Shown: positions 1 through 64,000 of the stretch, piece by piece
Numbering within the stretch: the first letter of the stretch is position 1
Layout of the letters: each line of letters begins with the position of its first letter
NCBI RefSeq assembly: GCF_027923545.1
Contig: NZ_BROH01000001.1
Location: 124,001-188,000, forward strand
From: Sinisalibacter aestuarii
GTDB lineage: Bacteria; Pseudomonadota; Alphaproteobacteria; Rhodobacterales; Rhodobacteraceae
Reading direction: 5' to 3'
DNA length: 64,000 nucleotides
Program-made: the position numbers and the translations under genes
The notes under the pieces: model-generated
Database searches by the model: none
What the model was told of the DNA's origin: nothing
The model's input: only the letters and a program-made list of their open reading frames with translations

Positions 1-267
1 CCGGTGATCGGCGGCGAGGTGGTCTATGTGCATATCCTGTTCGACGAGCATCAGGTGGTGTATTCCGAAGGGCTGGCGACCGAGAGCTTCCTGCCCGGCC
101 CGCACACGACCAAGGGCTTCGAACGTGAGATCGTCGATGAGATCCGGGCGATCTTTCCAGAGCTCGACCCCGAAACCGGCGCCGGCTACCCCCCTGCCGC
201 CCGGCGCACGCTGAAAGCCTATGAGGCGCAATTGCTCCTGGGCGCGTCCGACGAGGCGGCGGCATGA
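1..267 (+). CDS. Hint_2 domain protein, C-terminal part (gene starts before the window)
   Basis: The reading frame is open at base 1, so only the last 88 residues are seen. The visible start, around LFDEHQVVYSEGL and ESFLPG, matches the end of the Hint_2 (hedgehog/intein-type) domain found in many secreted or surface proteins of Rhodobacterales; the rest is a short tail with ETGAGYPPAARRTLK. The stop codon overlaps the start of the next gene as ATGA, and that gene also carries a Hint_2 domain, so the two form a tandem, translationally coupled pair. What the Hint domain does in these proteins is not established. Family assignment is fairly sure; total length and N-terminal domains are unknown. 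Confidence 0.75.
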   Translation, partial: PVIGGEVVYVHILFDEHQVVYSEGLATESFLPGPHTTKGFEREIVDEIRAIFPELDPETGAGYPPAARRTLKAYEAQLLLGASDEAAA

Positions 268-1367
268 GCTGGATCGCGGTTACAGATCTGACGCGACCGC
301 TCTTCAACATCCGCGGCATCGGCGTTGCCCCGGACGCACCTGGCGCGCGCCCGCCGGTTCAGCCCGATGAAATCCTGCCGCGCGGCACGATGATGCTCGA
401 ACTGCGCTACAACGTCGAACCGGGTGTCACGCAGACCCTGCTGGACTACCACCGCAGCCGGGGCTGGGCGCGTAGCCTGCGCGTCACGCTCGATGGCGCG
501 GGGGTGCTCAGGGTGTCGTCCCGGCAGGGCCTGTCCGGCTCCGAGGCCAGTATTCGCCTGCCCATGCCTGCCCGCGACAGTCGCTTGCGGGTCAGCTATG
601 CCTGGGATGCGCCGCTCCGGCAGGGGCTGCTCACCGTCGAAATGCTGGACGAGGGGCAGATGTATCAGGCGGGCGTCGCCGCCCCGGTGCCGCTGCCGGT
701 CGAAGATCTTCGGTTGATCCTGCGCAACACCGGACCGGCCCAGATCGCCGCCAACGTGATCTTCCTCGCCTTCGCCGACAGCATCGAGCCTGTCGGCTTC
801 GGCATCGGCATTCTTGCCGGCACGCTTGTCGACACCGCCTCCGGCCCGGTGCCCGTCGAGCGGCTGCGGCTCGGTGACCCGGTCACCACCGCCACATCGG
901 GCCGCCAGCCGGTGCGCTGGATCGGCAAGCGCACGGTTCCCGCCTTTGGCAGTTTCCAGCCGGTGCGCCTGCGCAAGCCCTTCTTCGGCCTCAATGCCGA
1001 TGTGACGCTCGCCCCCGATCACCGGGTGCGGATCGACTTTGCCGAAGCCGAATACATCCTCGGCACCGACGAGGTGCTTCTGCCTGCCGCGCATCTGCTC
1101 AACGGCCAGCACGCCCGGCATGAGCGCAGCAACCGGCTGGTGACCTATTATCAGGTGCTGCTCGACGTGCACGATTGCCTGCTGCACGCCGGCATCTGGG
1201 CCGAGAGCCTGTATGTGGGCACCATTGCGCGCCGCCCCGACGTGGCGCGCAGCACCGTACTGGGCGACATGCCCGGCACCGCCATTCCGCAGCACCGCGC
1301 CTTCTCGCACCACCGTCTGAACGATGTCGAGGCGCGCAGTCTGGCTTCGGCATTGCGGCACGCCTGA
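264..1367 (+). CDS. Hint_2 domain protein, probable surface/secreted protein
   Basis: 367 residues. The first 170 or so form a beta-rich region with no recognised family. From about residue 187 a Hint_2 domain begins with GILAGTLVDT and continues through VPVERLRLGD, the block-B-like TLAPDHRV, and the terminal part LLDVHDCLLHAGIWAESL. The residue where Hint domains usually have the catalytic Cys (CFxxGT) is Gly here, so cysteine-driven self-processing looks impossible. The ATG overlaps the stop of the upstream Hint gene, indicating one operon. No clear signal peptide is visible. The family call is confident; function is unknown. Confidence 0.8.
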   Translation: MSWIAVTDLTRPLFNIRGIGVAPDAPGARPPVQPDEILPRGTMMLELRYNVEPGVTQTLLDYHRSRGWARSLRVTLDGAGVLRVSSRQGLSGSEASIRLPMPARDSRLRVSYAWDAPLRQGLLTVEMLDEGQMYQAGVAAPVPLPVEDLRLILRNTGPAQIAANVIFLAFADSIEPVGFGIGILAGTLVDTASGPVPVERLRLGDPVTTATSGRQPVRWIGKRTVPAFGSFQPVRLRKPFFGLNADVTLAPDHRVRIDFAEAEYILGTDEVLLPAAHLLNGQHARHERSNRLVTYYQVLLDVHDCLLHAGIWAESLYVGTIARRPDVARSTVLGDMPGTAIPQHRAFSHHRLNDVEARSLASALRHA

Positions 1368-1440
1368 GCCATTGCTCCGGCTGGACAGGTCTGCGCCGGG
1401 CTGCCACTCTGCCGCCAATACAAACGCACAGGAGCACAAC

Positions 1441-2022
1441 ATGCGCCGTATTGTTTCAGCCCTTTCCCTCGCCCTCATCCTGCCGCTTGCGGCCTGTTTC
1501 GATGCCGATCTGTCAATCAGCTTCATCGACGACAACACCGCCGAAGGCACGATGGTGATGACCGCGACGCCCGAGTTCTACGCGATGGCCAGCTCCGGCA
1601 CCGAGCCGTTCTGCGAGGATGTCGAGGCGACACTGGAAGACGGCAGCCATACCTGCACCGAGACCTTCTCGGGCACCATCGACGAAATCCTCAACGATCC
1701 CGACATGGCCGAAGGGATGACCATCGCGCGCAATGACGATGGCACGCTGTTCGTCGCCTTCGACCTTGGCGACATGACCCAGGACGTGGCGCCGCCGGAA
1801 GAAGCCGGGGCCGAGGCCGACCAGATGAAAGAGATGATGAAGGCCGCCTTCATGGGCCATTTCATCACCGTCAACGTCTCAGGCGCAGAGATCATCGAAA
1901 CCAACGGCACGGTGTCGGAGGATGGCGCCACCGCCACCTTCACGATCCCGCTGGAAACGCTGCTGGCCGATCACAACGACATGCCCGAGGCTTTCGAGGT
2001 GCTCCTGCGCCCTGGCGCTTAG
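1441..2022 (+). CDS. Lipoprotein, paralogue of the lipoprotein at 3726-4343
   Basis: 193 residues, starting at the ATG preceded by AGGAG. A lipoprotein signal peptide ends in LPLAAC, so Cys19 would be lipidated and the protein anchored in a membrane. The mature part is acidic and beta-rich, with two further Cys (FCEDVEAT, HTCTE) that could form a disulfide. A second copy of the family lies 1.7 kb downstream; both share ACFDA, EGMT, a GH after AAF, and a T-x-SEDG segment near the C-terminus. The stop codon overlaps the stop of the opposing nnrU-like gene by four bases. A frame extending further upstream exists but would bury the lipobox. Function unknown. Confidence 0.75.
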   Translation: MRRIVSALSLALILPLAACFDADLSISFIDDNTAEGTMVMTATPEFYAMASSGTEPFCEDVEATLEDGSHTCTETFSGTIDEILNDPDMAEGMTIARNDDGTLFVAFDLGDMTQDVAPPEEAGAEADQMKEMMKAAFMGHFITVNVSGAEIIETNGTVSEDGATATFTIPLETLLADHNDMPEAFEVLLRPGA

Positions 2023-2672
2023 GGCAGCGGCCACACCCCGATCACCGGCATATGCAGCCATAGCAGCAGGCCCCAGAGGCCGAGGCCGACGACCACCCGC
2101 ACAAGCCCGCCCGGCGTGACCTCGACGCGCCGGGCGGTTTGCGTCAGCCGCTCCCATTGCGCGCCCATCTGCCGCCGCTTGCGCCGGTCGATCAGCGTCG
2201 TGCCGAGGATGGCGAAGCCGAGGAAGGTGCCGAACAGGATCACATGGGCAAGGTCGCCATTGGGCACCATATGCGCCCCGGCCCACAGCCCGATAGCCAC
2301 CAGCAGCGGGTGGCGCACCCAGCCGACGATGCCCGGATGCGCCGGATCGAAGGCGGCGTTGCGCCCGCCGCCGAAGGAGAGCGGGTTGGGCCGGCCGATG
2401 GCGAGCGCGACGATCACCGAGGCGAGCGCCAGCGCCACCAGCGGCACCCAGCTTTGCCATGGCTGGCGCGGCCAAAGCTCGACATAGGGCGCGCGCCCGG
2501 CGGCGACGATGAGCCAGGTGAGCACCAGCACGGACAGCGCCGAATAGGCAAGGCTGAACCCCCGCGCACCGATCAGCGCGACGATGCGCGCCTTCACCGC
2601 CGGGCGCACCGGCAGCGAATGCGAGACGAAGAACACCGCGAAGGCGAGGATGAAGCCGCTCCAGCCGGTCAT
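2019..2672 (-). CDS. NnrU family membrane protein
   Basis: 217 residues with about six hydrophobic membrane segments, beginning with MTGWSGFILAFAVFFVSHSL. The segment GRPNPLSFGG, the VRHPLL loop and the conserved histidines fit the NnrU/isoprenylcysteine methyltransferase-like membrane family. NnrU was first linked to nitrite/nitric oxide metabolism, but members occur in many Rhodobacterales without denitrification genes and their activity is unclear. It is the last gene of a three-gene minus-strand unit, three bases after the HAD phosphatase, and converges with the 1441 lipoprotein with overlapping stop codons. Confidence 0.7.
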   Translation of the reverse strand: MTGWSGFILAFAVFFVSHSLPVRPAVKARIVALIGARGFSLAYSALSVLVLTWLIVAAGRAPYVELWPRQPWQSWVPLVALALASVIVALAIGRPNPLSFGGGRNAAFDPAHPGIVGWVRHPLLVAIGLWAGAHMVPNGDLAHVILFGTFLGFAILGTTLIDRRKRRQMGAQWERLTQTARRVEVTPGGLVRVVVGLGLWGLLLWLHMPVIGVWPLP

Positions 2673-2675
2673 GGC

Positions 2676-3308
2676 CTATCCCAGCACATCGGCCACCCGC
2701 GCCGCAAGCGCGTCGGGGCTGGCGCAAAAGGCGGTGGCATGGCCCAGCTCGGCGGCATCGCCATAACCCCAGCCAACGCCGATGCTTGCCATGCCCACCG
2801 CCCGGGCCGCGTCGATATCGTGGTGCCGGTCGCCGACCATGACGCAGGCGCCCGGATCAAGCCCGAGTTCCGCCAGCGCATGGGCGAGCAGCTCCGCCTT
2901 ATCGTTGCGGGTGCCGTCGAGCTCGGGGCCGAATTCATGGGCAAGGTGGCGGTTCAGCCCGAAATGGGCGGTGATGCGGGTGGCATAGGCATGGGGCTTG
3001 GCGGTGGCGAGGCAGAGCCGGTAGGCCGCCGCCATTGCATCCATCGCCTCTGGAATCCCGTCGTAAACCCGGTTCTCAAACAGCCCGACGCTGGTATAGC
3101 GCTCACGGTAGAGCCGCAGCGCCTCCGCCGGATCGGGCACACCGAGGCGGGTGAAGCTGTCGATCAGCGCCGGGCCGACGACCCAGCGCAGCGCCTCGGG
3201 TGGCGGCGCGTCGATCCCAAGCGCCTCAAGCGCGTGGATCACACTGGCGATGATGCCGGGGCTCGACTCGGTGAGCGTGCCGTCGAGGTCGAGGAAAACC
3301 GTCTTCAT
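2676..3308 (-). CDS. HAD-family hydrolase, phosphoglycolate phosphatase-like
   Basis: 210 residues, close to the usual 210-230 of this subfamily. Motif I is FLDLDGTLTES with the nucleophile and acid/base Asp; motif II is the Thr of LATAKP; the motif III Lys is near NDKAELL; motif IV is VMVGDRHHDIDAA. The helical cap between motifs I and II marks subfamily IA, which includes phosphoglycolate phosphatases and other small-phosphomonoester hydrolases. The exact substrate cannot be read from sequence. The start ATG overlaps the stop of the 112-residue gene upstream as ATGA, so the two are probably co-translated. Confidence 0.8.
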   Translation of the reverse strand: MKTVFLDLDGTLTESSPGIIASVIHALEALGIDAPPPEALRWVVGPALIDSFTRLGVPDPAEALRLYRERYTSVGLFENRVYDGIPEAMDAMAAAYRLCLATAKPHAYATRITAHFGLNRHLAHEFGPELDGTRNDKAELLAHALAELGLDPGACVMVGDRHHDIDAARAVGMASIGVGWGYGDAAELGHATAFCASPDALAARVADVLG

Positions 3309-3643
3309 GCGTCGTCGTAAAACGGGGTCATCTGCGCCACGATCACCGCGTTTTCCTCCAGCGCCCGCCCCATCAGCGCGCGCTCTTCGTCGGAGATATC
3401 GTGCCCGTCGGCCAACCGCTCGTCGAGCGTGCCATAGCCCGATACATCGAGCGGGGCGAGATCGGCCTGTTTCAGAATCGCCACCGTCTCGCGCACCGCC
3501 TCCGCCTCATCGACGCCCGAGGCATAGCACATCAGCGCAGCGCCGGTGCTGCCCTCCGGCAGCCCGTCATTGGGATGGCGGCCAACTTCCACGAGCAGGG
3601 TGTAGACCTGTTGGCGCTTGGGTTTTTTCGGGCGGTCAGTCAA
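3305..3643 (-). CDS. Conserved small protein of unknown function
   Basis: 112 residues, cytosolic, acidic toward the C-terminus, with no signal peptide or membrane segment. The N-terminus is basic (MTDRPKKPKRQQVY), followed by TLLVEVGRHPNDGLPEGSTG and an Ala/Glu-rich helical half. I do not recognise the family. It is the first gene of the minus-strand unit running into the HAD phosphatase (ATGA overlap) and the NnrU-like protein, so a role connected to the phosphatase is possible but only inferred. A perfect 9+9 base inverted repeat lies just upstream, between it and the divergent lipoprotein gene. Confidence 0.6.
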   Translation of the reverse strand: MTDRPKKPKRQQVYTLLVEVGRHPNDGLPEGSTGAALMCYASGVDEAEAVRETVAILKQADLAPLDVSGYGTLDERLADGHDISDEERALMGRALEENAVIVAQMTPFYDDA

Positions 3644-3675
3644 AGGGCTTGCCTTTCGGGGTGTCGCGTCTGTCT

Positions 3676-3700
3676 ATTGCGAAAGCGTCAGTTTCGCAAT
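3676..3700. promoter_or_regulatory. Perfect 9-bp inverted repeat between divergent genes
   Basis: ATTGCGAAA at 3676-3684 and its exact complement TTTCGCAAT at 3692-3700 are separated by seven bases. The repeat sits in the 82-base gap between the divergent 112-residue gene and the lipoprotein at 3726, where a shared operator would be expected. It could also fold as a hairpin in the lipoprotein transcript. I cannot match it to a known regulator. Confidence 0.45.
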
Positions 3701-3725
3701 TCGTCTCCGTGTGAAAGGGGTTTCC

Positions 3726-4343
3726 ATGCGTGCCATCCTGTCTCTCGTCGCCGTGCTCACGCTCACGGCCTGTTTCGACGCAGAAATGGTGCTCGACTTC
3801 AAGGATCGGGAGAATGTCGAGACGACAGTGACCACCGAGCTTGCCCGCGCGCTCTACGATATGTCGTCACTGAGCGATCAGGATCCTTGCGAAAACGGCA
3901 TCGGCACGCTGACGGAAGAAAGCTTTACCTGCGTGCAAAGCGCCACGATGACGATCGACGAGGCCATCGCCCGGCCCAACCCGTTCAACGAGAGCGAGGA
4001 ATTCGACCCGTCCGAAGGCATGACGCTGACCCGGATCGACGACAACACGATGCGGGTTTCGGTGAAGCTCGACGAGCTCAACAACCCCGACAACACGCCC
4101 GAACAGCTCGATGGTATGGGCGACATGGCTGCCGCCGCCTTCGCCGGGCATTCCATCATCTTCCGGGTGCGCGGCTACAAGATCCTCGACACCACCGGAA
4201 CGCTCTCGGAAGACGGCAGGGAAGCCTCGCTCGTCGTTCCAATCACCGGGTTGCTGACCGGCAATACCGGCCTTCCGCCCGCCTTCGAGACCACGGTGCA
4301 ACTGGAAAAAAGCTGCGCGTTTCTCGGGTTGTTCTGCGACTAA
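3726..4343 (+). CDS. Lipoprotein, paralogue of the lipoprotein at 1441-2022
   Basis: 205 residues. The start chosen is the ATG after GAAAGGGG; it opens a short signal peptide with lipobox LTLTAC, giving a lipid-anchored Cys16. The mature protein begins CFDAEMVLDF, parallel to CFDADLSISF of its paralogue, and shares the paired cysteines, the EGMT block, AAFAGH and the C-terminal SEDG segment. It has an extra C-terminal Cys pair (SCAFLGLFCD). Both copies face the same way on either side of the nnrU/HAD unit, suggesting duplication followed by separation or insertion. Function unknown. Confidence 0.75.
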   Translation: MRAILSLVAVLTLTACFDAEMVLDFKDRENVETTVTTELARALYDMSSLSDQDPCENGIGTLTEESFTCVQSATMTIDEAIARPNPFNESEEFDPSEGMTLTRIDDNTMRVSVKLDELNNPDNTPEQLDGMGDMAAAAFAGHSIIFRVRGYKILDTTGTLSEDGREASLVVPITGLLTGNTGLPPAFETTVQLEKSCAFLGLFCD

Positions 4344-4423
4344 CGCCAGACTCCGGCCTCTCCAAACCGTTTAAACCGCCTGCCGCCTGCAAGCGCGAGA
4401 TGCAGCAACGAATACGTCTCTTG

Positions 4424-4457
4424 TTGACTGTTATGTTATGATATTACATAACATAAC
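4424..4457 (+). promoter_or_regulatory. Zur-like operator over the promoter of the CobW-type GTPase gene
   Basis: GTTATGTTATG at 4430-4440 and its exact complement CATAACATAAC at 4447-4457 flank a six-base AT spacer. AT-rich palindromes of the TGTTATnnnATAACA kind are typical zinc-uptake-regulator (Zur) boxes in alphaproteobacteria. A -35-like TTGACT at 4424-4429 and, 17 bases on, a -10-like CATAAC at 4447-4452 place the palindrome across the promoter, so a bound repressor would block RNA polymerase. The gene downstream is a COG0523 GTPase, a standard Zur target. The palindrome is certain; the regulator is inferred. Confidence 0.75.
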
Positions 4458-4475
4458 AAAAACGCAGGAGACCCT

Positions 4476-5675
4476 ATGCAACCGCGCCTTCCCGTTACCG
4501 TCCTTTCCGGCTTTCTCGGCGCCGGAAAGACCACTCTGCTCAACAATGTGCTTAACAACCGCGAGGGCCGCCGCGTCGCGGTGATCGTCAACGACATGTC
4601 GGAGGTGAATATTGATGCCGACCTTGTGCGGCAGGGTGGCGCCGAGCTTTCGCATACCGAAGAAACGCTGGTGGAAATGTCCAATGGGTGCATCTGCTGC
4701 ACGCTGCGGGGCGACCTGCTGGAAGAGGTGCGCCGCCTCGCCGAGCACGGATGTTACGACTACCTGCTGATCGAATCCACGGGCATCGCCGAACCCCTGC
4801 CGGTGGCCGCGAGCTTTGCCTTTCGTGATGAACAGGGCCAAAGCCTTGATGACATTGCCCGCCTCGACACGATGGTGACCGTCGTTGATGCGCTGAGCCT
4901 GCTTGCCGACTATGCCAGCCATGACTTCCTCGCCGACCGGGACGAGACGGCGGGGGATGGCGACGAGCGTCGCATCGTCGACCTGCTTGTCGATCAGATC
5001 GAGTTTGCCGATGTCGTCGTGCTCAACAAGGTTTCGGCCGCTGGCCACGAACGGGTGGCGGCGGCCCGGGCGATCATCGTGGCCCTGAACCCCGATGCGC
5101 GGGTAATCGAAACCGACTATGCGGATGTCGCGCCGGGGGCGATCCTCGATACCGGCCTGTTCGATTTCGACCGCGCCCATGAACATCCGCTCTGGGCGAA
5201 GGAACTCTATGGCTTTGAAGACCATGTGCCCGAGACGGAGGAATACGGCGTGACCTCGTTCGTCTATCGCGCCCGGCGGCCCTTCGCCCCGCAGGCAGTG
5301 CATGATGTGCTGAACGATGATCTGCCCGGCGTGATCCGGGCCAAAGGGCATCTCTGGGTCGCCACGCGGCCGGATTGGGCGGCCGAATTTGCGCTTGCAG
5401 GCGCGCTCAGCACGATCCGGCCCCTAGGCCGCTGGTGGGCTTCGGTGCCGCGCAGCCGCTGGCCGGGTGCGATGGAGGCGCAGGGTCAGATCATGGCCGC
5501 CTGGCAAGAGCCGTTCGGCGACCGGCGGCAGGAAATCGTGTTCATCGGTTCCGGAATGGATCAGGCAGCGATTACCGCTGCGCTTGACGGAGCGTTGTTC
5601 GGGCCGGACGACCGTTTTGCTCCGTCGCTGGCGGATGTGCTCGAAGATCCGTTTCCGGTTTGGGGGCAGGTATGA
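4476..5675 (+). CDS. CobW/COG0523-family GTPase, zinc metallochaperone type
   Basis: 399 residues. The P-loop [10 protein letters not shown] is at residues 11-20, the metal-binding CICC motif follows in [12 protein letters not shown] around residue 75, and VVLNKV gives the guanine-specificity motif. The C-terminal CobW_C domain runs from about residue 260 ([13 protein letters not shown]). Length and motifs fit the ZigA/YeiR-like branch, which hands zinc to essential enzymes when zinc is short. The Zur-like box directly upstream supports a zinc role rather than cobalamin or nitrile hydratase service. Its stop overlaps the next gene as ATGA. Confidence 0.85.
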
Positions 5676-5962
5676 GGCGCAACCTGTCCAGCGGCCTCAA
5701 GTGCAGGCGCTGCGGCACCCCGATGCAGGAGTATGACCGTCTGCCACCAGTCCTGCGCCGCTGGCTGGCCGACGCCATCCTGCCTTGGTCTGCCCGCTCG
5801 GTGCACCGGGCTTGGGGGCGGGCGCGGCGCGCGAGCGATGGGTGCGAGATACGGGCGCTGGAACGTCTGACCGCTGCGGAAGCCCGGCAGATCAGCCGTG
5901 ACGCACCCCATGTCTGGGGTGCGCCGGTTCCGCCGGAAATCAGTCCCGCAGAAGCTCGTTGA
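5672..5962 (+). CDS. Small protein resembling the DUF6525 family
   Basis: 96 residues, basic, beginning [21 protein letters not shown], with a conserved middle [20 protein letters not shown] that resembles small Rhodobacterales proteins filed as DUF6525. The ATG overlaps the stop of the zinc GTPase, so it is probably the second gene of that operon and zinc-regulated with it; the CRRC pair near the N-terminus could hold a metal, but that is speculation. Its last 23 bases overlap the convergent dapD coding sequence, and a strong 9-bp hairpin (5902-5923) lies within its 3' end. Confidence 0.6.
5902..5923. terminator. 9-bp hairpin at the dapD 3' end, possible terminator
   Basis: CGCACCCCA and its exact complement TGGGGTGCG flank a TGTC tetraloop. 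On the minus strand it begins 17 bases after the dapD stop codon. No T-run follows, so it may act as a Rho-assisted or 3'-end-protecting structure rather than a classical intrinsic terminator. It also codes for the end of the opposing small gene. Confidence 0.35.
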
Positions 5963-6767
5963 TTCCGGTCTTCGAGCGGGTCTTTTCGTCCACCCGCTTC
6001 ACGATCACCGCGCAGTAGAGGTTCACCCCGTTCTTCGAGGGCATCGAACCGGCGACGACCACCGAGTAGGGCGGCACTTCGCCATACATCACCTCGCCGG
6101 TGTCGCGGTCGACGATCTTGGTGGATTTGCCGATGAACACGCCCATGCCCAGCACCGAGCCTTCGCGCACGATGCAGCCTTCGACCACTTCCGAGCGCGC
6201 GCCGATGAAGCAATTGTCTTCGATGATGGTCGGGCCGGCCTGCATCGGTTCCAGAACGCCGCCGATGCCGACGCCGCCGGAAAGGTGCACGTTCTTGCCG
6301 ATCTGGGCGCAGGAGCCGACGGTGGCCCAGGTGTCCACCATCGTGCCTTCGTCGACATAGGCGCCGAGGTTCACGAAGCTCGGCATCAGCACCACGCCGG
6401 GAGCGATATAGGCCGATTTGCGCACGACAGCGTTGGGCACGGCGCGGAAGCCAGCCGCCTGCCACTGGTTGTCACCCCAGCCGGCGAACTTCGAGTCCAC
6501 CTTGTCCCACCAGCCGCCGCCCTGCGGGCCGCCGGACTGCTGTTCCATGTCCTTGATGCGGAAGCCGAGCAGCACCGCCTTCTTGGCCCATTGGTTCACA
6601 TGCCAGTCGCCGCTCTCCATCTTTTCGGCCACGCGCAGGCTGCCGCCGTCGAGTGCGTTCAGCGTGTCTTCGATCGCGTCGCGGGTTTCGCCTTTGGTGG
6701 CGGGCGTGATGGTTTCGCGCGCCTCCCAGGCGGCTTCGATGGCAGCTTCAAGCTGTGCGTTGGACAT
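5940..6767 (-). CDS. dapD: 2,3,4,5-tetrahydropyridine-2,6-dicarboxylate N-succinyltransferase
   Basis: 275 residues, the standard length. DapD transfers succinyl from succinyl-CoA to tetrahydrodipicolinate in the succinylase route to meso-diaminopimelate and lysine. The N-terminal helical domain (to about residue 100) is followed by the left-handed beta-helix of hexapeptide repeats: [65 protein letters not shown]. The PSKNG loop near the C-terminus is typical. The gene stands alone on the minus strand, divergent from the LOG-family gene. asd, an earlier step of the same pathway, lies 17 kb away. Confidence 0.95.
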
Positions 6768-6859
6768 GTAACTCTCCCCGATTTCGGTTCTTTCCCGGTT
6801 GCGCGATGGCTATAAGGGCTGAAACAGCCCCGCGCAATGCGGCAAGAGAGGACGAGCCG

Positions 6860-7708
6860 TTGACCGACGATACCCGCAGCCATCCGTTTCGCCATTCCGG
6901 GCAGGACCGCGACGCATCCCACCATTATCCCGATACGCCGCAAACCCGCTCGCCCACCTATCGGCTGGCCTATGACGACCTCGACTTCATCCTGCGCGAC
7001 GAGCTGCGCCCGGTGCGTCTGCAACTGGAGCTTCTGAAGCCGGAGCTGGTGATGCAGGAGCAGGGCATCGAATCGACCGTCGTGCTCTTCGGCGGTGCGC
7101 GCATCCCCCGGCCCGAGAACAAGGATCAGGCAAAGACGAAGACGCTGGGCGAGCTGTCGCATTACTACGACGAGGCCCGCCGCTTCGCCCAGCTCGTCTC
7201 GCGGCAGTCGACGGAGAACGGGCATCGCTGCAAGGTGATCGTCTCGGGTGGCGGCCCTGGGGTGATGGAAGCGGCGAGCCGCGGCGCGGCGGATGTCGGC
7301 GGCAAATGCGTCGGCCTCAACATCGTGCTGCCGCATGAGCAGGCGCCGAACGAATGGGTCACGCCGGAGCTGTGCTTCAACTTCCACTATTTCGCCATCC
7401 GCAAGATGCATTTCCTGATGCGGGCCGAGGCGATCGTGGTCTTCCCCGGCGGGTTCGGCACGCTCGACGAGACCTTCGAGAGCCTCACCCTGATCCAGAC
7501 CAAGCGGATGCGCCGCATTCCGGTGATCCTGTTCGGCCGCGACTTCTGGCAGAAGATCATCAACTGGGAGGCACTGGCCGATGCGGGCACGATCAGCCGC
7601 GAAGACCTCGATCTGTTCGAATTCGTCGAAACCGCCGAAGAGGCGATGGACATCATCGACGAGTGGGAAAGCAAGTGCGAGGTGAAGCTGAAGAACGGCG
7701 AGATCTGA
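6860..7708 (+). CDS. LOG family protein (TIGR00730-type, possible nucleotide hydrolase)
   Basis: 282 residues from a TTG start chosen because AGAGAGGA sits eight bases upstream and the N-terminus MTDDTRSHPF then fits relatives; an ATG at 6806 would add 18 residues. The Rossmann core carries VLFGGARIP, the VSGGGPGVMEAASRGA block and PGGFGTLDETFE, the two signatures of LOG/lysine-decarboxylase-like proteins. Some members release cytokinin bases from nucleoside monophosphates, and some act on other nucleotides; the old name lysine decarboxylase is wrong. This longer form with an N-terminal extension is common in alphaproteobacteria. The substrate is unknown. Confidence 0.8.
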   Translation: MTDDTRSHPFRHSGQDRDASHHYPDTPQTRSPTYRLAYDDLDFILRDELRPVRLQLELLKPELVMQEQGIESTVVLFGGARIPRPENKDQAKTKTLGELSHYYDEARRFAQLVSRQSTENGHRCKVIVSGGGPGVMEAASRGAADVGGKCVGLNIVLPHEQAPNEWVTPELCFNFHYFAIRKMHFLMRAEAIVVFPGGFGTLDETFESLTLIQTKRMRRIPVILFGRDFWQKIINWEALADAGTISREDLDLFEFVETAEEAMDIIDEWESKCEVKLKNGEI

Positions 7709-7714
7709 CCGGCG

Positions 7715-8152
7715 TCAGCCCTTCATGGCGGCCTCTTTCATCCGGTCAAGCAATGCTGTCTGGCTGTGGCCGGGAAACGGTGCCGCGAAACGGCGCATCA
7801 GCGTGGGATAGCCAAAGCCGATCTCGGAGGTGCGGCAGAGAAAGCGCCCGGTGATCGCATCGTGCAGCGCCAGCCCGCCGCCTGCTTCGCGCAGCGAACA
7901 GCCCCGCTCGATCAGCCGCGCGCGCAGGTCGCGCCAGCCGCCCGCCTCGATAAAATCATCGCGCACCCGCGCGCGGATCGGCGCAAGCAGATCCTCGGCG
8001 GTGCGGGGATGCCGGGCAAACCCGTCGCGCCGGTGAAAGTCGCGCTCGATGGCGAGACGGATGATCTGGCCGACCGACACATCCTCACCCCGCGCGATCT
8101 GGTCGAGCCGGGCGAGCATGCTTTGCGGAAGTTTGAACGTGACCGATTCCAT
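7715..8152 (-). CDS. Ribbon-helix-helix domain protein
   Basis: 145 residues. The first 45 (MESVTFKLPQSMLARLDQIA through VGQIIRLAIERDF) have the beta-strand/helix/helix pattern of ribbon-helix-helix DNA-binding proteins of the CopG/Arc type. The rest contains a basic segment and SEIGFGYPTLMRRFAAPFPG, which I do not recognise. It may be a transcription factor with a small effector or protein-binding tail. No toxin gene is adjacent, so an antitoxin role is not supported by context. It converges with the LOG-family gene, seven bases apart. Confidence 0.65.
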   Translation of the reverse strand: MESVTFKLPQSMLARLDQIARGEDVSVGQIIRLAIERDFHRRDGFARHPRTAEDLLAPIRARVRDDFIEAGGWRDLRARLIERGCSLREAGGGLALHDAITGRFLCRTSEIGFGYPTLMRRFAAPFPGHSQTALLDRMKEAAMKG

Positions 8153-8200
8153 AGGGCCAGTCTGGCCCGGATCGGGTTGCCGCCCGGTTAAGGCCGCCGC

Positions 8201-8398
8201 TCAGGCGAAGGACATGTCCGGCAGCGGGCAGACCACCTTGCGTTTGGGCAGGGTGGCGATCATCGGGCCTTCATCGGTATCCTTGATCGCGAAGCCGAAG
8301 GCGGCGAGGCGGCGTTTCCACTGCCGCCGCGACCGGGCATGGCGGCGCTGGTCGCACACGAATTCAACGATCTTCTCAACTTCGGAATTGTCGGCCAT
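8201..8398 (-). CDS. Small basic protein of unknown function
   Basis: 65 residues from an ATG preceded by a strong GGGGGG Shine-Dalgarno; a longer frame begins at 8476 but lacks such a site. The sequence MADNSEVEKIVEFVCDQRR is followed by a run of Arg/Lys (HARSRRQWKRRLAAFGF) and a more neutral tail. The composition suggests nucleic acid or ribosome binding, but I do not recognise a family. It lies between rlmN and the ribbon-helix-helix gene on the same strand with room for its own promoter. Confidence 0.5.
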   Translation of the reverse strand: MADNSEVEKIVEFVCDQRRHARSRRQWKRRLAAFGFAIKDTDEGPMIATLPKRKVVCPLPDMSFA

Positions 8399-8490
8399 CT
8401 GACCCCCCTTCATTGCGTCAGGAGCAGAAAACCGCACCAGATTGGCGACAAATGAGCAACAATAAGACGATTCCAAGAAGATTGCCGGGG

Positions 8491-9720
8491 TCAGCCAGCC
8501 GATGTCTCACATGACCCGATGGACACCACGCCCATCCCCGCCTCGGCCTCGATCTCGCGCTTCGACTTGCGCGCGCGCTCGGTGGCCGATTTGAGCTGGC
8601 CGCAGGCGGCCATGATATCTTCCCCGCGCGGCGTGCGCACGGGCGAGGCATAGCCCGCCTTGTAGATGATATTGGCAAAGGTCTTGATCCGCTCGTCGGT
8701 CGAGCGCCTGTAGGGCGCACCGGGCCATTCGTTGAACGGAATGAGGTTGATCTTGGCCGGGATGCCCGCGATCAGCCGGACAAGGCGGCGGGCGTCTTCG
8801 TCGCTGTCGTTCACGCCGTCGAGCATGACGTATTCGAAGGTGATCCGCTCCGAATTGGAGAGTTTCGGATAGGCTTTCAGCGCCTCCAGCAGCGCCTCGA
8901 TGTTCCACTTCTTGTTGATCGGCACCAGCTTGTCGCGGGTCTCGTCGGTGGTGGCGTGGAAGCTGATCGCCAGCATACAGCCGATCTCCTCGCCCGCACG
9001 GGCGATCTCGGGCACCACCCCGGAGGTGGACAGCGTGATCCGCCGGCGGCTGAGGCTGATCCCCTCGCCATCCATCGCGATCTTCATCGCGTCGCGCACG
9101 GCCTCGAAATTGTAAAGCGGCTCGCCCATGCCCATCAGCACGATATTGGAGAGCAGGCGGGTTTCGTCCTTCGGGTGCCGGCCCGGCTGCGGCCATTCGC
9201 CCAGATCGTCGCGCGCCACCATGATCTGGCCAACGATCTCGCCCGCCGTAAGGTTGCGCACCAGCTTCTGGGTGCCGGTATGGCAGAACGAACAGGTCAG
9301 CGTGCAGCCCACCTGGCTTGAGACGCAGAGCGTGCCGCGGTCTTCCTCGGGGATATAGACCACCTCCACCTCATGCCCGCCGGCAATCCGCACAAGGTAT
9401 TTGCGGGTGCCGTCCTCGCTCACCTGCCTGGTCACGATCTCGGGCACCGCGATCTCGAAATGCTCGGCAAGCTTCGCGCGGTAATCCTTGGCGAGATTGG
9501 TCATCGCCTCGAAGTCGCGCACGCCCTTCTGATAGATCCATTGCCAGATCTGCCCCACGCGCATCTTCGCCTGCTTCTCCGGCGTGCCAGCGGCGATCAG
9601 CGCCTCACGCAGCTGGTCGCGGGTGAGGCCCACCAGATTCACCTTGCCGGAGCCATCACCCGCATCCTTGCGGGGGATGGTGAGCACGTCCTGCGTGACG
9701 GGAGCGGTGGGGCTGGTCAT
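8491..9720 (-). CDS. rlmN: Dual-specificity rRNA/tRNA adenine C2-methyltransferase RlmN
   Basis: 409 residues. RlmN is a radical-SAM enzyme that methylates C2 of A2503 in 23S rRNA and of A37 in some tRNAs. The radical-SAM cluster motif is CTLTCSFC (CX3CX2C) near residue 130, preceded by SSQVGC. The GMGEPLYN and [17 protein letters not shown] blocks and the VNDSDEDA segment are family-specific, and the catalytic C-terminal Cys is in SIGSCET. The gene stands alone on the minus strand, between the small basic gene and ialB, whose terminator lies just before it. Confidence 0.95.
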
Positions 9721-9770
9721 CTGGCAATCCTCGCGTTCTGGCGCCCATATAGGCGATTACGCGGATGTTT

Positions 9771-9805
9771 CAAAAGAAAACGCCCCGGACACGCGGCCCG
9801 GGGCG
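9771..9805 (-). terminator. Intrinsic terminator of the ialB-like gene
   Basis: On the minus strand the exact 8-bp stem CGCCCCGG/CCGGGGCG (9781-9788 and 9798-9805) with a nine-base loop is followed by TTTTCTTTTG. It starts about 20 bases after the stop of the gene ending at 9826 and separates it from rlmN. Confidence 0.85.
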
Positions 9806-9825
9806 ATGAAATTTCTGTGCTCTAC

Positions 9826-10341
9826 TTACTTGCAGCGCGTCGCGGCGTCATCGACGGCAGCGGTGAACCCGAGCAGCGAAAACTTGTCTTCGGTGCGGGT
9901 GCCCCGGCTCGACATGGCCACCGCCACGGCATCGGCCCCGGCTTTCATCGAGGCAATGATCTTGGCGTCGTCCTCGGGGCGGGCCCAGGCCCATTCGCCA
10001 TCGGTGAAGAGCTGATAGGTGGTTCCGCCGATGGTGAGCGCCACGGTCGAATCGCCGGCGAAGGGGTAACCGCCGGTAAAGCTCACCTCGCCGTTGCCAC
10101 CGGGCCGGTAGCTCACGAACAGCAGGATATCGCCCCGGCTCACCGAAACGACGCTCCCATCCCTGGTGTTGACCGTTTCCTTCGGTTTGGAAACGCTCCA
10201 GCATTCTTTCGGGTCGTTCTCGACAAACACGCTCCAATCGGTGTTTGCCGCCACACGGTTGGTGCTTTCCTGCGCAACGGCCCCGCTCGCGGCAACCACA
10301 AATGCCGCGATCCCGAGACCCCGTGCGAGTTTCGAATTCAT
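9826..10341 (-). CDS. Invasion-associated locus B (IalB) family secreted protein
   Basis: 171 residues starting at the ATG after GGGAAGAT. A cleavable signal peptide (MNSKLARGLGIAAFVVAASG, cut near AVAQ) sends it to the periplasm. The mature domain has the IalB pattern: WSVFVENDPKECWSVSKP, VSYRPGGNGEVSFTGGYPF, FTDGEWAW and the terminal DDAATRCK, with two cysteines likely to pair. IalB was named for erythrocyte invasion by Bartonella, but free-living alphaproteobacteria carry many copies of unknown role. It has its own intrinsic terminator and is divergent from the asparaginase gene across a 179-base gap. Confidence 0.8.
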   Translation of the reverse strand: MNSKLARGLGIAAFVVAASGAVAQESTNRVAANTDWSVFVENDPKECWSVSKPKETVNTRDGSVVSVSRGDILLFVSYRPGGNGEVSFTGGYPFAGDSTVALTIGGTTYQLFTDGEWAWARPEDDAKIIASMKAGADAVAVAMSSRGTRTEDKFSLLGFTAAVDDAATRCK

Positions 10342-10520
10342 ATCTTCCCAGCCTCCAGCCGTTCCTGCCTCTTGGTCCTTGCGCCACGGCGCCGGAAGCG
10401 GTCTTCTCGGTGGCGCGGACCTCGGTTCACTCTGCGGGGTCACATTAGCCGAAGATGTTGGGATTATAAAAGCCCCGTTGGCGGAAAACCGCGCGTTCCA
10501 AGGGGGATGGAGGTTCACGA

Positions 10521-11522
10521 ATGAGTAACCCGGTGCCACTCACCGAAATCTGGCGGGGAGACAGGGTGGAGTCGCTACATCTGGGCCATGCGGTGATCTG
10601 TGCGCCGTCGGGCGAAATCCTGCGAGCCTGGGGCGATCCGGACGCGGTGATCTATCCGCGCTCGTCGGCGAAGATGATCCAGGCGCTGCCGCTGGTCGAA
10701 AGCGGTGCGGCGGAAGCCGCCGGGCTGACGAGCGAGCATCTCGCCCTGGCCTGCGCCTCGCATGACGGCGCGCATATCCATACCGACCGGGTCGACGCCT
10801 GGCTGACCGGACTCGGCCTTGACGACGACGATCTGCGCTGCGGCCCGCAAATGCCGGACGATCCGGCGGCGATGAAGGAACTTCTCTGCGCCGATGCCGA
10901 GCCGCGGCAGGTGCACAATAACTGCTCCGGCAAACATGCGGGCTTTCTGACGCTCACGAAGCATCTCGGCGCGGGTCCGGATTATGTCGGGATCGACCAT
11001 CCGGTGCAGCAGGCGGTGAAAGCGGCCTGGGAAGACGTGACCGGCGAACCTGTGCAGGGCTGGTCGCCCGATGGCTGCTCGGCCCCCAACTTCGCCGGAT
11101 CGCTTAAGGGGCTGGCGCGGGCGATGGCCTATTTCGCCGCCGCCCGCGAAGACGGCGACAGCCCGCGCGAGCGCGCCGCCGCCCGGCTGCGAGCCGCCAT
11201 GGCGAAGCACCCCGAACTGGTGGCCGGCGAGGGCCGGGCCTGCACCCGGCTGATGCGGGCGATGAACGGCGCGGTCGTGGTCAAGACCGGAGCCGAGGCC
11301 GTGTACGTCGCGATCGTGCCGGAGCGGAAGCTCGGGGTGGCGCTCAAGATCGCCGATGGCGCCACCCGCGCATCGGAAGCGACGGTCACGGCGCTGCTCA
11401 TACGGCTCGGCGTTCTGGAACGCGGCGGCGAGGCGGCGGCATCCTACCTCGACGCACCGATCCTGAACCGGCGCGGGATCACCACCGGCCATATCCGCGC
11501 GGCGCCGGGTTTGCTGGACTGA
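10521..11522 (+). CDS. Asparaginase, rhizobial (thermolabile, class 3) type
   Basis: 333 residues, preceded by a strong GGAGG. The protein belongs to the Rhizobium etli-type asparaginases (PF06089), unrelated to the E. coli type I/II enzymes. Visible family signatures are YPRSSAKMIQALP (the serine-beta-lactamase-like SSxK), CASHDGAHIH, CGPQMP, and NNCSGKHAGF with the Cys and Lys that shape the metal/active site. It would hydrolyse L-asparagine to aspartate and ammonia in the cytosol. No signal peptide is seen. It stands alone, divergent from the ialB-like gene. Confidence 0.85.
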   Translation: MSNPVPLTEIWRGDRVESLHLGHAVICAPSGEILRAWGDPDAVIYPRSSAKMIQALPLVESGAAEAAGLTSEHLALACASHDGAHIHTDRVDAWLTGLGLDDDDLRCGPQMPDDPAAMKELLCADAEPRQVHNNCSGKHAGFLTLTKHLGAGPDYVGIDHPVQQAVKAAWEDVTGEPVQGWSPDGCSAPNFAGSLKGLARAMAYFAAAREDGDSPRERAAARLRAAMAKHPELVAGEGRACTRLMRAMNGAVVVKTGAEAVYVAIVPERKLGVALKIADGATRASEATVTALLIRLGVLERGGEAAASYLDAPILNRRGITTGHIRAAPGLLD

Positions 11523-11635
11523 CCTTACCCACGGGCGTATTGATATTCATCGGCGCGTTAAGGTTAACGTGATGTTACTCTGTGACACCATCTCATGGCA
11601 ACATACTGGAATAAAATGATAATATCCGACTCCAC

Positions 11636-11647
11636 TTATCCGGATAA
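11636..11647. promoter_or_regulatory. 12-bp perfect palindrome in the AT-rich gap before the thioredoxin gene
   Basis: TTATCCGGATAA lies in a 263-base gap (11523-11785) that is clearly more AT-rich around 11540-11660 than its surroundings and holds AAAATGATAATAT just upstream, which could supply a -10 region. The palindrome may be an operator for the thioredoxin operon. No gene is supported in the gap. Confidence 0.3.
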
Positions 11648-11785
11648 CTGGATTTCCGGTGATGATCAGGCGCCCCGCTGCCGGCACGCCATTGCACAAA
11701 GCGTCGCGTCCGGTGCGGGCGGGGTTGGACTGCCCGCCGCTTGCGCCCATATTGGCGGCAACACGAGACATGAAGGAGCATGACA

Positions 11786-12697
11786 ATGCTTGAGATGGGA
11801 CAACCCGCCGCCGCGCCCGCTGGCGATGACACGCTGGTGAAAGAGATCACCGAAGCCACGTTCATGGAAGATGTCGTCGAAGCCTCGAAAGAGGTGCCGG
11901 TGATCGTCGATTTCTGGGCGCCCTGGTGCGGCCCCTGCCGCACGCTCGGCCCGGCGCTGGAAAGCGCGGTGCAGGCCGCCGGCGGCAAAGTGAAGATGGT
12001 CAAGATCAACGTGGACGAGAATCAGCAGGTCGCCGCACAGCTGCGCATCCAGTCGATCCCCACCGTCTACGCCTTCTTCGATGGCCAGCCCGTTGACGGG
12101 TTTCAGGGTGCATTACCGCAAAGCCAGGTGAACGAGTTCGTCGGCAAGATGGCGGCGCTCGCCACCGAAGGCCCGCTTGCCGCCGCCGTCGCCTCGGCCG
12201 AGGAAATGCTGGAGGCCGGCGCGCTGGACGATGCCGCGCAAACCTTTGCCGCGATCCTGGAGGAAGACGAGAAGATGGCCGCCGCCTATGCCGGCCTTGC
12301 CCGGGTGAAGATCGCCCAGGGCGATCTCGACGATGCCGAGGCGGTGCTGAACGGCGCACCGGCCGAGATTTCGCATTCCGCAGAGATCGAGGGCGTACAT
12401 GCCCAGATCGCGCTTGCCCGGCAGGCTGCCGAGGCCGGGCCGCTCGACGAGCTGCGCGCCAGGGTCGAGGCAGATCCGGCCGATCATGAAGCGCGTTTCG
12501 ATCTCGCCAAGGCGCTACATGCGGCGGGCGACGTTGAAGGCGCGGTGAACGAGCTGATCGAGCTGTTCCGGCGCGATCGCGAGTGGAACGACGGCGCGGC
12601 CAAGGCGCAGCTCTTCACGATCTTCGATGCTCTGGCGGCGAACGATCCGGTGGCGCTGGCCGGGCGGCGCAAGCTCTCCTCGCTCATGTTCGCCTGA
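11786..12697 (+). CDS. Thioredoxin-TPR protein (CnoX/YbbN-like)
   Basis: 303 residues. The ATG at 11786 sits seven bases from AAGGAG; the ATG at 11780 is too close. Residues about 20-125 form a thioredoxin domain with the full active site WAPWCGPCR and the cis-Pro loop SIPTVYAF. The remaining 170 residues are helical repeats (LEAGALDDAAQTFAAIL, AAAYAGLARVKIAQGDLDDA, FDLAKALHAAGDVEGAVNEL), the TPR tail of CnoX-type chaperedoxins. E. coli CnoX has lost its CxxC, whereas this one keeps it, so it could both hold chlorine- or heat-damaged clients and reduce disulfides. First gene of an operon with the Lon-substrate-domain and Trm112 genes, one base before the next start. Confidence 0.85.
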   Translation: MLEMGQPAAAPAGDDTLVKEITEATFMEDVVEASKEVPVIVDFWAPWCGPCRTLGPALESAVQAAGGKVKMVKINVDENQQVAAQLRIQSIPTVYAFFDGQPVDGFQGALPQSQVNEFVGKMAALATEGPLAAAVASAEEMLEAGALDDAAQTFAAILEEDEKMAAAYAGLARVKIAQGDLDDAEAVLNGAPAEISHSAEIEGVHAQIALARQAAEAGPLDELRARVEADPADHEARFDLAKALHAAGDVEGAVNELIELFRRDREWNDGAAKAQLFTIFDALAANDPVALAGRRKLSSLMFA

Positions 12698-12698
12698 G

Positions 12699-13343
12699 AT
12701 GGCGGTGCGTGCCGACCTTCCCGCGCGGCTGCCGCTCTTCCCGCTGCCGGGGGCGCTGATGCTGCCGCGCGCGCGCCTGCCGCTGCATATCTTCGAGCCG
12801 CGTTACCTGGCGATGCTCGAAGATGTGCTGAAAACGCCGGGGCGGCTGATCGGCATGATCCAGCCCGCCGACGATGCGGGCGAGCGGCTGCACCAGATCG
12901 GCTGCGCCGGGCGTGTCACCTCCTTCACCGAAACGGAGGATCACCGCTACATGATCACGCTGACCGGCATCAGCCGGTTTCGCGTCGGCACGCCCGAGGA
13001 CGGCTTTACGCCCTATCTCGTCGCGCCGGTCAACTGGGATGGGTTCGAGCGCGATCTCGGGCCGTCCGAAACCGATCCGGGCTTTAACCGTAAGCCGTTT
13101 CTGAAATTGCTCGCACGCTATTTCGACGTGACCGATCTGCGCACGGACTGGGAAAGTCTCGACGAAGCCGATGACGAGCTTCTGGTCAATTCGCTGGCGA
13201 TCCTCCTGCCCTTCAGCACGGAGGACAAGCAGGCGCTTCTGGAAGCGCCGTCGCTCACCACAAGGCGCGAAACATTGGTGGCGCTGATGGAATTCGAACT
13301 CGCCTCGCAAAGCAGCGGCGGCACCGAGGACAAAATGCAATGA
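12699..13343 (+). CDS. Lon substrate-binding-domain (LON_substr_bdg) protein
   Basis: 214 residues, starting one base after the thioredoxin-TPR stop. Nearly the whole protein is the N-terminal substrate-binding domain of Lon protease without ATPase or peptidase parts: [30 protein letters not shown] is its opening, and GCAGRVTSF and [13 protein letters not shown] follow. Such stand-alone proteins are widespread in alphaproteobacteria and may act as adaptors or peptide-binding factors; the function is unproven. Sharing an operon with a CnoX-like holdase fits a protein-quality-control role. Its stop overlaps the Trm112 gene as ATGA. Confidence 0.8.
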
Positions 13344-13528
13344 ACGACAAAACCCCCAGTGTCGACCGGCATATGCTTGAAGCGCTGGTCTGCCCGCTCA
13401 CGCAGGCACGGCTGAGCTATGATGCCGATGCGCAGGAACTGATCTCCGAAGCCGCCGGCCTCGCCTTTCCGATCCGCGACGGCATTCCGATCATGCTGGT
13501 CGACGAGGCCCGCAAACTTGCCGACTGA
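13340..13528 (+). CDS. Trm112 family zinc-ribbon-like protein
   Basis: 62 residues, standard for bacterial Trm112/YcaR-like proteins. The sequence [18 protein letters not shown], then [13 protein letters not shown] near the end, is the family core. Eukaryotic Trm112 activates several methyltransferases; bacterial ones are smaller and their partners are not settled. Of the usual zinc ligands only VCPLT retains its Cys here, so metal binding is doubtful. Third gene of the thioredoxin-TPR operon, ATGA-coupled to the Lon-domain gene. Confidence 0.85.
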
Positions 13529-13583
13529 TCCTGGCAGCCCCTCGCCCGCCGCGGGGCACATCATTAGATAACACAGGACCGCC

Positions 13584-14081
13584 ATGACACCGGACGAGAT
13601 CGCCAGGCTCCCCTATCGCCCCAATGTCGGCATCGTGCTGGCCAACCCGGCCGGGCTGATATTTGCCGGCCAGCGGATCGACGCGGCCCGCCTCGGCACC
13701 GGCGAGACCGCCTGGCAGATGCCGCAGGGCGGGATCGACGCGGGCGAAGACCCGGCTGACGCCGCCCTGCGCGAGCTGGAGGAAGAAACCGGGGTAACCC
13801 GCGATCTGGTGACGGTCGAGGCCGAGCTGGCCGATTGGCTGACCTACGATCTGCCGCTGGAAGTGGTGCCACGGATCTGGAAGGGCCGCTATCGGGGGCA
13901 GAAGCAGCGCTGGTATCTCATGCGCTTCCACGGCGCGGACGACCAGATCGTGATCGAAACCGCACATCCGGAATTCCGCCGCTGGACGTGGATCGACCCG
14001 ACCGATCTGATCGAGAAGATCGTGCCCTTCAAGCGCGATATCTACACCCATGTGATCGCGGCCTTCGGCGACAGGCTGTAG
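13584..14081 (+). CDS. rppH: RNA pyrophosphohydrolase RppH
   Basis: 165 residues. RppH removes pyrophosphate from the 5' end of triphosphorylated mRNA, opening it to RNase E decay. The Nudix box is [20 protein letters not shown] followed by TGV, with all catalytic Glu present. The N-terminal [14 protein letters not shown], the WQMPQGG segment and KRDIYTHVI at the C-terminus are RppH-specific. It follows the Trm112 gene by 55 bases and may belong to the same transcript or have its own promoter. It converges with the NlpC/P60 gene. Confidence 0.92.
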
Positions 14082-14114
14082 CGCCGGGTTCTGCCGGCGC
14101 GCGCGAGCCTGCGG

Positions 14115-14978
14115 CTATGCGCCCCAGACGATCCGGCGGCGTGCCAGCACCGGCCCGTCGCCCTGCGCTTCGATCCGCGCGATCGCATCGTCAATTCCCT
14201 CCCGGACCACCGCCATGTCGCGGGCATTGGCGTGGATCAGACGGGCATCGTCCACCACCATCGCCACGTGGCCTTTCCAGAATATCAGATCGCCGCGCTG
14301 CAACTCGCCCTCGATCCCGGTGCCGAGGCTCATCTGCAGATCGCTGTCGGCGGGGCAGTCGATGCCGCAAGCCATGAGCGCGGCCTGAACCAGACCCGAG
14401 CAGTCGATGCCAAAGGCGGTATTGCCGCCCCAGAGATAGGGCGTGCCGAGGAACATTTCGGCCACCGTCACCGGATCGGCCTCGCGGCTCTCGACCGGCG
14501 CGAGATGCACCGCCGGAATCCATGCCTCGCGGAACCAGGCGGCATCGGGCGGTGTCTGGATCGCGAGCCGGGCCCAGGCCCCGTCGATCCGCGCCACCCG
14601 CAGCCTGGCGCCGAAGGAGATCGGAAAGATCCGCATCGAGGATTTGATATCGGGGTCTTCCTGCCAGTAGCTGCGGATCGCCGCCACGCGGTGCGTCGGC
14701 GGCTGCAGCGGAAACAGGAACTCGGCGAAAACATAGCCCACATATCCGTCACGCCCTGAAAAGCCGAAGGCAAAGCCATCCTGTTCCTCGAGCACACAGA
14801 AGGTTTCGCCCTGCAAAAGCTCGCGGTCGCGCGGCCCGTCGGGGCTGGCCAGAAGCGGCAGCACCGCGGTTTCGACCTGCCGCCATTCCCCCTCGGTGAA
14901 GCGGTCCGCCTCAACCTCGCCGCGCAGCGAGCTATGGGCGACGCGCCCGTTGGCCGGGGTGAGCCGCCGGTCGGTCAC
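14115..14978 (-). CDS. NlpC/P60 (C40) family peptidase
   Basis: 287 residues with a GTG start that overlaps the stop of the aminopeptidase gene (GTGA). The N-terminal half holds SH3-like segments (ETFCVLEEQDGFAFGF; FGARLRVARIDGAWARLAI). The C-terminal NlpC/P60 domain has FLGTPYLWGGNTAFGIDCSG with catalytic Cys, the His of FWKGHVAMVVD, and the third His in LIHANARDM. These enzymes cut gamma-D-Glu-DAP bonds in murein peptides. No signal peptide is visible, which with the aminopeptidase neighbour suggests cytosolic recycling of murein tripeptides (compare YkfC), an inference from context. Confidence 0.85.
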   Translation of the reverse strand: MTDRRLTPANGRVAHSSLRGEVEADRFTEGEWRQVETAVLPLLASPDGPRDRELLQGETFCVLEEQDGFAFGFSGRDGYVGYVFAEFLFPLQPPTHRVAAIRSYWQEDPDIKSSMRIFPISFGARLRVARIDGAWARLAIQTPPDAAWFREAWIPAVHLAPVESREADPVTVAEMFLGTPYLWGGNTAFGIDCSGLVQAALMACGIDCPADSDLQMSLGTGIEGELQRGDLIFWKGHVAMVVDDARLIHANARDMAVVREGIDDAIARIEAQGDGPVLARRRIVWGA

Positions 14979-16360
14979 AGGCCCAGCATTTCCGGCAGCG
15001 CGTCGAGCAGCGCCCGCGCGCCCTGCCCCACACCGCCTTTCGGGCGGGCCGGGGCGGCCTCGGGTTGCCAGCCATAGATGTCGAAATGCATATAGCGCGG
15101 ACTGGCGGTGACGAAGCGCTTGAGAAACAGCGCGGCGGTAATCGAGCCGGCCATGCCGCCGGCGGGGGCGTTGTCGAGATCGGCGATACCGGGTTCGATC
15201 CTGGCTTCATAGGGGGTCCAGAACGGCATTTCCCACACCGGATCGGCCACGCGCCCGGCGGCGGCTTTCACCGCGGCGGCATCTTCGGGCGAGGTGGCAT
15301 AGAACGGCGCAAGGTCCGGCCCCACGGCGACGCGCGCCGCGCCGGTCAGCGTGGCCATCGAGATCACCAGATCGGGCGTTTCCTCGTCGGCACAGGCGAG
15401 CGCATCGGCCAGCACCAGCCGGCCCTCGGCATCGGTGTTGTTGATCTCGACCGTCAGCGTCTTGCGGCTGGTGAGAATGTCGCCGGGCCGCATTGCATCG
15501 CCGGCCACGCTGTTTTCCACCGCCGGGATCAGCACCCGAAGCTGCAGGTCCAGCCCCAGGGTCATGATCATTTGGGCAAGGCCCAGCACCGTGGCGGCAC
15601 CGCCCATGTCTTTCTTCATCAGCCCCATCGAGTTGCCGGGCTTGAGGTTCAGACCGCCGGTGTCGAAGCACACGCCCTTGCCCACCAGCGTCAGCCGCGG
15701 TCCCTTTTCGCCCCAGGCGATGTCGATCAGCCGGGGCGCGCGGGTGGAGGCACGGCCAACCGCGTGGATCATCGGGAAATTGGCGGTCAGAAGCTGTTCG
15801 CCGGTGGTTACCGCCACATGGGCGCCGAAGCTTTCGGCCAGCTTGCGGGCCGCGTCTTCCAGCTCATCGGGCCCCATATCGGAGGCCGGGGTATTGATCA
15901 GATCGCGGGTCAGCGCCTCGCCCGCCGCGATGGCTTCAAGCCGCGTCGCATCCACCCCTGCCGGGGCGACAAGCTGCGCTTCCGGCGCGGGTTTGTTCTT
16001 GTAGCGGCCAAAATGGTAGCCCGCGAGCAGCCAGCCGAGCGCGGCTTCGTTCAGCGCCTCGCCGGCAAGATCGGTTACAAGGTGAAAGACCTTGCCCGGC
16101 AAACCGGCACGCGCCCTGGCCAGCCCGAACCGCGTGCGCGCGCGCGCCGCTTCGGTGCCCTGGCCCGCCAGCGCGAGCGTATGGCCGCCGTCATGCCCGG
16201 GCACCATCAGAACGGCGCCAAGCTCCGCCTCGAAACCGCTGGCCAATACCCAGGCACGCTGGGCCGGATCGAGCCGTTCGACGAGCGCGGCAAGGCCCGC
16301 CTTGTCAACGAGATGCAGCGGCAGGGACTGGTCCTGCGGCGGGGCGAAGGTGAGAGACAT
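14975..16360 (-). CDS. M17 leucyl aminopeptidase family protein
   Basis: 461 residues, near the family norm. The two-zinc site is built from VGKGVCFDTGGLNLKPG (Lys and Asp), KKDMGGAA, and the signature NTDAEGRL. The N-terminal domain is divergent, as is usual. M17 enzymes release N-terminal residues from peptides, and some also act as Cys-Gly peptidases. It is transcribed just before, and overlaps by four bases, the NlpC/P60 peptidase, so the pair may together degrade murein peptides. Gene symbols pepA or pepB cannot be separated from sequence alone. Confidence 0.88.
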   Translation of the reverse strand: MSLTFAPPQDQSLPLHLVDKAGLAALVERLDPAQRAWVLASGFEAELGAVLMVPGHDGGHTLALAGQGTEAARARTRFGLARARAGLPGKVFHLVTDLAGEALNEAALGWLLAGYHFGRYKNKPAPEAQLVAPAGVDATRLEAIAAGEALTRDLINTPASDMGPDELEDAARKLAESFGAHVAVTTGEQLLTANFPMIHAVGRASTRAPRLIDIAWGEKGPRLTLVGKGVCFDTGGLNLKPGNSMGLMKKDMGGAATVLGLAQMIMTLGLDLQLRVLIPAVENSVAGDAMRPGDILTSRKTLTVEINNTDAEGRLVLADALACADEETPDLVISMATLTGAARVAVGPDLAPFYATSPEDAAAVKAAAGRVADPVWEMPFWTPYEARIEPGIADLDNAPAGGMAGSITAALFLKRFVTASPRYMHFDIYGWQPEAAPARPKGGVGQGARALLDALPEMLGL

Positions 16361-16429
16361 GGGCGCGCTCCGGGCAATGGTATCGCAGGTCAGACTACCC
16401 GGCCCGTGGCTGCCCGCAAGGGGGAGCGC

Positions 16430-16813
16430 TCAGCCGCTCAGATCCTGCAAATCCCACACCGCCACCAGCGAGCCCTCCCCGATCCGGCCAAGGCGGGCCA
16501 TCGTGGCGCCGAAAGCGGCGGCGTCATAGCTGTGCGACAGCGCCAGCACGTCGCGCCCAACCCGGGCGAGCACCGTCATCCCCACCTGCTGCGCCAGGGC
16601 GATCACGGATTTCACCGTGCCGCGCAGCGCCTCGATCTCACCCGCCCCATATTGCGCCGAGGCCTGGGTGAGCGCGGTCGCCAGATCCTCCAGCGCATGA
16701 GCGACAACCCTGTCGGCGCCGGTCGGGCCAAGGTTGCGGTAGAGCACCTCAAGCTGGCCCCGGTCGAGCCGCACAGGCTCGTCAAAATGTAGCCTCAAAA
16801 CGGCATTCACCAT
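16430..16813 (-). CDS. Conserved protein of unknown function
   Basis: 127 residues from an ATG preceded by GGAGGGG; a longer frame to 16846 lacks such a site. The protein is mostly helical (TGADRVVAHALEDLATALTQ, IEALRGTVKSVIALAQQVG) and has no membrane segment or signal. The helical bundle with His is loosely reminiscent of Hpt domains, but I cannot support that call. It lies 70 bases upstream of the aminopeptidase gene on the same strand, possibly in one unit with it. Confidence 0.6.
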   Translation of the reverse strand: MVNAVLRLHFDEPVRLDRGQLEVLYRNLGPTGADRVVAHALEDLATALTQASAQYGAGEIEALRGTVKSVIALAQQVGMTVLARVGRDVLALSHSYDAAAFGATMARLGRIGEGSLVAVWDLQDLSG

Positions 16814-16955
16814 GCCACCCCTCCTTTCCCAAAGCCCGCAAAGCATCGCAGCGCGGCCTCAAGAAAAGGTTTCTCGCCGCCGCAGAAATCCCTCGAATTC
16901 CTTCAAAATCCGCCGTAAAACCCGGGAAACATCGCGACAGCCAGGGAGGCCGACC

Positions 16956-17606
16956 ATGACCACCGCGCGACAGCTGCCGAACTACCTCGTAAGCCGCTAT
17001 CAGGGCTGGAAGGCCACCGGATATGCCGACAACAAGGCCTGGTATCGACGGCTGGCGAGCGAAGGCCAGCATCCGCGCGCGATGATCATCTCCTGCTGCG
17101 ACAGCCGGGTGCATGTCACCTCGATCTTCGGCGCCGATCAGGGCGAGTTTTTCATCCACCGCAACATCGCCAACCTCGTGCCGCCCTACGAGCCCGACGG
17201 GCAGAAGCACGGCACCTCGGCGGCGGTCGAATATGCCGTCACCGCGCTCAAGGTGGCGCATGTGATCGTGATGGGCCATTCGGCCTGCGGCGGTGTGCGC
17301 GGCTTCTACGACATGACGATGGGGCTTGCGCCCGAGCTGAGCGAAGAGACAAGCTTCGTCGGTCGCTGGATGGACCTGCTGAAGCCCGGCTATGAACGGA
17401 TCAAGGCCGATCGTTCCGGGCCGGACTGCATCGACGCGCTGGAGAAAGAGGCGGTGAAGGTCTCGCTCGACAACCTGATGACCTTTCCCTTCGTGAAATC
17501 CGCCGTCGAGGCGGAAGAGATCACCCTGCACGGGCTCTGGCACGATATCGGCGAGGGCGATCTGCTCTGGTATGACAGCGCAGACGACAGGTTCAAGCCG
17601 GTCTGA
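16956..17606 (+). CDS. Beta-class carbonic anhydrase
   Basis: 216 residues, starting at the ATG after AGGGAGG. It interconverts CO2 and bicarbonate. The zinc ligands are Cys in IISCCDSRV (with the catalytic Asp-Arg dyad) and His-X2-Cys in MGHSACGGV; NIANLVPPY is the usual active-site strand. A cytosolic location is expected. It is transcribed alone, 94 bases before the acyltransferase gene, and divergent from the 127-residue protein. Confidence 0.92.
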   Translation: MTTARQLPNYLVSRYQGWKATGYADNKAWYRRLASEGQHPRAMIISCCDSRVHVTSIFGADQGEFFIHRNIANLVPPYEPDGQKHGTSAAVEYAVTALKVAHVIVMGHSACGGVRGFYDMTMGLAPELSEETSFVGRWMDLLKPGYERIKADRSGPDCIDALEKEAVKVSLDNLMTFPFVKSAVEAEEITLHGLWHDIGEGDLLWYDSADDRFKPV

Positions 17607-17700
17607 GGCGCCGGGCTTTTCTTCCGCCGGGGTTTGCGGCGGGAGTTTCCTGCGCCGCGCCGCTCGCCCATGATGCACCGGCGCGAGGGAGGAGAAACCC

Positions 17701-18357
17701 GTGCTGAAGAAGACAATCGCCGCCATCGCGGGGCACGGGCTTGTGCTGTTCGTGCGGATGCTCACCGCGCCGCGCACGATCTGGGCCGGGATCGAGCCGA
17801 TCCCCCGCAAGCGCGTTTATTTCGCCAATCACACCTCGAACGCGGATTTCCCGGTGATCTGGACGGCGCTGCCCGCCTTCCTGCGCAGCCAGACCCGGCC
17901 GGTGGCGGCGTCGGATTACTGGCTCAAAAGCCGGCCGCGCGCCTTCTTCGGGCGTGACGTGCTGAACGCCGTGCTCATCAACCGTGACCGTGAAACCCGC
18001 GATGCCAGCGAAGACCCGGTGGCGCTGATGGTCGCCGCGCTCGACGAGGGCTCCAGCCTCATCCTGTTTCCCGAGGGTGGGCGCAACCTGACCGAAGACC
18101 CGGTGCTGCCGTTCAAGAGCGGGCTCTATCACCTCGCCAGGGCACGGCCCGATGTCGATCTCGTGCCGACATGGATCGACAACATGAACTCGGTGCTGCC
18201 CAAAGGCGAGGTGGTGCCGGTGCCGCTGATCTGCACCGTGACCTTCGGATCGCCCCTGCATATCGCGCCCGGCGAAGACCGCGATATCTTCCTGTCGCGG
18301 GCCGGGCGGGCGCTGGCCGCCTTGTCGGGCCGGGGAGACGATCATGGCGCACGTTGA
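17701..18357 (+). CDS. PlsC-family lysophospholipid acyltransferase
   Basis: 218 residues from a GTG preceded by GGAGGAG. The HX4D catalytic motif is NHTSNADF and the substrate-binding block is LFPEGGRN. The N-terminus has one hydrophobic segment (GHGLVLFVRMLTAP). Members move acyl chains onto lysophosphatidate or related lysolipids at the inner membrane. Its stop overlaps the start of the CDP-diglyceride synthase-like gene, the next step of phospholipid synthesis, so the pair may make CDP-diacylglycerol, perhaps for a special lipid, since a housekeeping set usually lies elsewhere. Confidence 0.8.
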   Translation: MLKKTIAAIAGHGLVLFVRMLTAPRTIWAGIEPIPRKRVYFANHTSNADFPVIWTALPAFLRSQTRPVAASDYWLKSRPRAFFGRDVLNAVLINRDRETRDASEDPVALMVAALDEGSSLILFPEGGRNLTEDPVLPFKSGLYHLARARPDVDLVPTWIDNMNSVLPKGEVVPVPLICTVTFGSPLHIAPGEDRDIFLSRAGRALAALSGRGDDHGAR

Positions 18358-19288
18358 ATTTGCCCAGCTCTTCACCGGCCTCATCCTCGCCCTGCTCGGG
18401 GCGACCTTGCTGGCCTCTGCCCTGCGCCGCTGGTGGCCCGCCGCCGCGGGCGGGCAGAACATCATCGTCGAGACGCTGTTCGCCCGGATCAACGCCTGGT
18501 GGGCGATGGTCGTGCTGCTCTCCTTCGCCGCCTTCTTCGGGCGGCTGGGCATCGTCGTGCTGTTCCTGCTCGTCTCGTTCTCGGCCCTGCGCGAATTTCT
18601 GACGCTCACCCGCAAGCGGCGGGCCGATCACTGGGCGATGATGTTTTCCTTCTTCATCGCCCTGCCGCTGCAATATCTGCTGGTCTATATCGGGTCGGTG
18701 GGGCTCTTCACCATTTTCATCCCGGTCTATACTTTCCTGTTCCTGCCGGTGCTCGCGGTGATCCGGGGCGATACGTCGGGCTTTCTCAGCCGGGTGGCGG
18801 AAACGCAGTGGGCGCTGATGCTGACGATCTTCGCCGCGTCGCATGCCCCGGCCCTGCTGCTGCTTGAGATCGACGGCTACGAGGGCAAGCAGATCCTGCT
18901 GATCGCCTGGCTGGTGATCGTCGTACAGGCCGCCGACATCGCCCATTACATCGTGCCGCGCCTGATGGGGCGCACACGGATTGCGCCGTCACTGCCGCAT
19001 TCGCGCACATGGGAGGGCTTTCTGGGGGCACTGGGCGCGGGGGCCATCATCGGCACGGCTCTGAGCTGGGTGACGCCATTCGCGCCCTGGCAGGCGGCGA
19101 TCATGGCGATCGTCGTGGCGGTGCTTGGCTATGCCGGCGGCATGGTGATGGCGGCAATCAAGCGAGACAAGGGCGTGGTGGACTGGAGCCACCTGATCCC
19201 CGGCCAGGGCGGATTTATCGACCGGCTGGATTCGGTGGTCTTTTCCGCACCTCTGTTTTTCCACCTGGTGCGGTATTTCTGGACCTGA
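18344..19288 (+). CDS. Phosphatidate cytidylyltransferase-like membrane protein
   Basis: 314 residues with about eight membrane segments. The signature near the end, LPHSRTWEGFLGALGAGA followed by KRDKGVVDWSHLIPGQGG and DRLDSVVFSAPLFFH, is the CdsA/YnbB family motif with the metal-binding Asp residues. CdsA makes CDP-diacylglycerol from CTP and phosphatidate. This longer form (CdsA is usually 265-285) paired with a PlsC-like gene matches the YnbA/B-type arrangement. It starts inside the acyltransferase gene (14-base overlap). Confidence 0.82.
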   Translation: MAHVEFAQLFTGLILALLGATLLASALRRWWPAAAGGQNIIVETLFARINAWWAMVVLLSFAAFFGRLGIVVLFLLVSFSALREFLTLTRKRRADHWAMMFSFFIALPLQYLLVYIGSVGLFTIFIPVYTFLFLPVLAVIRGDTSGFLSRVAETQWALMLTIFAASHAPALLLLEIDGYEGKQILLIAWLVIVVQAADIAHYIVPRLMGRTRIAPSLPHSRTWEGFLGALGAGAIIGTALSWVTPFAPWQAAIMAIVVAVLGYAGGMVMAAIKRDKGVVDWSHLIPGQGGFIDRLDSVVFSAPLFFHLVRYFWT

Positions 19289-19317
19289 CCTTGCGGGACA
19301 GGCCCCGATTGCGGCGG

Positions 19318-19338
19318 GCAGGCCCCGGGTGGGCCTGC
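19318..19338. terminator. GC-rich hairpin between convergent genes
   Basis: GCAGGCCC and its exact complement GGGCCTGC flank a five-base loop in the 63-base gap between the CdsA-like gene and the small gene ending at 19352. No T-run follows on either strand, so it is only a possible bidirectional terminator. Confidence 0.35.
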
Positions 19339-19351
19339 GCCGCGCATCTGG

Positions 19352-19597
19352 TCAGGCCGCAGCGCTTTCGGCGGCGGTGTCGTTGTCATTCGCCGCAACC
19401 AGCGCGTGGCGGGTCGAGCGGAAGGCGACAACGTTGTTGCGGGCGATCAGCGGGGTCTCGCCATCGTTTGCATCGAAGGCGTTGTCGAAGATCGAGGTGA
19501 ACCGGCTGCGATGATGCGAGCGGTCGGCAGTGCCGAGCGAGGCGAGGGCGTTCAGGCGGCGTTGGCGGGCTTTTTCAATATAGCTGACGGTGGCCAT
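19352..19597 (-). CDS. Small protein, family A of a five-gene small-protein cluster
   Basis: 81 residues, preceded by CCAGGAG. The N-terminal part (YIEKARQRRLNALASLGTAD, then SIFDNAFD) matches the 72-residue product at 20300-20518, sharing KAR-x2-R, AL-x-L, ADRS and SIFD. The later part (ARNNVVAFRSTRHAL, AANDND) instead resembles the NNV motif of the family B proteins at 19657 and 20564, so this protein looks like an A/B hybrid. Highly basic N-terminal helix, no membrane segment or signal. Last gene of the cluster. I do not recognise the family. Confidence 0.6.
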   Translation of the reverse strand: MATVSYIEKARQRRLNALASLGTADRSHHRSRFTSIFDNAFDANDGETPLIARNNVVAFRSTRHALVAANDNDTAAESAAA

Positions 19598-19656
19598 GTC
19601 AGGATTCTCCTGGAATGTAGAGCCGCGTTCTGGCGGCGTGTTGGGGGGAAAGGCGA

Positions 19657-19851
19657 TCAGGCGACGTTGCCGTAGGTGAGCAGGACGCCGGTGGAAAAGA
19701 ACACGCCAGACGCGGTGCGGCGCGCACGGGGCCGGCTCTTCCATTCGCTGATCGAGACGACGTTGTTGCGGGTGCCCGCGGTGGTTTCGCGGCCGGTGAC
19801 GGCGCAGAGAGCGGCGCGGCGGGTGCGGTCGAAGGCGATGACGTTGTTCAT
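19657..19851 (-). CDS. Small protein, family B of a five-gene small-protein cluster
   Basis: 64 residues, preceded by GGGGAA at a good distance. It opens MNNVIAFDRTRRAAL, has a central RNNVVSISEW, and ends ASGVFFSTGVLLTYGNVA. The same three blocks in the same order occur in the 61-residue product at 20564 (NVIAF; NNVIPLADW; TGVFFTTRVLVAPGEIA), so they are paralogues. The protein is basic with no membrane segment. The alternation of short hydrophobic NNV-type strands and Arg-rich linkers suggests a small folded or partner-binding protein. Function unknown. Confidence 0.6.
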   Translation of the reverse strand: MNNVIAFDRTRRAALCAVTGRETTAGTRNNVVSISEWKSRPRARRTASGVFFSTGVLLTYGNVA

Positions 19852-19931
19852 TGTGTATTCCCCAGATCGTTTCGGCTTTGGGCCGGGATTGTTTCTGTAT
19901 TTGCTACTGCGCGAACGTGCCGGGCGTGGTA

Positions 19932-20108
19932 TTAAGCCGCCTGACGGATACGCTCTGCTGCAAAGTGCGCGTGGTCGAAGATGGATTCGATCTCCGCGCT
20001 GGTGATGGTGGGCAGACGCTTCATGCGATCCGTCCGGTTCACGCTGGCGCAAGGCTTCCTGAAAGGCAGGATCTTGGCGCTTTGTTGGAGGGTCATGGTG
20101 GCAGCCAT
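19932..20108 (-). CDS. Short protein (58 residues) of the small-protein cluster
   Basis: 58 residues, from an ATG preceded by CAGGAG with eight bases of spacing, to a TAA. The sequence starts MAATMTLQQSAKILPF and contains TITSAEIESIFDHAHFAAER. The SIFD block is shared with the family A products at 19352 and 20300, so it is probably a shortened or diverged family A member. It is easy to miss because it is under 60 codons, but its Shine-Dalgarno, the shared motif and its position in the gap of a same-strand cluster support it as real. Confidence 0.5.
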   Translation of the reverse strand: MAATMTLQQSAKILPFRKPCASVNRTDRMKRLPTITSAEIESIFDHAHFAAERIRQAA

Positions 20109-20174
20109 GGTCTTTCTCCTGTGGTCAGATTTCCGTTCCGATGTGGTCTAATTTCGAACCAGATTCGGGCGGTA

Positions 20175-20197
20175 TTTCTGCCGAAATGCGGCAGAAA
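20175..20197. promoter_or_regulatory. Perfect 9-bp inverted repeat inside the small-protein cluster
   Basis: TTTCTGCCG (20175-20183) and its exact complement CGGCAGAAA (20189-20197) flank five bases. It lies 67 bases upstream of the 58-residue gene and after the family A gene at 20300. Its core CCGAAATGCGGCA recurs exactly at 20918-20930, upstream of the first gene of the cluster. It may be an operator, or a hairpin in the transcript. Confidence 0.4.
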
Positions 20198-20299
20198 CGT
20201 GGTTTTTCATCTTTTCGACACCATGAGGCCGCACGGTCTGCCTGAAATGACCGCATCGGTGCCCCGTATGTGGCGCTCGCAGGGCAGCCGCGCTGCGGA

Positions 20300-20518
20300 T
20301 CAGGCCGCCATCGGGCCGCGCGTGGCGCGGTTCTGCGCGATCGCCTTGCCACGGTGCACGCGGCTGCGGATCGAGTGGAATTGCGGCACGGTCTGGCGCC
20401 GGTGCGCGACGCGATCGAAGATGGAAACCACACTGCGGTCATCAGCGGTGCGGGCGTTCAGAGCCGCCAGCGCGGCGCGGCGGCCTTCGCGGGCTTTGTC
20501 GGCGAGGGTCATGGTCAT
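20300..20518 (-). CDS. Small protein, family A (second copy) of the small-protein cluster
   Basis: 72 residues, preceded by CGGAGACC. It begins MTMTLADKAREGRRAALAAL and continues with RTADDRSVVSIFDRVAHRR, closely matching the N-terminal half of the product at 19352 (KAR, AL-x-L, ADRS, SIFD). Its C-terminal half is Arg/His-rich and unlike the paralogue. No membrane segment or signal. It follows the family B gene at 20564 by 45 bases, the same B-then-A order as the 19851/19597 pair. Confidence 0.6.
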   Translation of the reverse strand: MTMTLADKAREGRRAALAALNARTADDRSVVSIFDRVAHRRQTVPQFHSIRSRVHRGKAIAQNRATRGPMAA

Positions 20519-20563
20519 ATCGGTCTCCGTTTTATTAAGTATGCTGCGGTTTGCTTGAAGAAT

Positions 20564-20749
20564 TCAGGCGATCTCGCCCGGCGCGACAAGCACCCGCGTG
20601 GTGAAGAAAACGCCCGTCGGCGTGCGGTGCGGCATCGCCCGGCCCAGCCAGTCAGCCAGCGGGATGACGTTGTTTTGCCCCCGGTACGGCGCCCGGCTGC
20701 GACGCGGTCGGGCGGGCCGCGCGGTGAAGGCGATCACATTCGTTTGCAT
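20564..20749 (-). CDS. Small protein, family B (second copy) of the small-protein cluster
   Basis: 61 residues from an ATG preceded by GGGGAGAG; a longer frame to 20782 lacks support. It reads MQTNVIAFTARPARPRRSRA, then QNNVIPLADWLGR, and ends TGVFFTTRVLVAPGEIA, aligning block by block with the product at 19657. Even the DNA around the stop codons is alike (TCAGGCGA in both). First gene of the cluster in transcription order. Upstream, 20750-21032 holds no supported gene; the CCGAAATGCGGCA repeat is the only notable element there. Confidence 0.6.
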   Translation of the reverse strand: MQTNVIAFTARPARPRRSRAPYRGQNNVIPLADWLGRAMPHRTPTGVFFTTRVLVAPGEIA

Positions 20750-21032
20750 GGTTCTCTCCCCAAGGGTCAGCGCGTCGCGCAAACCACAACCTGGCGTTTA
20801 GTCTGGATGAGTGCTGCCGGTTTCCGGCGGGCGCCCCGTGGGGCGGGCGGCTTTGCCGCGCACCGGAATTTGCGTCCGGCAAGATGATATTCCCGCGTGA
20901 TTCCGGCGTCGACGGCACCGAAATGCGGCAAGATTTAGCCGAAACGCGCGGAATTTACCGAGATTGCCGGATCATGAACGGGCGCGCCGCCCCAATCAGG
21001 CGCGGCGCGCGAGTCGGGCGATTCCCCGCCGC

Positions 21033-22664
21033 TTACGGATACCAGGCCAGATCCTGCCCCTCGGGCCAGGACAGCTCGACCATGATCGAAACCTCCGCCG
21101 TCTCGCCCGGCGCGATGGTTAGATCCCAGGCCGAAACGCCACGCTGGCGCTCAAGGTCGGTCTCGCTCGGCGACGGCGAGGCGGTGACCTTCACTTTCAG
21201 GTCTTCCTGCTCGGAATAGGTCAGCGGGAAGATCGCCCGCACCTGCTGCGCCTCGCCGGTCAGGTTCTCGACGGTGAAGGTAATCGCCTGATCGCGGGTG
21301 TTGGACCTGGCGATCAGCCCGGTATCGCCCTCGGCGTTGCGCTCGAAGATCGTGTCGAGGCGGATACCCTCGATCGGGCCAAAGCCCAGCTCGGTTTCGG
21401 CGCCCGCCGGGATCAGCTCGATCATCTGGCGGCCCACCAGATGCCCGTCGCGCAGGATATTGGCCCAGCCGGGCAGGATCGGCTCGCCCGCGGTGTTGGT
21501 GAAGCTGGCCACGGTGAAGGCGGTTTCGTCATAGCGCGGGCTGGCATGGACCGCCGGGGTGGCGTCGAGCGTGAGCGCATCGAGCGCCAGCTCCGCCGCC
21601 TCACCCGCCGCGATGGTGACCGCCTCGGGATAGACGTAGGAGAGCGCAAGCCCATCCACCTCAAGCGCGGCGGTTTTCATCGCGGCATCGGCCAGCATCG
21701 GCTCCGGCATCGGCGCGGCCCCCGCCACCATGTCGGATTCCGCCTGCGCCATGGTGCGGCTGAGGGTGATGGGCTCATGAATACGCGCCTGATCGGGCGA
21801 GACCGGCGAGGGCATCACCTCTTCGCCGGGGCGCGCGGTCGAGAGGGTAAGCGCGACGCCATCCCATGTCTGGCCGGTTTCCTGCACCACGATGACCTTG
21901 CGGGCGATGTCGAGGGCGCCCGCGTCACGGTCAAGGTCGAGGTCGTAATCCATCTCCCACCAGGCGCTCTGCGAAAGCTCGGTCAGTTCCAGCGTCACCG
22001 GCCCCGCCTCGGCAACGACCACCTCGACGCTGAGCAGATCGGCGGTGTCGCCCGGCGGCGACAGGCGGTCGAATTCGGCCTGAGCGGCGGCGAGCGCGGC
22101 GGCCAACTCGTCACGCTCTTCTTGCAGCGGGCGCAGGGCGGCGGTTGCCGTCACCAGAGCGGTTTGCGCGGCCTGTGTCTCGCGCTGGAGCATGTCGGCC
22201 AGCGCCACGATGTCTTCGCCGCTCGCCGCCTCGCCGGGCGCGACCTGACCGAGAAAGGCCAGCCGCGCCTTCAGAGCGGCTGCCTCGGCGCCGGTTGTGG
22301 CGATCTCGTCATCCTTGGCGGCGATGTCGGCGGTAAGGTAATCAATCCGGCCAAAAGCGGCAGCCTGCGCCTCGGTAAACAAGGCTTCGCGGTCAATCGC
22401 CATGTCGCGCTGAAAGCCAAGCGTGCCGATGCTCACGCCGTCGCTGGTGCGGATACGCGGCAGCGAACCCAACCCGTCCAGCCCGGCATAGGGCAGAAAC
22501 ACCCGGTGCGTGCCCGCCGGCAGCTCCACCGTGGCGCGGTGCACCATTTCGGCCCCGGCGGGATAGACCGTCACGGCGGCAACGGGCGCCTGGGTATAGA
22601 CATCGTCGGCCAGCGCCGGACAGGCGGCGGCAAGGGCAAGAAACGAGGTGGCAAGAACGCGCAT
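21033..22664 (-). CDS. MuiA-like protein (DUF4140 + DUF4139), secreted
   Basis: 543 residues. A signal peptide (MRVLATSFLALAAACPALAD) leads to the periplasm or outside. The DUF4140 domain follows (VAAVTVYPAGAEMVHRATVE, VFLPYAGLDG), then a helical coiled-coil stretch at about residues 100-210, then the C-terminal DUF4139 beta domain (DYDLDLDRDAGALDIARKVI onward, ending SIMVELSWPEGQDLAW). Relatives are labelled mucoidy inhibitor A or conserved hypothetical; the biochemical role is unknown. It stands alone on the minus strand between the small-protein cluster and asd. Confidence 0.82.
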   Translation of the reverse strand: MRVLATSFLALAAACPALADDVYTQAPVAAVTVYPAGAEMVHRATVELPAGTHRVFLPYAGLDGLGSLPRIRTSDGVSIGTLGFQRDMAIDREALFTEAQAAAFGRIDYLTADIAAKDDEIATTGAEAAALKARLAFLGQVAPGEAASGEDIVALADMLQRETQAAQTALVTATAALRPLQEERDELAAALAAAQAEFDRLSPPGDTADLLSVEVVVAEAGPVTLELTELSQSAWWEMDYDLDLDRDAGALDIARKVIVVQETGQTWDGVALTLSTARPGEEVMPSPVSPDQARIHEPITLSRTMAQAESDMVAGAAPMPEPMLADAAMKTAALEVDGLALSYVYPEAVTIAAGEAAELALDALTLDATPAVHASPRYDETAFTVASFTNTAGEPILPGWANILRDGHLVGRQMIELIPAGAETELGFGPIEGIRLDTIFERNAEGDTGLIARSNTRDQAITFTVENLTGEAQQVRAIFPLTYSEQEDLKVKVTASPSPSETDLERQRGVSAWDLTIAPGETAEVSIMVELSWPEGQDLAWYP

Positions 22665-22819
22665 GGCAGAACCTTTCTGTCAGAACCTGATGCCACGCTA
22701 ACGCGCGGGCACAGGGGCGAAAAGCGCCGGTTTGCCCATCGGCGGAAGGCGGCTTGGTTTCTGCCGGGCGCGCGGCGGGCGCCGGGTGGGCAGGGATCGG
22801 CGCAGGGTACGCACACGAC

Positions 22820-22853
22820 AAAAGAAAAAGCCGCCGGAGTTGCCCCCGGCGGC
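22820..22853 (-). terminator. Intrinsic terminator of asd
   Basis: On the minus strand the exact 8-bp stem GCCGCCGG/CCGGCGGC (22830-22837 and 22846-22853) is followed by CTTTTTCTTTTG, about 23 bases after the asd stop codon. Confidence 0.85.
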
Positions 22854-22876
22854 CCGTTTGATCCGATCGGGCGGCG

Positions 22877-23899
22877 TCAGCCCTTTTTCAGCACTTCGCG
22901 GCCCAGCAGCTCGGCAATCTGCACCGCGTTCAGCGCCGCGCCTTTGCGCAGGTTATCGGAGACGCACCACAGGTTGAGCCCGTTCTCGATGGTCGGGTCT
23001 TGCCGGATGCGGCTGATGAAGGTGGCGTAATCGCCCACGCATTCCACCGGGGTCACGTAGCCGCCGTCTTCGCGCTTGTCGACGACGAGGATGCCCGGCG
23101 CTTCACGCAGGATATCGCGCGCTTCGTCTTCATCGAGGAAATCTTCGAACTCGATATTCACCGCTTCCGAATGGCCGACAAAGACCGGCACCCGCACACA
23201 GGTGGCCGTGATCCTGATCGCCGGGTCGACGATCTTCTTGGTTTCGGCGACCATCTTCCATTCTTCCTTGGTCGAGCCATCTTCCATGAACACGTCGATA
23301 TGCGGAATCACGTTGAAGGCGATCTGCTTGGTGAACTTGGCGGGATCTTTCTCCTGACCCGGCACATACATGCCCTTGGTCTGCTCCCACAGCTCGTCCA
23401 TGCCTTCCTTGCCGGCACCGGAAACCGACTGGTAGGTGCTCACCACCACCCGCTTGATCTTCGCGCGGTCATGCAACGGCTTCAGCGCCACCACCATCTG
23501 CGCGGTCGAGCAGTTGGGATTGGCGATGATGTTCTTCTTCGCATAGCCGTGGATCGCCTGCGGGTTCACCTCCGGCACGATCAGCGGAATGTCGGGGTCG
23601 TAGCGGTAGAGCGACGAATTGTCGATCACGGTGCAACCGGCGGCGGCGGCCTTCGGCGCATAATCCTTCGTCGCCGCCGAGCCCACGGCGAACAGCGCCA
23701 TGTCCCAGCCGGTGAAATCGAAAGTGGCGAGGTCCTGGGTCTTGATCGTCTTGTCGCCAAAGCTGACTTCGGTGCCCAGCGAGCGGCGGCTCGCCAGCGC
23801 GGCGATCTCGTCGACGGGGAACTGGCGCTCGGCCAGGATGTTCAGCATTTCGCGGCCCACGTTGCCCGTGGCGCCGACGACAACGACTCTGTAGCCCAT
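22877..23899 (-). CDS. asd: Aspartate-semialdehyde dehydrogenase
   Basis: 340 residues from the ATG after AAAGGAG; the much longer open frame upstream has no support. Asd reduces aspartyl phosphate to the semialdehyde, the branch point to lysine/diaminopimelate, threonine and methionine. Visible: the NADP-binding VVGATGNVGREML at the N-terminus, the active-site Cys in NPNCSTAQMV, and the catalytic His in PVFVGHSEAVN. A cytosolic dimer or tetramer is expected. It has its own terminator and is transcribed alone. Confidence 0.95.
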   Translation of the reverse strand: MGYRVVVVGATGNVGREMLNILAERQFPVDEIAALASRRSLGTEVSFGDKTIKTQDLATFDFTGWDMALFAVGSAATKDYAPKAAAAGCTVIDNSSLYRYDPDIPLIVPEVNPQAIHGYAKKNIIANPNCSTAQMVVALKPLHDRAKIKRVVVSTYQSVSGAGKEGMDELWEQTKGMYVPGQEKDPAKFTKQIAFNVIPHIDVFMEDGSTKEEWKMVAETKKIVDPAIRITATCVRVPVFVGHSEAVNIEFEDFLDEDEARDILREAPGILVVDKREDGGYVTPVECVGDYATFISRIRQDPTIENGLNLWCVSDNLRKGAALNAVQIAELLGREVLKKG

Positions 23900-24263
23900 T
23901 GGGGTCTCCTTTATATGAGTCTGGTCAGACCAGGGGCGCTGATACCTCAATCGCCGTAGCGGTGAAAGGGGCGTTGATTCACGTTGACTTAAGCGCCACA
24001 TGCTGTGATGAGAGCGCATCGCTCCGGCGGCCGCGTGAGCCGCCCGCCGCTTTGAACAAGCAATAAGAGTGCGGCACGGCGCGATGAGCACGGACGCGAT
24101 GGGCGTCCAGACAGGTTCCCAAATCACGCGGGGGGTCACCGGGCCGGACGGCGGCAGGGCAAGCGCTCTGCGGCGAGGCTGGGCCCGATCCAACTCGACG
24201 CCAGGGCGCATCCGCGCGCCCCGGCCCCCTTGCATGCGGCCAATGCGCCGCGGAAAGACATAT
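23900..24263 (+). other. 364-base gap between asd and rhlE, probable long rhlE leader
   Basis: No gene is supported here. The asd side contains the 13-base palindrome CTGGTCAGACCAG (23921-23933), placed where an asd operator could lie. The rhlE side is GC-rich and has several local stems, for example GGACGC/GCGTCC at 24092-24108, and a G-run near 24130. Cold-induced DEAD-box helicase genes often have long structured leaders, so an untranslated rhlE leader is plausible, but the transcription start cannot be fixed from sequence. Confidence 0.35.
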
Positions 24264-25553
24264 ATGACAACGTTTCAATCCCTCGGGCTCTCCCCGAAAC
24301 TGCTCGATGCGGTCAAGGCCGCCGGCTATGACGCACCCACCCCGATCCAGCTCAAGGCGATCCCGCCGGTGCTGGAGGGGCGTGACGTGATGGGCCTGGC
24401 CCAGACCGGCACCGGCAAAACCGCCGCCTTCGGCCTGCCGCTGATCCACCAGCTCATGCATCGCCACGACAAACGGGTGCCGAAGACGGCACGCGCGCTC
24501 GTGCTCGCCCCCACCCGCGAACTGGTCAACCAGATCGCCGACAACCTCGCGCTCTACGTCAAGGGCACGCATATGAAGGTGGTCACCGTGGTGGGCGGCG
24601 TCTCGATCAACCGCCAGGCCAATGCGCTCGCCAAGGGCACCGACATTCTCGTCGCCACGCCGGGCCGGCTGATCGACCTGATGGATCGGGGCGATGTGCG
24701 GCTCGACGCCGCCACCTTCCTCGTGCTCGACGAGGCCGACCACATGCTCGATATGGGCTTCATCCACGCCCTGCGCCGGATCGCGCCGAAGCTCGGCCAT
24801 CCGCGCCAGACCATGCTGTTCTCGGCCACCATGCCGAAAGACATGGAAGAGATCGCCGGCGCCTATCTGCATAACCCGGTGCGGGTGCAGGTCTCGCCGC
24901 CGGGCAAGGCCGCCGACAAGATCACCCAGGGCGTGCACTGGGCGCAGAGCAAGGACGACAAGGTCTCGCTGCTCAAGAGGTATCTTGCCGATGCGCCCGA
25001 TGGCCTCGCGCTCGTCTTCGCACGCACCAAGCATGGCGCCGAGCGGCTCAAGAAGCACCTCGTCGCCGAGGGCTTCGATGCGGTTTCAATCCACGGCAAC
25101 AAGAGCCAGGGTCAGCGTGAGCGGGCGCTGGCGAGCTTCCGTGACGGCGGCACGCCGATCCTCGTCGCCACCGATGTGGCCGCGCGCGGGATTGACATTC
25201 CGGGCGTCAGCCACGTCTACAATTTCGATCTGCCGGAAGTGGCCGAGAACTACGTGCACCGCATCGGCCGGACGGCACGCGCGGGCGCGGATGGTGATGC
25301 CATCGCTCTCGTCACCGGCGAGGATATCGGGCTGCTGCGCCAGATCGAGAAGCTGATGAAGATTGAAATCCCGGTTCTGGGCGGCGAACGCCCCGCCGAA
25401 GTCGATCCGCCGAAGCGGCAGGGCCGGGGCGGTGGCGCTGGCGCTGGGGGCAACCGCCGCCGTGGCCCGAAGCCCACCAATGCGCAATCCAAGCCGCAGG
25501 GTCAGGGACAGGGCCAGAAGCGCCGCCGCCCGCGCCGCCGCAAAGCGGCCTGA
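24264..25553 (+). CDS. rhlE: DEAD-box RNA helicase, RhlE type
   Basis: 429 residues. All core motifs are present: Q motif [12 protein letters not shown], motif I AQTGTGKT, Ia PTRELVNQ, Ib [53 protein letters not shown] basic, Gly/Arg-rich tail of about 60 residues ([18 protein letters not shown]) would add RNA affinity. RhlE-type helicases act in ribosome maturation and RNA decay, especially in the cold. The start ATG has only a weak Shine-Dalgarno and follows a long leader, consistent with post-transcriptional control. Confidence 0.9.
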
Positions 25554-25570
25554 GCCTTTTCATCTTGCCC

Positions 25571-25609
25571 GAAATATCCCACGGGGGTCCGGGGGTGTGA
25601 AACCCCCGG
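25571..25609 (-). repeat. Dispersed GC hairpin element, copy 1
   Basis: Read on the minus strand: an 8-bp hairpin CCGGGGGT/ACCCCCGG (arms 25589-25596 and 25602-25609), then GACCCCCGTGGGATATTTC. The hairpin followed by ACCCCC, G, GG and TATTT is repeated at 40250-40279. It lies in the 66-base gap between the convergent rhlE and MFS genes, a typical place for a terminator-like element. Confidence 0.6.
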
Positions 25610-25619
25610 TCCCGCCGCA

Positions 25620-26801
25620 TCAATCCATCCGGTCGCGGGTAAAGAGGTAAAGCAGCGTGCCCAGGAGTGCCGGCACCGCGAAGAACAAAAACAGCGTGCG
25701 GAACCCGGCCACCGGGTCGCCCGCCACCTGTCCGCCCTCATAGACCCAGCCGGAGGCAAACTGGAACAGGCCCACGCCGCCGATCCCGAACAGGTTCAGC
25801 AGCGTCACACCCCGCCCGGTCAGATGCGGCGGGTAGAAAGCGCGGGCATGGGCCATGACCAGCGGGAAGGACGCGCCGAACAGGCCCGCCGCCGCCATCA
25901 GAAGTGTCGCGGTCCAGAGCCCGTGGGCCGGAAAGGCCCACAGCCCGAACAACGCGGCCGCGGCGGCGAGGTTGCCCCAGAAAATCACCCATTTGCGGGT
26001 GCCGAACACCCGGTCGAGCGGGCCATAGGCGAAATTGCCGACGATCATGGCAATGCCCATTGCAAGGGTCACCGCGCCGATACCGCCGGCATCAAGCCCG
26101 AATACCTCCGACAGATACGGCCCCGCCCAGAGCCCGCGCAGCCCGGCCGCCGGAGCGTAGTTCACCATCATCAGCGGAAAGATCGCCCAGAGCGCCGGCA
26201 TCTTCAGCAAGGTGAGCACCGAGCCGGACTGGCTGCCGTGATCCTCCGGCCGGGCCGGATCGCGCACCACGATGAGGATCAGCAGCGCAACGGCAAAGGT
26301 GATCGCAGCGAGCGCCCAGAGCGTTTCGCGCCAGCCGAAGCTCTCCACCGCCCAGGCCATCGGCAGGCTGCCCGCGATGTTGCCAAACGATCCGATCCCG
26401 ATCACCGCGCCGGCCAGCGTGCCGAACACGGCGGGCGAAAAGCTCTTGGCAATGATGAAATAGCTGCCCATCAGCACCGGGGCGCAACCGGCGCCGAGCA
26501 GCACCATCGCGGCCTGAATGTGCCAGGGTTCTGTCGCCAGCGCGAAAACAATGGCGCCGCCGCCGCCACCGAATGCGAGCAGGGCCGCCGAGGTCAGCCG
26601 CGGCCCGATCCGGTCGAGCGCCCAGCCCACCGGAATCTGCATCGCGGCGAAGGTGAGAAACCACAGGCCCGAAGCACGGCTCAGCATCTCAGGCGTCGCC
26701 CCGAGATCGGTGGTGAGGACAGGGGTCATCACCGGCAGGAAGGCGCGGTAGAATTGGCTCAGCACGTAGCCAAGCACCAGCGTCACGATCCCGGCGCGCA
26801 T
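25620..26801 (-). CDS. MFS transporter
   Basis: 393 residues with about 12 membrane segments, from an ATG after GGGAGGACG. Loop 2-3 has the MFS signature-like GWALDRIGPRLTS and loop 8-9 the second copy YGPLDRVFGTRKW. The N-terminus (MRAGIVTLVLGYVLSQFYRA) matches a branch of transporters common in alphaproteobacteria; the substrate is not evident. It is divergent from a MarR gene across 118 bases, so it is probably an efflux or uptake system controlled by that regulator. Confidence 0.82.
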   Translation of the reverse strand: MRAGIVTLVLGYVLSQFYRAFLPVMTPVLTTDLGATPEMLSRASGLWFLTFAAMQIPVGWALDRIGPRLTSAALLAFGGGGGAIVFALATEPWHIQAAMVLLGAGCAPVLMGSYFIIAKSFSPAVFGTLAGAVIGIGSFGNIAGSLPMAWAVESFGWRETLWALAAITFAVALLILIVVRDPARPEDHGSQSGSVLTLLKMPALWAIFPLMMVNYAPAAGLRGLWAGPYLSEVFGLDAGGIGAVTLAMGIAMIVGNFAYGPLDRVFGTRKWVIFWGNLAAAAALFGLWAFPAHGLWTATLLMAAAGLFGASFPLVMAHARAFYPPHLTGRGVTLLNLFGIGGVGLFQFASGWVYEGGQVAGDPVAGFRTLFLFFAVPALLGTLLYLFTRDRMD

Positions 26802-26919
26802 CACGTCCTCCCTCTCCCGGTCAGGCCAGATGACACGGGCGGCGGCGTGACTGCAAGCCCGGGTCTTGCACAGGTCCGGCGGCTGCGCTCTTATCGGGCC
26901 AAGGCGGAGAGGGATAGCC

Positions 26920-27360
26920 GTGACAGATTTCAACCTGAGCAGTTTTCTGCCCTACCAGATTTCCGAGCTGTCGCGGCGGGTGAGCGCAGCGTTTTCGCGC
27001 CATTACCGTGAGCGCTACGGCATATCCGTCGCCGAGTGGCGGGTGGTGGCGCATCTGAGCCAGGACGCCGCCGTTTCGGTGCGCGAAATCCATGAACGGG
27101 TGGGGCTGGACAAGCCCAAGGTCTCGCGCGCCGCGTCGCGGCTGGAGGCGGCGGGCTACATTACCAAGGTGGTGAACGAGAAAGACCGGCGGCTCGTCGA
27201 GCTGTCGCTCACGCCGAAAGGCGAAGAGATGATCGAGGTTCTCGCCCCGATCGCGGCGGCCTACCAGCAGGAACTCGACGAATTGCTCGGCGAGCATGCG
27301 GTGGAATTCCGTGCACAGGTGGCGGCGTTGACGGAGAAGGTGGGCGACCGCGACGAGTAG
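26920..27360 (+). CDS. MarR family transcriptional regulator
   Basis: 146 residues from a GTG preceded by GGAGAGGGA. The winged helix spans about residues 35-100: YGISVAEWRVVAHLSQ, VSVREIHERVGLDKPKVSRA (recognition helix), and the wing NEKDRRLVELSLTPKG. MarR proteins bind as dimers to palindromes and usually repress a neighbouring gene until a small aromatic or other ligand binds. The divergent MFS transporter is the likely target, along with itself. The ligand is unknown. Confidence 0.88.
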   Translation: MTDFNLSSFLPYQISELSRRVSAAFSRHYRERYGISVAEWRVVAHLSQDAAVSVREIHERVGLDKPKVSRAASRLEAAGYITKVVNEKDRRLVELSLTPKGEEMIEVLAPIAAAYQQELDELLGEHAVEFRAQVAALTEKVGDRDE

Positions 27361-27370
27361 CGCGGCCCGG

Positions 27371-27946
27371 TCAGGCCCGCCCGCCCTCGGCCGAGAGCAT
27401 TCTCGGGTCGATCCCCAGCGATTTCAACGCCCGCGACCATTTTGCGGAATTGTCGGTATCAAACACGATCGCCGCATCGGCCTCGACGGTGAGCCAGGCA
27501 TTCTGCCTGAGCTCGCTTTCCAGTTGCCCCGGCCCCCAGCCCGCATAGCCGAGCGCGGTCAGCGCCTCGCGCGGGCCGCTGCCTTGCGCGATCTCGACGA
27601 GGATATCCTTTGTCGCGGTCATGCCGAAGCTGTCGCCGATCCGCATCGTCGCATCGCGGCCCGGATAATCCGCCGAATGCAGCACGAAGCCCCGCCCGCC
27701 TTCGACCGGCCCGCCGAAATGGACGGCGCGGCCATGGCTACCATCGCCCCTGTCGATTTCGAGCTGTTCGAGCAGGTCGTCCAGCATCAGCTCCGGCACC
27801 TGCTTGTTGACGATGAGCCCCATCGCGCCCTCGCCCGAATGGGCGCAGAGCATCACCACCGCGTGTTCGAAACGCGGGTCGCCCATGCCGGGCATCGCGA
27901 CGAGGAGTTTGCCGGTCAGGTCTTGCGAGATATCGGTCTGGCCCAT
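27371..27946 (-). CDS. YqgE/AlgH family protein
   Basis: 191 residues. The family pattern is complete: DLTGKLLVAMPGMGDPRFEH at the N-terminus, VVMLCAHSGEGAMGLIVNK, VHFGGPVEGGRGFVLHS, and GYAGWGPGQLESELRQNAWL. AlgH was linked to alginate regulation in Pseudomonas, but the biochemical role is not settled. Cytosolic, no signal. It converges with the MarR gene and is divergent from the DsbD-alpha-like gene across 121 bases. Confidence 0.9.
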   Translation of the reverse strand: MGQTDISQDLTGKLLVAMPGMGDPRFEHAVVMLCAHSGEGAMGLIVNKQVPELMLDDLLEQLEIDRGDGSHGRAVHFGGPVEGGRGFVLHSADYPGRDATMRIGDSFGMTATKDILVEIAQGSGPREALTALGYAGWGPGQLESELRQNAWLTVEADAAIVFDTDNSAKWSRALKSLGIDPRMLSAEGGRA

Positions 27947-28067
27947 GATGCAAAGATGTGGTCGGAACCGCCGGCAATACAAGTGGCATCCTGCCGCGCC
28001 GGCGCCCTCTCGGCGCATTCTCGCGAAAGTGACTTCCCCTCGCGCCCGGCACGCCTATATCGGGGGC

Positions 28068-28877
28068 ATGTTTCGATTTGCCGCCACACTCTCTGCCGCC
28101 CTCCTCGCCGCCGCGCCCCTGATCGCCGGCGACGCGCCCGCCACGCCCGCCAAGGTCGAGCTCCTGCCCGGCTGGCGCAGCGGCGGCGGCACCCATATGG
28201 CCGCCCTGCGGATCACGCTGGACGATGGCTGGAAGACCTATTGGCGCGCGCCGGGCGAGGCCGGGTTGCCGCCTCAGTTTGACTGGTCGGGGTCTGAAAA
28301 CCTCGCCGATCTGCGCCTGCACTGGCCGGTGCCCGATGTGTTCACCACCAACGGGATGACCACGCTCGGCTATCACCACGAGCTGGTGCTGCCGGTCGAG
28401 GTGGTGCCCGCCGATCCGGCGGCGGATGTGGTGCTGGACGGGGCGCTGACGATGGGCATCTGCCAGGACATCTGCATGCCGTTCCAGACCGACGTGTCGG
28501 CGACGCTGCCGCGCGATCAGGGCGAACCCGATATGCGCATCGCCTTCGCGCTCGACCGCCGCCCCGATACCGAAGCCGAAGCCGGGCTCGTCTCGGCGCG
28601 GTGCAGCGTCGAGCCGATTGCCGACGGGTTGCGGGTGACCGCGAAGATCGACCTGCCGCCGGTCGGCCCGCGCGAGATGACCGTGGTCGAAACGCCGGAC
28701 CCTGCGATCTGGGTGTCGGAGGCGGTTACGCGCCGCGCCGAAAACATGCTCACCGCCACCGCCGATCTGGTGCCGCCGGATACGCGGCCCTTCGATCTCG
28801 ATACGCAGGCGCTGCGCTTTACCGTGCTGTCGCAGGGCCGGGCCGTCGATATCCGGGGCTGCGCGCCGCTGCGCTAA
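28068..28877 (+). CDS. Periplasmic DsbD-alpha-like (ScsB N-terminal-like) protein
   Basis: 269 residues. A signal peptide (MFRFAATLSAALLAAAPLIA) is followed by a beta domain like the N-terminal part of DsbD/ScsB: GWRSGGGTHMAALRITLDDG, WKTYWRAPGEAGLPPQFDW, and the redox pair GICQDICMPF. The membrane and thioredoxin domains of full DsbD are absent, so it would need a separate partner to be recharged. A role in copper tolerance or periplasmic thiol reduction is plausible from the family. Its stop codon overlaps that of the opposing RND permease. Confidence 0.8.
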   Translation: MFRFAATLSAALLAAAPLIAGDAPATPAKVELLPGWRSGGGTHMAALRITLDDGWKTYWRAPGEAGLPPQFDWSGSENLADLRLHWPVPDVFTTNGMTTLGYHHELVLPVEVVPADPAADVVLDGALTMGICQDICMPFQTDVSATLPRDQGEPDMRIAFALDRRPDTEAEAGLVSARCSVEPIADGLRVTAKIDLPPVGPREMTVVETPDPAIWVSEAVTRRAENMLTATADLVPPDTRPFDLDTQALRFTVLSQGRAVDIRGCAPLR

Positions 28878-31800
28878 GCTCCGGCCTGCCCGCCCTGCCG
28901 CATATGCCGCCAATGGGCGAGTGCCGCCACCGCCCAGGCCCCGAGCGTGATCAGCGCCGCACCGGCGATGAACGAAGCCGTCGCCTTCAGCATCGCCGCA
29001 CCCTCGCCGAACAGCCCGCCCGGCAAGCCGCCGGAGACAAGCGCCCAGCCCAGCGTGAAGACGAAGAGCACGGCAAGGGCGCCGCTGGTCAGGCCGGTGG
29101 CCAGCGCCGCGCCGCGCGCGCCGCGATGGCGCAGCCGGAACATCCGGCGCACCGCGCGCAACTGCCGGCCAAGATCGGCCTGCGCCGCGACGAGGGCGGG
29201 CACCACCAGCAGCACCAGCACGAAGCCAAAGCCAAGACCATAGACCAGCGTCACCACCGTGGGCTTGAGGAATTGCGCCTGGCTCGACGTTTCGTAAAGC
29301 AGCGGCGCAAGGCCGAGCACCGTGGTCGCCGTGGTCAGGAAGACCGGGCGCAGCCGGTCGGCCACAGCGTCGACGATAGCGGTGCGGATATCCCTGTCGG
29401 CGGCGTATTCGTCGATGGTTGAGACCAGCACGATCGAATCGTTGATGATGATCCCCACCATCCCGATCAGGCCGACGATGGAGAACATGCTCATCGGCAC
29501 GCCCCAGAGCTGGTGGCCCCAGATCGCACCGATCAGGCCGAAGGGAATGATCGCCATCACCACCAGCGGGCGGGTCCAGCTCGAAAAGATCCAGGCGAGC
29601 GTGAGGAAGATGCCGACCAGCGTCAACATCAGGCCGAACTGCGCATCTTCGAGAAACTGGTTCTGCTGCTCCGAGAGGCCGGAGATCCGGTAGCTGATGC
29701 CGTAATCCTCGGCCAGTTGCGGCAGGATTTCGTCCTGGATCAGCCGGGTGATCTCTTCGCCCCGGGCGGCGTCGGTCTGGTCGATATCGCCGGTGACCGA
29801 AACCACGCGCAGCCCGTTCTCGCGGTTCACCGTCGAGAAGCCGGATTTGCGGGTCGCGGTCACGATATCGGACAGCGGCACATAGCTGCCTGCGGCGGCG
29901 CGCATCATTGTGCTGTTGAGGAAATCGGCGGTCAGCTCTTCGTCGGGCAGGCGCACGAGGATCGAGGCCGAACGCATGCCGTCGGGATAGGTGGCCGCCT
30001 CGATCCCGCTCAGCCGCTTGCGCAACTCGCTGCCGAGCGCGTCGATGGTGAAGCCCAGCGCCTTGCCCTGCGGTGTAAGCTCCAGCACCAGTTCGGCCTT
30101 GTCATAGGCAAGGCTGTCTTCCACCGCCGACACTTCTGGGAAGCGGGCAACGGCCGTTTTCAACTCCTCGGCGGCGGCTTTCAGCACCCCGGCATCGGCG
30201 CCGGTCAGCTCCACGTCGAGCGCGTCGCCGCCGGGGCCGAAACGGCCACCGCGGAAGCTCAGCTCTTCGAGCATCGGGTGGCTGGGCACGCGGCGCTGCA
30301 CTTCGCCAACGAAGGTGAATGATGTGAAGGGGCGCAGATCGGCGTCGATCAGTTCGATGGTGACGGCGCCGAGCTGGTCGGAATCCTTGTCTTCCGCCGC
30401 GGCGAGGCCCCGGCCGGCATTGCCACCGATCTGGCCGAGCACGTAGAGGATCGGGTTATTGCCGGTCTCTGCCTCAACCTCTTTGCCATAGGCTTCCACC
30501 GCCTCCTGCACCAGCGCGAGCTGGGCCAGCGTGTCGGCCCGCGTCGAACCGGGCGCCATCGCGAAGTTCGCGGTCACATCGGTGCGCTCGGGGGCATCGA
30601 AGAAGCGAAAGCGCACATCGCCCGTGACCAGCAGCGCGACCTGGCTCGACAACAGCAGCAGCACGCCCGCCAGCACAGGGTAGCGGGCGCGGATCACCAG
30701 CCGGATCATCGGGCGGAACAGTTTCTCGCGCACGAAGCGCAGGCCCCGGTTCACCTGCCGCGACGGCCAGTCATACCAATGGTGCTCCTTCGAATGGGTG
30801 AGCGCGTGGGCCATATGGTTGGGCAGGATCAGGAAGCATTCCATCAGCGAGGCAAGCAGCACCGCGATCACCGTGATCGGGATATCCTCGATCATATCGC
30901 CGAAGCGCCCGCCGATGGCGGTGAGGCCGAAGAAGGCGATGATCGTCGTGAGCGTGGCCGAGAAGACCGGCGCGAACATCCGCCGTGCCGCCGTCTCGGA
31001 GGCGGTGACAGGCCCCTCGCCCCGGTGTTTCGAACGGAAGTCGGCGTGTTCGCCAACGACGATGGCATCGTCCACCACGATCCCGAGGGTGATGATCAGC
31101 GCAAAGATCGAGATCATGTTGAAGGACAGGCCCATCAGATACATGATCGTGACGGCGGTGAGCATCGACACCGGAATGCCCGCCGCGACCCAGAAGGCAG
31201 TGCGGCTATTGAGGAACAGAAACAGCAGCACGACCACAAGGCCAAGCCCCATCAGGCCGTTTTCCAGCAGGATCTGAAGCCGCCCGGTGATCACCTCTGC
31301 CCGGGTGCGGATAAGGTCGATCTTCACCCCTTCGGGCAGGGTGAGCATCATGTCATCGGCCACATCCTCGACGGTGCGCTGGATGCCGATGGCATCGCCC
31401 TGAGCGGAACGGCTGACATTGATCGTGATGGCGGAATCGCTGCCGACGAAATAGGCGACGTTGCGGTCGATCCCCTCGACATAGACGCGCGCCACATCGC
31501 CGATGGTGACTTTCGATCCATCGGGATTGGAGCGCAGAACGATCGCCTCGATCTCTTCCGGGCTGCGCTTGGCCACGCCGGTGCGCACCCGCGCCGCGCC
31601 GGAGGCGACGTTGCCTGCCGGGTCGGCGGCGGCTTCCGCGCCAATCGCATTGGCGATCTCGGTCATCGTCACATCGTTCAGCATGAGCTGCGCCGAAGTC
31701 GCCTCGACCACCGTGCGCGGCGCGACGACGCCGCTGATGCTGGTGCGGGTGACGCCCTCGGCAAACAGCCGCGCGATCATCTCGTCGCCGAACCGGGCGA

Positions 31801-32275
31801 TCTGGTCGAGCCCGACCGGCCCGGTGATGACCACATCGGTCACCGGGTCGCGCCAGTTGGCGCGGCTGATATCGGGATCGTCCGCGTCGCTCGGCAGCGT
31901 GCCCACCCCGGCCACGGCTTCCTCTACATCGGCGGCGGCGCGCGACATGTCCCATCCCGGTTCGAATTCGAGCCGGATGCGCGCTCGTCCTTCCGAGGCG
32001 CGCGAGCTCGACGAGCTGACGCCTTCGACGGCCAGCAGCGCCGGTTCCATCACCTGAACGATGGCGGTGTCCACATCTTCGGCCCCGGCGCCGCTCCAGC
32101 GGACGTTGACGGTGATATTGTCGATGATCACATCGGGGAAAAACTGCGCCCGCATCCGCGGCGCCAGCGTGACGCCAACGGCGATCAGCACAACGAGCAG
32201 CAGATTGGCGGCGGTGGCGTGGCGGGTGAAGTAGCTCAGGATACCGCGCGCGGCGGAACCGGGTGAGGCGGCCAT
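28874..32275 (-). CDS. RND efflux pump, inner-membrane permease
   Basis: 1133 residues, about 90 more than AcrB. The expected 12 membrane segments and two large periplasmic loops are visible. The proton-relay Asp pair is in ALIITLGIVVDDAIVVGEH, and the second repeat has GMVGIIINDSIVLV. An extra C-terminal hydrophobic pair (residues about 1065-1125) extends beyond the usual end. The type resembles the MdtB/heavy-metal-less HAE branch common in alphaproteobacteria. It is transcribed three bases after its adaptor gene; no outer-membrane channel gene is adjacent, so it must use one encoded elsewhere. Confidence 0.9.
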   Translation of the reverse strand: MAASPGSAARGILSYFTRHATAANLLLVVLIAVGVTLAPRMRAQFFPDVIIDNITVNVRWSGAGAEDVDTAIVQVMEPALLAVEGVSSSSSRASEGRARIRLEFEPGWDMSRAAADVEEAVAGVGTLPSDADDPDISRANWRDPVTDVVITGPVGLDQIARFGDEMIARLFAEGVTRTSISGVVAPRTVVEATSAQLMLNDVTMTEIANAIGAEAAADPAGNVASGAARVRTGVAKRSPEEIEAIVLRSNPDGSKVTIGDVARVYVEGIDRNVAYFVGSDSAITINVSRSAQGDAIGIQRTVEDVADDMMLTLPEGVKIDLIRTRAEVITGRLQILLENGLMGLGLVVVLLFLFLNSRTAFWVAAGIPVSMLTAVTIMYLMGLSFNMISIFALIITLGIVVDDAIVVGEHADFRSKHRGEGPVTASETAARRMFAPVFSATLTTIIAFFGLTAIGGRFGDMIEDIPITVIAVLLASLMECFLILPNHMAHALTHSKEHHWYDWPSRQVNRGLRFVREKLFRPMIRLVIRARYPVLAGVLLLLSSQVALLVTGDVRFRFFDAPERTDVTANFAMAPGSTRADTLAQLALVQEAVEAYGKEVEAETGNNPILYVLGQIGGNAGRGLAAAEDKDSDQLGAVTIELIDADLRPFTSFTFVGEVQRRVPSHPMLEELSFRGGRFGPGGDALDVELTGADAGVLKAAAEELKTAVARFPEVSAVEDSLAYDKAELVLELTPQGKALGFTIDALGSELRKRLSGIEAATYPDGMRSASILVRLPDEELTADFLNSTMMRAAAGSYVPLSDIVTATRKSGFSTVNRENGLRVVSVTGDIDQTDAARGEEITRLIQDEILPQLAEDYGISYRISGLSEQQNQFLEDAQFGLMLTLVGIFLTLAWIFSSWTRPLVVMAIIPFGLIGAIWGHQLWGVPMSMFSIVGLIGMVGIIINDSIVLVSTIDEYAADRDIRTAIVDAVADRLRPVFLTTATTVLGLAPLLYETSSQAQFLKPTVVTLVYGLGFGFVLVLLVVPALVAAQADLGRQLRAVRRMFRLRHRGARGAALATGLTSGALAVLFVFTLGWALVSGGLPGGLFGEGAAMLKATASFIAGAALITLGAWAVAALAHWRHMRQGGQAGA

Positions 32276-32278
32276 GTG

Positions 32279-33751
32279 CTATTCCCCCATCTGTTGCTCA
32301 AGGCGCTGGACGAATTGCTCCGACACCTCGGGCTGGTTCAGCCGAAACAGCATCCGCTCGCGCATGGCGGGCTGCATGGCGTTCTCTTCGGTGACGAAGG
32401 CGATCAGTTTCGCGCGCCGCTCGTCGTCGAGCGCGATCATCGTCATGTTCTCTTGCTGGCTTTGGGCCGGCGCGGCAGCCGCGCCGGGGCGGAAGGGCTT
32501 CACCCCGATCCCGGCGCCCAGCATCGGCGTGCGCTCGGTCACCACCTCGCGCCCGGCAAGATCGCCGGCGCGCACCAGCACCGTTTCGCCCTGCCGCCGC
32601 AGCACCGTGACCGACACTTCTTCCAGCCGGTCTTCCGCGCCCAGCACCAGCACCGTGTCGGTGGCGCCCAGCGCGCTGGCGGGCAGTTCGGCCACCCCGC
32701 GCAGCGCCGGCTCGCGAATCTCGACGGTCACGAAATCGCCGGGCCGGAAGCCGCGCACATCTTCGAGCCGGGCAAACAGGAGCCGCCCGGTCTGCCCCTC
32801 GCCCACTTCCGCGCTCTCGCGGTCGATCCGGCCCACCGCCTCGATATCGACCCCCGAGACGGCAAGACGGACCGAGACATCGGCCGGCACCAGCGCGCCG
32901 TCGCTGTCCAGCAGCCGGGCATATTGCGCGGTCGACAACCGGAACGACACTTCCAGCGCCGATGGATCGACGAGGGTGGCGACATGCTCGTTGGCCGTCA
33001 CCAGACGCCCCTCGATGGCGGCGACATCGGCGAGCGTGCCGGAAAAGCTGGCGCGCACTTCCGTCTCGGCCAGACGGCGCGCGGCTTCGTCCAGCGCGAT
33101 CTGGCGGCGGGCAAGGGTGTTTTCGGCCTGCGCGACACGCGCTTCGGCCGAAGCGAGGGCGGAGCGGCGCGACAGCACGGCCTGCTCGGCGCTGGCAGCC
33201 GAAAGCGCCGCGGTTTCCACCGCGGCTTCGGTGCCCACGCCGCGCTGGGCCAGATCCTGCTGCCGGGCCAGGGCCTGGGCGCGAAGCTCGGCCTGCCTCT
33301 GGGCGCTGGCCAGGTCATCGCGGGCGATGTCCAGCGCCGCCCCGGCATCGCGCTGCTCGTCCTGGGCTTCGGCCAGATCGGTGCGTGCGAGCGCCAGACT
33401 GTCCTGCAGGTTGGTCGGGTCGACCCGCAGCAGAAGCTGCCCGGCCTCGACGCGCCCGCCTTCCTCGAACCCCTGCCCAAGCTCGACGACGGAGCCTGCC
33501 ACCTGCGCGCGCAGTTCCAGCGTGCGCCGCGCCCGAACCTCGCCAAAGGCTTCCAGCACCGGAACGATCTCGCCCGGCTCGACGGTCATCACGTTGACGG
33601 AGTAGACCCGCTCGCGCGCCGTGCCCTGATCGCTTTCGCGGGCCAGCCGCTCCTGGATGGCGCTGCGCAGGGTTTCGCCCGCCAGCGCAAGCAGGGCTAT
33701 CGTCAGGGCAACAAGAAACAGACCGGCCAGGCTGCGGCGCAGAAATCGCAT
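32279..33751 (-). CDS. RND efflux pump, periplasmic adaptor subunit
   Basis: 490 residues. Start chosen at MRFLRRSLAGLFLVALTIAL, which gives a single N-terminal membrane anchor; a longer frame adds 20 residues. The lipoyl/barrel halves (ELRAQVAGSVVELGQG; VRASFSGTLADVAAIEG) flank a long alpha-hairpin at about residues 105-230 rich in Ala, Glu and Arg, longer than in AcrA. It bridges the permease to an outer-membrane channel. First gene of the two-gene pump operon; no regulator is adjacent. Confidence 0.88.
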   Translation of the reverse strand: MRFLRRSLAGLFLVALTIALLALAGETLRSAIQERLARESDQGTARERVYSVNVMTVEPGEIVPVLEAFGEVRARRTLELRAQVAGSVVELGQGFEEGGRVEAGQLLLRVDPTNLQDSLALARTDLAEAQDEQRDAGAALDIARDDLASAQRQAELRAQALARQQDLAQRGVGTEAAVETAALSAASAEQAVLSRRSALASAEARVAQAENTLARRQIALDEAARRLAETEVRASFSGTLADVAAIEGRLVTANEHVATLVDPSALEVSFRLSTAQYARLLDSDGALVPADVSVRLAVSGVDIEAVGRIDRESAEVGEGQTGRLLFARLEDVRGFRPGDFVTVEIREPALRGVAELPASALGATDTVLVLGAEDRLEEVSVTVLRRQGETVLVRAGDLAGREVVTERTPMLGAGIGVKPFRPGAAAAPAQSQQENMTMIALDDERRAKLIAFVTEENAMQPAMRERMLFRLNQPEVSEQFVQRLEQQMGE

Positions 33752-33858
33752 TAAGGAACCACTCCCGTTTGGGTTTCCCGATAGTCTTACCGCGGCTTTT
33801 GATCGGCGCAATCGGGCAGAGTTGACATAGCCGTTACAGGCTTGAACGGCCCTGCCGG

Positions 33859-34407
33859 CTATTTCCGTCGCTTATGCTCGTCGAGACGGGGAAAAATCTC
33901 GACGAAGTTGCAGGGCGGATGGGTATAGTCGAGCTGCGCGGCGAGGATCTCGTCCCAGGCGTCCTTACAGGCGCCGGTCGAGCCGGGCAGCGCGAACAGA
34001 TAGGTGCCGTTGGCCACGCCGCCGGTGGCGCGGCTCTGCACGGCGCTGGTGCCGATCTTCTGGAAACTCACCAGAGCGAAGATCGTGGCGAAAGCGTCGA
34101 TTTCCTTCTCATATACGTCGCGATGCGCCTCGACGCTCACATCGCGCCCGGTCAGCCCGGTGCCGCCGGTGGAAATCACCACGTCGATCTCCGGGTCGAG
34201 CGACCAGGCGCGCAGCTTGTCGGCAATCGCGCCCCGGTCGTCTTTCACGATGTCGCGGTCGGCCAGCACATGCCCCGCCGCCTCCAGCCGTGCCACGAGC
34301 GTATCGCCCGAGCGGTCATCGGCCAGCGTGCGGGTGTCCGACACGGTGAGAATGGCGATACGGACGGGAATGAAGTCGCGCGTGGCGCTGTCGGTGATCT
34401 GGTTCAT
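33859..34407 (-). CDS. moaB: Molybdenum cofactor biosynthesis protein B
   Basis: 182 residues. MoaB/Mog-type proteins adenylylate molybdopterin before molybdenum insertion. The MoCF-binding core shows AILTVSDTRTLADDRSGD, ISTGGTGLTGRDVS and the loop ALPGSTGACKDAW. The N-terminal MNQITDSATRDFIPV extension is normal for alphaproteobacteria. It is the last gene of a minus-strand unit after the uracil-DNA glycosylase and the phosphoesterase (three-base gap); the three have no obvious shared pathway. Confidence 0.92.
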   Translation of the reverse strand: MNQITDSATRDFIPVRIAILTVSDTRTLADDRSGDTLVARLEAAGHVLADRDIVKDDRGAIADKLRAWSLDPEIDVVISTGGTGLTGRDVSVEAHRDVYEKEIDAFATIFALVSFQKIGTSAVQSRATGGVANGTYLFALPGSTGACKDAWDEILAAQLDYTHPPCNFVEIFPRLDEHKRRK

Positions 34408-34410
34408 GGC

Positions 34411-35004
34411 TCAGACCTCGAACCAGTTCACGGTGGGTCCGAGGTTCTTCACCAGCGTCTCTTCGATCATGCCTTCCTCGCCCCAGCAATCGTGGATATG
34501 GCCGCAGAGCAGCAGCCTGGGCTGCACCCATTCGGCCGCGATCCGCACGGCGACGGAGCCGACCGAGATGCCATCGGCGGTGCGGTCGGCAATCCCCTTG
34601 GGCGGCGAATGCGAGACGAGGACATCGGCCCCGAACGAGCGCTGCAGCATCTCTTCCGCCTCGTCTTCGGTGAGATCCCAGCTCCACGCACCAAACGGGG
34701 TAACGGGGATGCCCCCGCCGATGCCGAAGATCGTCACACCCACGATCTCCACGCTCGTGCCATGCAGCACATGCGCGCCCTCGGGCGCGGCCATCTGCAA
34801 TTCTTCGAGGCTCTCGTTGTTGCCCGGCACCAGCACCAGCGGCTTCTCGATACCGTCGAGCAGGCCCATCGCCTCGGCGATCCCCTTGCGCATGTTGCAA
34901 AAGTCGCCCGCGCCGATCACCAGATCGGCCACCCGGCTCGCAGCCACAATGTCTTCGGCCCGCGCGCGCGCCATGTGCAGATCGGAAAAGGCCAGGATTT
35001 TCAT
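34411..35004 (-). CDS. Calcineurin-like metallophosphoesterase
   Basis: 197 residues. The metal-binding motifs of the calcineurin-like family are in order: FSDLHMAR, GAGDFCNM, VPGNNES, LVSHSPPKG, and CGHIHDCWGE. This short, cytosolic form resembles YfcE/MJ0936-like phosphodiesterases and archaeal-type phosphoesterases; the substrate cannot be told. The start overlaps the stop of the uracil-DNA glycosylase gene (ATGA), so the two are translationally coupled. Confidence 0.82.
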   Translation of the reverse strand: MKILAFSDLHMARARAEDIVAASRVADLVIGAGDFCNMRKGIAEAMGLLDGIEKPLVLVPGNNESLEELQMAAPEGAHVLHGTSVEIVGVTIFGIGGGIPVTPFGAWSWDLTEDEAEEMLQRSFGADVLVSHSPPKGIADRTADGISVGSVAVRIAAEWVQPRLLLCGHIHDCWGEEGMIEETLVKNLGPTVNWFEV

Positions 35005-35789
35005 GGGGTCTCCCTCAGCTTCGCCTGAATTTCAAGAAGGTCGGCCCAGGCCTCGCGTTTGGCGGCGGGGTTTCTGAGCAGATAGGCCGGATGGGTCATC
35101 GGCATCACCGGCTTGTCCAGCGCCTGCGTCCAGTTCCCGCGCATGCGCAGGATGCCGCTGCGCCCGATGAGCGCGCCGCAGGGGGTATTGCCCATCAGGA
35201 TCAGCACGTCAGGGTCGGCCAGCGCGATATGGCGGGTGACGAAGGGCACCATCATCGCCACTTCCTCCGCCGTCGGCGTGCGGTTGCCGGGCGGGCGCCA
35301 GGGCAGGACATTGGTGATGTAGACGGCACGGTCGGCATCGGCACTCTCGCGGTCGAGCCCGATGGCGGCGAGCATCTTGTCCAGCAATTGCCCGGCCCGG
35401 CCAACGAAGGGGCGGCCGATCCGGTCTTCATCCGCGCCCGGCGCTTCGCCCAGGATCATCACCCTCGCCGCCGGATTGCCATCGGCAAAGACGAAGTTGC
35501 GCGCGCCCTTCTTCAGTTCCAGCCCGTCGAAGTCGCACATCGCCCCGGCCAGCGCATCGAGGTCTTGCGCCCCGGCGGCAAGGCGCGCGGCTTCGGCGGC
35601 ATGATCCAGCTTTGGCGGTTCCGCAGGTGGCGGCGGCGCGGCGGCAGCGGCGGGTTTGGCCGCTTTCGGCGCGCTCTCTTCCAGCGCGTAGCGGTCCACG
35701 GCAGCGTCGCCCACCGCGTCCACCGCGCCAAGCTCCACATACCATTCCAGAAGCGCCTTCGCGCTGTGCCAGTCCTGCGCCGAATCCAT
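35001..35789 (-). CDS. Uracil-DNA glycosylase family protein (family 4-like)
   Basis: 262 residues. An N-terminal helical extension and an Ala/Pro-rich linker (residues about 38-60) precede the catalytic domain: [20 protein letters not shown] (motif A), [14 protein letters not shown], and MTHPAYLLR (motif B). It would excise uracil from DNA. Classic family 4 enzymes hold a 4Fe-4S cluster with four Cys, but this protein has only two Cys in all (AMCDF; NTPCG), so the cluster is absent, as seems common in related alphaproteobacterial forms. First gene of the unit with the phosphoesterase and moaB; divergent from pyrB. Confidence 0.85.
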
Positions 35790-35884
35790 GCCCCGACGCT
35801 ATCCCATGCTCCGGCGGCCCGCCAGCGCCCTTGCCCGTGGCCCGCGCCGGGGCTATCACCCGGAAAAACCGGGGAGCGCCGCCC

Positions 35885-36841
35885 ATGACCTTCCGCCACC
35901 GCCATCTGCTCGGCATCGAACCGCTCGCGCCGGACGAGATCACCACGGTTCTCGACCTCGCGGAAAGCTATGTCGATCTCAACCGCCAGCCCAAGAAGCG
36001 CTCGAAGGTTCTGCAGGGCCTGACCCAGATCAACATGTTCTTCGAGAACTCGACCCGCACCCAGGCCAGCTTCGAGCTGGCCGGCAAGCGGCTGGGGGCG
36101 GATGTGATGAACATGTCGATGCAGGCGAGCTCGATCAAAAAGGGCGAGACGCTGATCGACACGGCGCTCACCCTCAACGCCATGCATCCCGATCTGCTGG
36201 TCGTGCGCCACCCGCATTCCGGCGCGGTCAACCTGCTGGCCGAAAAGGTCAACGCCGCCGTGCTCAATGCCGGCGACGGCAAGCACGAGCACCCGACGCA
36301 GGCGCTGCTCGACGCGCTGACCATCCGGCGCGAAAAAGGCCGGCTGCACCGGCTCACCATCGCGATCTGCGGCGATATCGCGCATAGCCGCGTGGCGCGG
36401 TCGAACCTGATCCTGCTCGGCAAGATGGAAAACCGCGTCCGCCTCGTCGGCCCGGCCACGCTGATGCCGAGCCGGATCGAGGAGTTTGGCGTCGAGGTCT
36501 ACGACGACATGCGCGAGGGGCTGGAGGGGGCCGATGTGGTGATGATGCTTCGCTTGCAGAAAGAGCGGATGGACGGCGGCTTCATCCCGTCCGAGCGCGA
36601 ATATTATCACCGTTACGGGCTGGATGCCGAGAAGCTGGCCCATGCCAGACCCGACGCCATCGTGATGCATCCCGGCCCGATGAACCGGGGTGTGGAGATC
36701 GACGGCACAATCGCCGACGACATCAACCGCTCGGTGATTCAGGAACAGGTCGAGATGGGCGTGGCCGTGCGCATGGCGGCGATGGAGCTGCTCGCCCGCA
36801 ATCTGCGCGAGGCGCCCGAGCCCCGGAATGTGCTGGTATGA
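35885..36841 (+). CDS. pyrB: Aspartate carbamoyltransferase, catalytic chain
   Basis: 318 residues from the ATG of [12 protein letters not shown]. PyrB joins carbamoyl phosphate and aspartate in the second step of pyrimidine synthesis. The carbamoyl-phosphate site is [20 protein letters not shown], with KKGET; the aspartate side has [12 protein letters not shown] and [11 protein letters not shown]. No pyrI regulatory chain follows; instead a dihydroorotase-like gene lacking metal ligands ends the operon, the arrangement in which PyrB forms a dodecamer with a pseudo-dihydroorotase. ATGA overlap with the next gene. Confidence 0.95.
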
Positions 36842-37386
36842 GCGGCGATCCCCTCGATTTCGGCCCCGACCGGGGCCTGCGCGAAGCCTGGCTCTTCACC
36901 CTCTTCGTCACCTCCGACGAGGCCGACCGCTGGGAGCCGCCGCGCCCCGGCAACCCGCGCGACTGGCCGCTTGTGGATGCGCTCGGCGCCGGACCGCTTG
37001 AGCCGGGCCATGTGAGCGTGTTCGAGGCGGGCGATCTTGGCAAGGAGGGCCTGCGCAAGTTCCTGATCGACGCAATCGGGATGGACGCCGATCAGGTCAA
37101 TGCCGATGCCGGCAAGCTCGACATGATCCGCGGCACCGTGGCGCTCGTTCAATCCGCCGCGCTGACCGAGCGGCCGGGGCGATTCACGCCGGCGCGGCCC
37201 GCCAATTTCATCGGCCATTATGCCGAACACCAGAGCCTTGCCCCCGCCACGCCCTTCGCGCCGGGCGCGAGCACCCGGGGCCATATCCCGCCCGCCAACG
37301 CCCCCGCGCCCGATACGCGCCGCGGGCTCATCCTGACGATTGCCGCCCTGGTCGCGCTCGTCGTTCTCGTACTTGCGCTGACCTGA
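36838..37386 (+). CDS. Tail-anchored protein of unknown function in the pyr operon
   Basis: 182 residues. The cytosolic body (residues 1-155) carries [20 protein letters not shown] and an acidic middle; a Pro/Ala-rich linker follows, and one C-terminal membrane segment ([20 protein letters not shown]) would anchor it by its tail. I do not recognise the family. ATGA coupling to pyrB and three further membrane genes before pyrC suggest co-expression with pyrimidine synthesis, but no functional link is evident. Confidence 0.6.
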
Positions 37387-37409
37387 TCCGCCCTCACCCG
37401 GAGCCGCCC

Positions 37410-37826
37410 ATGCCCAGCCCCCTGCCTGCCCTCGCCGATGGCGAAACCCTCGTCGCCCGGTTCAGCGGCAACCTGACCACCTATATCAAGGAGCATGTGA
37501 TGCTCGCCGCCATCGGCTCGGTCGGGGCGGCGCTGGTGCTGATCTGGCTGGGCGACGCGAACTACTGGGTCGGCCCCGTCGGCGCCGTGCTCGCCATCGC
37601 GGTGCGTGGCGTCTATGTCGCCTCCGAACAGGTGGGCATGACCTGGCAGCTCACCGACCGCCGGCTGATCACGCCCGCCGGGCTCACGATTCCGCGCTCC
37701 GAGATCGAAACGGTGCGCACCATCTTCTCGGCGGCGCAGGTGGTGACCCGCAAGGGCGACAAATACATGATCAAGTACCAGCCGGACCCGAAGGCCGTGG
37801 CGGCAACGATCATGGGGCGCAGCTAG
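37410..37826 (+). CDS. Small membrane protein with bacterial PH-like (bPH2-type) domain
   Basis: 138 residues. Two membrane segments (residues about 27-62, LAAIGSVGAALVLIWLG and VGAVLAIAVRGVYVA) precede a domain with WQLTDRRLITPAG and VRTIFSAAQVVTRKGDKYM, the pattern of bacterial PH-like domains (DUF304 type) in which TDRRL is characteristic. These domains are thought to sit on the inner face of the membrane; their ligands are unknown. The next two genes have related layouts, so this may be a set of interacting paralogues. Confidence 0.6.
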   Translation: MPSPLPALADGETLVARFSGNLTTYIKEHVMLAAIGSVGAALVLIWLGDANYWVGPVGAVLAIAVRGVYVASEQVGMTWQLTDRRLITPAGLTIPRSEIETVRTIFSAAQVVTRKGDKYMIKYQPDPKAVAATIMGRS

Positions 37827-37892
37827 CGGCATTGCCCGGCGCGGCCAGCCCGCCTATACGGGACAGGGGCCGCAATCAGCTTGGGCGACACC

Positions 37893-38480
37893 ATGACCGA
37901 GACCAGTGAACAGCCGTATCCGGCCGGGGTGAAACTGCGCGACGTGCCCGCGGGATGGGAAGGAATTCTCGACCCCGGAGAGCGCATTCTCTGGCAGGGG
38001 CGGCCCGATCAGGCGTTTCACCTGCGGCTGAGCCAGATTCCGATGACACTCTTCGGCCTGTTCTTTGCAGGCTTCGCGCTGTTCTGGATGGTCATGGCGG
38101 CACGGCGTGGCGGGATTTTCTGGATGTTCGGCCTCATCCACTTCACCGCCGGCCTCGCAATCATCTTCAACGCCACCTACTGGGGCACAATGAAGCGGCG
38201 GCACACCTGGTATACGCTGACCGACCGGCGCGCCTTCATCGCGACCGATCTGCCGGTAAAAGGGCGGTCGCTCGCCAGCTATGCGATCACACCCGAGACC
38301 CGCCTCACCTGGCGTGAGGAAATCCCCGGCACGGTGTATTTCGCCCGCGAGGACCGGCGCGGCAACAAGGGGCGGAGCTATTCCGTCGATATCGGCTTCG
38401 AGCGGATCGACGATTCCGGCAAGGTTTATGGCCTGATGCGCAAGGTGCAGCGCAGCCAGGCGCCCGAGGCGGAGGCATGA
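37893..38480 (+). CDS. Membrane protein with PH-like domain
   Basis: 195 residues from the ATG at 37893; a TTG at 37881 is possible but has no better ribosome site. The N-terminal LDPGERILWQGRPDQAF is a block often seen at the start of bacterial PH-like membrane proteins. Two membrane segments (MTLFGLFFAGFALFWMVMAA; MFGLIHFTAGLAIIFNA) and then HTWYTLTDRRAFIATD follow, the same TDRR motif as the preceding gene. ATGA overlap with the next gene. Function unknown. Confidence 0.65.
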   Translation: MTETSEQPYPAGVKLRDVPAGWEGILDPGERILWQGRPDQAFHLRLSQIPMTLFGLFFAGFALFWMVMAARRGGIFWMFGLIHFTAGLAIIFNATYWGTMKRRHTWYTLTDRRAFIATDLPVKGRSLASYAITPETRLTWREEIPGTVYFAREDRRGNKGRSYSVDIGFERIDDSGKVYGLMRKVQRSQAPEAEA

Positions 38481-38980
38481 GCGCCCGCCCCGACATCGCG
38501 GCGCAACTCGCCCCGGGTGAAGCGCTTCTGTGGAGCGGCCACCCGCGGCCCGGCCGCCGGGTGCCCCTGAAAGCCACGGCCTTCGCGGCGGCGCTGTTCA
38601 CCGCTACGCTGCTTCTGGCCGTGCTCTCCTGGTATGTCGCAATCTTTCGCGGCCATCTGCCCGGATCGCGGCCCCTCGTTCTGGGTATCCTCACGCTTGC
38701 CGCGCTGTTTACCTATGCCGGTCTGCGCCTGACCGTGCTCGACCGCCGCCGCGCCCGCGCCCGCGATGGGCGGACGGCCTATGGCATCACCCCCCGCCGG
38801 GCGCTGGCGCTTACCGGCCCCTATCTGACCGAGCTGGCGCTCAGGCCCGGCGTGGCGGTATCGCTCAGGGGCGGCACGGTGATCGTCTCGGACGAAGACG
38901 CCACGCTTCGCTTCGAGCGGCTTGACGACGGCGCCGCCGCGCGCGACATCCTGATCCGCCAGATCGAGGGGGGAGCATGA
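38477..38980 (+). CDS. Small two-segment membrane protein, PH-like layout
   Basis: 167 residues, preceded by GGAGGC. The opening LAPGEALLWSGHPRPGRRVP repeats the GE-x2-LW-x-G-x-P block of the preceding protein, and two membrane segments (AALFTATLLLAVLSWYVAIF; LVLGILTLAALFTYAGLRL) follow. The C-terminal half (YGITPRRALALTG) is a degenerate version of the TDRR domain. Probably a paralogue of the two genes before it. It overlaps pyrC by ATGA. Function unknown. Confidence 0.6.
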   Translation: MSARPDIAAQLAPGEALLWSGHPRPGRRVPLKATAFAAALFTATLLLAVLSWYVAIFRGHLPGSRPLVLGILTLAALFTYAGLRLTVLDRRRARARDGRTAYGITPRRALALTGPYLTELALRPGVAVSLRGGTVIVSDEDATLRFERLDDGAAARDILIRQIEGGA

Positions 38981-40239
38981 CCACGATTACCTTCACCAAT
39001 GCCCGGCTGATCGACCCGGAAACCGGAACCGAAACGCCCGGTTCGCTCACCGTCGAAAACGGCGTAATCCTGGGGCGCGATCTCGCCCCGGCGGGCGAGG
39101 TGGTGGAGTGCGGCGGCAAATGCCTTGCCCCCGGCATCGTCGATATCGGCGTGAAGGTGGGCGAGCCGGGCGAGCGGCACAAGGAAAGCTTCCGCACTGC
39201 CGGGGCCGCGGCGGCGGCGGGCGGGGTGACCACGATGGTCACCAGGCCCGATACGACGCCCGCCATCGACACGCCCGAAGTGCTCGATTTCGTCACCCGC
39301 CGCGCCCGCGAAGTGGCGCCGGTGCGGGTGCATTCGATGGCCGCGCTCACCAAGGGCCGCGCCGGGCGTGAGATGGTCGAGATCGGCTTTCTGATGGATG
39401 CAGGTGCCGTGGCCTTCACCGATTGCGACCATGTGGTAACCGACGCCAAGGTCTTCTCCCGCGCGCTGTCCTATGCCCGCCAGCTCGGCGCGCTGGTCAT
39501 GGCCCATCCGCAGGAACCGGTGCTCACCCATGGCGCGGCGGTAACCTCGGGCAAGTTCGCCAGCCTGCGCGGGCTGCCTGCCGTCTCTCCGATGGCCGAG
39601 CGGATGGGGCTGGAGCGCGACATGGCGCTGGTCGAGATGACCGGCGCGCGCTACCACGCCGACAACCTTTCCACCGCCGTCGCCCTGCCGGTGCTGGAAC
39701 GCGCCAAAGCCGCCGGGCTCGACGTGACCGCCGGGGTGAATATCCACCACCTCACGCTCAACGAGCTCGACGTGGGCGATTACCGCACCTTCTTCAAGCT
39801 GAAGCCACCGCTGCGCTCGGAAGAGGACCGGATGGCGATGGTCGAGGCGGTGGCCTCCGGCCTGATCGACGTGATCTCGTCGATGCACACGCCGCAGGAC
39901 GAGGAATCCAAGCGCCTGCCCTTCGAGGAGGCCGCCTCGGGCGCGGTGGCGCTGGAAACGCTGCTGCCCGCCGCGTTGCGCCTGGTTCATGCCGGGGCGA
40001 TCACGCTGCCGGTGCTCTGGCGCGCGCTGTCGATGAACCCGGCGCGGCGGGTCGGCCTGCCCGGCGGCACACTCGCCACGGGCGCGCCCGCCGACCTCGT
40101 GCTGTTCGACCCGGATGCGCCCTTCGTGCTCAACCGCTTCACGCTGCACTCGAAATCGAAGAACACCCCGTTCGACGAGGCCCGGATGCAGGGCAAGGTG
40201 CTTGGCACCTGGGTGGGCGGCACACGGGTTTTCGGCTGA
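38977..40239 (+). CDS. pyrC: Dihydroorotase homologue lacking metal ligands (pseudo-dihydroorotase)
   Basis: 420 residues, amidohydrolase fold, preceded by a strong GGGGGGAG. Class I dihydroorotases need the HxH of DxHxHLREPG, further His and an Asp. Here that stretch reads DIGVKVGEPGERHKESF, so both His are lost (Gly and Lys); the late TDHAPH block reads SMHTPQ, losing Asp and His; and PMPNT reads TRPDT. The fold and PyrB-facing context are kept. By analogy to pseudo-dihydroorotases in other bacteria it probably shapes the PyrB holoenzyme rather than catalysing. A functional enzyme must then be elsewhere in the genome. Confidence 0.85.
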   Translation: MTTITFTNARLIDPETGTETPGSLTVENGVILGRDLAPAGEVVECGGKCLAPGIVDIGVKVGEPGERHKESFRTAGAAAAAGGVTTMVTRPDTTPAIDTPEVLDFVTRRAREVAPVRVHSMAALTKGRAGREMVEIGFLMDAGAVAFTDCDHVVTDAKVFSRALSYARQLGALVMAHPQEPVLTHGAAVTSGKFASLRGLPAVSPMAERMGLERDMALVEMTGARYHADNLSTAVALPVLERAKAAGLDVTAGVNIHHLTLNELDVGDYRTFFKLKPPLRSEEDRMAMVEAVASGLIDVISSMHTPQDEESKRLPFEEAASGAVALETLLPAALRLVHAGAITLPVLWRALSMNPARRVGLPGGTLATGAPADLVLFDPDAPFVLNRFTLHSKSKNTPFDEARMQGKVLGTWVGGTRVFG

Positions 40240-40249
40240 CGCCGACCCG

Positions 40250-40279
40250 TTGGGGGGCGCTGCCCCCCAAACCCCCCGA
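40250..40279 (+). repeat. Dispersed GC hairpin element, copy 2
   Basis: The exact 9-bp stem TTGGGGGGC/GCCCCCCAA (40250-40258, 40262-40270) has a three-base loop and is followed by ACCCCCCGAGGTATTTG. Orientation is plus, right after the pyrC stop. The same hairpin-ACCCCC-G-GG-TATTT order occurs at 25571-25609. It may also act as the pyrC terminator. The rest of 40240-40516 holds no gene. Confidence 0.6.
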
Positions 40280-40516
40280 GGTATTTGAAGAACGAAGAAA
40301 GGGGCATGGCCGGTCCACCCCCCGCCGGCGGGCGGGGGCGGGGGCTTCTCCGCCACGGTCACAGGCTCCTCAGCCTGCACCATGGCACCATGAGCCCGGC
40401 ATATCGTGGCGATCTCTTCTTCTCTGTTCAGAATACCGCCGGGGCGCGCAGGCCGAAGGGGCAGACAGCGCCCCTTTTCGCTTGCCGAAACCCCCTGCGC
40501 CGGGGGATAGAAAAGC

Positions 40517-41122
40517 ATGCCCGAGATCACCACACCGATCCCGCTTCTCGCCCTGACCGCCCTGCTCGGCTACCTGCTCGGCTCGGTCCCTTTCGGCATG
40601 GTCTGGGCAAAGCTTTTCGGCCTTGGCGATATCCGCGAGATCGGGTCGGGCAATATCGGGGCCACCAACGTGCTGCGCACCGGCAACAGGCTGGCGGCGC
40701 TGCTCACGCTGATCGGCGATATCGGCAAGGGCGCCTTCGCGGTGCTGGTGGCGCGCGCGGCTCTGGGCGAGGATGCGGCGCAGGCGGCGGGGCTGTTTGC
40801 CTATCTCGGCCATCTCTTCCCGGTTTATATCGGCTTTCGCGGCGGCAAGGGCGTGGCGACCTGGCTCGGCACCATTCTGGCCGTCGCCTGGCCGGTGGGG
40901 CTGGTCGCGGCTGGCACCTGGCTTGTCACGGCGGCGCTGTTTCGCATCTCGTCGCTGGCCGGGCTGGTGGCGGCGGCGCTTGCACCGGTGCTCGCGCTGG
41001 CGGTCGGGCGGGGCGAGGTTTTCGTTCTGGCGCTGTTGCTGGCGGCGCTGATCTTCGAGCGCCACCGCGCCAATATCGGCCGGCTCCTGCGCGGCGAAGA
41101 GCCCCGCATCGGCAAAACCTGA
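40517..41122 (+). CDS. plsY: Acyl-phosphate glycerol-3-phosphate acyltransferase
   Basis: 201 residues, about five membrane segments. PlsY makes lysophosphatidate from acyl phosphate and glycerol 3-phosphate. The three cytosolic active-site loops are present: GSVPFGMVWAKLFGLGDIRE with IGSGNIGATNVLR, GHLFPVYIGFRGGKGVATW, and the C-terminal FERHRANIGRLLRGEEPRIG. It is 277 bases after pyrC, behind the hairpin repeat, so probably has its own promoter. Confidence 0.95.
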   Translation: MPEITTPIPLLALTALLGYLLGSVPFGMVWAKLFGLGDIREIGSGNIGATNVLRTGNRLAALLTLIGDIGKGAFAVLVARAALGEDAAQAAGLFAYLGHLFPVYIGFRGGKGVATWLGTILAVAWPVGLVAAGTWLVTAALFRISSLAGLVAAALAPVLALAVGRGEVFVLALLLAALIFERHRANIGRLLRGEEPRIGKT

Positions 41123-41233
41123 CAGCGCCAGCCCCTGTCGCACGTGATGCCGGCGCGGATCACGCGAGTGTTGATTTTGGCCCGGAAGGGGCGCACCATC
41201 GGGGCAATTATAACTCGTAATGGGACAGTAAAA

Positions 41234-41695
41234 ATGACTTTCGGACAATCGGTCAGCACCTGTTTTTCAAAATACGTCACCTTCTCGGGGCGCGCGCAGC
41301 GGTCGGAATTCTGGTGGTGGGTGCTCTTCGTCTTCGTCGCCAACCTTGTGTTGTCGGTCATCGACTCGGTGCTGTTCGGCACCACGGTGACAACCGAATA
41401 CGGCTTCGAAGCCTCGACCAATACGCCGATCCTGTCGGGCCTGTTCGGCCTCGCCACGCTGCTGCCCGGCATCTCCGTCGCCGTGCGCCGGCTGCATGAC
41501 CGCGACAAGTCGGGCTGGTGGTACTGGCTGGTGCTGATCCCGCTGGTGGGGATCATCATCCTGATCGTCTGGTTCGCCACCGAAGGCACAAGCGGCCCGA
41601 ACCGCTACGGCGAAGACCCGCTGGGCGGCGGTAGCGATTATGGCGGCGGCGAGGGGCTGACGGCCTCTTCCGTTCCGAACGTGCCGCGCGGCTGA
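41234..41695 (+). CDS. DUF805 family membrane protein
   Basis: 153 residues from the ATG of MTFGQSVSTCFSKYVTFSGR. The DUF805 pattern is clear: SGRAQRSEFWWWVLFVFVAN, VAVRRLHDRDKSGWWYWLVL, and GPNRYGEDPLG, with three or four membrane segments. The role of the family is unknown. It lies between plsY and the convergent gshA, apparently as a single gene; its Shine-Dalgarno is weak. Confidence 0.85.
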   Translation: MTFGQSVSTCFSKYVTFSGRAQRSEFWWWVLFVFVANLVLSVIDSVLFGTTVTTEYGFEASTNTPILSGLFGLATLLPGISVAVRRLHDRDKSGWWYWLVLIPLVGIIILIVWFATEGTSGPNRYGEDPLGGGSDYGGGEGLTASSVPNVPRG

Positions 41696-41720
41696 AAACG
41701 ACCGGGGCGGCCGGACCGGA

Positions 41721-43091
41721 TCAGTAGCTGTATTCGGCGTAGATCCGGCTGAGGTCTTCGTTCCAGTCGCCCCAGTAATGCTCCAGAAGCTCGTCGGCGG
41801 GCGTCATCCCGTCTTCCACGCTGTCTTCCAGCGCGGTGAGGAAATGGCGCTCGTCGGGCACCATGCCGCCGAAGCCTGGCCGCGCGCGCCGGCGCAGCCC
41901 GCTGCGCGAGATATCGAGCACGGTTTCGGCCAGCACACGCAGATGCAGCCCGCCGACCTGGCCCTGCAACCCGTCGACGCTGGCGGCCACGCGCAGCGCC
42001 TCGCGGGTTTCGGCATCCCAGTCCTTCACCAGATCCCAGGCGGCATCGAGGGCCGGTTCGTCGTAGAGGATGCCCACCCAGAAGGCGGGCAGCGCGCAGA
42101 TCCGCCGCCACGGCCCGCCATCGGCGCCGCGCATCTCCATGAATTTCTTGATCCGCACTTCGGGGAAGATCGTGGTGAGGTGGTCGGCCCAGTCGCTGAG
42201 GGTAGGGATTTCGCCCGGCATGGCCGGCAGGCGGCCATTCATGAAATCGCGGAACGACTGGCCGCGCGCGTCGATATAGGTGCCGTCGCGATAGACGAAA
42301 TACATCGGCACATCGAGCGCGTAATCGACATAGCGCTCAAAGCCCATGCCATCCTCGAAGACGAAGGGCAGCATCCCGGTGCGGGCCGGATCGAGATCGC
42401 GCCAGATCCGCGAACGCCAGGATTTGTGGCCGTTGGGTTTGCCGTCGAGGAACGGTGAATTGGCGAAGAGCGCCGTGGCCACAGGCTGCAGCGCAAGGCC
42501 CACGCGGAACTTCTTCACCATGTCGGCTTCGGAGGCGAAATCGAGGTTCACCTGCACCGTGCAGGTGCGATACATCATCTGTTTGCCGAGCGTGCCGACC
42601 TTGTCCATGTAATCGGTCATCAGCTTGTAGCGGCCTTTGGGCATCATCGGCATCTGCTCGTGCGACCAGACCGGCGCGGTGCCCAGTCCGATAAAGCCGG
42701 CACCGATCTGGTTGGCCACGGTCTGCACTTCGCGCAGGTGCTCGTTCACCTCGTCGCAGGTCTGGTGGATCGTCGCCAGCGGCGCGCCCGACAGTTCAAG
42801 CTGCCCGCCCGGCTCAAGCGAGATATTGGCGCCCTTCAGTTCCAGCCCGATGATATGCCCACCCTCGTGGATCGGCGACCAGCCATAGGTATCGCGCAGG
42901 CCCTCCAGCATCGCCTTGATCGAGGTCGGCCCGTCATAGGGCAGCGGCAGAAGCGTTTTCTTGTCGTAGCCGAATTTCTCGTGCTCGGTGCCGATGCGCC
43001 ATTCTTCCTTGGGCTTGCAGCCGCTTGCGAGATATTCGGCAAGTTGTTCGGGCCGCTCGATCGGGCCGCCGCCGGACTGGGGAATGGACAT
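41721..43091 (-). CDS. gshA: Glutamate-cysteine ligase, GCS2 (plant-like) type
   Basis: 456 residues, the usual length of the alphaproteobacterial/plant-type enzyme. It joins glutamate and cysteine, the first step of glutathione synthesis. Start at the ATG after GGAGG. Family blocks: EWRIGTEHEKFGY (substrate-binding Glu), GANISLEPGGQLELSGAP, MMYRTCTVQVNLDF, SPFLDGKPNG and the C-terminal LEHYWGDWNEDLSRIY. It is unlike E. coli GshA. Single gene, convergent with the DUF805 gene. gshB is not in the window. Confidence 0.93.
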   Translation of the reverse strand: MSIPQSGGGPIERPEQLAEYLASGCKPKEEWRIGTEHEKFGYDKKTLLPLPYDGPTSIKAMLEGLRDTYGWSPIHEGGHIIGLELKGANISLEPGGQLELSGAPLATIHQTCDEVNEHLREVQTVANQIGAGFIGLGTAPVWSHEQMPMMPKGRYKLMTDYMDKVGTLGKQMMYRTCTVQVNLDFASEADMVKKFRVGLALQPVATALFANSPFLDGKPNGHKSWRSRIWRDLDPARTGMLPFVFEDGMGFERYVDYALDVPMYFVYRDGTYIDARGQSFRDFMNGRLPAMPGEIPTLSDWADHLTTIFPEVRIKKFMEMRGADGGPWRRICALPAFWVGILYDEPALDAAWDLVKDWDAETREALRVAASVDGLQGQVGGLHLRVLAETVLDISRSGLRRRARPGFGGMVPDERHFLTALEDSVEDGMTPADELLEHYWGDWNEDLSRIYAEYSY

Positions 43092-43191
43092 ATCTGGCCT
43101 CCGGGCCGTGGGAGTTCGCGTGGTCGGTGAAGTGGTGGGGCAACGGGCGGGAAGTGTCAATCCGCCGGGAGCGGCGAAGCGCGCGGCGGGG

Positions 43192-43803
43192 TCAGCCGAT
43201 CATCCGCTTGATCGCCGCCACATGGGCCGCGCGCGCCGCGCGGGCGTCTTCGGCCAGCATCTCCACCGTTTCTTCCAGCGCCTCGCGCGGCACGATCCTG
43301 TCGACCAGCCCCCAGGCCAGCGCCTCCTCCGCCGGGATCTTTTGCCCCGCCATCAGGATCATCCTGGCCCGCGCCGGGCCGACAAGGGCCGCCAGGCGCG
43401 GCGGGTCGGAGGGCTGCGGCAGGAAGCCGAGCTTCATCACCGGGTAGAAGAACCGCGCCTCAGGCACCGCGATACGCAGATCGCAGGCCAGCGCCATCCC
43501 GAAGGCGCCGCCCGCCAGCGTGCCGTTGAGCGCGGCGATGGTCAGGATCGGCGCCCCGGCGATCGCGCCCGAGAGCCGCTCCCAGAGCGGGCTGGTGGCA
43601 AGCCCGGCGCGCGCTTCGTCGAGGTCCGCCCCGGCGGAAAACACCTTGCCCGTGCCGGTGAGCACCAGCACCCGCGCTTCGCGGGCGGCCTCCCCGGCGA
43701 ACGCCGCGAGGCTCTCCAGCATCTCGCCGGTCAGAGAATTGGCCTTTTCCGGCCGGTCGATGGTGGCGGTCCAGAGCCCGCCATCGCGCACATAGCGGAT
43801 CAT
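43192..43803 (-). CDS. Enoyl-CoA hydratase/isomerase (crotonase) superfamily protein, short form
   Basis: 203 residues, about 50 shorter than usual at the C-terminus. The crotonase core is seen in LVLTGTGKVFSAGADLDE and NGTLAGGAFGMALACDLRI, giving the oxyanion hole. The catalytic Glu positions of true hydratases are not conserved: the FxPE block reads FYPVMKLGFLPQ and the next reads PSDPPRL. It could be an isomerase, a thioesterase-like member or non-catalytic. Its ATG overlaps the stop of the SDR gene, so the two probably act in one CoA-linked pathway. Confidence 0.72.
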   Translation of the reverse strand: MIRYVRDGGLWTATIDRPEKANSLTGEMLESLAAFAGEAAREARVLVLTGTGKVFSAGADLDEARAGLATSPLWERLSGAIAGAPILTIAALNGTLAGGAFGMALACDLRIAVPEARFFYPVMKLGFLPQPSDPPRLAALVGPARARMILMAGQKIPAEEALAWGLVDRIVPREALEETVEMLAEDARAARAAHVAAIKRMIG

Positions 43804-44552
43804 GCGCCCAGGCCCACCTGCGCGCGGATGGCCGGATCGTTCAGCAATACCTCGTCGCCGAGATAGGCATCCGCCGCCGGGCTGCACATCCACAACAATG
43901 CCCTGGCCGGCCAGTCCGGCGGGATATGGTCGCTCCATTGCATCGCCGAGACGGGATTGACCCCGGAACTCTTGATCTCGCGCTGCATCTCGGTGGCGAC
44001 GGTGCCGGGGCTGAGGGTGAGCGCCCGGATACCCGCGCGCGCCTCTTCCTTGTGGAGCGCCTTCGTCATCATGTGCACGGCGGCCTTGGACGCACAGTAA
44101 TGGCTCCAGCCCTCCAGCGGGTTATGCGCCGCGCCCGACCCCACGGTCAGCACCGTGCCGCCGCCCTTTTCGCGCATCATCGGCACCGCCGCGCGCATCC
44201 CGTGATAGACGCCCTTGAGATTGATATCGAAGGCCCGCGACCATGCCGCCGGATCGCTGCCGCGCAGCATCGAAATCGGTTCGATCACACCGGCATTGTT
44301 GACCAGGACGTCGATCCGGCCAAAGCGCCAGGCGGCCTGATCCATCGCCGCCTTTACCTGACTCCAGGAGGCGACATCGCAGGTTACCGCCAGGGCCTTG
44401 TCGCCGATCTCGCGGGCGATCCGGCCAATCGCTTCGCCCGAACGCGCAAGCAGCACCACATTGGCGCCAGCCCCGGCAAAGGCCCGCACCGCCGCCTCGC
44501 CGATCCCGCGACTCGCGCCGGTGACGACCACCGTTTTGCCCGTCATATCCAT
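43800..44552 (-). CDS. Short-chain dehydrogenase/reductase (SDR)
   Basis: 250 residues; the ATG of MDMTGKTVVVTG is chosen for its GGAAGG upstream. The Rossmann NAD(P) motif is VTGASRGIGEAA, NNAG follows, and the catalytic Ser-Tyr-Lys are in VGSGAAHNPLEGWSHYCASK. Classical SDR of unknown substrate; the coupled crotonase-like gene suggests a 3-hydroxyacyl-CoA or similar oxidoreduction. The C-terminus is somewhat extended (PPDWPARALLWMCSPAADAY). Divergent from pmbA. Confidence 0.82.
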   Translation of the reverse strand: MDMTGKTVVVTGASRGIGEAAVRAFAGAGANVVLLARSGEAIGRIAREIGDKALAVTCDVASWSQVKAAMDQAAWRFGRIDVLVNNAGVIEPISMLRGSDPAAWSRAFDINLKGVYHGMRAAVPMMREKGGGTVLTVGSGAAHNPLEGWSHYCASKAAVHMMTKALHKEEARAGIRALTLSPGTVATEMQREIKSSGVNPVSAMQWSDHIPPDWPARALLWMCSPAADAYLGDEVLLNDPAIRAQVGLGA

Positions 44553-44670
44553 CCCGCATCCTTCCGTTTTCATATGGATAGCCGCTGGCCAGAGCGTATT
44601 CCAGTACCCGATCACTTGCGGCACGGGGTGCGGGCGTTTACCTCACGGGGAACATCGCAAAGGACGACGC

Positions 44671-46017
44671 ATGACGATTTCGCTCGAAACCCTCAGCCAA
44701 CAGCTTCTCGACGCCGCGAAAAAAGCCGGCGCCGAGGCGGCGGATGCCATCGCCATTTCGGGCACGTCGCTGTCCATCGACGTTCTGAAGGGCAAGCTCG
44801 AACATGCCGAGCGCTCGGAGGGGGTCGATATCGGGCTGCGGGTGCTGATGGGCCGGCGGCAGGCCAGCGTGTCGGCCTCCGATACCTCGCCCGCCACCAT
44901 CGCGGCGATGGCCGAGCGCGCCGTGGCGATGGCGAAGGAAGCGCCGGAAGATCCGACCGCCGGGCTCGCCGATCCGTCGCAGCTTGCGCGCGACTGGGAT
45001 ATTGCGGCGCTTGAGCTGGAAGACAGTGCGCCGGAACCCGCCCCAGCCGCGCTGGAGGAAGATGCCCGCCGCGCCGAGGCCGCCGCGCTCGCGGTAGACG
45101 GGGTGAGCCAGGTACAGTCGACCTCGGCAGGCTATGGCCGCCGGCAGCTTCACCTTGCCGCCAGCAACGGCTTTTCCGGCGGCTATGCCCGCACCGACCG
45201 GGCGATCTCGCTCGCCGCGATCTCGGGCACCGGCGCGGCGATGGAGCGCGACTATAACGGCGAAAGCCGCACCTTTCAGGCCGATCTGCCAAGCCCGGAA
45301 GAGATCGGCCGGATCGCGGGCGAGCGCGCGGCATCGCGCGCAGGCGCGAACCAGCCGCCCACCGGCACCTACCCCGTTCTGTTCGACGAGCGCATCTCGT
45401 CGTCGCTGATCGGCCATCTTCTGATGGCGGTGAACGGCAGTTCGATCGTGCGCGGCTCGTCCTATCTGCGCGACCATCTGGGCAAGCAGGTTCTGCCCGA
45501 AAACCTCTCGCTGATCGAAGACCCGCACCGCCCCCGCATTTCCGGCTCGCGCCCTTTCGACGGAGAGGGGCTGCCGACGCAACGGCGCGCGATCGTCGAG
45601 AACGGTATTCTGACCGGCTGGACGCTCGATCTTGCCACCGCGCGCAAACTCGGGCTGGCAAGCACCGGCAACGCCGCGCGCGGTACCTCCGCGCCGCCCT
45701 CGCCGACAATCTCCAATGTGGCGCTCACCCAAGGCAGCGCCAGCCGCGAAGACCTGATCCGCGACATGGGCACCGGGCTGCTGGTGACCTCGCTGATCGG
45801 CTCGACGGTGAACCCGAATACCGGCGATTACTCGCGCGGGGCCTCCGGCTTCTGGGTCGAGAACGGTGTGATCACCCGCCCGGTGAACGAATGTACCATC
45901 GCGGGTAACCTGCTCGATATGTTACTGCGGATCGTTCCCGCAAACGATGCCGAACCGCACCATTCGCGCATGGTGCCCTCGCTGCTGATCGAAGGGTTGA
46001 TGCTTGCCGGAAACTGA
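44671..46017 (+). CDS. pmbA: PmbA/TldE family metalloprotease subunit
   Basis: 448 residues from the ATG after AAAGGACG. TldD and PmbA (TldE) form a heterodimeric peptidase that matures microcin B17 and degrades unfolded peptides; TldD holds the HExxxH metal site and PmbA does not, as here. The C-terminal barrel shows SGSRPFDGEGLPTQRRAIVE, SPTISNVALTQGS, and SRGASGFWVENGVITRPVNE. tldD is not adjacent. It overlaps the cysQ-like gene by 14 bases, likely one operon. Confidence 0.9.
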   Translation: MTISLETLSQQLLDAAKKAGAEAADAIAISGTSLSIDVLKGKLEHAERSEGVDIGLRVLMGRRQASVSASDTSPATIAAMAERAVAMAKEAPEDPTAGLADPSQLARDWDIAALELEDSAPEPAPAALEEDARRAEAAALAVDGVSQVQSTSAGYGRRQLHLAASNGFSGGYARTDRAISLAAISGTGAAMERDYNGESRTFQADLPSPEEIGRIAGERAASRAGANQPPTGTYPVLFDERISSSLIGHLLMAVNGSSIVRGSSYLRDHLGKQVLPENLSLIEDPHRPRISGSRPFDGEGLPTQRRAIVENGILTGWTLDLATARKLGLASTGNAARGTSAPPSPTISNVALTQGSASREDLIRDMGTGLLVTSLIGSTVNPNTGDYSRGASGFWVENGVITRPVNECTIAGNLLDMLLRIVPANDAEPHHSRMVPSLLIEGLMLAGN

Positions 46018-46783
46018 CGACCTTGCCCTGCTGACCGACGCCGCGCGCGCCGCCGGAGAGATCTCGCGCGGCTACTTCCAGCGCGCCCCGAAGGCGTGGG
46101 ACAAACCCGGCGCGGCCGGGCCGGTGACCGAAGCCGATATCGCGGTGAACGACATGCTCGAAGAGCGGCTGCGCGCTGCCCGCCCGGGCTATGGCTGGCT
46201 GTCGGAGGAAAGCCCCGACGATGCCGCCCGACTGAACGCCGCCCGCGCCTTCGTGATCGACCCGCTCGACGGCACCCGCGCCTTCATCGAAGGCGATTAT
46301 GCCTGGGCCCATGCGCTTGCCGTGGTCGATAACGGCACAGTGACCGCTGCCGCGATCTACCTGCCGATGACCGACAAGCTCTATTCCGCCGCGCGCGGGC
46401 AGGGCGCGCATCTGAACGGCGCGCGTCTCGCCGTTTCGGCCGCCGACGCGCTCGACGGGGCGACGGTGCTGGCCTCGCGCACCAATTTCGAACCCTGGCA
46501 CTGGGTCGAGGCGCAGGTGCCGCAGGTGAGCCGCAAGTTTCGCTCGTCGCTCGCCTACCGGATGAGCCTTGTGGGCGAAGGCCGGTTCGACGCGATGCTC
46601 TCGCTGCGCCCGACCTGGGAATGGGACGTGGCCGCCGGATCGCTCGTCGTCGAGGAGGCGGGCGGGCGTGTGACCGACCGGCGCGGCGCGGCGCTCAGGT
46701 TCAACGCCGCCGAGCCACGGGTGAACGGCGTGGTCGCCGCCGGGCCGCGGGTGCATAACGAGATCACCCGGCGGCTGGTCTGA
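46004..46783 (+). CDS. Inositol-monophosphatase family protein, CysQ-like
   Basis: 259 residues from a TTG within the end of pmbA, with GAAGGG upstream. The Li-sensitive phosphatase motifs are complete: GPVTEADIAVND, WLSEESPDD, VIDPLDGTRAFIEGD, and WEWDVAAGSLVVEEAGG. CysQ-type members hydrolyse 3'-phosphoadenosine 5'-phosphate, while others act on inositol 1-phosphate; the substrate is not decided by sequence. The pmbA-cysQ pairing is common in alphaproteobacteria. Confidence 0.85.
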   Translation: MPETDDLALLTDAARAAGEISRGYFQRAPKAWDKPGAAGPVTEADIAVNDMLEERLRAARPGYGWLSEESPDDAARLNAARAFVIDPLDGTRAFIEGDYAWAHALAVVDNGTVTAAAIYLPMTDKLYSAARGQGAHLNGARLAVSAADALDGATVLASRTNFEPWHWVEAQVPQVSRKFRSSLAYRMSLVGEGRFDAMLSLRPTWEWDVAAGSLVVEEAGGRVTDRRGAALRFNAAEPRVNGVVAAGPRVHNEITRRLV

Positions 46784-46805
46784 CACCATCCGGGGCAGCC
46801 CCGGC

Positions 46806-46821
46806 ATGTTACCGGTATCTG
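46806..46821 (+). promoter_or_regulatory. GntR-type (LacI family) operator upstream of the repressor gene
   Basis: ATGTTACCGGTATCTG matches the E. coli GntR/IdnR operator pattern ATGTTACCsGTAaCAT in 13 of 16 positions by eye. It sits 80 bases before the GTG of a LacI-family gene whose product resembles GntR. A half-site TAACAT also occurs at 46860-46865. Autoregulation is the natural reading. Confidence 0.6.
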
Positions 46822-46900
46822 CCTTGGTTTTATGGCTTTCGCTACGGGTGTTCGTCCGCTAACATTCATACAATACCGTGCGCGACAGAGAGGCCATGCC

Positions 46901-47965
46901 GTGACCGACGAACCCCACAAACCCGCCAAACGCCCGCTCACCCTGCGGGATGTGTCAGAAGCGTCCGGCGTATCTGAGATGACCGTGAGCCGGGTTCTGC
47001 GCAACCGGGGAGATGTGAGCGATTCCACCCGCGCCCGGGTGCTGACGGCGGCCAAGGAGCTGGGCTACGTGCCCAACAAGATCGCCGGCGCCCTCGCCTC
47101 GCAGCGGGTGAACCTGGTGGCGGTGATCATCCCCTCGCTCGGCAACATGGTGTTTCCGCAAGTGCTCACCGCGATCTCGGAAGTGCTCGACCAGACTCCG
47201 CTGCAGCCGGTGGTCGGTGTCACCAATTACCTGCCGGAACGCGAGGAAAAAGTGCTGTATGAAATGCTCTCCTGGCGGCCCTCCGGCGTGATCATCGCCG
47301 GGCTTGAACATTCCGACGCGTCCAAGGCAATGCTGCGCGGCGCGGGTATTCCCGTGGTCGAGATCATGGATACGGACGGCACTCCGATCGATTCGATGGT
47401 CGGCATCTCGCACCGCCGCGCCGGGCGGATGATGGCCGAGGCGATCATGAAGGCGGGCTACCGCAAGATCGCCTTTCTCGGCACCAAGATGCCGCTCGAT
47501 CACCGCGCACGCAAACGCTTCGAGGGCTTCACCGAGGCGCTCGCCAAGAAGGGGCTGGAGATCGTCGACCAGGAATTCTACGACGGCGGCTCATCGCTGG
47601 CCAAGGGCCGCGAGATGACGGCCCGCGTGCTCGAACGCAGCCCCGAGGTCGACTTCGTCTATTACTCGAACGACAAGATCGGCGTCGGCGGGCTACTGCA
47701 TTGCCTCGATGCCGGGATCGACGTGCCCGGGCGGCTCGGCCTGGCCGGGTTCAACAACATCTCGCTGCTCGACGGCTTTTCGAAACGGCTCGCGACGATG
47801 GATTCGGGCCGTGAAGAGATCGGCCGGCGCGCCGCCGAGATCATCGCCGCGCGCGTCGAGGCGGGGAGCGACGAGATGGCCGGAGAACGGATCGAGCTCA
47901 GCCCCACGATCAGCCGCGGCGACACGCTGCGCGCCCGCCCCGCCGGCGGCGACTACCCGGAATAG
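46901..47965 (+). CDS. gntR: LacI-family repressor, GntR (gluconate) type
   Basis: 354 residues from a GTG with AGAGAGG upstream. The N-terminal helix-turn-helix is LRDVSEASGVSEMTVSRVLR, with the hinge YVPNKIAGALASQRVN. The sugar-binding domain then matches E. coli GntR through VIIPSLGNMVFPQVL, MLSWRPSGVI, IPVVEIMD and DFVYYSNDKIGVGG. GntR represses gluconate uptake and Entner-Doudoroff genes until gluconate binds. No gluconate genes are adjacent, so its targets lie elsewhere or have moved. Followed by tRNA-Arg. Confidence 0.85.
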   Translation: MTDEPHKPAKRPLTLRDVSEASGVSEMTVSRVLRNRGDVSDSTRARVLTAAKELGYVPNKIAGALASQRVNLVAVIIPSLGNMVFPQVLTAISEVLDQTPLQPVVGVTNYLPEREEKVLYEMLSWRPSGVIIAGLEHSDASKAMLRGAGIPVVEIMDTDGTPIDSMVGISHRRAGRMMAEAIMKAGYRKIAFLGTKMPLDHRARKRFEGFTEALAKKGLEIVDQEFYDGGSSLAKGREMTARVLERSPEVDFVYYSNDKIGVGGLLHCLDAGIDVPGRLGLAGFNNISLLDGFSKRLATMDSGREEIGRRAAEIIAARVEAGSDEMAGERIELSPTISRGDTLRARPAGGDYPE

Positions 47966-48006
47966 CGTAGACAATCCCGGCGCAACGCGGCATCAAGGCC
48001 GCGCGC

Positions 48007-48083
48007 GGCCCCGTGGCTCAACTGGATAGAGCAGCCCCCTCCTAAGGGGCAGGTTGCAGGTTCGAATCCTGCCGGGGTCGCCA
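48007..48083 (+). tRNA. tRNA-Arg (anticodon CCT)
   Basis: 77 bases with CCA encoded. The acceptor stem GGCCCCG/CGGGGTC (one G-T pair), the D arm, the anticodon stem GCCCC/GGGGC with loop CTCCTAA (anticodon CCT, reading AGG), and the T arm around GGTTCGAATCC are all complete. tRNA-Arg(CCT) is a common integration site, but no integrase or direct repeat of the 3' end is seen downstream. Confidence 0.95.
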
Positions 48084-48333
48084 GCGCTCCCCACCGTCAT
48101 TCACGCCACGCTGCAAGTTCAGGCTATCGGCGCATCGCTACGATGGACCGAGCGCTCGAATTGATCTAACGTTTTCGTGAGGATCGCGTGAACGAATCTC
48201 CCCTGTCCGGTATTGGTGAACGGGAGGGCAAGTTTGCCCACGTCGATTTGAACCAGTCGGCAGCACATTTTTATCGCTGCTTCAGAACATACAGTTTTTC
48301 AGCCATCCGGTGTCGGGGGACATTTTCATCACG

Positions 48334-49419
48334 ATGGGTACTGAAGCCGAACCGAACATTCTCTTGCTTTGCGCCAGACGGGGCCTTGCCACATCCGTTC
48401 TGTATTGCGTTCGGGGCGCCGGGATACGGCCGGTTGTGGCCGGGGGCCGGGCCATGCGGCCGCTGCGGTTTTCGCGCTATTGCCGCAAATTCGTCGATCT
48501 TGAGCTTGCCGATTACGAAAATGACCGCGCCGGACTGGCGAAACGGGTGAACGAGCTGTGCGCGCGCTACAGGATTGATCTCGTCATGCCGGGCGATTTC
48601 GACGGGCAGGCCGCGCTGGTGGCGATCAAGGGCGAGCTTTCCACCCCGGTCTTCCCCATGCCCAGCCAGGCGCAATTCGAGGAACTGAACGACAAGTGGC
48701 GCTTTCAGCAGCTCTGCCAGAGGCTCGGCCTGCCGATACCGAAAGCGGTGCATCTGCCGGACAAGTCCGCCATCGACGCCGACGCGCTTGAAGCGGAGCT
48801 TGGCTATCCGATGGTGATCAAGCCCACCGGGCTGGGGCAGAGCGAGGGGCTGGTCATCGCCGCGGACCGGGCTGCGCTCACCCGCGAGGTGCTCGACAAT
48901 CCGGATTACGACCACGGCCCGATGGTCGCCCAGAGCAGAGTGGACGGGCGCGATATCGGGCTCGACATTTTCGCCGTCGACGGCGAGGTGCTGTGCAACT
49001 CGGCACATGACCGCGACGGGTCCAAGGTGATTTATCTCGCCAACGACACCTTCCTTGAGGCCGCCCGCCGGATCGCCCGGGAGCTTAAGCTGACCGGCGT
49101 CTATGATTTCGATGCGCTGGTGAATGACCAGGACGGCACGCTGCACCTGCTCGAATGCAATGCGCGTTTCTGGGGCACGATCGCCCATGCGCAATGGTGC
49201 GGACGCAACTTCGTCAAGACCGGCATCGCCGTTGCGTTCGGCCAGCCCGTGCCGGAGCAGCCCGACATCGCCGGCTGCACCGTCCGCTCGCCGGCCCATC
49301 TGCTGGTTCGGATCCTGACCTTCCGCCAGGCGCCACGGCGGCTCAATCGCGCCGAGAGGGCTGCGCTTCGGCAGGGGCTTGGCGACCCGGTCGCCATGCT
49401 TCTGCGCGCGCAAGACTGA
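48334..49419 (+). CDS. ATP-grasp domain protein
   Basis: 361 residues from ATG 48334; a GTG at 48310 would add eight. Neither has a good Shine-Dalgarno. The pre-ATP-grasp Rossmann part (ILLLCARRGLATSVLYCVRG) is followed by the ATP-grasp domain: YPMVIKPTGLGQSEGLVI (Gly-rich loop), DYDHGPMVAQSRVDGRDIGL, and the metal-binding LLECNARFWG. ATP-grasp enzymes join a carboxylate to an amine or thiol. The partner is unknown; relatives with this layout occur near cell-surface or natural-product genes. It lies 250 bases after tRNA-Arg in a stretch of slightly lower GC. Confidence 0.75.
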   Translation: MGTEAEPNILLLCARRGLATSVLYCVRGAGIRPVVAGGRAMRPLRFSRYCRKFVDLELADYENDRAGLAKRVNELCARYRIDLVMPGDFDGQAALVAIKGELSTPVFPMPSQAQFEELNDKWRFQQLCQRLGLPIPKAVHLPDKSAIDADALEAELGYPMVIKPTGLGQSEGLVIAADRAALTREVLDNPDYDHGPMVAQSRVDGRDIGLDIFAVDGEVLCNSAHDRDGSKVIYLANDTFLEAARRIARELKLTGVYDFDALVNDQDGTLHLLECNARFWGTIAHAQWCGRNFVKTGIAVAFGQPVPEQPDIAGCTVRSPAHLLVRILTFRQAPRRLNRAERAALRQGLGDPVAMLLRAQD

Positions 49420-49519
49420 TCCGGCGGCCGATCCGCCACCGGATCGGACAATTTTCTGCGTTTTATCGTGGGCGGAATCGCCTTTGCGGCGTAGAACCGG
49501 GCCAACAGGGGTGCATCGG

Positions 49520-49855
49520 GTGGCCGAGATTGACGACATGATCGCGTTCGCGCTCAAGGCGTTGCTGTCAGGCAGCGGCGACAGCCGCCGCGCGCTGGTG
49601 CGCCGGATGTGCGAGCGCTGGCCGGAAAGCCCGGCGCTTTCAGTGGTTTTCGCCCTCACCTCCGCCGCCGCGATGATCGAAGACAATCTGGTGGGCACGG
49701 GCGGGATGAGCGGCGCGGGCCCGCTCGCCTACCGCATGGCGGCGCTGGTCTCGGCCGATATCTATGCTGTGGAAAGCCTCGGCAAGCGCCCGGCAAAGGC
49801 CCATGACCTTCTGCATTTCTGGCGCCGCGTCGATCCTGCCTATCTGGCCCCGTGA
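49520..49855 (+). CDS. Conserved small protein of unknown function
   Basis: 111 residues from a GTG nine bases after a CAGGGG; GTG 49511 or ATG 49538 are alternatives. The sequence is helical and moderately hydrophobic: LKALLSGSGDSRRALVRRMC, ERWPESPALSVVFALTSAAA, LVGTGGMSGAGPLAYRMAAL. No signal peptide. I do not recognise the family. It follows the ATP-grasp gene by 100 bases and converges with the membrane regulator gene with four bases between stops. Confidence 0.55.
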   Translation: MAEIDDMIAFALKALLSGSGDSRRALVRRMCERWPESPALSVVFALTSAAAMIEDNLVGTGGMSGAGPLAYRMAALVSADIYAVESLGKRPAKAHDLLHFWRRVDPAYLAP

Positions 49856-49859
49856 CGGC

Positions 49860-50561
49860 TCAGATCATGCGGATCACGTCCTTGTCGATGGAGAGCATGT
49901 AGCCGCGCCGGGCGATGGTGCGCACCAGCAGCTCGGCCATGAGCTGGTTGCCCAGCGCATCGCGCAGCCGCTTGATCCGGGTTGCGCCCGCCGCCTCGTC
50001 GCAATCGGCGGCATTGCGGCCCGAGATCACCGCTTCCAGCTCGGCGCCCGAAAGCACGACATCGTCCATCCGCGCTTCGGCCAGAACCGAGAGGGTTTCG
50101 ATGGCCGCTTCGGTCAGGCTGAATTCCATGTTGTTGAGATAAACGGTCCGGTCCGCCCGGCTGATGATCAGCGAATTCACCTGTATGCCGGCGCGCTCGA
50201 TCTCGCCCATGCGCCGGTTGAGCGCGATGATCGTGAGCACGAAGACAAGCGCGGCCACCAGCAGCCCGGTGGCGAAGAGCATCAGCACGAAGATCACCAC
50301 CCGATAGGAGGCGAGCGTATCGGAAAAGGCGGTGCCCGATTGCGCGAGGATTTCAAGCAGCCTGATCTCGGCTTCGCTGGTCAGATCGTTCTCGACGAAG
50401 ATCTGCTCGACACGGGCGTTGAAGGCATTGGCGTCGGGCAGATTGAGAAACAGGAAGACAGCCGCCAGACCGAGGATCGCGACCACCGCCGCGACCCCGA
50501 TCAGCACCACCCGGTTTCCGGTCTGGCGCGCTTCAGTAACGGAGGAAGTAGTCTCCCGCAC
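49860..50561 (-). CDS. Membrane-anchored winged-helix regulator
   Basis: 233 residues from a GTG with AAAGGAG upstream. Two membrane segments (about 18-39, VVLIGVAAVVAILGLAAVFL, and 85-110, VVIFVLMLFATGLLVAALVF) enclose a short periplasmic loop. The C-terminal 120 residues resemble an OmpR/PhoB-type winged helix: LNNMEFSLTEAAIETLSVLA, IKRLRDALGNQLMAELLVRT, IARRGYMLSID. The order is ToxR-like but inverted (membrane N-terminal, DNA-binding C-terminal). It overlaps the upstream small secreted-protein gene by 29 bases, so that protein may be its periplasmic signal or partner. Confidence 0.72.
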   Translation of the reverse strand: MRETTSSVTEARQTGNRVVLIGVAAVVAILGLAAVFLFLNLPDANAFNARVEQIFVENDLTSEAEIRLLEILAQSGTAFSDTLASYRVVIFVLMLFATGLLVAALVFVLTIIALNRRMGEIERAGIQVNSLIISRADRTVYLNNMEFSLTEAAIETLSVLAEARMDDVVLSGAELEAVISGRNAADCDEAAGATRIKRLRDALGNQLMAELLVRTIARRGYMLSIDKDVIRMI

Positions 50562-50835
50562 TCTCTCTCCTTTTCTCGTCGTCCAGACCGGCTTCGCCGA
50601 AGACCGACACCACCGAAAGCAGCGTCCAGCCCTCGACGCGAATGCGCGCGGCAATCGCCTCCGCCGCCGCCTCGCGGCTGGCGCAGGCAGGGTCCGGCAG
50701 GGCGATCACGCCGTAATGCAGCCGCAGGGGATCGTCGCGCTTGGCCTTGTAATCGGCATAGCACTCCGCCGCCGCAGGCAGGGCCGCGAGGCTGAGAAGG
50801 GCCGAAAGGCCAAGGGTAGCGGCGATGCGTTTCAT
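50533..50835 (-). CDS. Small secreted protein upstream of the membrane regulator
   Basis: 100 residues from MKRIAATLGLSALLSLAALP, a clear signal peptide with cleavage near AAAE. The mature part, about 77 residues, has two cysteines (ECYADY; DPACAS) that could pair, a block YGVIALPDPACAS, and ends SVFGEAGLDDEKRRESAGDY. A longer frame to 50877 is unsupported. The 3' end overlaps the start of the winged-helix regulator by 29 bases, implying translational coupling and probably a sensor-partner relation. Not a family I recognise. Confidence 0.65.
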   Translation of the reverse strand: MKRIAATLGLSALLSLAALPAAAECYADYKAKRDDPLRLHYGVIALPDPACASREAAAEAIAARIRVEGWTLLSVVSVFGEAGLDDEKRRESAGDYFLRY

Positions 50836-51003
50836 GCGCCCGACCCTGCGCGGGGCGGGGTGGATATTCAATATCAAACCGCCCTGCTCCCGGCGATATG
50901 CGATAGCGAGGGGGCGTTATTGTTTGTCCGGCGCCACCCGCTCCAGCCTTGTCTCACCTCGATCTTCCCCGGCGCAATGCCGGCCAACAGGAAAGGACAA
51001 GAC

Positions 51004-51528
51004 ATGACCCGGAGCTTTTTCAAACTGTCCGCACGGTCGGCCATGATCGCCACGCTGACCGCGGCCCTCGCGCTCAGCCCGCTTGCCGCCAGCCCGGCGC
51101 GTGCCGGAAACGAAGAGACCATTGGCGCCATCGCCGCCGCCTCGGTCTTTGCGTTGATCACCGCCGGTATCGTCGCCAATGCGGCCACGCAGAAAGGCCA
51201 CAAGTCCACGCCCACGCCGCACCACTATACCCCAAGGCGCGACCCGGAGCCGAACCGCTGGGATCACGGCCGCACCCGCACCGATCCGCGCAAGCTCTTG
51301 CCGGCGCAATGCGAATTTTCGGTCAATCATGGCCGCGACCGGGGCAGCTACTACAGCAGCCAGTGCCTTCAACGCAGCTTCAACCACTGGCCCTACCTGC
51401 CCGACCGCTGCGAAAAGCGCATCGACGGGCCGGGCCGGCACGATATCCGCGCCTATGACGCAAGCTGCCTCGCGCGCTACGGCTACCGCGAGGACGAACG
51501 CAGCCGTGGCCGCGACGCGCGGCGCTGA
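51004..51528 (+). CDS. Secreted basic protein of unknown function
   Basis: 174 residues, preceded by AAAGGA. A signal peptide of about 34 residues (MTRSFFKLSARSAMIATLTA, cleavage near ARAG) is followed by one hydrophobic stretch (IGAIAAASVFALITAGIVAN) and then a hydrophilic, Arg/His-rich domain with four Cys: AQCEFSV, SQCLQRSF, DRCEKRI and ASCLARYG. The cysteine spacing suggests two disulfides in the periplasm. Family not recognised. It is divergent from the regulator unit and 124 bases before rnhB. Confidence 0.65.
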   Translation: MTRSFFKLSARSAMIATLTAALALSPLAASPARAGNEETIGAIAAASVFALITAGIVANAATQKGHKSTPTPHHYTPRRDPEPNRWDHGRTRTDPRKLLPAQCEFSVNHGRDRGSYYSSQCLQRSFNHWPYLPDRCEKRIDGPGRHDIRAYDASCLARYGYREDERSRGRDARR

Positions 51529-51651
51529 TACGGCATATCGAGCCGGGGGCGCGGCTGTCGCAGGTTTCGCCGTGCTCCCCTGGGCGGGCGGGCCATGTGC
51601 CCCCCGCCCTTTTTGCTTGCACCGGGCGCGAGCATGGGCGACCCAAGCGGC

Positions 51652-52281
51652 ATGACGAAAGACGGACCGGATTTCAGCTTCGAGGCCGCCGCGCTGGCGG
51701 CGGGGGCCACCCGCGTGGCCGGGGTGGACGAGGTCGGGCGCGGGCCGCTCGCCGGGCCGGTCACCGCCGCCGCCGTGGTGCTCGACCCCGCCCGCATCCC
51801 CGAAGGGCTGAACGATTCAAAAAAGCTCACCGCCCGGCGGCGTGAGGCACTGTTCGAGGCGATCATGGAAGCGGCGAGCGTGTCCATCGCCCATGCCAGC
51901 GTGGAAGAGATCGACGAGATCAACATCCTGCGCGCCTCGCATCTGGCGATGACCCGCGCGCTGGCCGGGCTGATCCCCGCCGCCGATCACGCCCTGATCG
52001 ACGGCAACCTGCTGCCACGTGGCCTGACGCTTCCGGCGGAGCCGGTCATCAAGGGCGATGGCCGCTCGCTCTCCATCGCCGCCGCCTCGATCATGGCGAA
52101 AGTGACGCGCGACCGGATCATGGTGGACCTCGCGCAACAGCACCCCGGTTATGGCTGGGAGAGCAATGCCGGATATCCGTCAAAAAGCCACATTTCGGCG
52201 CTCCAAAATCTTGGTGTGACCCCACACCATAGGCGTTCGTTCCGGCCCGTGCACAATATCTTGTATCAAGAAAAAACGTAA
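51652..52281 (+). CDS. rnhB: Ribonuclease HII
   Basis: 209 residues from ATG 51652 ([10 protein letters not shown]); an ATG at 51634 would add six. RNase HII cuts RNA in RNA-DNA hybrids and removes single misincorporated ribonucleotides. The active-site DEDD set is visible in [17 protein letters not shown] (Asp, Glu), LIDGNLLP (Asp) and the [14 protein letters not shown] segment. Directly upstream of ccrM, 96 bases apart, a neighbourhood often seen in alphaproteobacteria. Confidence 0.93.
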
Positions 52282-52287
52282 GTGCTT

Positions 52288-53475
<1,188 letters not shown>

Positions 53476-53532
53476 AGAATTCAACGAGGTACCGCCTGTG
53501 CCTGCGGCTTCGCGCCGGGGCACCCAACTTGT

Positions 53533-53560
53533 GCCCCGCCCTTGTGGCGGGGCCTTTTTT
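53533..53560 (+). terminator. Intrinsic terminator of ccrM
   Basis: The exact 8-bp stem GCCCCGCC/GGCGGGGC (53533-53540, 53546-53553) with a CTTGT loop is followed by CTTTTTT, 58 bases after the ccrM stop. It also separates ccrM from the convergent alkB gene. Confidence 0.92.
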
Positions 53561-53576
53561 GCATCGGATGCCGCCC

Positions 53577-54716
53577 CTAGCGCAGCTCCGGCGCGGGAAA
53601 CTCGCCGCGTTTATACGGCCCCCAATCGGTGATTTCGGGGTAGTGGTCGGCCCGCCATTTGCGCACGCGCGGGTTCATCACCCGCCGCCAGAGCGGCGGC
53701 ACCATCGCCACAAAGCCCATCGCCGCATACCCGAAGGGCAATTGCGGCGCTTCGGCGTCGGGATAGGTCTGCAGCAGCGGGTAGCGCCGGGCGGGCTTGT
53801 AGTGGTGATCGGAATGGCGTTGCAGGTTGATGAACTGCCAGCTCGTCGCCCGGTGATCGGCGTTCCAGCTATGGTGCGGGCGCACCGGCTCGTATTTGCC
53901 GTCACCCAGATATTTGCGGGTCAGCCCGTAATGCTCCACGTAATTGGTCATTTCGAGCTGCCAGATCGCCACGATGGCCTGGAACGCGAACAGCCCCAGC
54001 CCCTCCCAGCCGCCGACCAGCACGGCAAGGATCGCCGCGCCCGCCTGCAGCGCCCAGTAGCGCCAGAACGGATTGGCCCCGTCGAGCGGCGCAAGATCGC
54101 GCCGCGCCAGCTTCGCGGTTTCGGCGTGCCAGGCCGAGGTCAGCCCGGTGAACAGCACCCGGACGAAATAGCGGTGAAAGCCTTCGTTATAGCGCGCCGT
54201 CACCCCGTCGCGCCGCGTGCCCACCCAGGGGTGGTGCACCAGCAGATGTTCGGTGCGGAAGTGGGAATAGAGCACCGTGGCGAGCAGCAGGTCGGCGAGC
54301 CAGCGCTCGAACCTGTCGGACTGGTGCAGAAGCTCATGGGCATAGACAATCCCGACCGATCCCGAAAGCACGCCCACACCGAAGAACACGCCGAGCTTTT
54401 CCCAGCCGGTGAGGTGGTCGGACCCGGTCACATACCAGATCGTGCCGTAGATCATCGCCACCTGGATCGGCAGCCAGATCCAGGTGATGACCTTGTACCA
54501 GAACAGATCGGCGTCGCGGGTCTCAAGGTCGGGGTTGTCGGAATTGCGCCCGAGCACGGCATCGAGCGCGGTATAGAGCCACCACGCACCGGCGGGCGGC
54601 AGCAAGAGCGCCCAGCCGCCATAGGTGGCTGACAGCCACACAAGCGGCAGGAGCAGGAGCGACACCCAATAGGGCACCGCATGGCGGAAACTGGCAACTT
54701 CGGTAGCGGGAACCAT
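53577..54716 (-). CDS. alkB: Alkane 1-monooxygenase
   Basis: 379 residues from the ATG after AAAGGG. AlkB is a membrane di-iron enzyme that hydroxylates medium-chain alkanes at the terminal carbon. The histidine boxes are in order: HELLHQ, EHLLVHHPW, LQRHSDHH, plus the AlkB-specific NYVEHYGL. Six membrane segments are expected. No rubredoxin or rubredoxin-reductase gene is adjacent, so electron donors must come from elsewhere. Single gene, convergent with ccrM, followed on the same strand by nothing related. Confidence 0.88.
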   Translation of the reverse strand: MVPATEVASFRHAVPYWVSLLLLPLVWLSATYGGWALLLPPAGAWWLYTALDAVLGRNSDNPDLETRDADLFWYKVITWIWLPIQVAMIYGTIWYVTGSDHLTGWEKLGVFFGVGVLSGSVGIVYAHELLHQSDRFERWLADLLLATVLYSHFRTEHLLVHHPWVGTRRDGVTARYNEGFHRYFVRVLFTGLTSAWHAETAKLARRDLAPLDGANPFWRYWALQAGAAILAVLVGGWEGLGLFAFQAIVAIWQLEMTNYVEHYGLTRKYLGDGKYEPVRPHHSWNADHRATSWQFINLQRHSDHHYKPARRYPLLQTYPDAEAPQLPFGYAAMGFVAMVPPLWRRVMNPRVRKWRADHYPEITDWGPYKRGEFPAPELR

Positions 54717-54783
54717 AACACACCCTTTCAGACTGCCCTGAGCATACGCGGCGGGATGCATCGGCTCAACGGGTGCGGCAATG

Positions 54784-55842
54784 TCACTCGGCGGCGCCGA
54801 ACGACAGCCGCGCGAGGTCGTAGGCCTTGCGCATCACCGTCGGCAGATCGGTCGGGCGCAGGCGGGGCACGAAACTGCCGCGCACGGGCCGGCAATCGGC
54901 GGGCAGATCGGCCACCCGCAGCGCAAGGCGCAGGTGGAAATGGGTGAAGGTGTGGCGCACCTCTTCGCCTGGATCGCGCCAATTGGCCGCGACCGGGGGC
55001 AGATCCTCGGCCGTGTCGCCCCAGACGCCGCCGGGCCAGCCCAGCATACCGCCGAGCAGCCCGCTTTCGGGCCGTGTCTCCAACAGCCAGGCGCCGTCTT
55101 CGCGCCGCCCGACATAGGCAATGCCCAGACGCACGGGCTTGGGCTTTTTCGCTTCGCGGGCGGGCAGATCGGCGGCGATCCCCGCCGCGCGCGCCTGACA
55201 CGGTTCGCGCCATGGGCAGATGCCGCAGGCGGGCGATTTTGGGGTGCAGATCGTCGCGCCCAGATCCATCACCGCCTGCGCATAATCGCCGGGGCGTGTG
55301 GCGGGCGTCATTGCGGCGGCCTTGTCGCGCATCTCCGGCTTTGCCCGCGGCAGCGGCGTTTCGATCCGGAAGAGCCGCGCCATGACCCGCTCCACATTGC
55401 CGTCCACCACCGGCTCGGGCCGGTCGAAGGCGATGGCGGCAATGGCCCCGGCCGTATAGGGGCCGATGCCCGGCAGGGCGCGCAGCCCCTCGGCGGAATC
55501 GGGAAACACGCCACCCAGCTCCCCCGCCACCACGCGGGCGCATTTGAGCAGGTTGCGGGCGCGGGCGTAGTAGCCGAGCCCGGCCCATTCGCCCATCACC
55601 CGCGCATCGTCGGCCGCCGCGAGCGCCGCAACATCGGGCCAGAGCGCCATGAAGCGGGTGAAGTAATCGCGCACCGCCGCCACCGTGGTTTGCTGCAGCA
55701 TGATCTCCGACAGCCAGACGGCATAGGGATCGGGCAGGATGCCCGCCGCGCGCTGTGCCGGGTTCACGCGCCACGGCAGCACCCGGGCGTGGCGGTCATA
55801 CCAGCCCAGCAATTCCTCCGCCATCTCGCCCGCGTCACGCAT
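54784..55842 (-). CDS. mutY: A/G-specific adenine glycosylase
   Basis: 352 residues. MutY removes adenine paired with 8-oxoguanine. The helix-hairpin-helix GxPG loop with the catalytic Asp is LPGIGPYTAGAIAAIAF and VVDGNVERVM; catalytic Glu is in WLSEIMLQQTTV; the 4Fe-4S ligands follow as CTPKSPACGICPWREPC. The C-terminal Nudix-like domain reads the opposite base (GIAYVGRREDGAWLLETRPE). Divergent from the DciA-like gene. Confidence 0.95.
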   Translation of the reverse strand: MRDAGEMAEELLGWYDRHARVLPWRVNPAQRAAGILPDPYAVWLSEIMLQQTTVAAVRDYFTRFMALWPDVAALAAADDARVMGEWAGLGYYARARNLLKCARVVAGELGGVFPDSAEGLRALPGIGPYTAGAIAAIAFDRPEPVVDGNVERVMARLFRIETPLPRAKPEMRDKAAAMTPATRPGDYAQAVMDLGATICTPKSPACGICPWREPCQARAAGIAADLPAREAKKPKPVRLGIAYVGRREDGAWLLETRPESGLLGGMLGWPGGVWGDTAEDLPPVAANWRDPGEEVRHTFTHFHLRLALRVADLPADCRPVRGSFVPRLRPTDLPTVMRKAYDLARLSFGAAE

Positions 55843-55921
55843 GTGTTATGTCCTGTCAGTGCTTTGAAGTGGCATGACCTTGCCGCGCGGCTTAGTATCC
55901 CACAAGCACATGAGGATGCCA

Positions 55922-56455
55922 GTGACGACCAGGCAAACAGACAAACCGGAGCGTCGGCGGCGAGGGTTCGAGCGTACCTCGGCCCTGCTCACCCAGCGCA
56001 TCCGCGAGGCAGGCGAAGCCCGGGGCTTTGCCGTGACCCGTCTGCTCACCCATTGGGACGAAATCGCCGGGCCGGACATCGCCCGCATCGCCCGGCCCGT
56101 CGAGGTCAATTATGGCCGCTCCGGCGGGTTCGGCGCCACGCTGGTTCTGCTCACCACCGGGGCCAACGCGCCGATGCTGGACATGCAGAAGGAGCGCATC
56201 CGCGAGAAGGTGAACGCCACCTACGGCTATGCCGCGATCTCGCGCGTGCGGCTCACCCAGACCGCGCCCACCGGCTTTGCCGAGGGGCAGGCCCAGTTCA
56301 CCCGGCAGCCGAAGCCCGCGCCCCGTGCGCCGGACCCCGAGATTGCCGCCCGCGCGCATGAAAGCGCGGCGGGCATCGAAAACGCCGATCTGCGCGAAGC
56401 CCTTGAGGCGCTGGCGCAAAACGTTCTATCCCGCCGGAAACACCCGGCCGACTGA
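55922..56455 (+). CDS. DUF721 (DciA-like) protein
   Basis: 177 residues from a GTG with GAGG upstream; ATGs at 55910 or 55874 are alternatives. DUF721 covers DciA, the bacterial loader of replicative helicase where DnaC is absent. The N-terminal basic RRRRGFERTSALLTQRIREA leads into the domain with RLLTHWDEIAGPDIA and LVLLTTGANAPMLDMQKERI, and a Pro/Ala linker and helical tail follow. In alphaproteobacteria the DUF721 gene next to mutY and a dsbA-like gene is a recurrent arrangement. Confidence 0.78.
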   Translation: MTTRQTDKPERRRRGFERTSALLTQRIREAGEARGFAVTRLLTHWDEIAGPDIARIARPVEVNYGRSGGFGATLVLLTTGANAPMLDMQKERIREKVNATYGYAAISRVRLTQTAPTGFAEGQAQFTRQPKPAPRAPDPEIAARAHESAAGIENADLREALEALAQNVLSRRKHPAD

Positions 56456-56465
56456 AAGGTAACAC

Positions 56466-57125
56466 ATGACCCGTATCCTGCCTGCCATCGCAGCCCTGAT
56501 CCTCGTTCTCGCCGGCGGCGCCTGGCTGTCTGGCCGCTCCGCGACCGACGCGCTCGTCGCCCCCGCTCTGGGGCAGGACGCGGCAGCCGATGTGGAGCTG
56601 ATGCCCGACTACGTGCTCGGCGACGACGCCGCGCCGGTAACGGTGATCGAATACGCTTCCTTCACCTGCCCGCATTGCGCCAACTTCCACGGCGACCAGT
56701 TCAAGAAGCTGAAAACGAATTACATCGACACCGGCAAGGTGCGCTTCATTCACCGCGAAGTGTATTTTGACCGGTTCGGGCTCTGGGGCGGGCTGCTCGC
56801 CAATTGCGGCGGCGAGGTGCGGTATTTCGGCATTGCCGGCATGCTCTACGACCAGCAGAAAGACTGGATCGGTTCGGGCGACCCGACCGAGATTCTCGCC
56901 AACCTGACCAAGATGGGCAAGACCGCCGGCCTCACCGAAGAGCAGGTCGATGCCTGCCTGAAGGATGAGGCGCTGGCCACCCGGCTCGTCGCCACCTTCC
57001 AGGCCCATGCCGAGACCGATGACATCAACGCCACGCCGACGCTGATCATCGACGGCGACAAGCACTCGAACATGTCGTTCAACGACCTCGCCGCGATCAT
57101 CGACGAGAAACTGGCCGACAGCTAA
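56466..57125 (+). CDS. Periplasmic DsbA-family thiol:disulfide oxidoreductase
   Basis: 219 residues, eleven bases after the DUF721 stop, so likely one operon. An N-terminal signal or membrane anchor (ILPAIAALILVLAGGAWLSG) leads to a thioredoxin fold with an inserted helical domain. The redox site is SFTCPHCANFH (CPHC as in DsbA) and the cis-Pro loop NATPTLII. It resembles the thioredoxin_4 (DsbG/BdbD-like) branch, which oxidises or isomerises periplasmic disulfides. Convergent with lpxK; the stop codons share bases 57122-57125. Confidence 0.88.
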   Translation: MTRILPAIAALILVLAGGAWLSGRSATDALVAPALGQDAAADVELMPDYVLGDDAAPVTVIEYASFTCPHCANFHGDQFKKLKTNYIDTGKVRFIHREVYFDRFGLWGGLLANCGGEVRYFGIAGMLYDQQKDWIGSGDPTEILANLTKMGKTAGLTEEQVDACLKDEALATRLVATFQAHAETDDINATPTLIIDGDKHSNMSFNDLAAIIDEKLADS

Positions 57126-58048
57126 GCCAGCAACGCCTCGAATGCGGCCCAGTCGCCGAGTTCGAGGCGCACCGGCAGGCTCACCACCTTCTGGCGAAAG
57201 GCGCGGGGCAGACGCACCGCGTCTTTTTCCGTTGTAACAAGCTGGGCACGGGCCGAGCGCGCCTCATTTTCGAGCCGCGTCATCAGCGCCGGGGTGAGGT
57301 CCTGATGATCGGTGAGCGCCTGCGCGCGCACGAGGTTGGCGCCCAGACCTTTCAGCGTGGCGAAGAAGCGCTCCGGCGCACCGATCCCGGCAAAGGCGAC
57401 CACGTCGAGCCCCTCCCAGTCCATTCCCGTGGGCAGGGGCGCGAGGTGTGCGGCGGCGATGGGGCAGGGCAGGCGCACGGCCCATTTGGCGGCAAACTCC
57501 GCCTGCGCGCGGTCCGGGCCGATGGCCACCAGCAGATCGGCCCCGGCAAGCCCGTCAGACAGCCTGCGCTTCAACGGACCGAGCGGCCAGGCATAGCCAT
57601 TGCCAAAGCCACGCAGCGCATCCTCGACCAGCACGCGCGCCTTCGCACCCGGCAGATCTCCGTCAAACACCACGATCCCGGCGCCCGCCTCAGCCGCCGC
57701 GCGGACCCCCTCGGCCGGGTCGGCGGCGATCCAGGTGGGTGCGAAAGCGGCGATCAGCAGCGGCTCGTCGCCCACGCGCGACGGATCGTCGTGGCGTTCG
57801 TCGACCATCGCGGGCGCACCCGGCCCATTCGTCACCACATGCACCGCCCGGCCCTGCATGGCGAGCCGCTGGGCAATAGCGATCACCGTCGGCGTCTTGC
57901 CGGTGCCGCCGAGCGACAGGCTGGTGACCGAGATCACCGGCACCGGCGGCAGGCGGGCGGGTGCAGCTGGCAAACGGCGGCCCGGTGCGAGCGGGCCGAG
58001 GAGGCGCAGCAGCGGCCCCGCCGGGCGATACCAGAACACCGGCGCCAA
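57122..58048 (-). CDS. lpxK: LpxK-family protein with altered motifs
   Basis: 308 residues from a TTG with GGGGGGTG upstream. LpxK phosphorylates lipid A at 4'. The P-loop SLGGTGKTPTVIA, GDEPLLIAAF, FGNGYAWPLGPLKR, LVTTEKDAVRLP and the TDHQDLTPA segment with its His are intact. But the usual SRGYG block reads TNGPGAP and is shortened, and the DDGFQ block reads FDGDLPG. The product is clearly homologous but may have a different acceptor or weak activity. Three bases after waaA, same operon. Confidence 0.78.
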   Translation of the reverse strand: MAPVFWYRPAGPLLRLLGPLAPGRRLPAAPARLPPVPVISVTSLSLGGTGKTPTVIAIAQRLAMQGRAVHVVTNGPGAPAMVDERHDDPSRVGDEPLLIAAFAPTWIAADPAEGVRAAAEAGAGIVVFDGDLPGAKARVLVEDALRGFGNGYAWPLGPLKRRLSDGLAGADLLVAIGPDRAQAEFAAKWAVRLPCPIAAAHLAPLPTGMDWEGLDVVAFAGIGAPERFFATLKGLGANLVRAQALTDHQDLTPALMTRLENEARSARAQLVTTEKDAVRLPRAFRQKVVSLPVRLELGDWAAFEALLA

Positions 58049-58051
58049 TGC

Positions 58052-59344
58052 TCACACCCCCCGCTTATCGAGCGCCTCGATCACCAGTGCGACGATCCGG
58101 TCGGTCGCCTCGGCACCGGAGGTGGTCACCTCCCAGGCCGCTGCCGCCATCTCGGCCACCTTGTCGGGGGAAAGCAGGAATTCCACAGCGCGGGCAAGGC
58201 TGGCGGTATCGGCCACGGCACGGGCCGCCCCGGCATCGCGCAGCCGCTCGTAGCTTTCGCGCCACAGCCCCAGATGCGGGCCAAACAGCACCGCCGAGCC
58301 AAGCGCCGCAGCCTCGAACGGGTTGCGCGCGCCTTGTTCGCCCATCAGCGTGCCGCCCATCAGCGAAATCGGCGACAGCCGATACCACAGGCCAAGCTCG
58401 TCGCCGAGATCGGCCACGAAGATCTCCACCTCCGGCTCCGGCTCATCGTCGCCCGAGCGCAGGCCGACGACCCAGCCATCGGCCTCCAGCGCGGCGGCGA
58501 GCGCCGGGCCGTCTTCCAACGGGTCGGGCACGAGAACGAGCAGCAGCCGATGCGCCCCGCGCATCGCCTGCCGGTGCGCCTCGACCACCATCTGCACCTC
58601 GCCCGCCGTCGCCCCGGCGGCGAGCCAGACCGGGCGCGCGGCGAGAATTTCGGCGATGGTGTCGCGTTCGGCCTGGCTGCAGGGGAGCGGCGCGGTGCCT
58701 TCCTGGAGGAACCCCATCGCCTCGATCCGATCTTCGGCCACGCCCAGCGCCCTGAGCCCCGCCGCGGCCCGCTCATCGCCGGCAAGAACATGCGAAAAGC
58801 GCTTCAGGAGCGCCCGGCGCAGCCCCGGAAACCAGCGCCAGCCGGGCCGTTCGGGCACCCGTGCATCGACCAGAAACATCTCGATCCCGGCCCGCCCCGC
58901 CGCTTCGATCAGGGCCGGTTCCAGTCGGTTATCGGCCCAGACGGCCAGATCGGGCCGCCAATGCTGGAGGAAGGTATCGACCCCGGGGCCGGTGCCATAG
59001 GGCGAGAATTGCAGCGCCACATCGCGCGGCAGGCGGGCGGCGAGGAGTTCGTCCGGCCCGTGGCGCGCGGTGGTGATGAGCACGCCCAGATCGTCGCGCT
59101 CCTCGCGCAGACGGTCGATCAGTTCGGGAATGCCCAGCGCCTCGGCCTCGCTGCCCACATGCAGCCAGACGAGCGGACCCGGCGGGCGCGGCAGGCTCGT
59201 CGCGCCCAGCCGCTCGCTGCCGCGGTCGGCATCCTCGCGACCGGCCGCCAATTCGCGCTGGAGCCGCCGCTCGGCGCGGCTGCGCCCGCCCGGTCTTTGC
59301 GACGCCAGAAACAGCGCAAGGGCTATGCCGGGATGCGACGCCAC
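58052..59344 (-). CDS. waaA: WaaA (Kdo transferase)-family protein, divergent
   Basis: 430 residues from a GTG after GGGAGG. WaaA adds Kdo to lipid IVA. The GT-B fold is recognisable from WLHVGSEAEALGIPELIDRL (catalytic Glu aligned to that of SVGE) through GGTLMGEQGARNPFEAAALG and LFGPHLGLWRESYERL. However, the second block ETELWPN reads ADNRLEPA, GNLKFD reads GFLQEG, and AASTHPGEE reads AAGATAGEV. The N-terminal membrane anchor is also weak. Probably a diverged paralogue co-transcribed with the equally altered lpxK; a canonical gene may exist elsewhere. Confidence 0.72.
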   Translation of the reverse strand: MASHPGIALALFLASQRPGGRSRAERRLQRELAAGREDADRGSERLGATSLPRPPGPLVWLHVGSEAEALGIPELIDRLREERDDLGVLITTARHGPDELLAARLPRDVALQFSPYGTGPGVDTFLQHWRPDLAVWADNRLEPALIEAAGRAGIEMFLVDARVPERPGWRWFPGLRRALLKRFSHVLAGDERAAAGLRALGVAEDRIEAMGFLQEGTAPLPCSQAERDTIAEILAARPVWLAAGATAGEVQMVVEAHRQAMRGAHRLLLVLVPDPLEDGPALAAALEADGWVVGLRSGDDEPEPEVEIFVADLGDELGLWYRLSPISLMGGTLMGEQGARNPFEAAALGSAVLFGPHLGLWRESYERLRDAGAARAVADTASLARAVEFLLSPDKVAEMAAAAWEVTTSGAEATDRIVALVIEALDKRGV

Positions 59345-59458
59345 GGCCTACCTCCCACCCGGTTGCTTCGCCATGCGGTGGGGGTGCATCGCCATTCGCC
59401 TTCCGCCCTGATCACCATCGGCGCGAGCCTAGTCGAAGGCGCGCAGAGGGAAAAGGGC

Positions 59459-59659
59459 TCAGGCGATCTCGCTTGCGGGGTAGCCCGCGTCTTTCATCGC
59501 AGCGAGAACCTCGGCGGTGGCCAGCGTGCTGTCGACCTCGACCTCGCGCGCCTCCATGTCAAAGCTCAGTTCGGCGCCCGCATCGGCGTCGAGCAGCGCG
59601 GTTTCGATCGTGGCCTTGCAATGGCCGCAGCTCATATCGGGAACGGAAAACTTGCTCAT
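59459..59659 (-). CDS. Heavy-metal-associated domain protein, copper chaperone type
   Basis: 66 residues, single HMA domain with MSCGHC as the copper ligand pair and the beta-alpha-beta-beta-alpha-beta layout. CopZ/Atx-type proteins carry Cu(I) to the exporter. It is divergent from copA with 142 bases between and probably shares the copper response. The motif SCGHC, rather than TCxxC, is typical of CopZ in alphaproteobacteria. Confidence 0.85.
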   Translation of the reverse strand: MSKFSVPDMSCGHCKATIETALLDADAGAELSFDMEAREVEVDSTLATAEVLAAMKDAGYPASEIA

Positions 59660-59741
59660 GGCGATCTCCTTCTTTGCACTCAGCTAGGAACGCGCCCACC
59701 CGCCGGTCAATGACAAATCCACGTGATATCGCGCTCAGCCC

Positions 59742-59772
59742 TTGACCTTCCAGTCATTGGAACCCTTACCTG
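59742..59772 (+). promoter_or_regulatory. CueR-type promoter of copA
   Basis: TTGACC (59742-59747), a 19-base spacer and TACCTG (59767-59772) give the overlong spacing typical of MerR-family promoters. The spacer holds CTTCC-N7-GGAAC, like the E. coli copA CueR box (CCTTCC-N7-GGAAGG). Located 30 bases before the copA start. cueR lies at the end of the operon. Confidence 0.75.
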
Positions 59773-59801
59773 TTGCGCGAATGCAAGAGCGGAGGCCCGC
59801 G

Positions 59802-62243
59802 ATGACCGATATGACCCTGCAAGTCGAAGGGATGACCTGCGCCGTCTGCGTGGGGAAGGTGGAACGTGCGCTCGATGAGCTTCCCTTCGTCCACGGCCAG
59901 GTGGTGAACCTCGCCGCCGAGAACGCCTCGTTCTCGCTCGACGATCCCGCCGACCTCGCCCGCACCGCCGAGGCGCTGGCCAAAGCGGGCTATCCGGTGG
60001 TGACCGACCACCTCGAATTTGCCGTCGAGGGGCTGGCCGATGCCGCCTCCGTCGCCAAGGTGGAGCAGGCGCTCACAGCCGCGCCGGGCGTGCTCTCGGC
60101 CAGCGTGAACCTTGCAACCGATACCGCAAGCGTGACCATCGCCGCCGGGGCCATCGCGCCCTCGCAGGTGGCGGGCCTGATCTCATCTGCTGGTTTCAAG
60201 GCTGCCCTGCGGTCGAGCGACGGGCAGGATGTGCAAAAGCGCAAGCAGGCCGAGATGACCCGGCTGGGCTGGCTCACGATTGTCGCCGCCGCTTTGACGC
60301 TGCCGGTTTTCATCGTCGAGATGGGCGGGCATCTCTACCCACCGTTCCACCACTGGGTGAACGCGACGATCGGGATGCAGACCTCGCGCATCGCGCAGTT
60401 TCTGCTGACCGCCATCGTGCTCGCCGGGCCGGGGCAAAGGTTTTTCACCAAGGGCATCCCGCAGCTTCTGCACGGCTCGCCAGACATGAACTCGCTGGTG
60501 GCGATGGGCACCTCGGCGGCCTTCGCCTATTCGACGCTGGCCACCTTCGCGCCGGGGCTGTTCCCCGAAGGCACGGCGAATGTGTATTTCGAAAGCGCCT
60601 CTGTGATCATCGTGCTGATCCTGTTCGGGCGCTGGATGGAGGCGCGCGCCAAGGGGCGCACGGGCGCCGCGATCCGTGCGTTGATGCAGTTGCAGCCAAA
60701 GACGGCGCGGGTCGAGCGCGATGGCGGTGCGGTGGAAATCTCCGCCGATGAGATCCGCCCCGGCGACGTGATCGTGCTGCGCCCCGGCGAAGCGGTGGCC
60801 GCCGATGGCACGGTGCTGTCAGGCGAGAGCCATATCGACGAGAGCATGATCACCGGCGAGCCGCTCGCCGTGGCCAAGGGGCCGGGCGACGCGGTGACCG
60901 GCGGCACCGTCAACACCACCGGCGCACTGCGCATCGAGGCCACCCGCGTGGGGGCCGATACCACGCTGGCGCAGATCATCCGGCTGGTGGAACAGGCGCA
61001 GGGGGCAAAACTGCCGATCCAGTCCACCGTCGACCGGATCACGCGCTGGTTCGTGCCCGCGGTGATGAGCGCGGCGGCGCTCACCTTTCTCGCCTGGCTC
61101 GCCTTCGGGCCGAGCCCTGCGCTGAGCTTTGCGCTGATTGCCGGGGTGAGCGTGCTCGTCATCGCCTGCCCCTGCGCGATGGGGCTGGCCACGCCCACCT
61201 CGATCATGGTCGGCACCGGGCGGGGGGCCGAGCTTGGGGTGCTGTTCCGCAAGGGCGATGCGCTTCAGGTCATGGAAGGGGTGAAGGTGGTGGCCTTCGA
61301 CAAGACCGGCACGCTCACCGAGGGCCGCCCGGCGCTGACCGACATCGTGCTCGCCGATGGCCAGGACGAAGCCGGGGTGCTGCGGCTGGTGGCCGCCGCG
61401 GAGGCGCAATCGGAGCATCCGCTGGCCGCTGCGATCCTTGCGGCCGCTGAGGAACGTGGGCTGGCCCTGCCGGAAACCGAGAGCTTCCGCGCCCTGCCCG
61501 GCTTTGGTATCCGCGCCGGCATCGGCGGGCGCAACGTGGCGGTGGGGGCCGCCCGCCTGATGGAGCGTGAAAAGATCGAGCTGGGCGCACTGGCCGAGGC
61601 CGGCGCCGCGTTGGCGGCGGATGGCAAGACGCCGCTCTATGTCGGGATCGACGGCGTGGCGGCGGCGGTGATCGCCGTGGCCGACCCGATCAAGGACAGC
61701 ACGCCAGAAGCCATCGCCGCGCTGCACCGCGAAGGGCTGGAAGTGGCGATGATCACCGGCGATACGCGCGCCACCGCCGACGCCATCGCCCGGCGGCTGG
61801 GGATCGACCACGTGACCGCCGAGGTGCTGCCGCGCGGCAAGGTCTCGGCCATCGAGGCCCTGCGTGCGGCGCACGGGGCCACCGCCTTTGTCGGCGATGG
61901 GATCAACGACGCTCCGGCGCTCGCCGCCGCCGATATCGGTCTGGCCATCGGTACCGGCACCGATGTGGCCATCGGCGCAGCCGATGTGGTGCTTGCCTCG
62001 GGCGAGATCACCGGGGTGGCCACCGCGATCACATTATCGCGACAGACGATGCGCAATATCCGCCAAAACCTGTTCTGGGCCTTCGGCTATAACGTGGTGC
62101 TGATCCCGGTCGCCGCCGGGCTGCTCTATCCGTTCGGCGGGCCGATGCTCTCACCGATGCTGGCGGCCTTCGCGATGGCGATGTCGTCCACCTTCGTATT
62201 GACCAACGCGCTGAGGTTGCGCCGGGCGGGGGTGCGGGCATGA
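59802..62243 (+). CDS. copA: Cu(I)-exporting P-type ATPase
   Basis: 813 residues from the ATG after GGAGG; a TTG at 59742 falls in the promoter. CopA pumps Cu(I) from the cytosol to the periplasm. The first HMA domain has GMTCAVC. The second (residues about 75-140) has GLADAASVAKVE where CxxC is expected, so it cannot bind copper. The core is intact: CPCAMGLATP in the transport segment, DKTGTLTEG phosphorylation site, SEHPLA, and GDGINDAPALAAADIGLAIG. Co-transcribed with cueR (ATGA overlap). Confidence 0.93.
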   Translation: MTDMTLQVEGMTCAVCVGKVERALDELPFVHGQVVNLAAENASFSLDDPADLARTAEALAKAGYPVVTDHLEFAVEGLADAASVAKVEQALTAAPGVLSASVNLATDTASVTIAAGAIAPSQVAGLISSAGFKAALRSSDGQDVQKRKQAEMTRLGWLTIVAAALTLPVFIVEMGGHLYPPFHHWVNATIGMQTSRIAQFLLTAIVLAGPGQRFFTKGIPQLLHGSPDMNSLVAMGTSAAFAYSTLATFAPGLFPEGTANVYFESASVIIVLILFGRWMEARAKGRTGAAIRALMQLQPKTARVERDGGAVEISADEIRPGDVIVLRPGEAVAADGTVLSGESHIDESMITGEPLAVAKGPGDAVTGGTVNTTGALRIEATRVGADTTLAQIIRLVEQAQGAKLPIQSTVDRITRWFVPAVMSAAALTFLAWLAFGPSPALSFALIAGVSVLVIACPCAMGLATPTSIMVGTGRGAELGVLFRKGDALQVMEGVKVVAFDKTGTLTEGRPALTDIVLADGQDEAGVLRLVAAAEAQSEHPLAAAILAAAEERGLALPETESFRALPGFGIRAGIGGRNVAVGAARLMEREKIELGALAEAGAALAADGKTPLYVGIDGVAAAVIAVADPIKDSTPEAIAALHREGLEVAMITGDTRATADAIARRLGIDHVTAEVLPRGKVSAIEALRAAHGATAFVGDGINDAPALAAADIGLAIGTGTDVAIGAADVVLASGEITGVATAITLSRQTMRNIRQNLFWAFGYNVVLIPVAAGLLYPFGGPMLSPMLAAFAMAMSSTFVLTNALRLRRAGVRA

Positions 62244-62626
62244 ACATCAAGCAAGCCGCCGAGGCGTCGGGCCTGCCACCGAAAACGATCCGCTATTACG
62301 AGCAGATCGGCCTTATCAAACCCGCCCGAAGCGCCAACAGTTACCGCGATTTCAGCGAAACGGACGTGCATAACCTCGCCTTCATCGCGCGGGCCCGGGC
62401 GCTCGGGTTTTCCATCGAGGATTGCCGCGCGCTGCTGGCGCTCTACGAAGACAAGTCGCGCGCGTCGGCGGATGTGAAGGCCATCGCCCAGCGCCATCTC
62501 GACGAGATCGAGGCCAAGATCCTCCAGCTCGCCGAGATGCGCGACACGCTGTCGGCGCTGGTGCTGGCCTGCCGGGGCAATCACCGGCCCGATTGCCCGA
62601 TCCTCGCCAGCATGAGCGGCGACTGA
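62240..62626 (+). CDS. cueR: Copper-responsive MerR-family activator CueR
   Basis: 128 residues. The winged helix-turn-helix is MNIKQAAEASGLPPKTIRYY with the wing IGLIKPARSANSYRDF, then a dimerisation helix and the metal loop CRGNHRPDC, whose Cys-X7-Cys spacing is that of CueR. Cu(I) binding turns CueR from repressor to activator by untwisting the long-spacer promoter. It overlaps the copA stop and is made with the pump it controls, an autoregulatory circuit. Confidence 0.9.
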   Translation: MNIKQAAEASGLPPKTIRYYEQIGLIKPARSANSYRDFSETDVHNLAFIARARALGFSIEDCRALLALYEDKSRASADVKAIAQRHLDEIEAKILQLAEMRDTLSALVLACRGNHRPDCPILASMSGD

Positions 62627-62739
62627 GCCGCGCCCGCGCCCCGCCACAGCGCATACACGAACTTGGCCAACCCCATTTCCTCGCGGGGCGGTTTCGGTTA
62701 AGATGCCGCAAAACGATAAAACAAAAGATGCGAGGGGCT

Positions 62740-63324
62740 ATGAGCAGACTTCTTCGCACAATCGCAATTCTGTTGCTTGTCGCCTCATGTGGCGGCAGCG
62801 ATTTCCGGGCGCCGCGCAACCTCGACGACGCCTGTTCGATTGTGCAGCAAAGGCCGAAATATCTGAAGGCCATGGAGCGGACCGAGCGCAAATGGGATGT
62901 GCCGGTGCCGGTTCAGATGGCCATCATCTATCAGGAATCGAAATTCATCGGCAACAACCGCACACCGATGCGCTATGCGCTCGGCGTGATTCCCATGGGC
63001 CGCCAAAGCTCGGCCTACGGCTATGCGCAGGCACTGGACGGCACCTGGGACGAATATCAGCGATCCGAAGGCAGCCGCTTTTCCGAACGCGACGATATCC
63101 GCGACGCCACCGATTTCATGGGCTGGTACATGACCCAGACCACAGCCGAGACCGGCGTGCCGGTGCATGACGCGCGTAACCAGTACCTCGCCTATCACGA
63201 GGGCCGCACCGGCTATAACCGGGGCAGCCACAACTCGAAGGCATGGCTCTTGCGGATCGCCGACGAGGTGCAGGCGCGGGCGGTGATGTATGACCAGCAG
63301 TTGAGGCTCTGCGGCAAACGATAA
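62740..63324 (+). CDS. Lipoprotein, lytic-transglycosylase-like
   Basis: 194 residues from an ATG preceded by GAGGGG. The lipobox LLVASC gives a lipid-anchored N-terminus. The mature domain resembles SLT-type transglycosylases: VPVPVQMAIIYQESKF (catalytic Glu after IYQ), SAYGYAQALDGTWDEYQ, and the end YHEGRTGYNRGSHNSKAWLL. It would cleave the murein glycan strand at the membrane face. It sits alone between cueR and the amidase gene with no obvious partner. Confidence 0.8.
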   Translation: MSRLLRTIAILLLVASCGGSDFRAPRNLDDACSIVQQRPKYLKAMERTERKWDVPVPVQMAIIYQESKFIGNNRTPMRYALGVIPMGRQSSAYGYAQALDGTWDEYQRSEGSRFSERDDIRDATDFMGWYMTQTTAETGVPVHDARNQYLAYHEGRTGYNRGSHNSKAWLLRIADEVQARAVMYDQQLRLCGKR

Positions 63325-63377
63325 GGCGTTGTGCCGCGCAGGGTCCGCCGATACCGTCGGCCAAAACGGAGGCGGCG

Positions 63378-64000
63378 ATGGCGGACAAGTGGCTGTGGAT
63401 GAGCGCGGGTGCGCTCGGGCGCGGGATCGCTGCGGGCGAGATTGACCCTGTCGATCTCGCCACGGTCTATTTCAGCGCGATCAAGGCCCATCCGCTGCGC
63501 GACCGCATCTATGCACGGCTCACCGAGGCGCGTGGCATGGCGGAGGCCGAAGCCGCCGCGCTCCGGGCGAAGGCGGGCACACGGCGCGGGCCGCTCGACG
63601 GCGTGCCGGTGAGCTGGAAAGACCTGTTCGATACGGCCGGCATCGCCACCGAAGCCGGTTCGGCCATGCTGAAGGGCCGGGTGCCGGATAGCGATGCCGA
63701 CGTGGTCGCCAATGCCACGGCAATGGGGCTGGTGGGCCTTGGCAAGACCCATATGTCGGAGCTGGCCTTCTCCGGCCTCGGGCTGAACCCGGTGACCGAA
63801 ACCCCGCCTTGCGTGAACGATCCCGATGCCGTGCCCGGCGGCTCCTCTTCCGGCGCCGCCGCCTCGGTGGCCTTCGGGCTGGCCCCGGCTGGCATGGGGT
63901 CCGACACCGGTGGTTCGGTGCGCATCCCGTCGGCATGGAACGATCTGGTGGGGCTCAAGACCACCTCCGGGCGGCTCTCGCTCAGGGGCGTGGTGCCGCT
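63378..64000 (+). CDS. Amidase signature family protein, N-terminal part (gene runs past the window)
   Basis: At least 207 residues are seen; the frame is open at base 64000. The ATG follows GGAGG by six bases. The amidase triad is present: catalytic Lys in VSWKDLFDTAG, the cis-Ser in PGGSSSGAAASVA, and the nucleophilic Ser in GSDTGGSVRIPS. Members hydrolyse varied amides (glutamyl-tRNA, indoleacetamide, aryl amides); the substrate is unknown here. The N-terminal WLWMSAGALGRGIAAGEIDP is a usual opening. Cytosolic. Confidence 0.88.
   Translation, partial: MADKWLWMSAGALGRGIAAGEIDPVDLATVYFSAIKAHPLRDRIYARLTEARGMAEAEAAALRAKAGTRRGPLDGVPVSWKDLFDTAGIATEAGSAMLKGRVPDSDADVVANATAMGLVGLGKTHMSELAFSGLGLNPVTETPPCVNDPDAVPGGSSSGAAASVAFGLAPAGMGSDTGGSVRIPSAWNDLVGLKTTSGRLSLRGVVP

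Follow-up and report, generated by a model that had tools for sequence, protein, structure and literature searches.

A duplicated operon of small, often alanine-ended proteins behind a direct-repeat element in Rhodobacteraceae

Five very short reading frames follow one another in the genome of Sinisalibacter aestuarii: are they genes and, if so, what kind of system do they form? We addressed this question for a window of 64,000 nucleotides, the whole stretch of DNA analysed, to which all positions refer. In line with the first-pass annotation, which had described five small same-strand genes in the order B'-A'-C-B-A, all five frames lie on the minus strand and encode 58-81 residues: B1 (20564..20749, 61 aa), A1 (20300..20518, 72 aa), C (19932..20108, 58 aa), B2 (19657..19851, 64 aa) and A2 (19352..19597, 81 aa), with A1, C and A2 ending in two alanines. 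The gaps B1-A1, A1-C, C-B2 and B2-A2 measure 45, 191, 80 and 59 nt. A purine-rich, Shine-Dalgarno-like stretch stands ahead of each frame (judged by eye), as had been claimed. The upstream neighbours, a DUF4139/DUF4140 protein and asd, are encoded on the same strand, and the downstream neighbours, a CTP-transferase-family (CdsA-like) gene, an acyltransferase and carbonic anhydrase, on the opposite one. Some details of the earlier description had to be adjusted. The shared B blocks are present, but the second reads NNV[IV]-x3-[DE]W rather than having x2; for the A proteins AL-x2-L is the better motif than AL-x-L, and ADRS is restricted to A2 (A1 has DDRS). The label basic fits B1, A1, C and B2 (calculated pI 12.0, 12.0, 10.3 and 11.7) but not A2, which with a pI of 8.4 is nearly neutral. 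The NNVVAF block noted in A2 was confirmed, and the A2 copies of the four relatives carrying the full array retain it in the form [ST]NV[IV][AP]F.

The genome belongs to the same genus as Maritimibacter sp. HL-12, and a search of this genus detected B in six of seven genomes, our own counted. The full B-A-C-B-A array is found in four of the six other genomes and B-A-C in one more, B1 (B profile), A1 behind it (A profile) and C being kept in these five and the second B and A copies in four; the sixth genome, which is 73% complete, gave no match. Mean pN/pS of the five orthologue sets is 0.58-0.71, with single pairs ranging from 0.25 to 1.11, and by this measure amino-acid change is moderately selected against. 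It had been proposed to regard the frames as chance if homologues beyond close strains and purifying selection were both lacking; homologues were found in eight other genera, all within one GTDB family, and purifying selection, if moderate, is apparent. Chance reading frames could be argued from pN/pS values merely moderately below 1, with single pairs up to 1.11. Against this, order, frames, invariant residues and alanine ends are kept in five other genomes of the genus and again in 12 loci of eight other genera, which makes chance scarcely credible and refutes it as far as sequence can tell. Judged by this conservation, the five frames are genes.

No family had been recognised at first pass, and this held in our searches, which gave no convincing match in Pfam, NCBIfam, PHROGs, PADLOC or PDB. 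The five window proteins reached a best E of 0.026 in Pfam (below the curated cut-off) and 0.04 in PHROGs and had no match in NCBIfam, while ten further members reached at best 0.05 in Pfam and 0.11 in NCBIfam. Among solved structures no relatives of A and C were found, and B had six chance matches (E 0.47-0.7). Structured RNAs of Rfam gave 0 matches in 19200-21100. In the accessible, largely non-subscription literature on Rhodobacteraceae small proteins, Maritimibacter, ChvI in Rhodobacterales, CenR and ClpXP signals, we found no description of the A, B or C genes.

Using the B profile, matches were obtained in 13 of 390 genomes of the order and in 8 of 139 genera, our own genus counted; a repeat of the search took the same 390 genomes and gave the same 13. 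An earlier sample of the family, with a B match in 4 of 149 genomes, adds a ninth genus (G132). A class-wide sample of 289 genomes contained nothing else credible outside the family; its sole match there (E 6.6e-4) carries an internal stop and was taken as noise. This left 12 loci outside the genus (L044-L055) in eight other genera. As to whether A and B co-occur and stay adjacent in relatives, A is the gene immediately after B at all 12. With an A profile built from the genus alone, 11 of these score E <0.01; the A of L052 (E 0.83) was assigned by position and motif. A C-type gene precedes B in four of the 12 loci, from three genera. With a genus-only profile, C of L050 matches at E 0.0024 and that of L052 at E 0.056, and those of L053 and L055 were assigned by position and motif, L055 reaching E 0.07 with a widened C profile. 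Since C-type genes stand ahead of B outside the genus as well, the ancestral unit is likely C-B-A, and the window would hold B1-A1 plus a full C-B2-A2. The earlier reading as a duplicated module thus stands for the two paralogous B-A pairs plus C, but the unit appears to be C-B-A rather than B-A plus a stray short gene. In FastTree trees the six B1 proteins group together (support 0.88), as do all genus A proteins (0.98), among which A1 (0.70) and A2 (0.84) are separate; B2 is poorly resolved, and L054 and L055 fall near it. The grouping of B1, A1 and A2 suggests that the duplication probably predates the split of the genus. The near-identical L049 was omitted in favour of L046 from alignments A4 and A5.

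The relationship between A and B themselves appears closer than described. Comparison of the B and A profiles by hhalign gave P 0.0015 but a probability of 16.6%; the real score was reached by 0 of 100 column shuffles for B-A and 2 of 100 for A-C, and by 36 of 100 for B and C, which is not significant. Further, three tandem proteins at L107:2176-3110 combine an A-like start (KDFI..AR.RRL.AL) with a C-like end (LP.LT...DA.F). Because the profiles share a weak core and L107 has such hybrids, A and B are probably related rather than separate families. The A profile matches 76 of the 390 genomes at E up to 0.1, many of these matches being too weak to count. From these 76, 17 places in 15 genomes were retrieved, and A-like small frames were found again at all 17, in tandem in L103 and L105 (two each) and L107 (three). 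The tandem short A-like pairs of L103 and L105 lie in genera where no B was found.

The chromosomal position is recurrent too. Eight of the 12 loci adjoin asd, carbonic anhydrase or both, as in the window, several of them also having M17 peptidase and NlpC genes; L045, L051, L054 and L055 are without an asd or carbonic anhydrase neighbourhood. Carbonic anhydrase is present in 74 of 81 genomes, and the A, B and C profiles were run over 40 carbonic-anhydrase loci. Three matches at E <0.1 were obtained (L145, L146 and L160), each in the slot from asd to carbonic anhydrase. Delimited by hand, which was possible in 32 of the 40 loci, this slot accounts for about 10% of the scanned DNA. Weaker matches (E 0.6-2) fall both within and outside the slot, which in the majority of the 40 loci contains nothing recognisable. 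By eye, L148 shows an A-like start in the slot, and in L105, from the other locus set, two A-like genes and a C-like frame adjoin carbonic anhydrase. The slots of L145 and L148 also contain a pair of similar frames of 107-115 residues, neither A, B nor C, and the L148 member of this pair stands behind a match to the element described below.

A common sequence element was found ahead of the operons by a motif search in 22 upstream regions, with one site per sequence forced and L048 and L049 left out as near-identical to L046. The motif reads AC..TTT.GCC.CAATT..G..C.ATT..CGCC.GAAT. On the minus strand of the window it occurs at 20897..20934, about 150 nt ahead of B1 (element of B1-A1; 25.1 bits, E 5.8e-6 with a sequence-only model), and at 20160..20200, ending 54 nt ahead of C (element of C-B2-A2; 29.9 bits, E 1.6e-7), both sites being part of the training set. 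Its placement is nearly fixed: it stands 50-57 nt ahead of C in all ten C-bearing operons examined (51-57 nt in six genus operons, L050, L052 and L053, and 50 nt in L055) and 144-155 nt ahead of B1. In L044-L047, 195-252 nt separate the element from B without a clear C gene, and this spacer may be either a decayed C or an untranslated leader. Both window elements, like all 12 of the genus, end in GANTC. Twenty elements were used for periodicity and GCC tests, L051 and L054 being excluded as weak sites (weak motif sites also include L047, at 14.4, against 10.5 for L054). They show a period of 11 bp (z 10.5 at 11 and 7.9 at 22), for which shuffles are not a fair null because the motif finder itself chose the 20 sites, one forced per sequence.

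Locus L146, an independent case outside the motif and periodicity sets, matches the element model at E 3e-4. Three 11-bp units can be made out there by eye, and a C/B-like frame begins 51 nt further on; this locus illustrates how position and promoter can reveal diverged members where sequence similarity is weak. In the 40 carbonic-anhydrase loci the model had one other match (L148, E 0.027), with an unrelated frame behind it, and among the 17 loci (L098-L114) that have A-like frames and lie outside the B-bearing set L107 alone gave an element match, a weak one (E 0.059). Genome-wide, the two array sites of our own genome score 2.1e-6 and 7.7e-5 and the next site 0.038, while the best match beyond the array in HL-12 has E 0.0014. 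Further members of a regulon were sought among the 26 element matches of these two genomes, four of which are at arrays: running the A, B and C profiles over the loci of 12 of the 22 others and of a separate DNA match, L002, yielded a best E of 0.0079, inside a long frame of L131, which was not counted.

Which regulator might read such an element? OmpR-family regulators are described, in the accessible part of the source, as often binding direct repeats whose half-sites are about 10 bp apart (PMC9275681), and a regulator of this class is likely by analogy. In our genome a 233-aa OmpR-type regulator is clustered with a kinase and hprK. hprK is present in 13 of 13 genomes, and all ten hprK loci retrieved also encode an OmpR-type regulator whose start is the same. 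By its gene order this regulator is a putative ChvI, which is no more than a candidate for binding the element. In the ten chvI loci, cmsearch found one match (L197, chvI-pckA gap, E 0.055), which lies on the opposite strand. Position weight matrix ranks in the chvI promoters were 1, 1, 2, 2, 2, 5, 9, 18, 30 and 42 of about 23,000-25,000 positions, at low scores and with AT-rich gaps possibly favoured. Assuming autoregulation, these ten promoters thus hold no clear match to the element. Repeated GTTAGCGCAACC-type boxes occur in most of the chvI-pckA gaps of L195-L204. The ChvI box of Sinorhizobium (S. meliloti) is given as N-GCC-N8-GCC in the text available (PMC9731502). Of the 20 elements, none contains the strict form GCC-N8-GCC, 14 contain GCC-N19-GCC and 12 contain GCC-N8-GC; for Caulobacter, the published motif is TTGC-N3-GCAA, as far as the accessible text goes. 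CenR and NtrX were set aside, their motifs as found in accessible text (TGA-N8-TGA and GCA-N9-TGC) being unlike the element by eye.

The protein ends are the second shared feature. Two terminal alanines are found in 22 of 22 A, 10 of 22 B and 8 of 10 C proteins, and a single final alanine in 22 of 22 B and 9 of 10 C, compared with 5 (AA) and 72 (A) of 462 background frames of at least 150 aa, which were picked mechanically and may include antisense frames. The tmRNA of the same genome encodes the tag ANDNRAPIALAA, ending in LAA. In the available parts of the reports, the terminal alanines of CtrA are a proteolysis signal and those of MopJ are so read (PMC4433202, PMC4432633). By analogy the AA end looks like a ClpXP destruction signal. 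AlphaFold gave a mean pLDDT of 52 for B2 and of 67 for A1, the latter with one confident helix (5-25); the alignments comprised 11 sequences, and low pLDDT may stem from such thin alignments.

Taken together, the array is best explained as the duplicated form of an undescribed operon, an account that as a whole we put forward tentatively. An OmpR/PhoB-type response regulator would bind the tandem 11-bp direct repeats and switch the operon on. C-B-A would then yield three small, mostly disordered proteins, A with one N-terminal helix and A and B with a short common C-terminal core, which may act as small adaptors or modulators, touching partner proteins via short motifs. With their alanine ends they would be ClpXP substrates and, as such, would vanish soon after the signal stops. 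Observed directly are the genes with their order, distribution and duplication, the element at its fixed distance and the invariant AA end of A; we infer regulator type, ClpXP turnover and adaptor role. A signal-induced, two-component pulse of labile, disordered adaptors cleared by ClpXP is nonetheless the reading we rate highest, while holding it short of probable.

Ranked second, and rather unlikely in our estimate, are small basic nucleic-acid binders, that is, RNA chaperones or nucleoid-associated peptides like the DUF1127 protein CcaF1. Median pI values of 11.6 (B), 11.0 (A) and 10.1 (C) would suit this role, and CcaF1 of Rhodobacter sphaeroides is described in the available text as a small RNA-binding protein (PMC10253847). 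However, the lowest pI values are 6.5 for B, 4.6 for A and 5.6 for C, window A2 lies at 8.4, and neither DUF1127 nor any other nucleic-acid-binding family was matched. Timing by the cell cycle, through CcrM methylation of promoter GANTC sites combined with AA ends, would resemble MopJ of Caulobacter, for which the accessible text gives a methylated promoter bound by GcrA together with a pair of terminal alanines (PMC4432633). GANTC is found in 12 of 12 genus elements, but outside the genus in 3 of 8 (L044, L046 and L055), and we consider such timing improbable. Still less probable is a small toxin-antitoxin or anti-phage module. Small, neighbouring and duplicated genes are what one would expect of it, yet the five proteins had no match in PADLOC, 8 of 12 loci lie in one chromosomal neighbourhood, and a search for a mobile origin, which compared B2 and one A with plasmids, one B with phages and the B alignment with viral contigs, found no copy beyond one chance match (E 0.5).

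The pulse of labile adaptors can also be placed in a wider frame, which as a joint claim we consider doubtful. C, B and A would be members of a superfamily of disordered micro-proteins in Rhodobacteraceae that is large, fast-evolving and unannotated, with interchangeable motifs (KARxxRxxAL helix, NVVS, LPxxT...F, FFxS), a ClpXP signal, a direct-repeat promoter and often a place in the asd-carbonic anhydrase slot, and would serve pulse regulation of a core machine under envelope or cell-cycle signals. Proteins this small are easily overlooked by annotation. If the pulse reading is true, one group of marine bacteria would possess a regulatory operon of its own, with products made to be short-lived. 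Since the order of the genes, the element ahead of them and the protein ends persist across nine genera, a knock-out, a reporter or a half-life test should be directly interpretable.

Compared with known systems, the array resembles ChvI-controlled genes in its direct repeats with GCC and their 11-bp period but differs in lacking their strict GCC-N8-GCC box (0 of 20 elements). With the ClpXP substrates CtrA and MopJ the A, B and C proteins have the AA end in common, as in the tmRNA tag of their own genome, whereas they are far smaller and without a recognised domain. The DUF1127 small proteins of Alphaproteobacteria such as CcaF1, which are regulatory according to the accessible literature, are similar in size and basic charge; in contrast to them, the five window proteins and ten further members have no DUF1127 match in Pfam or NCBIfam and come from a three-gene operon with an element of its own.
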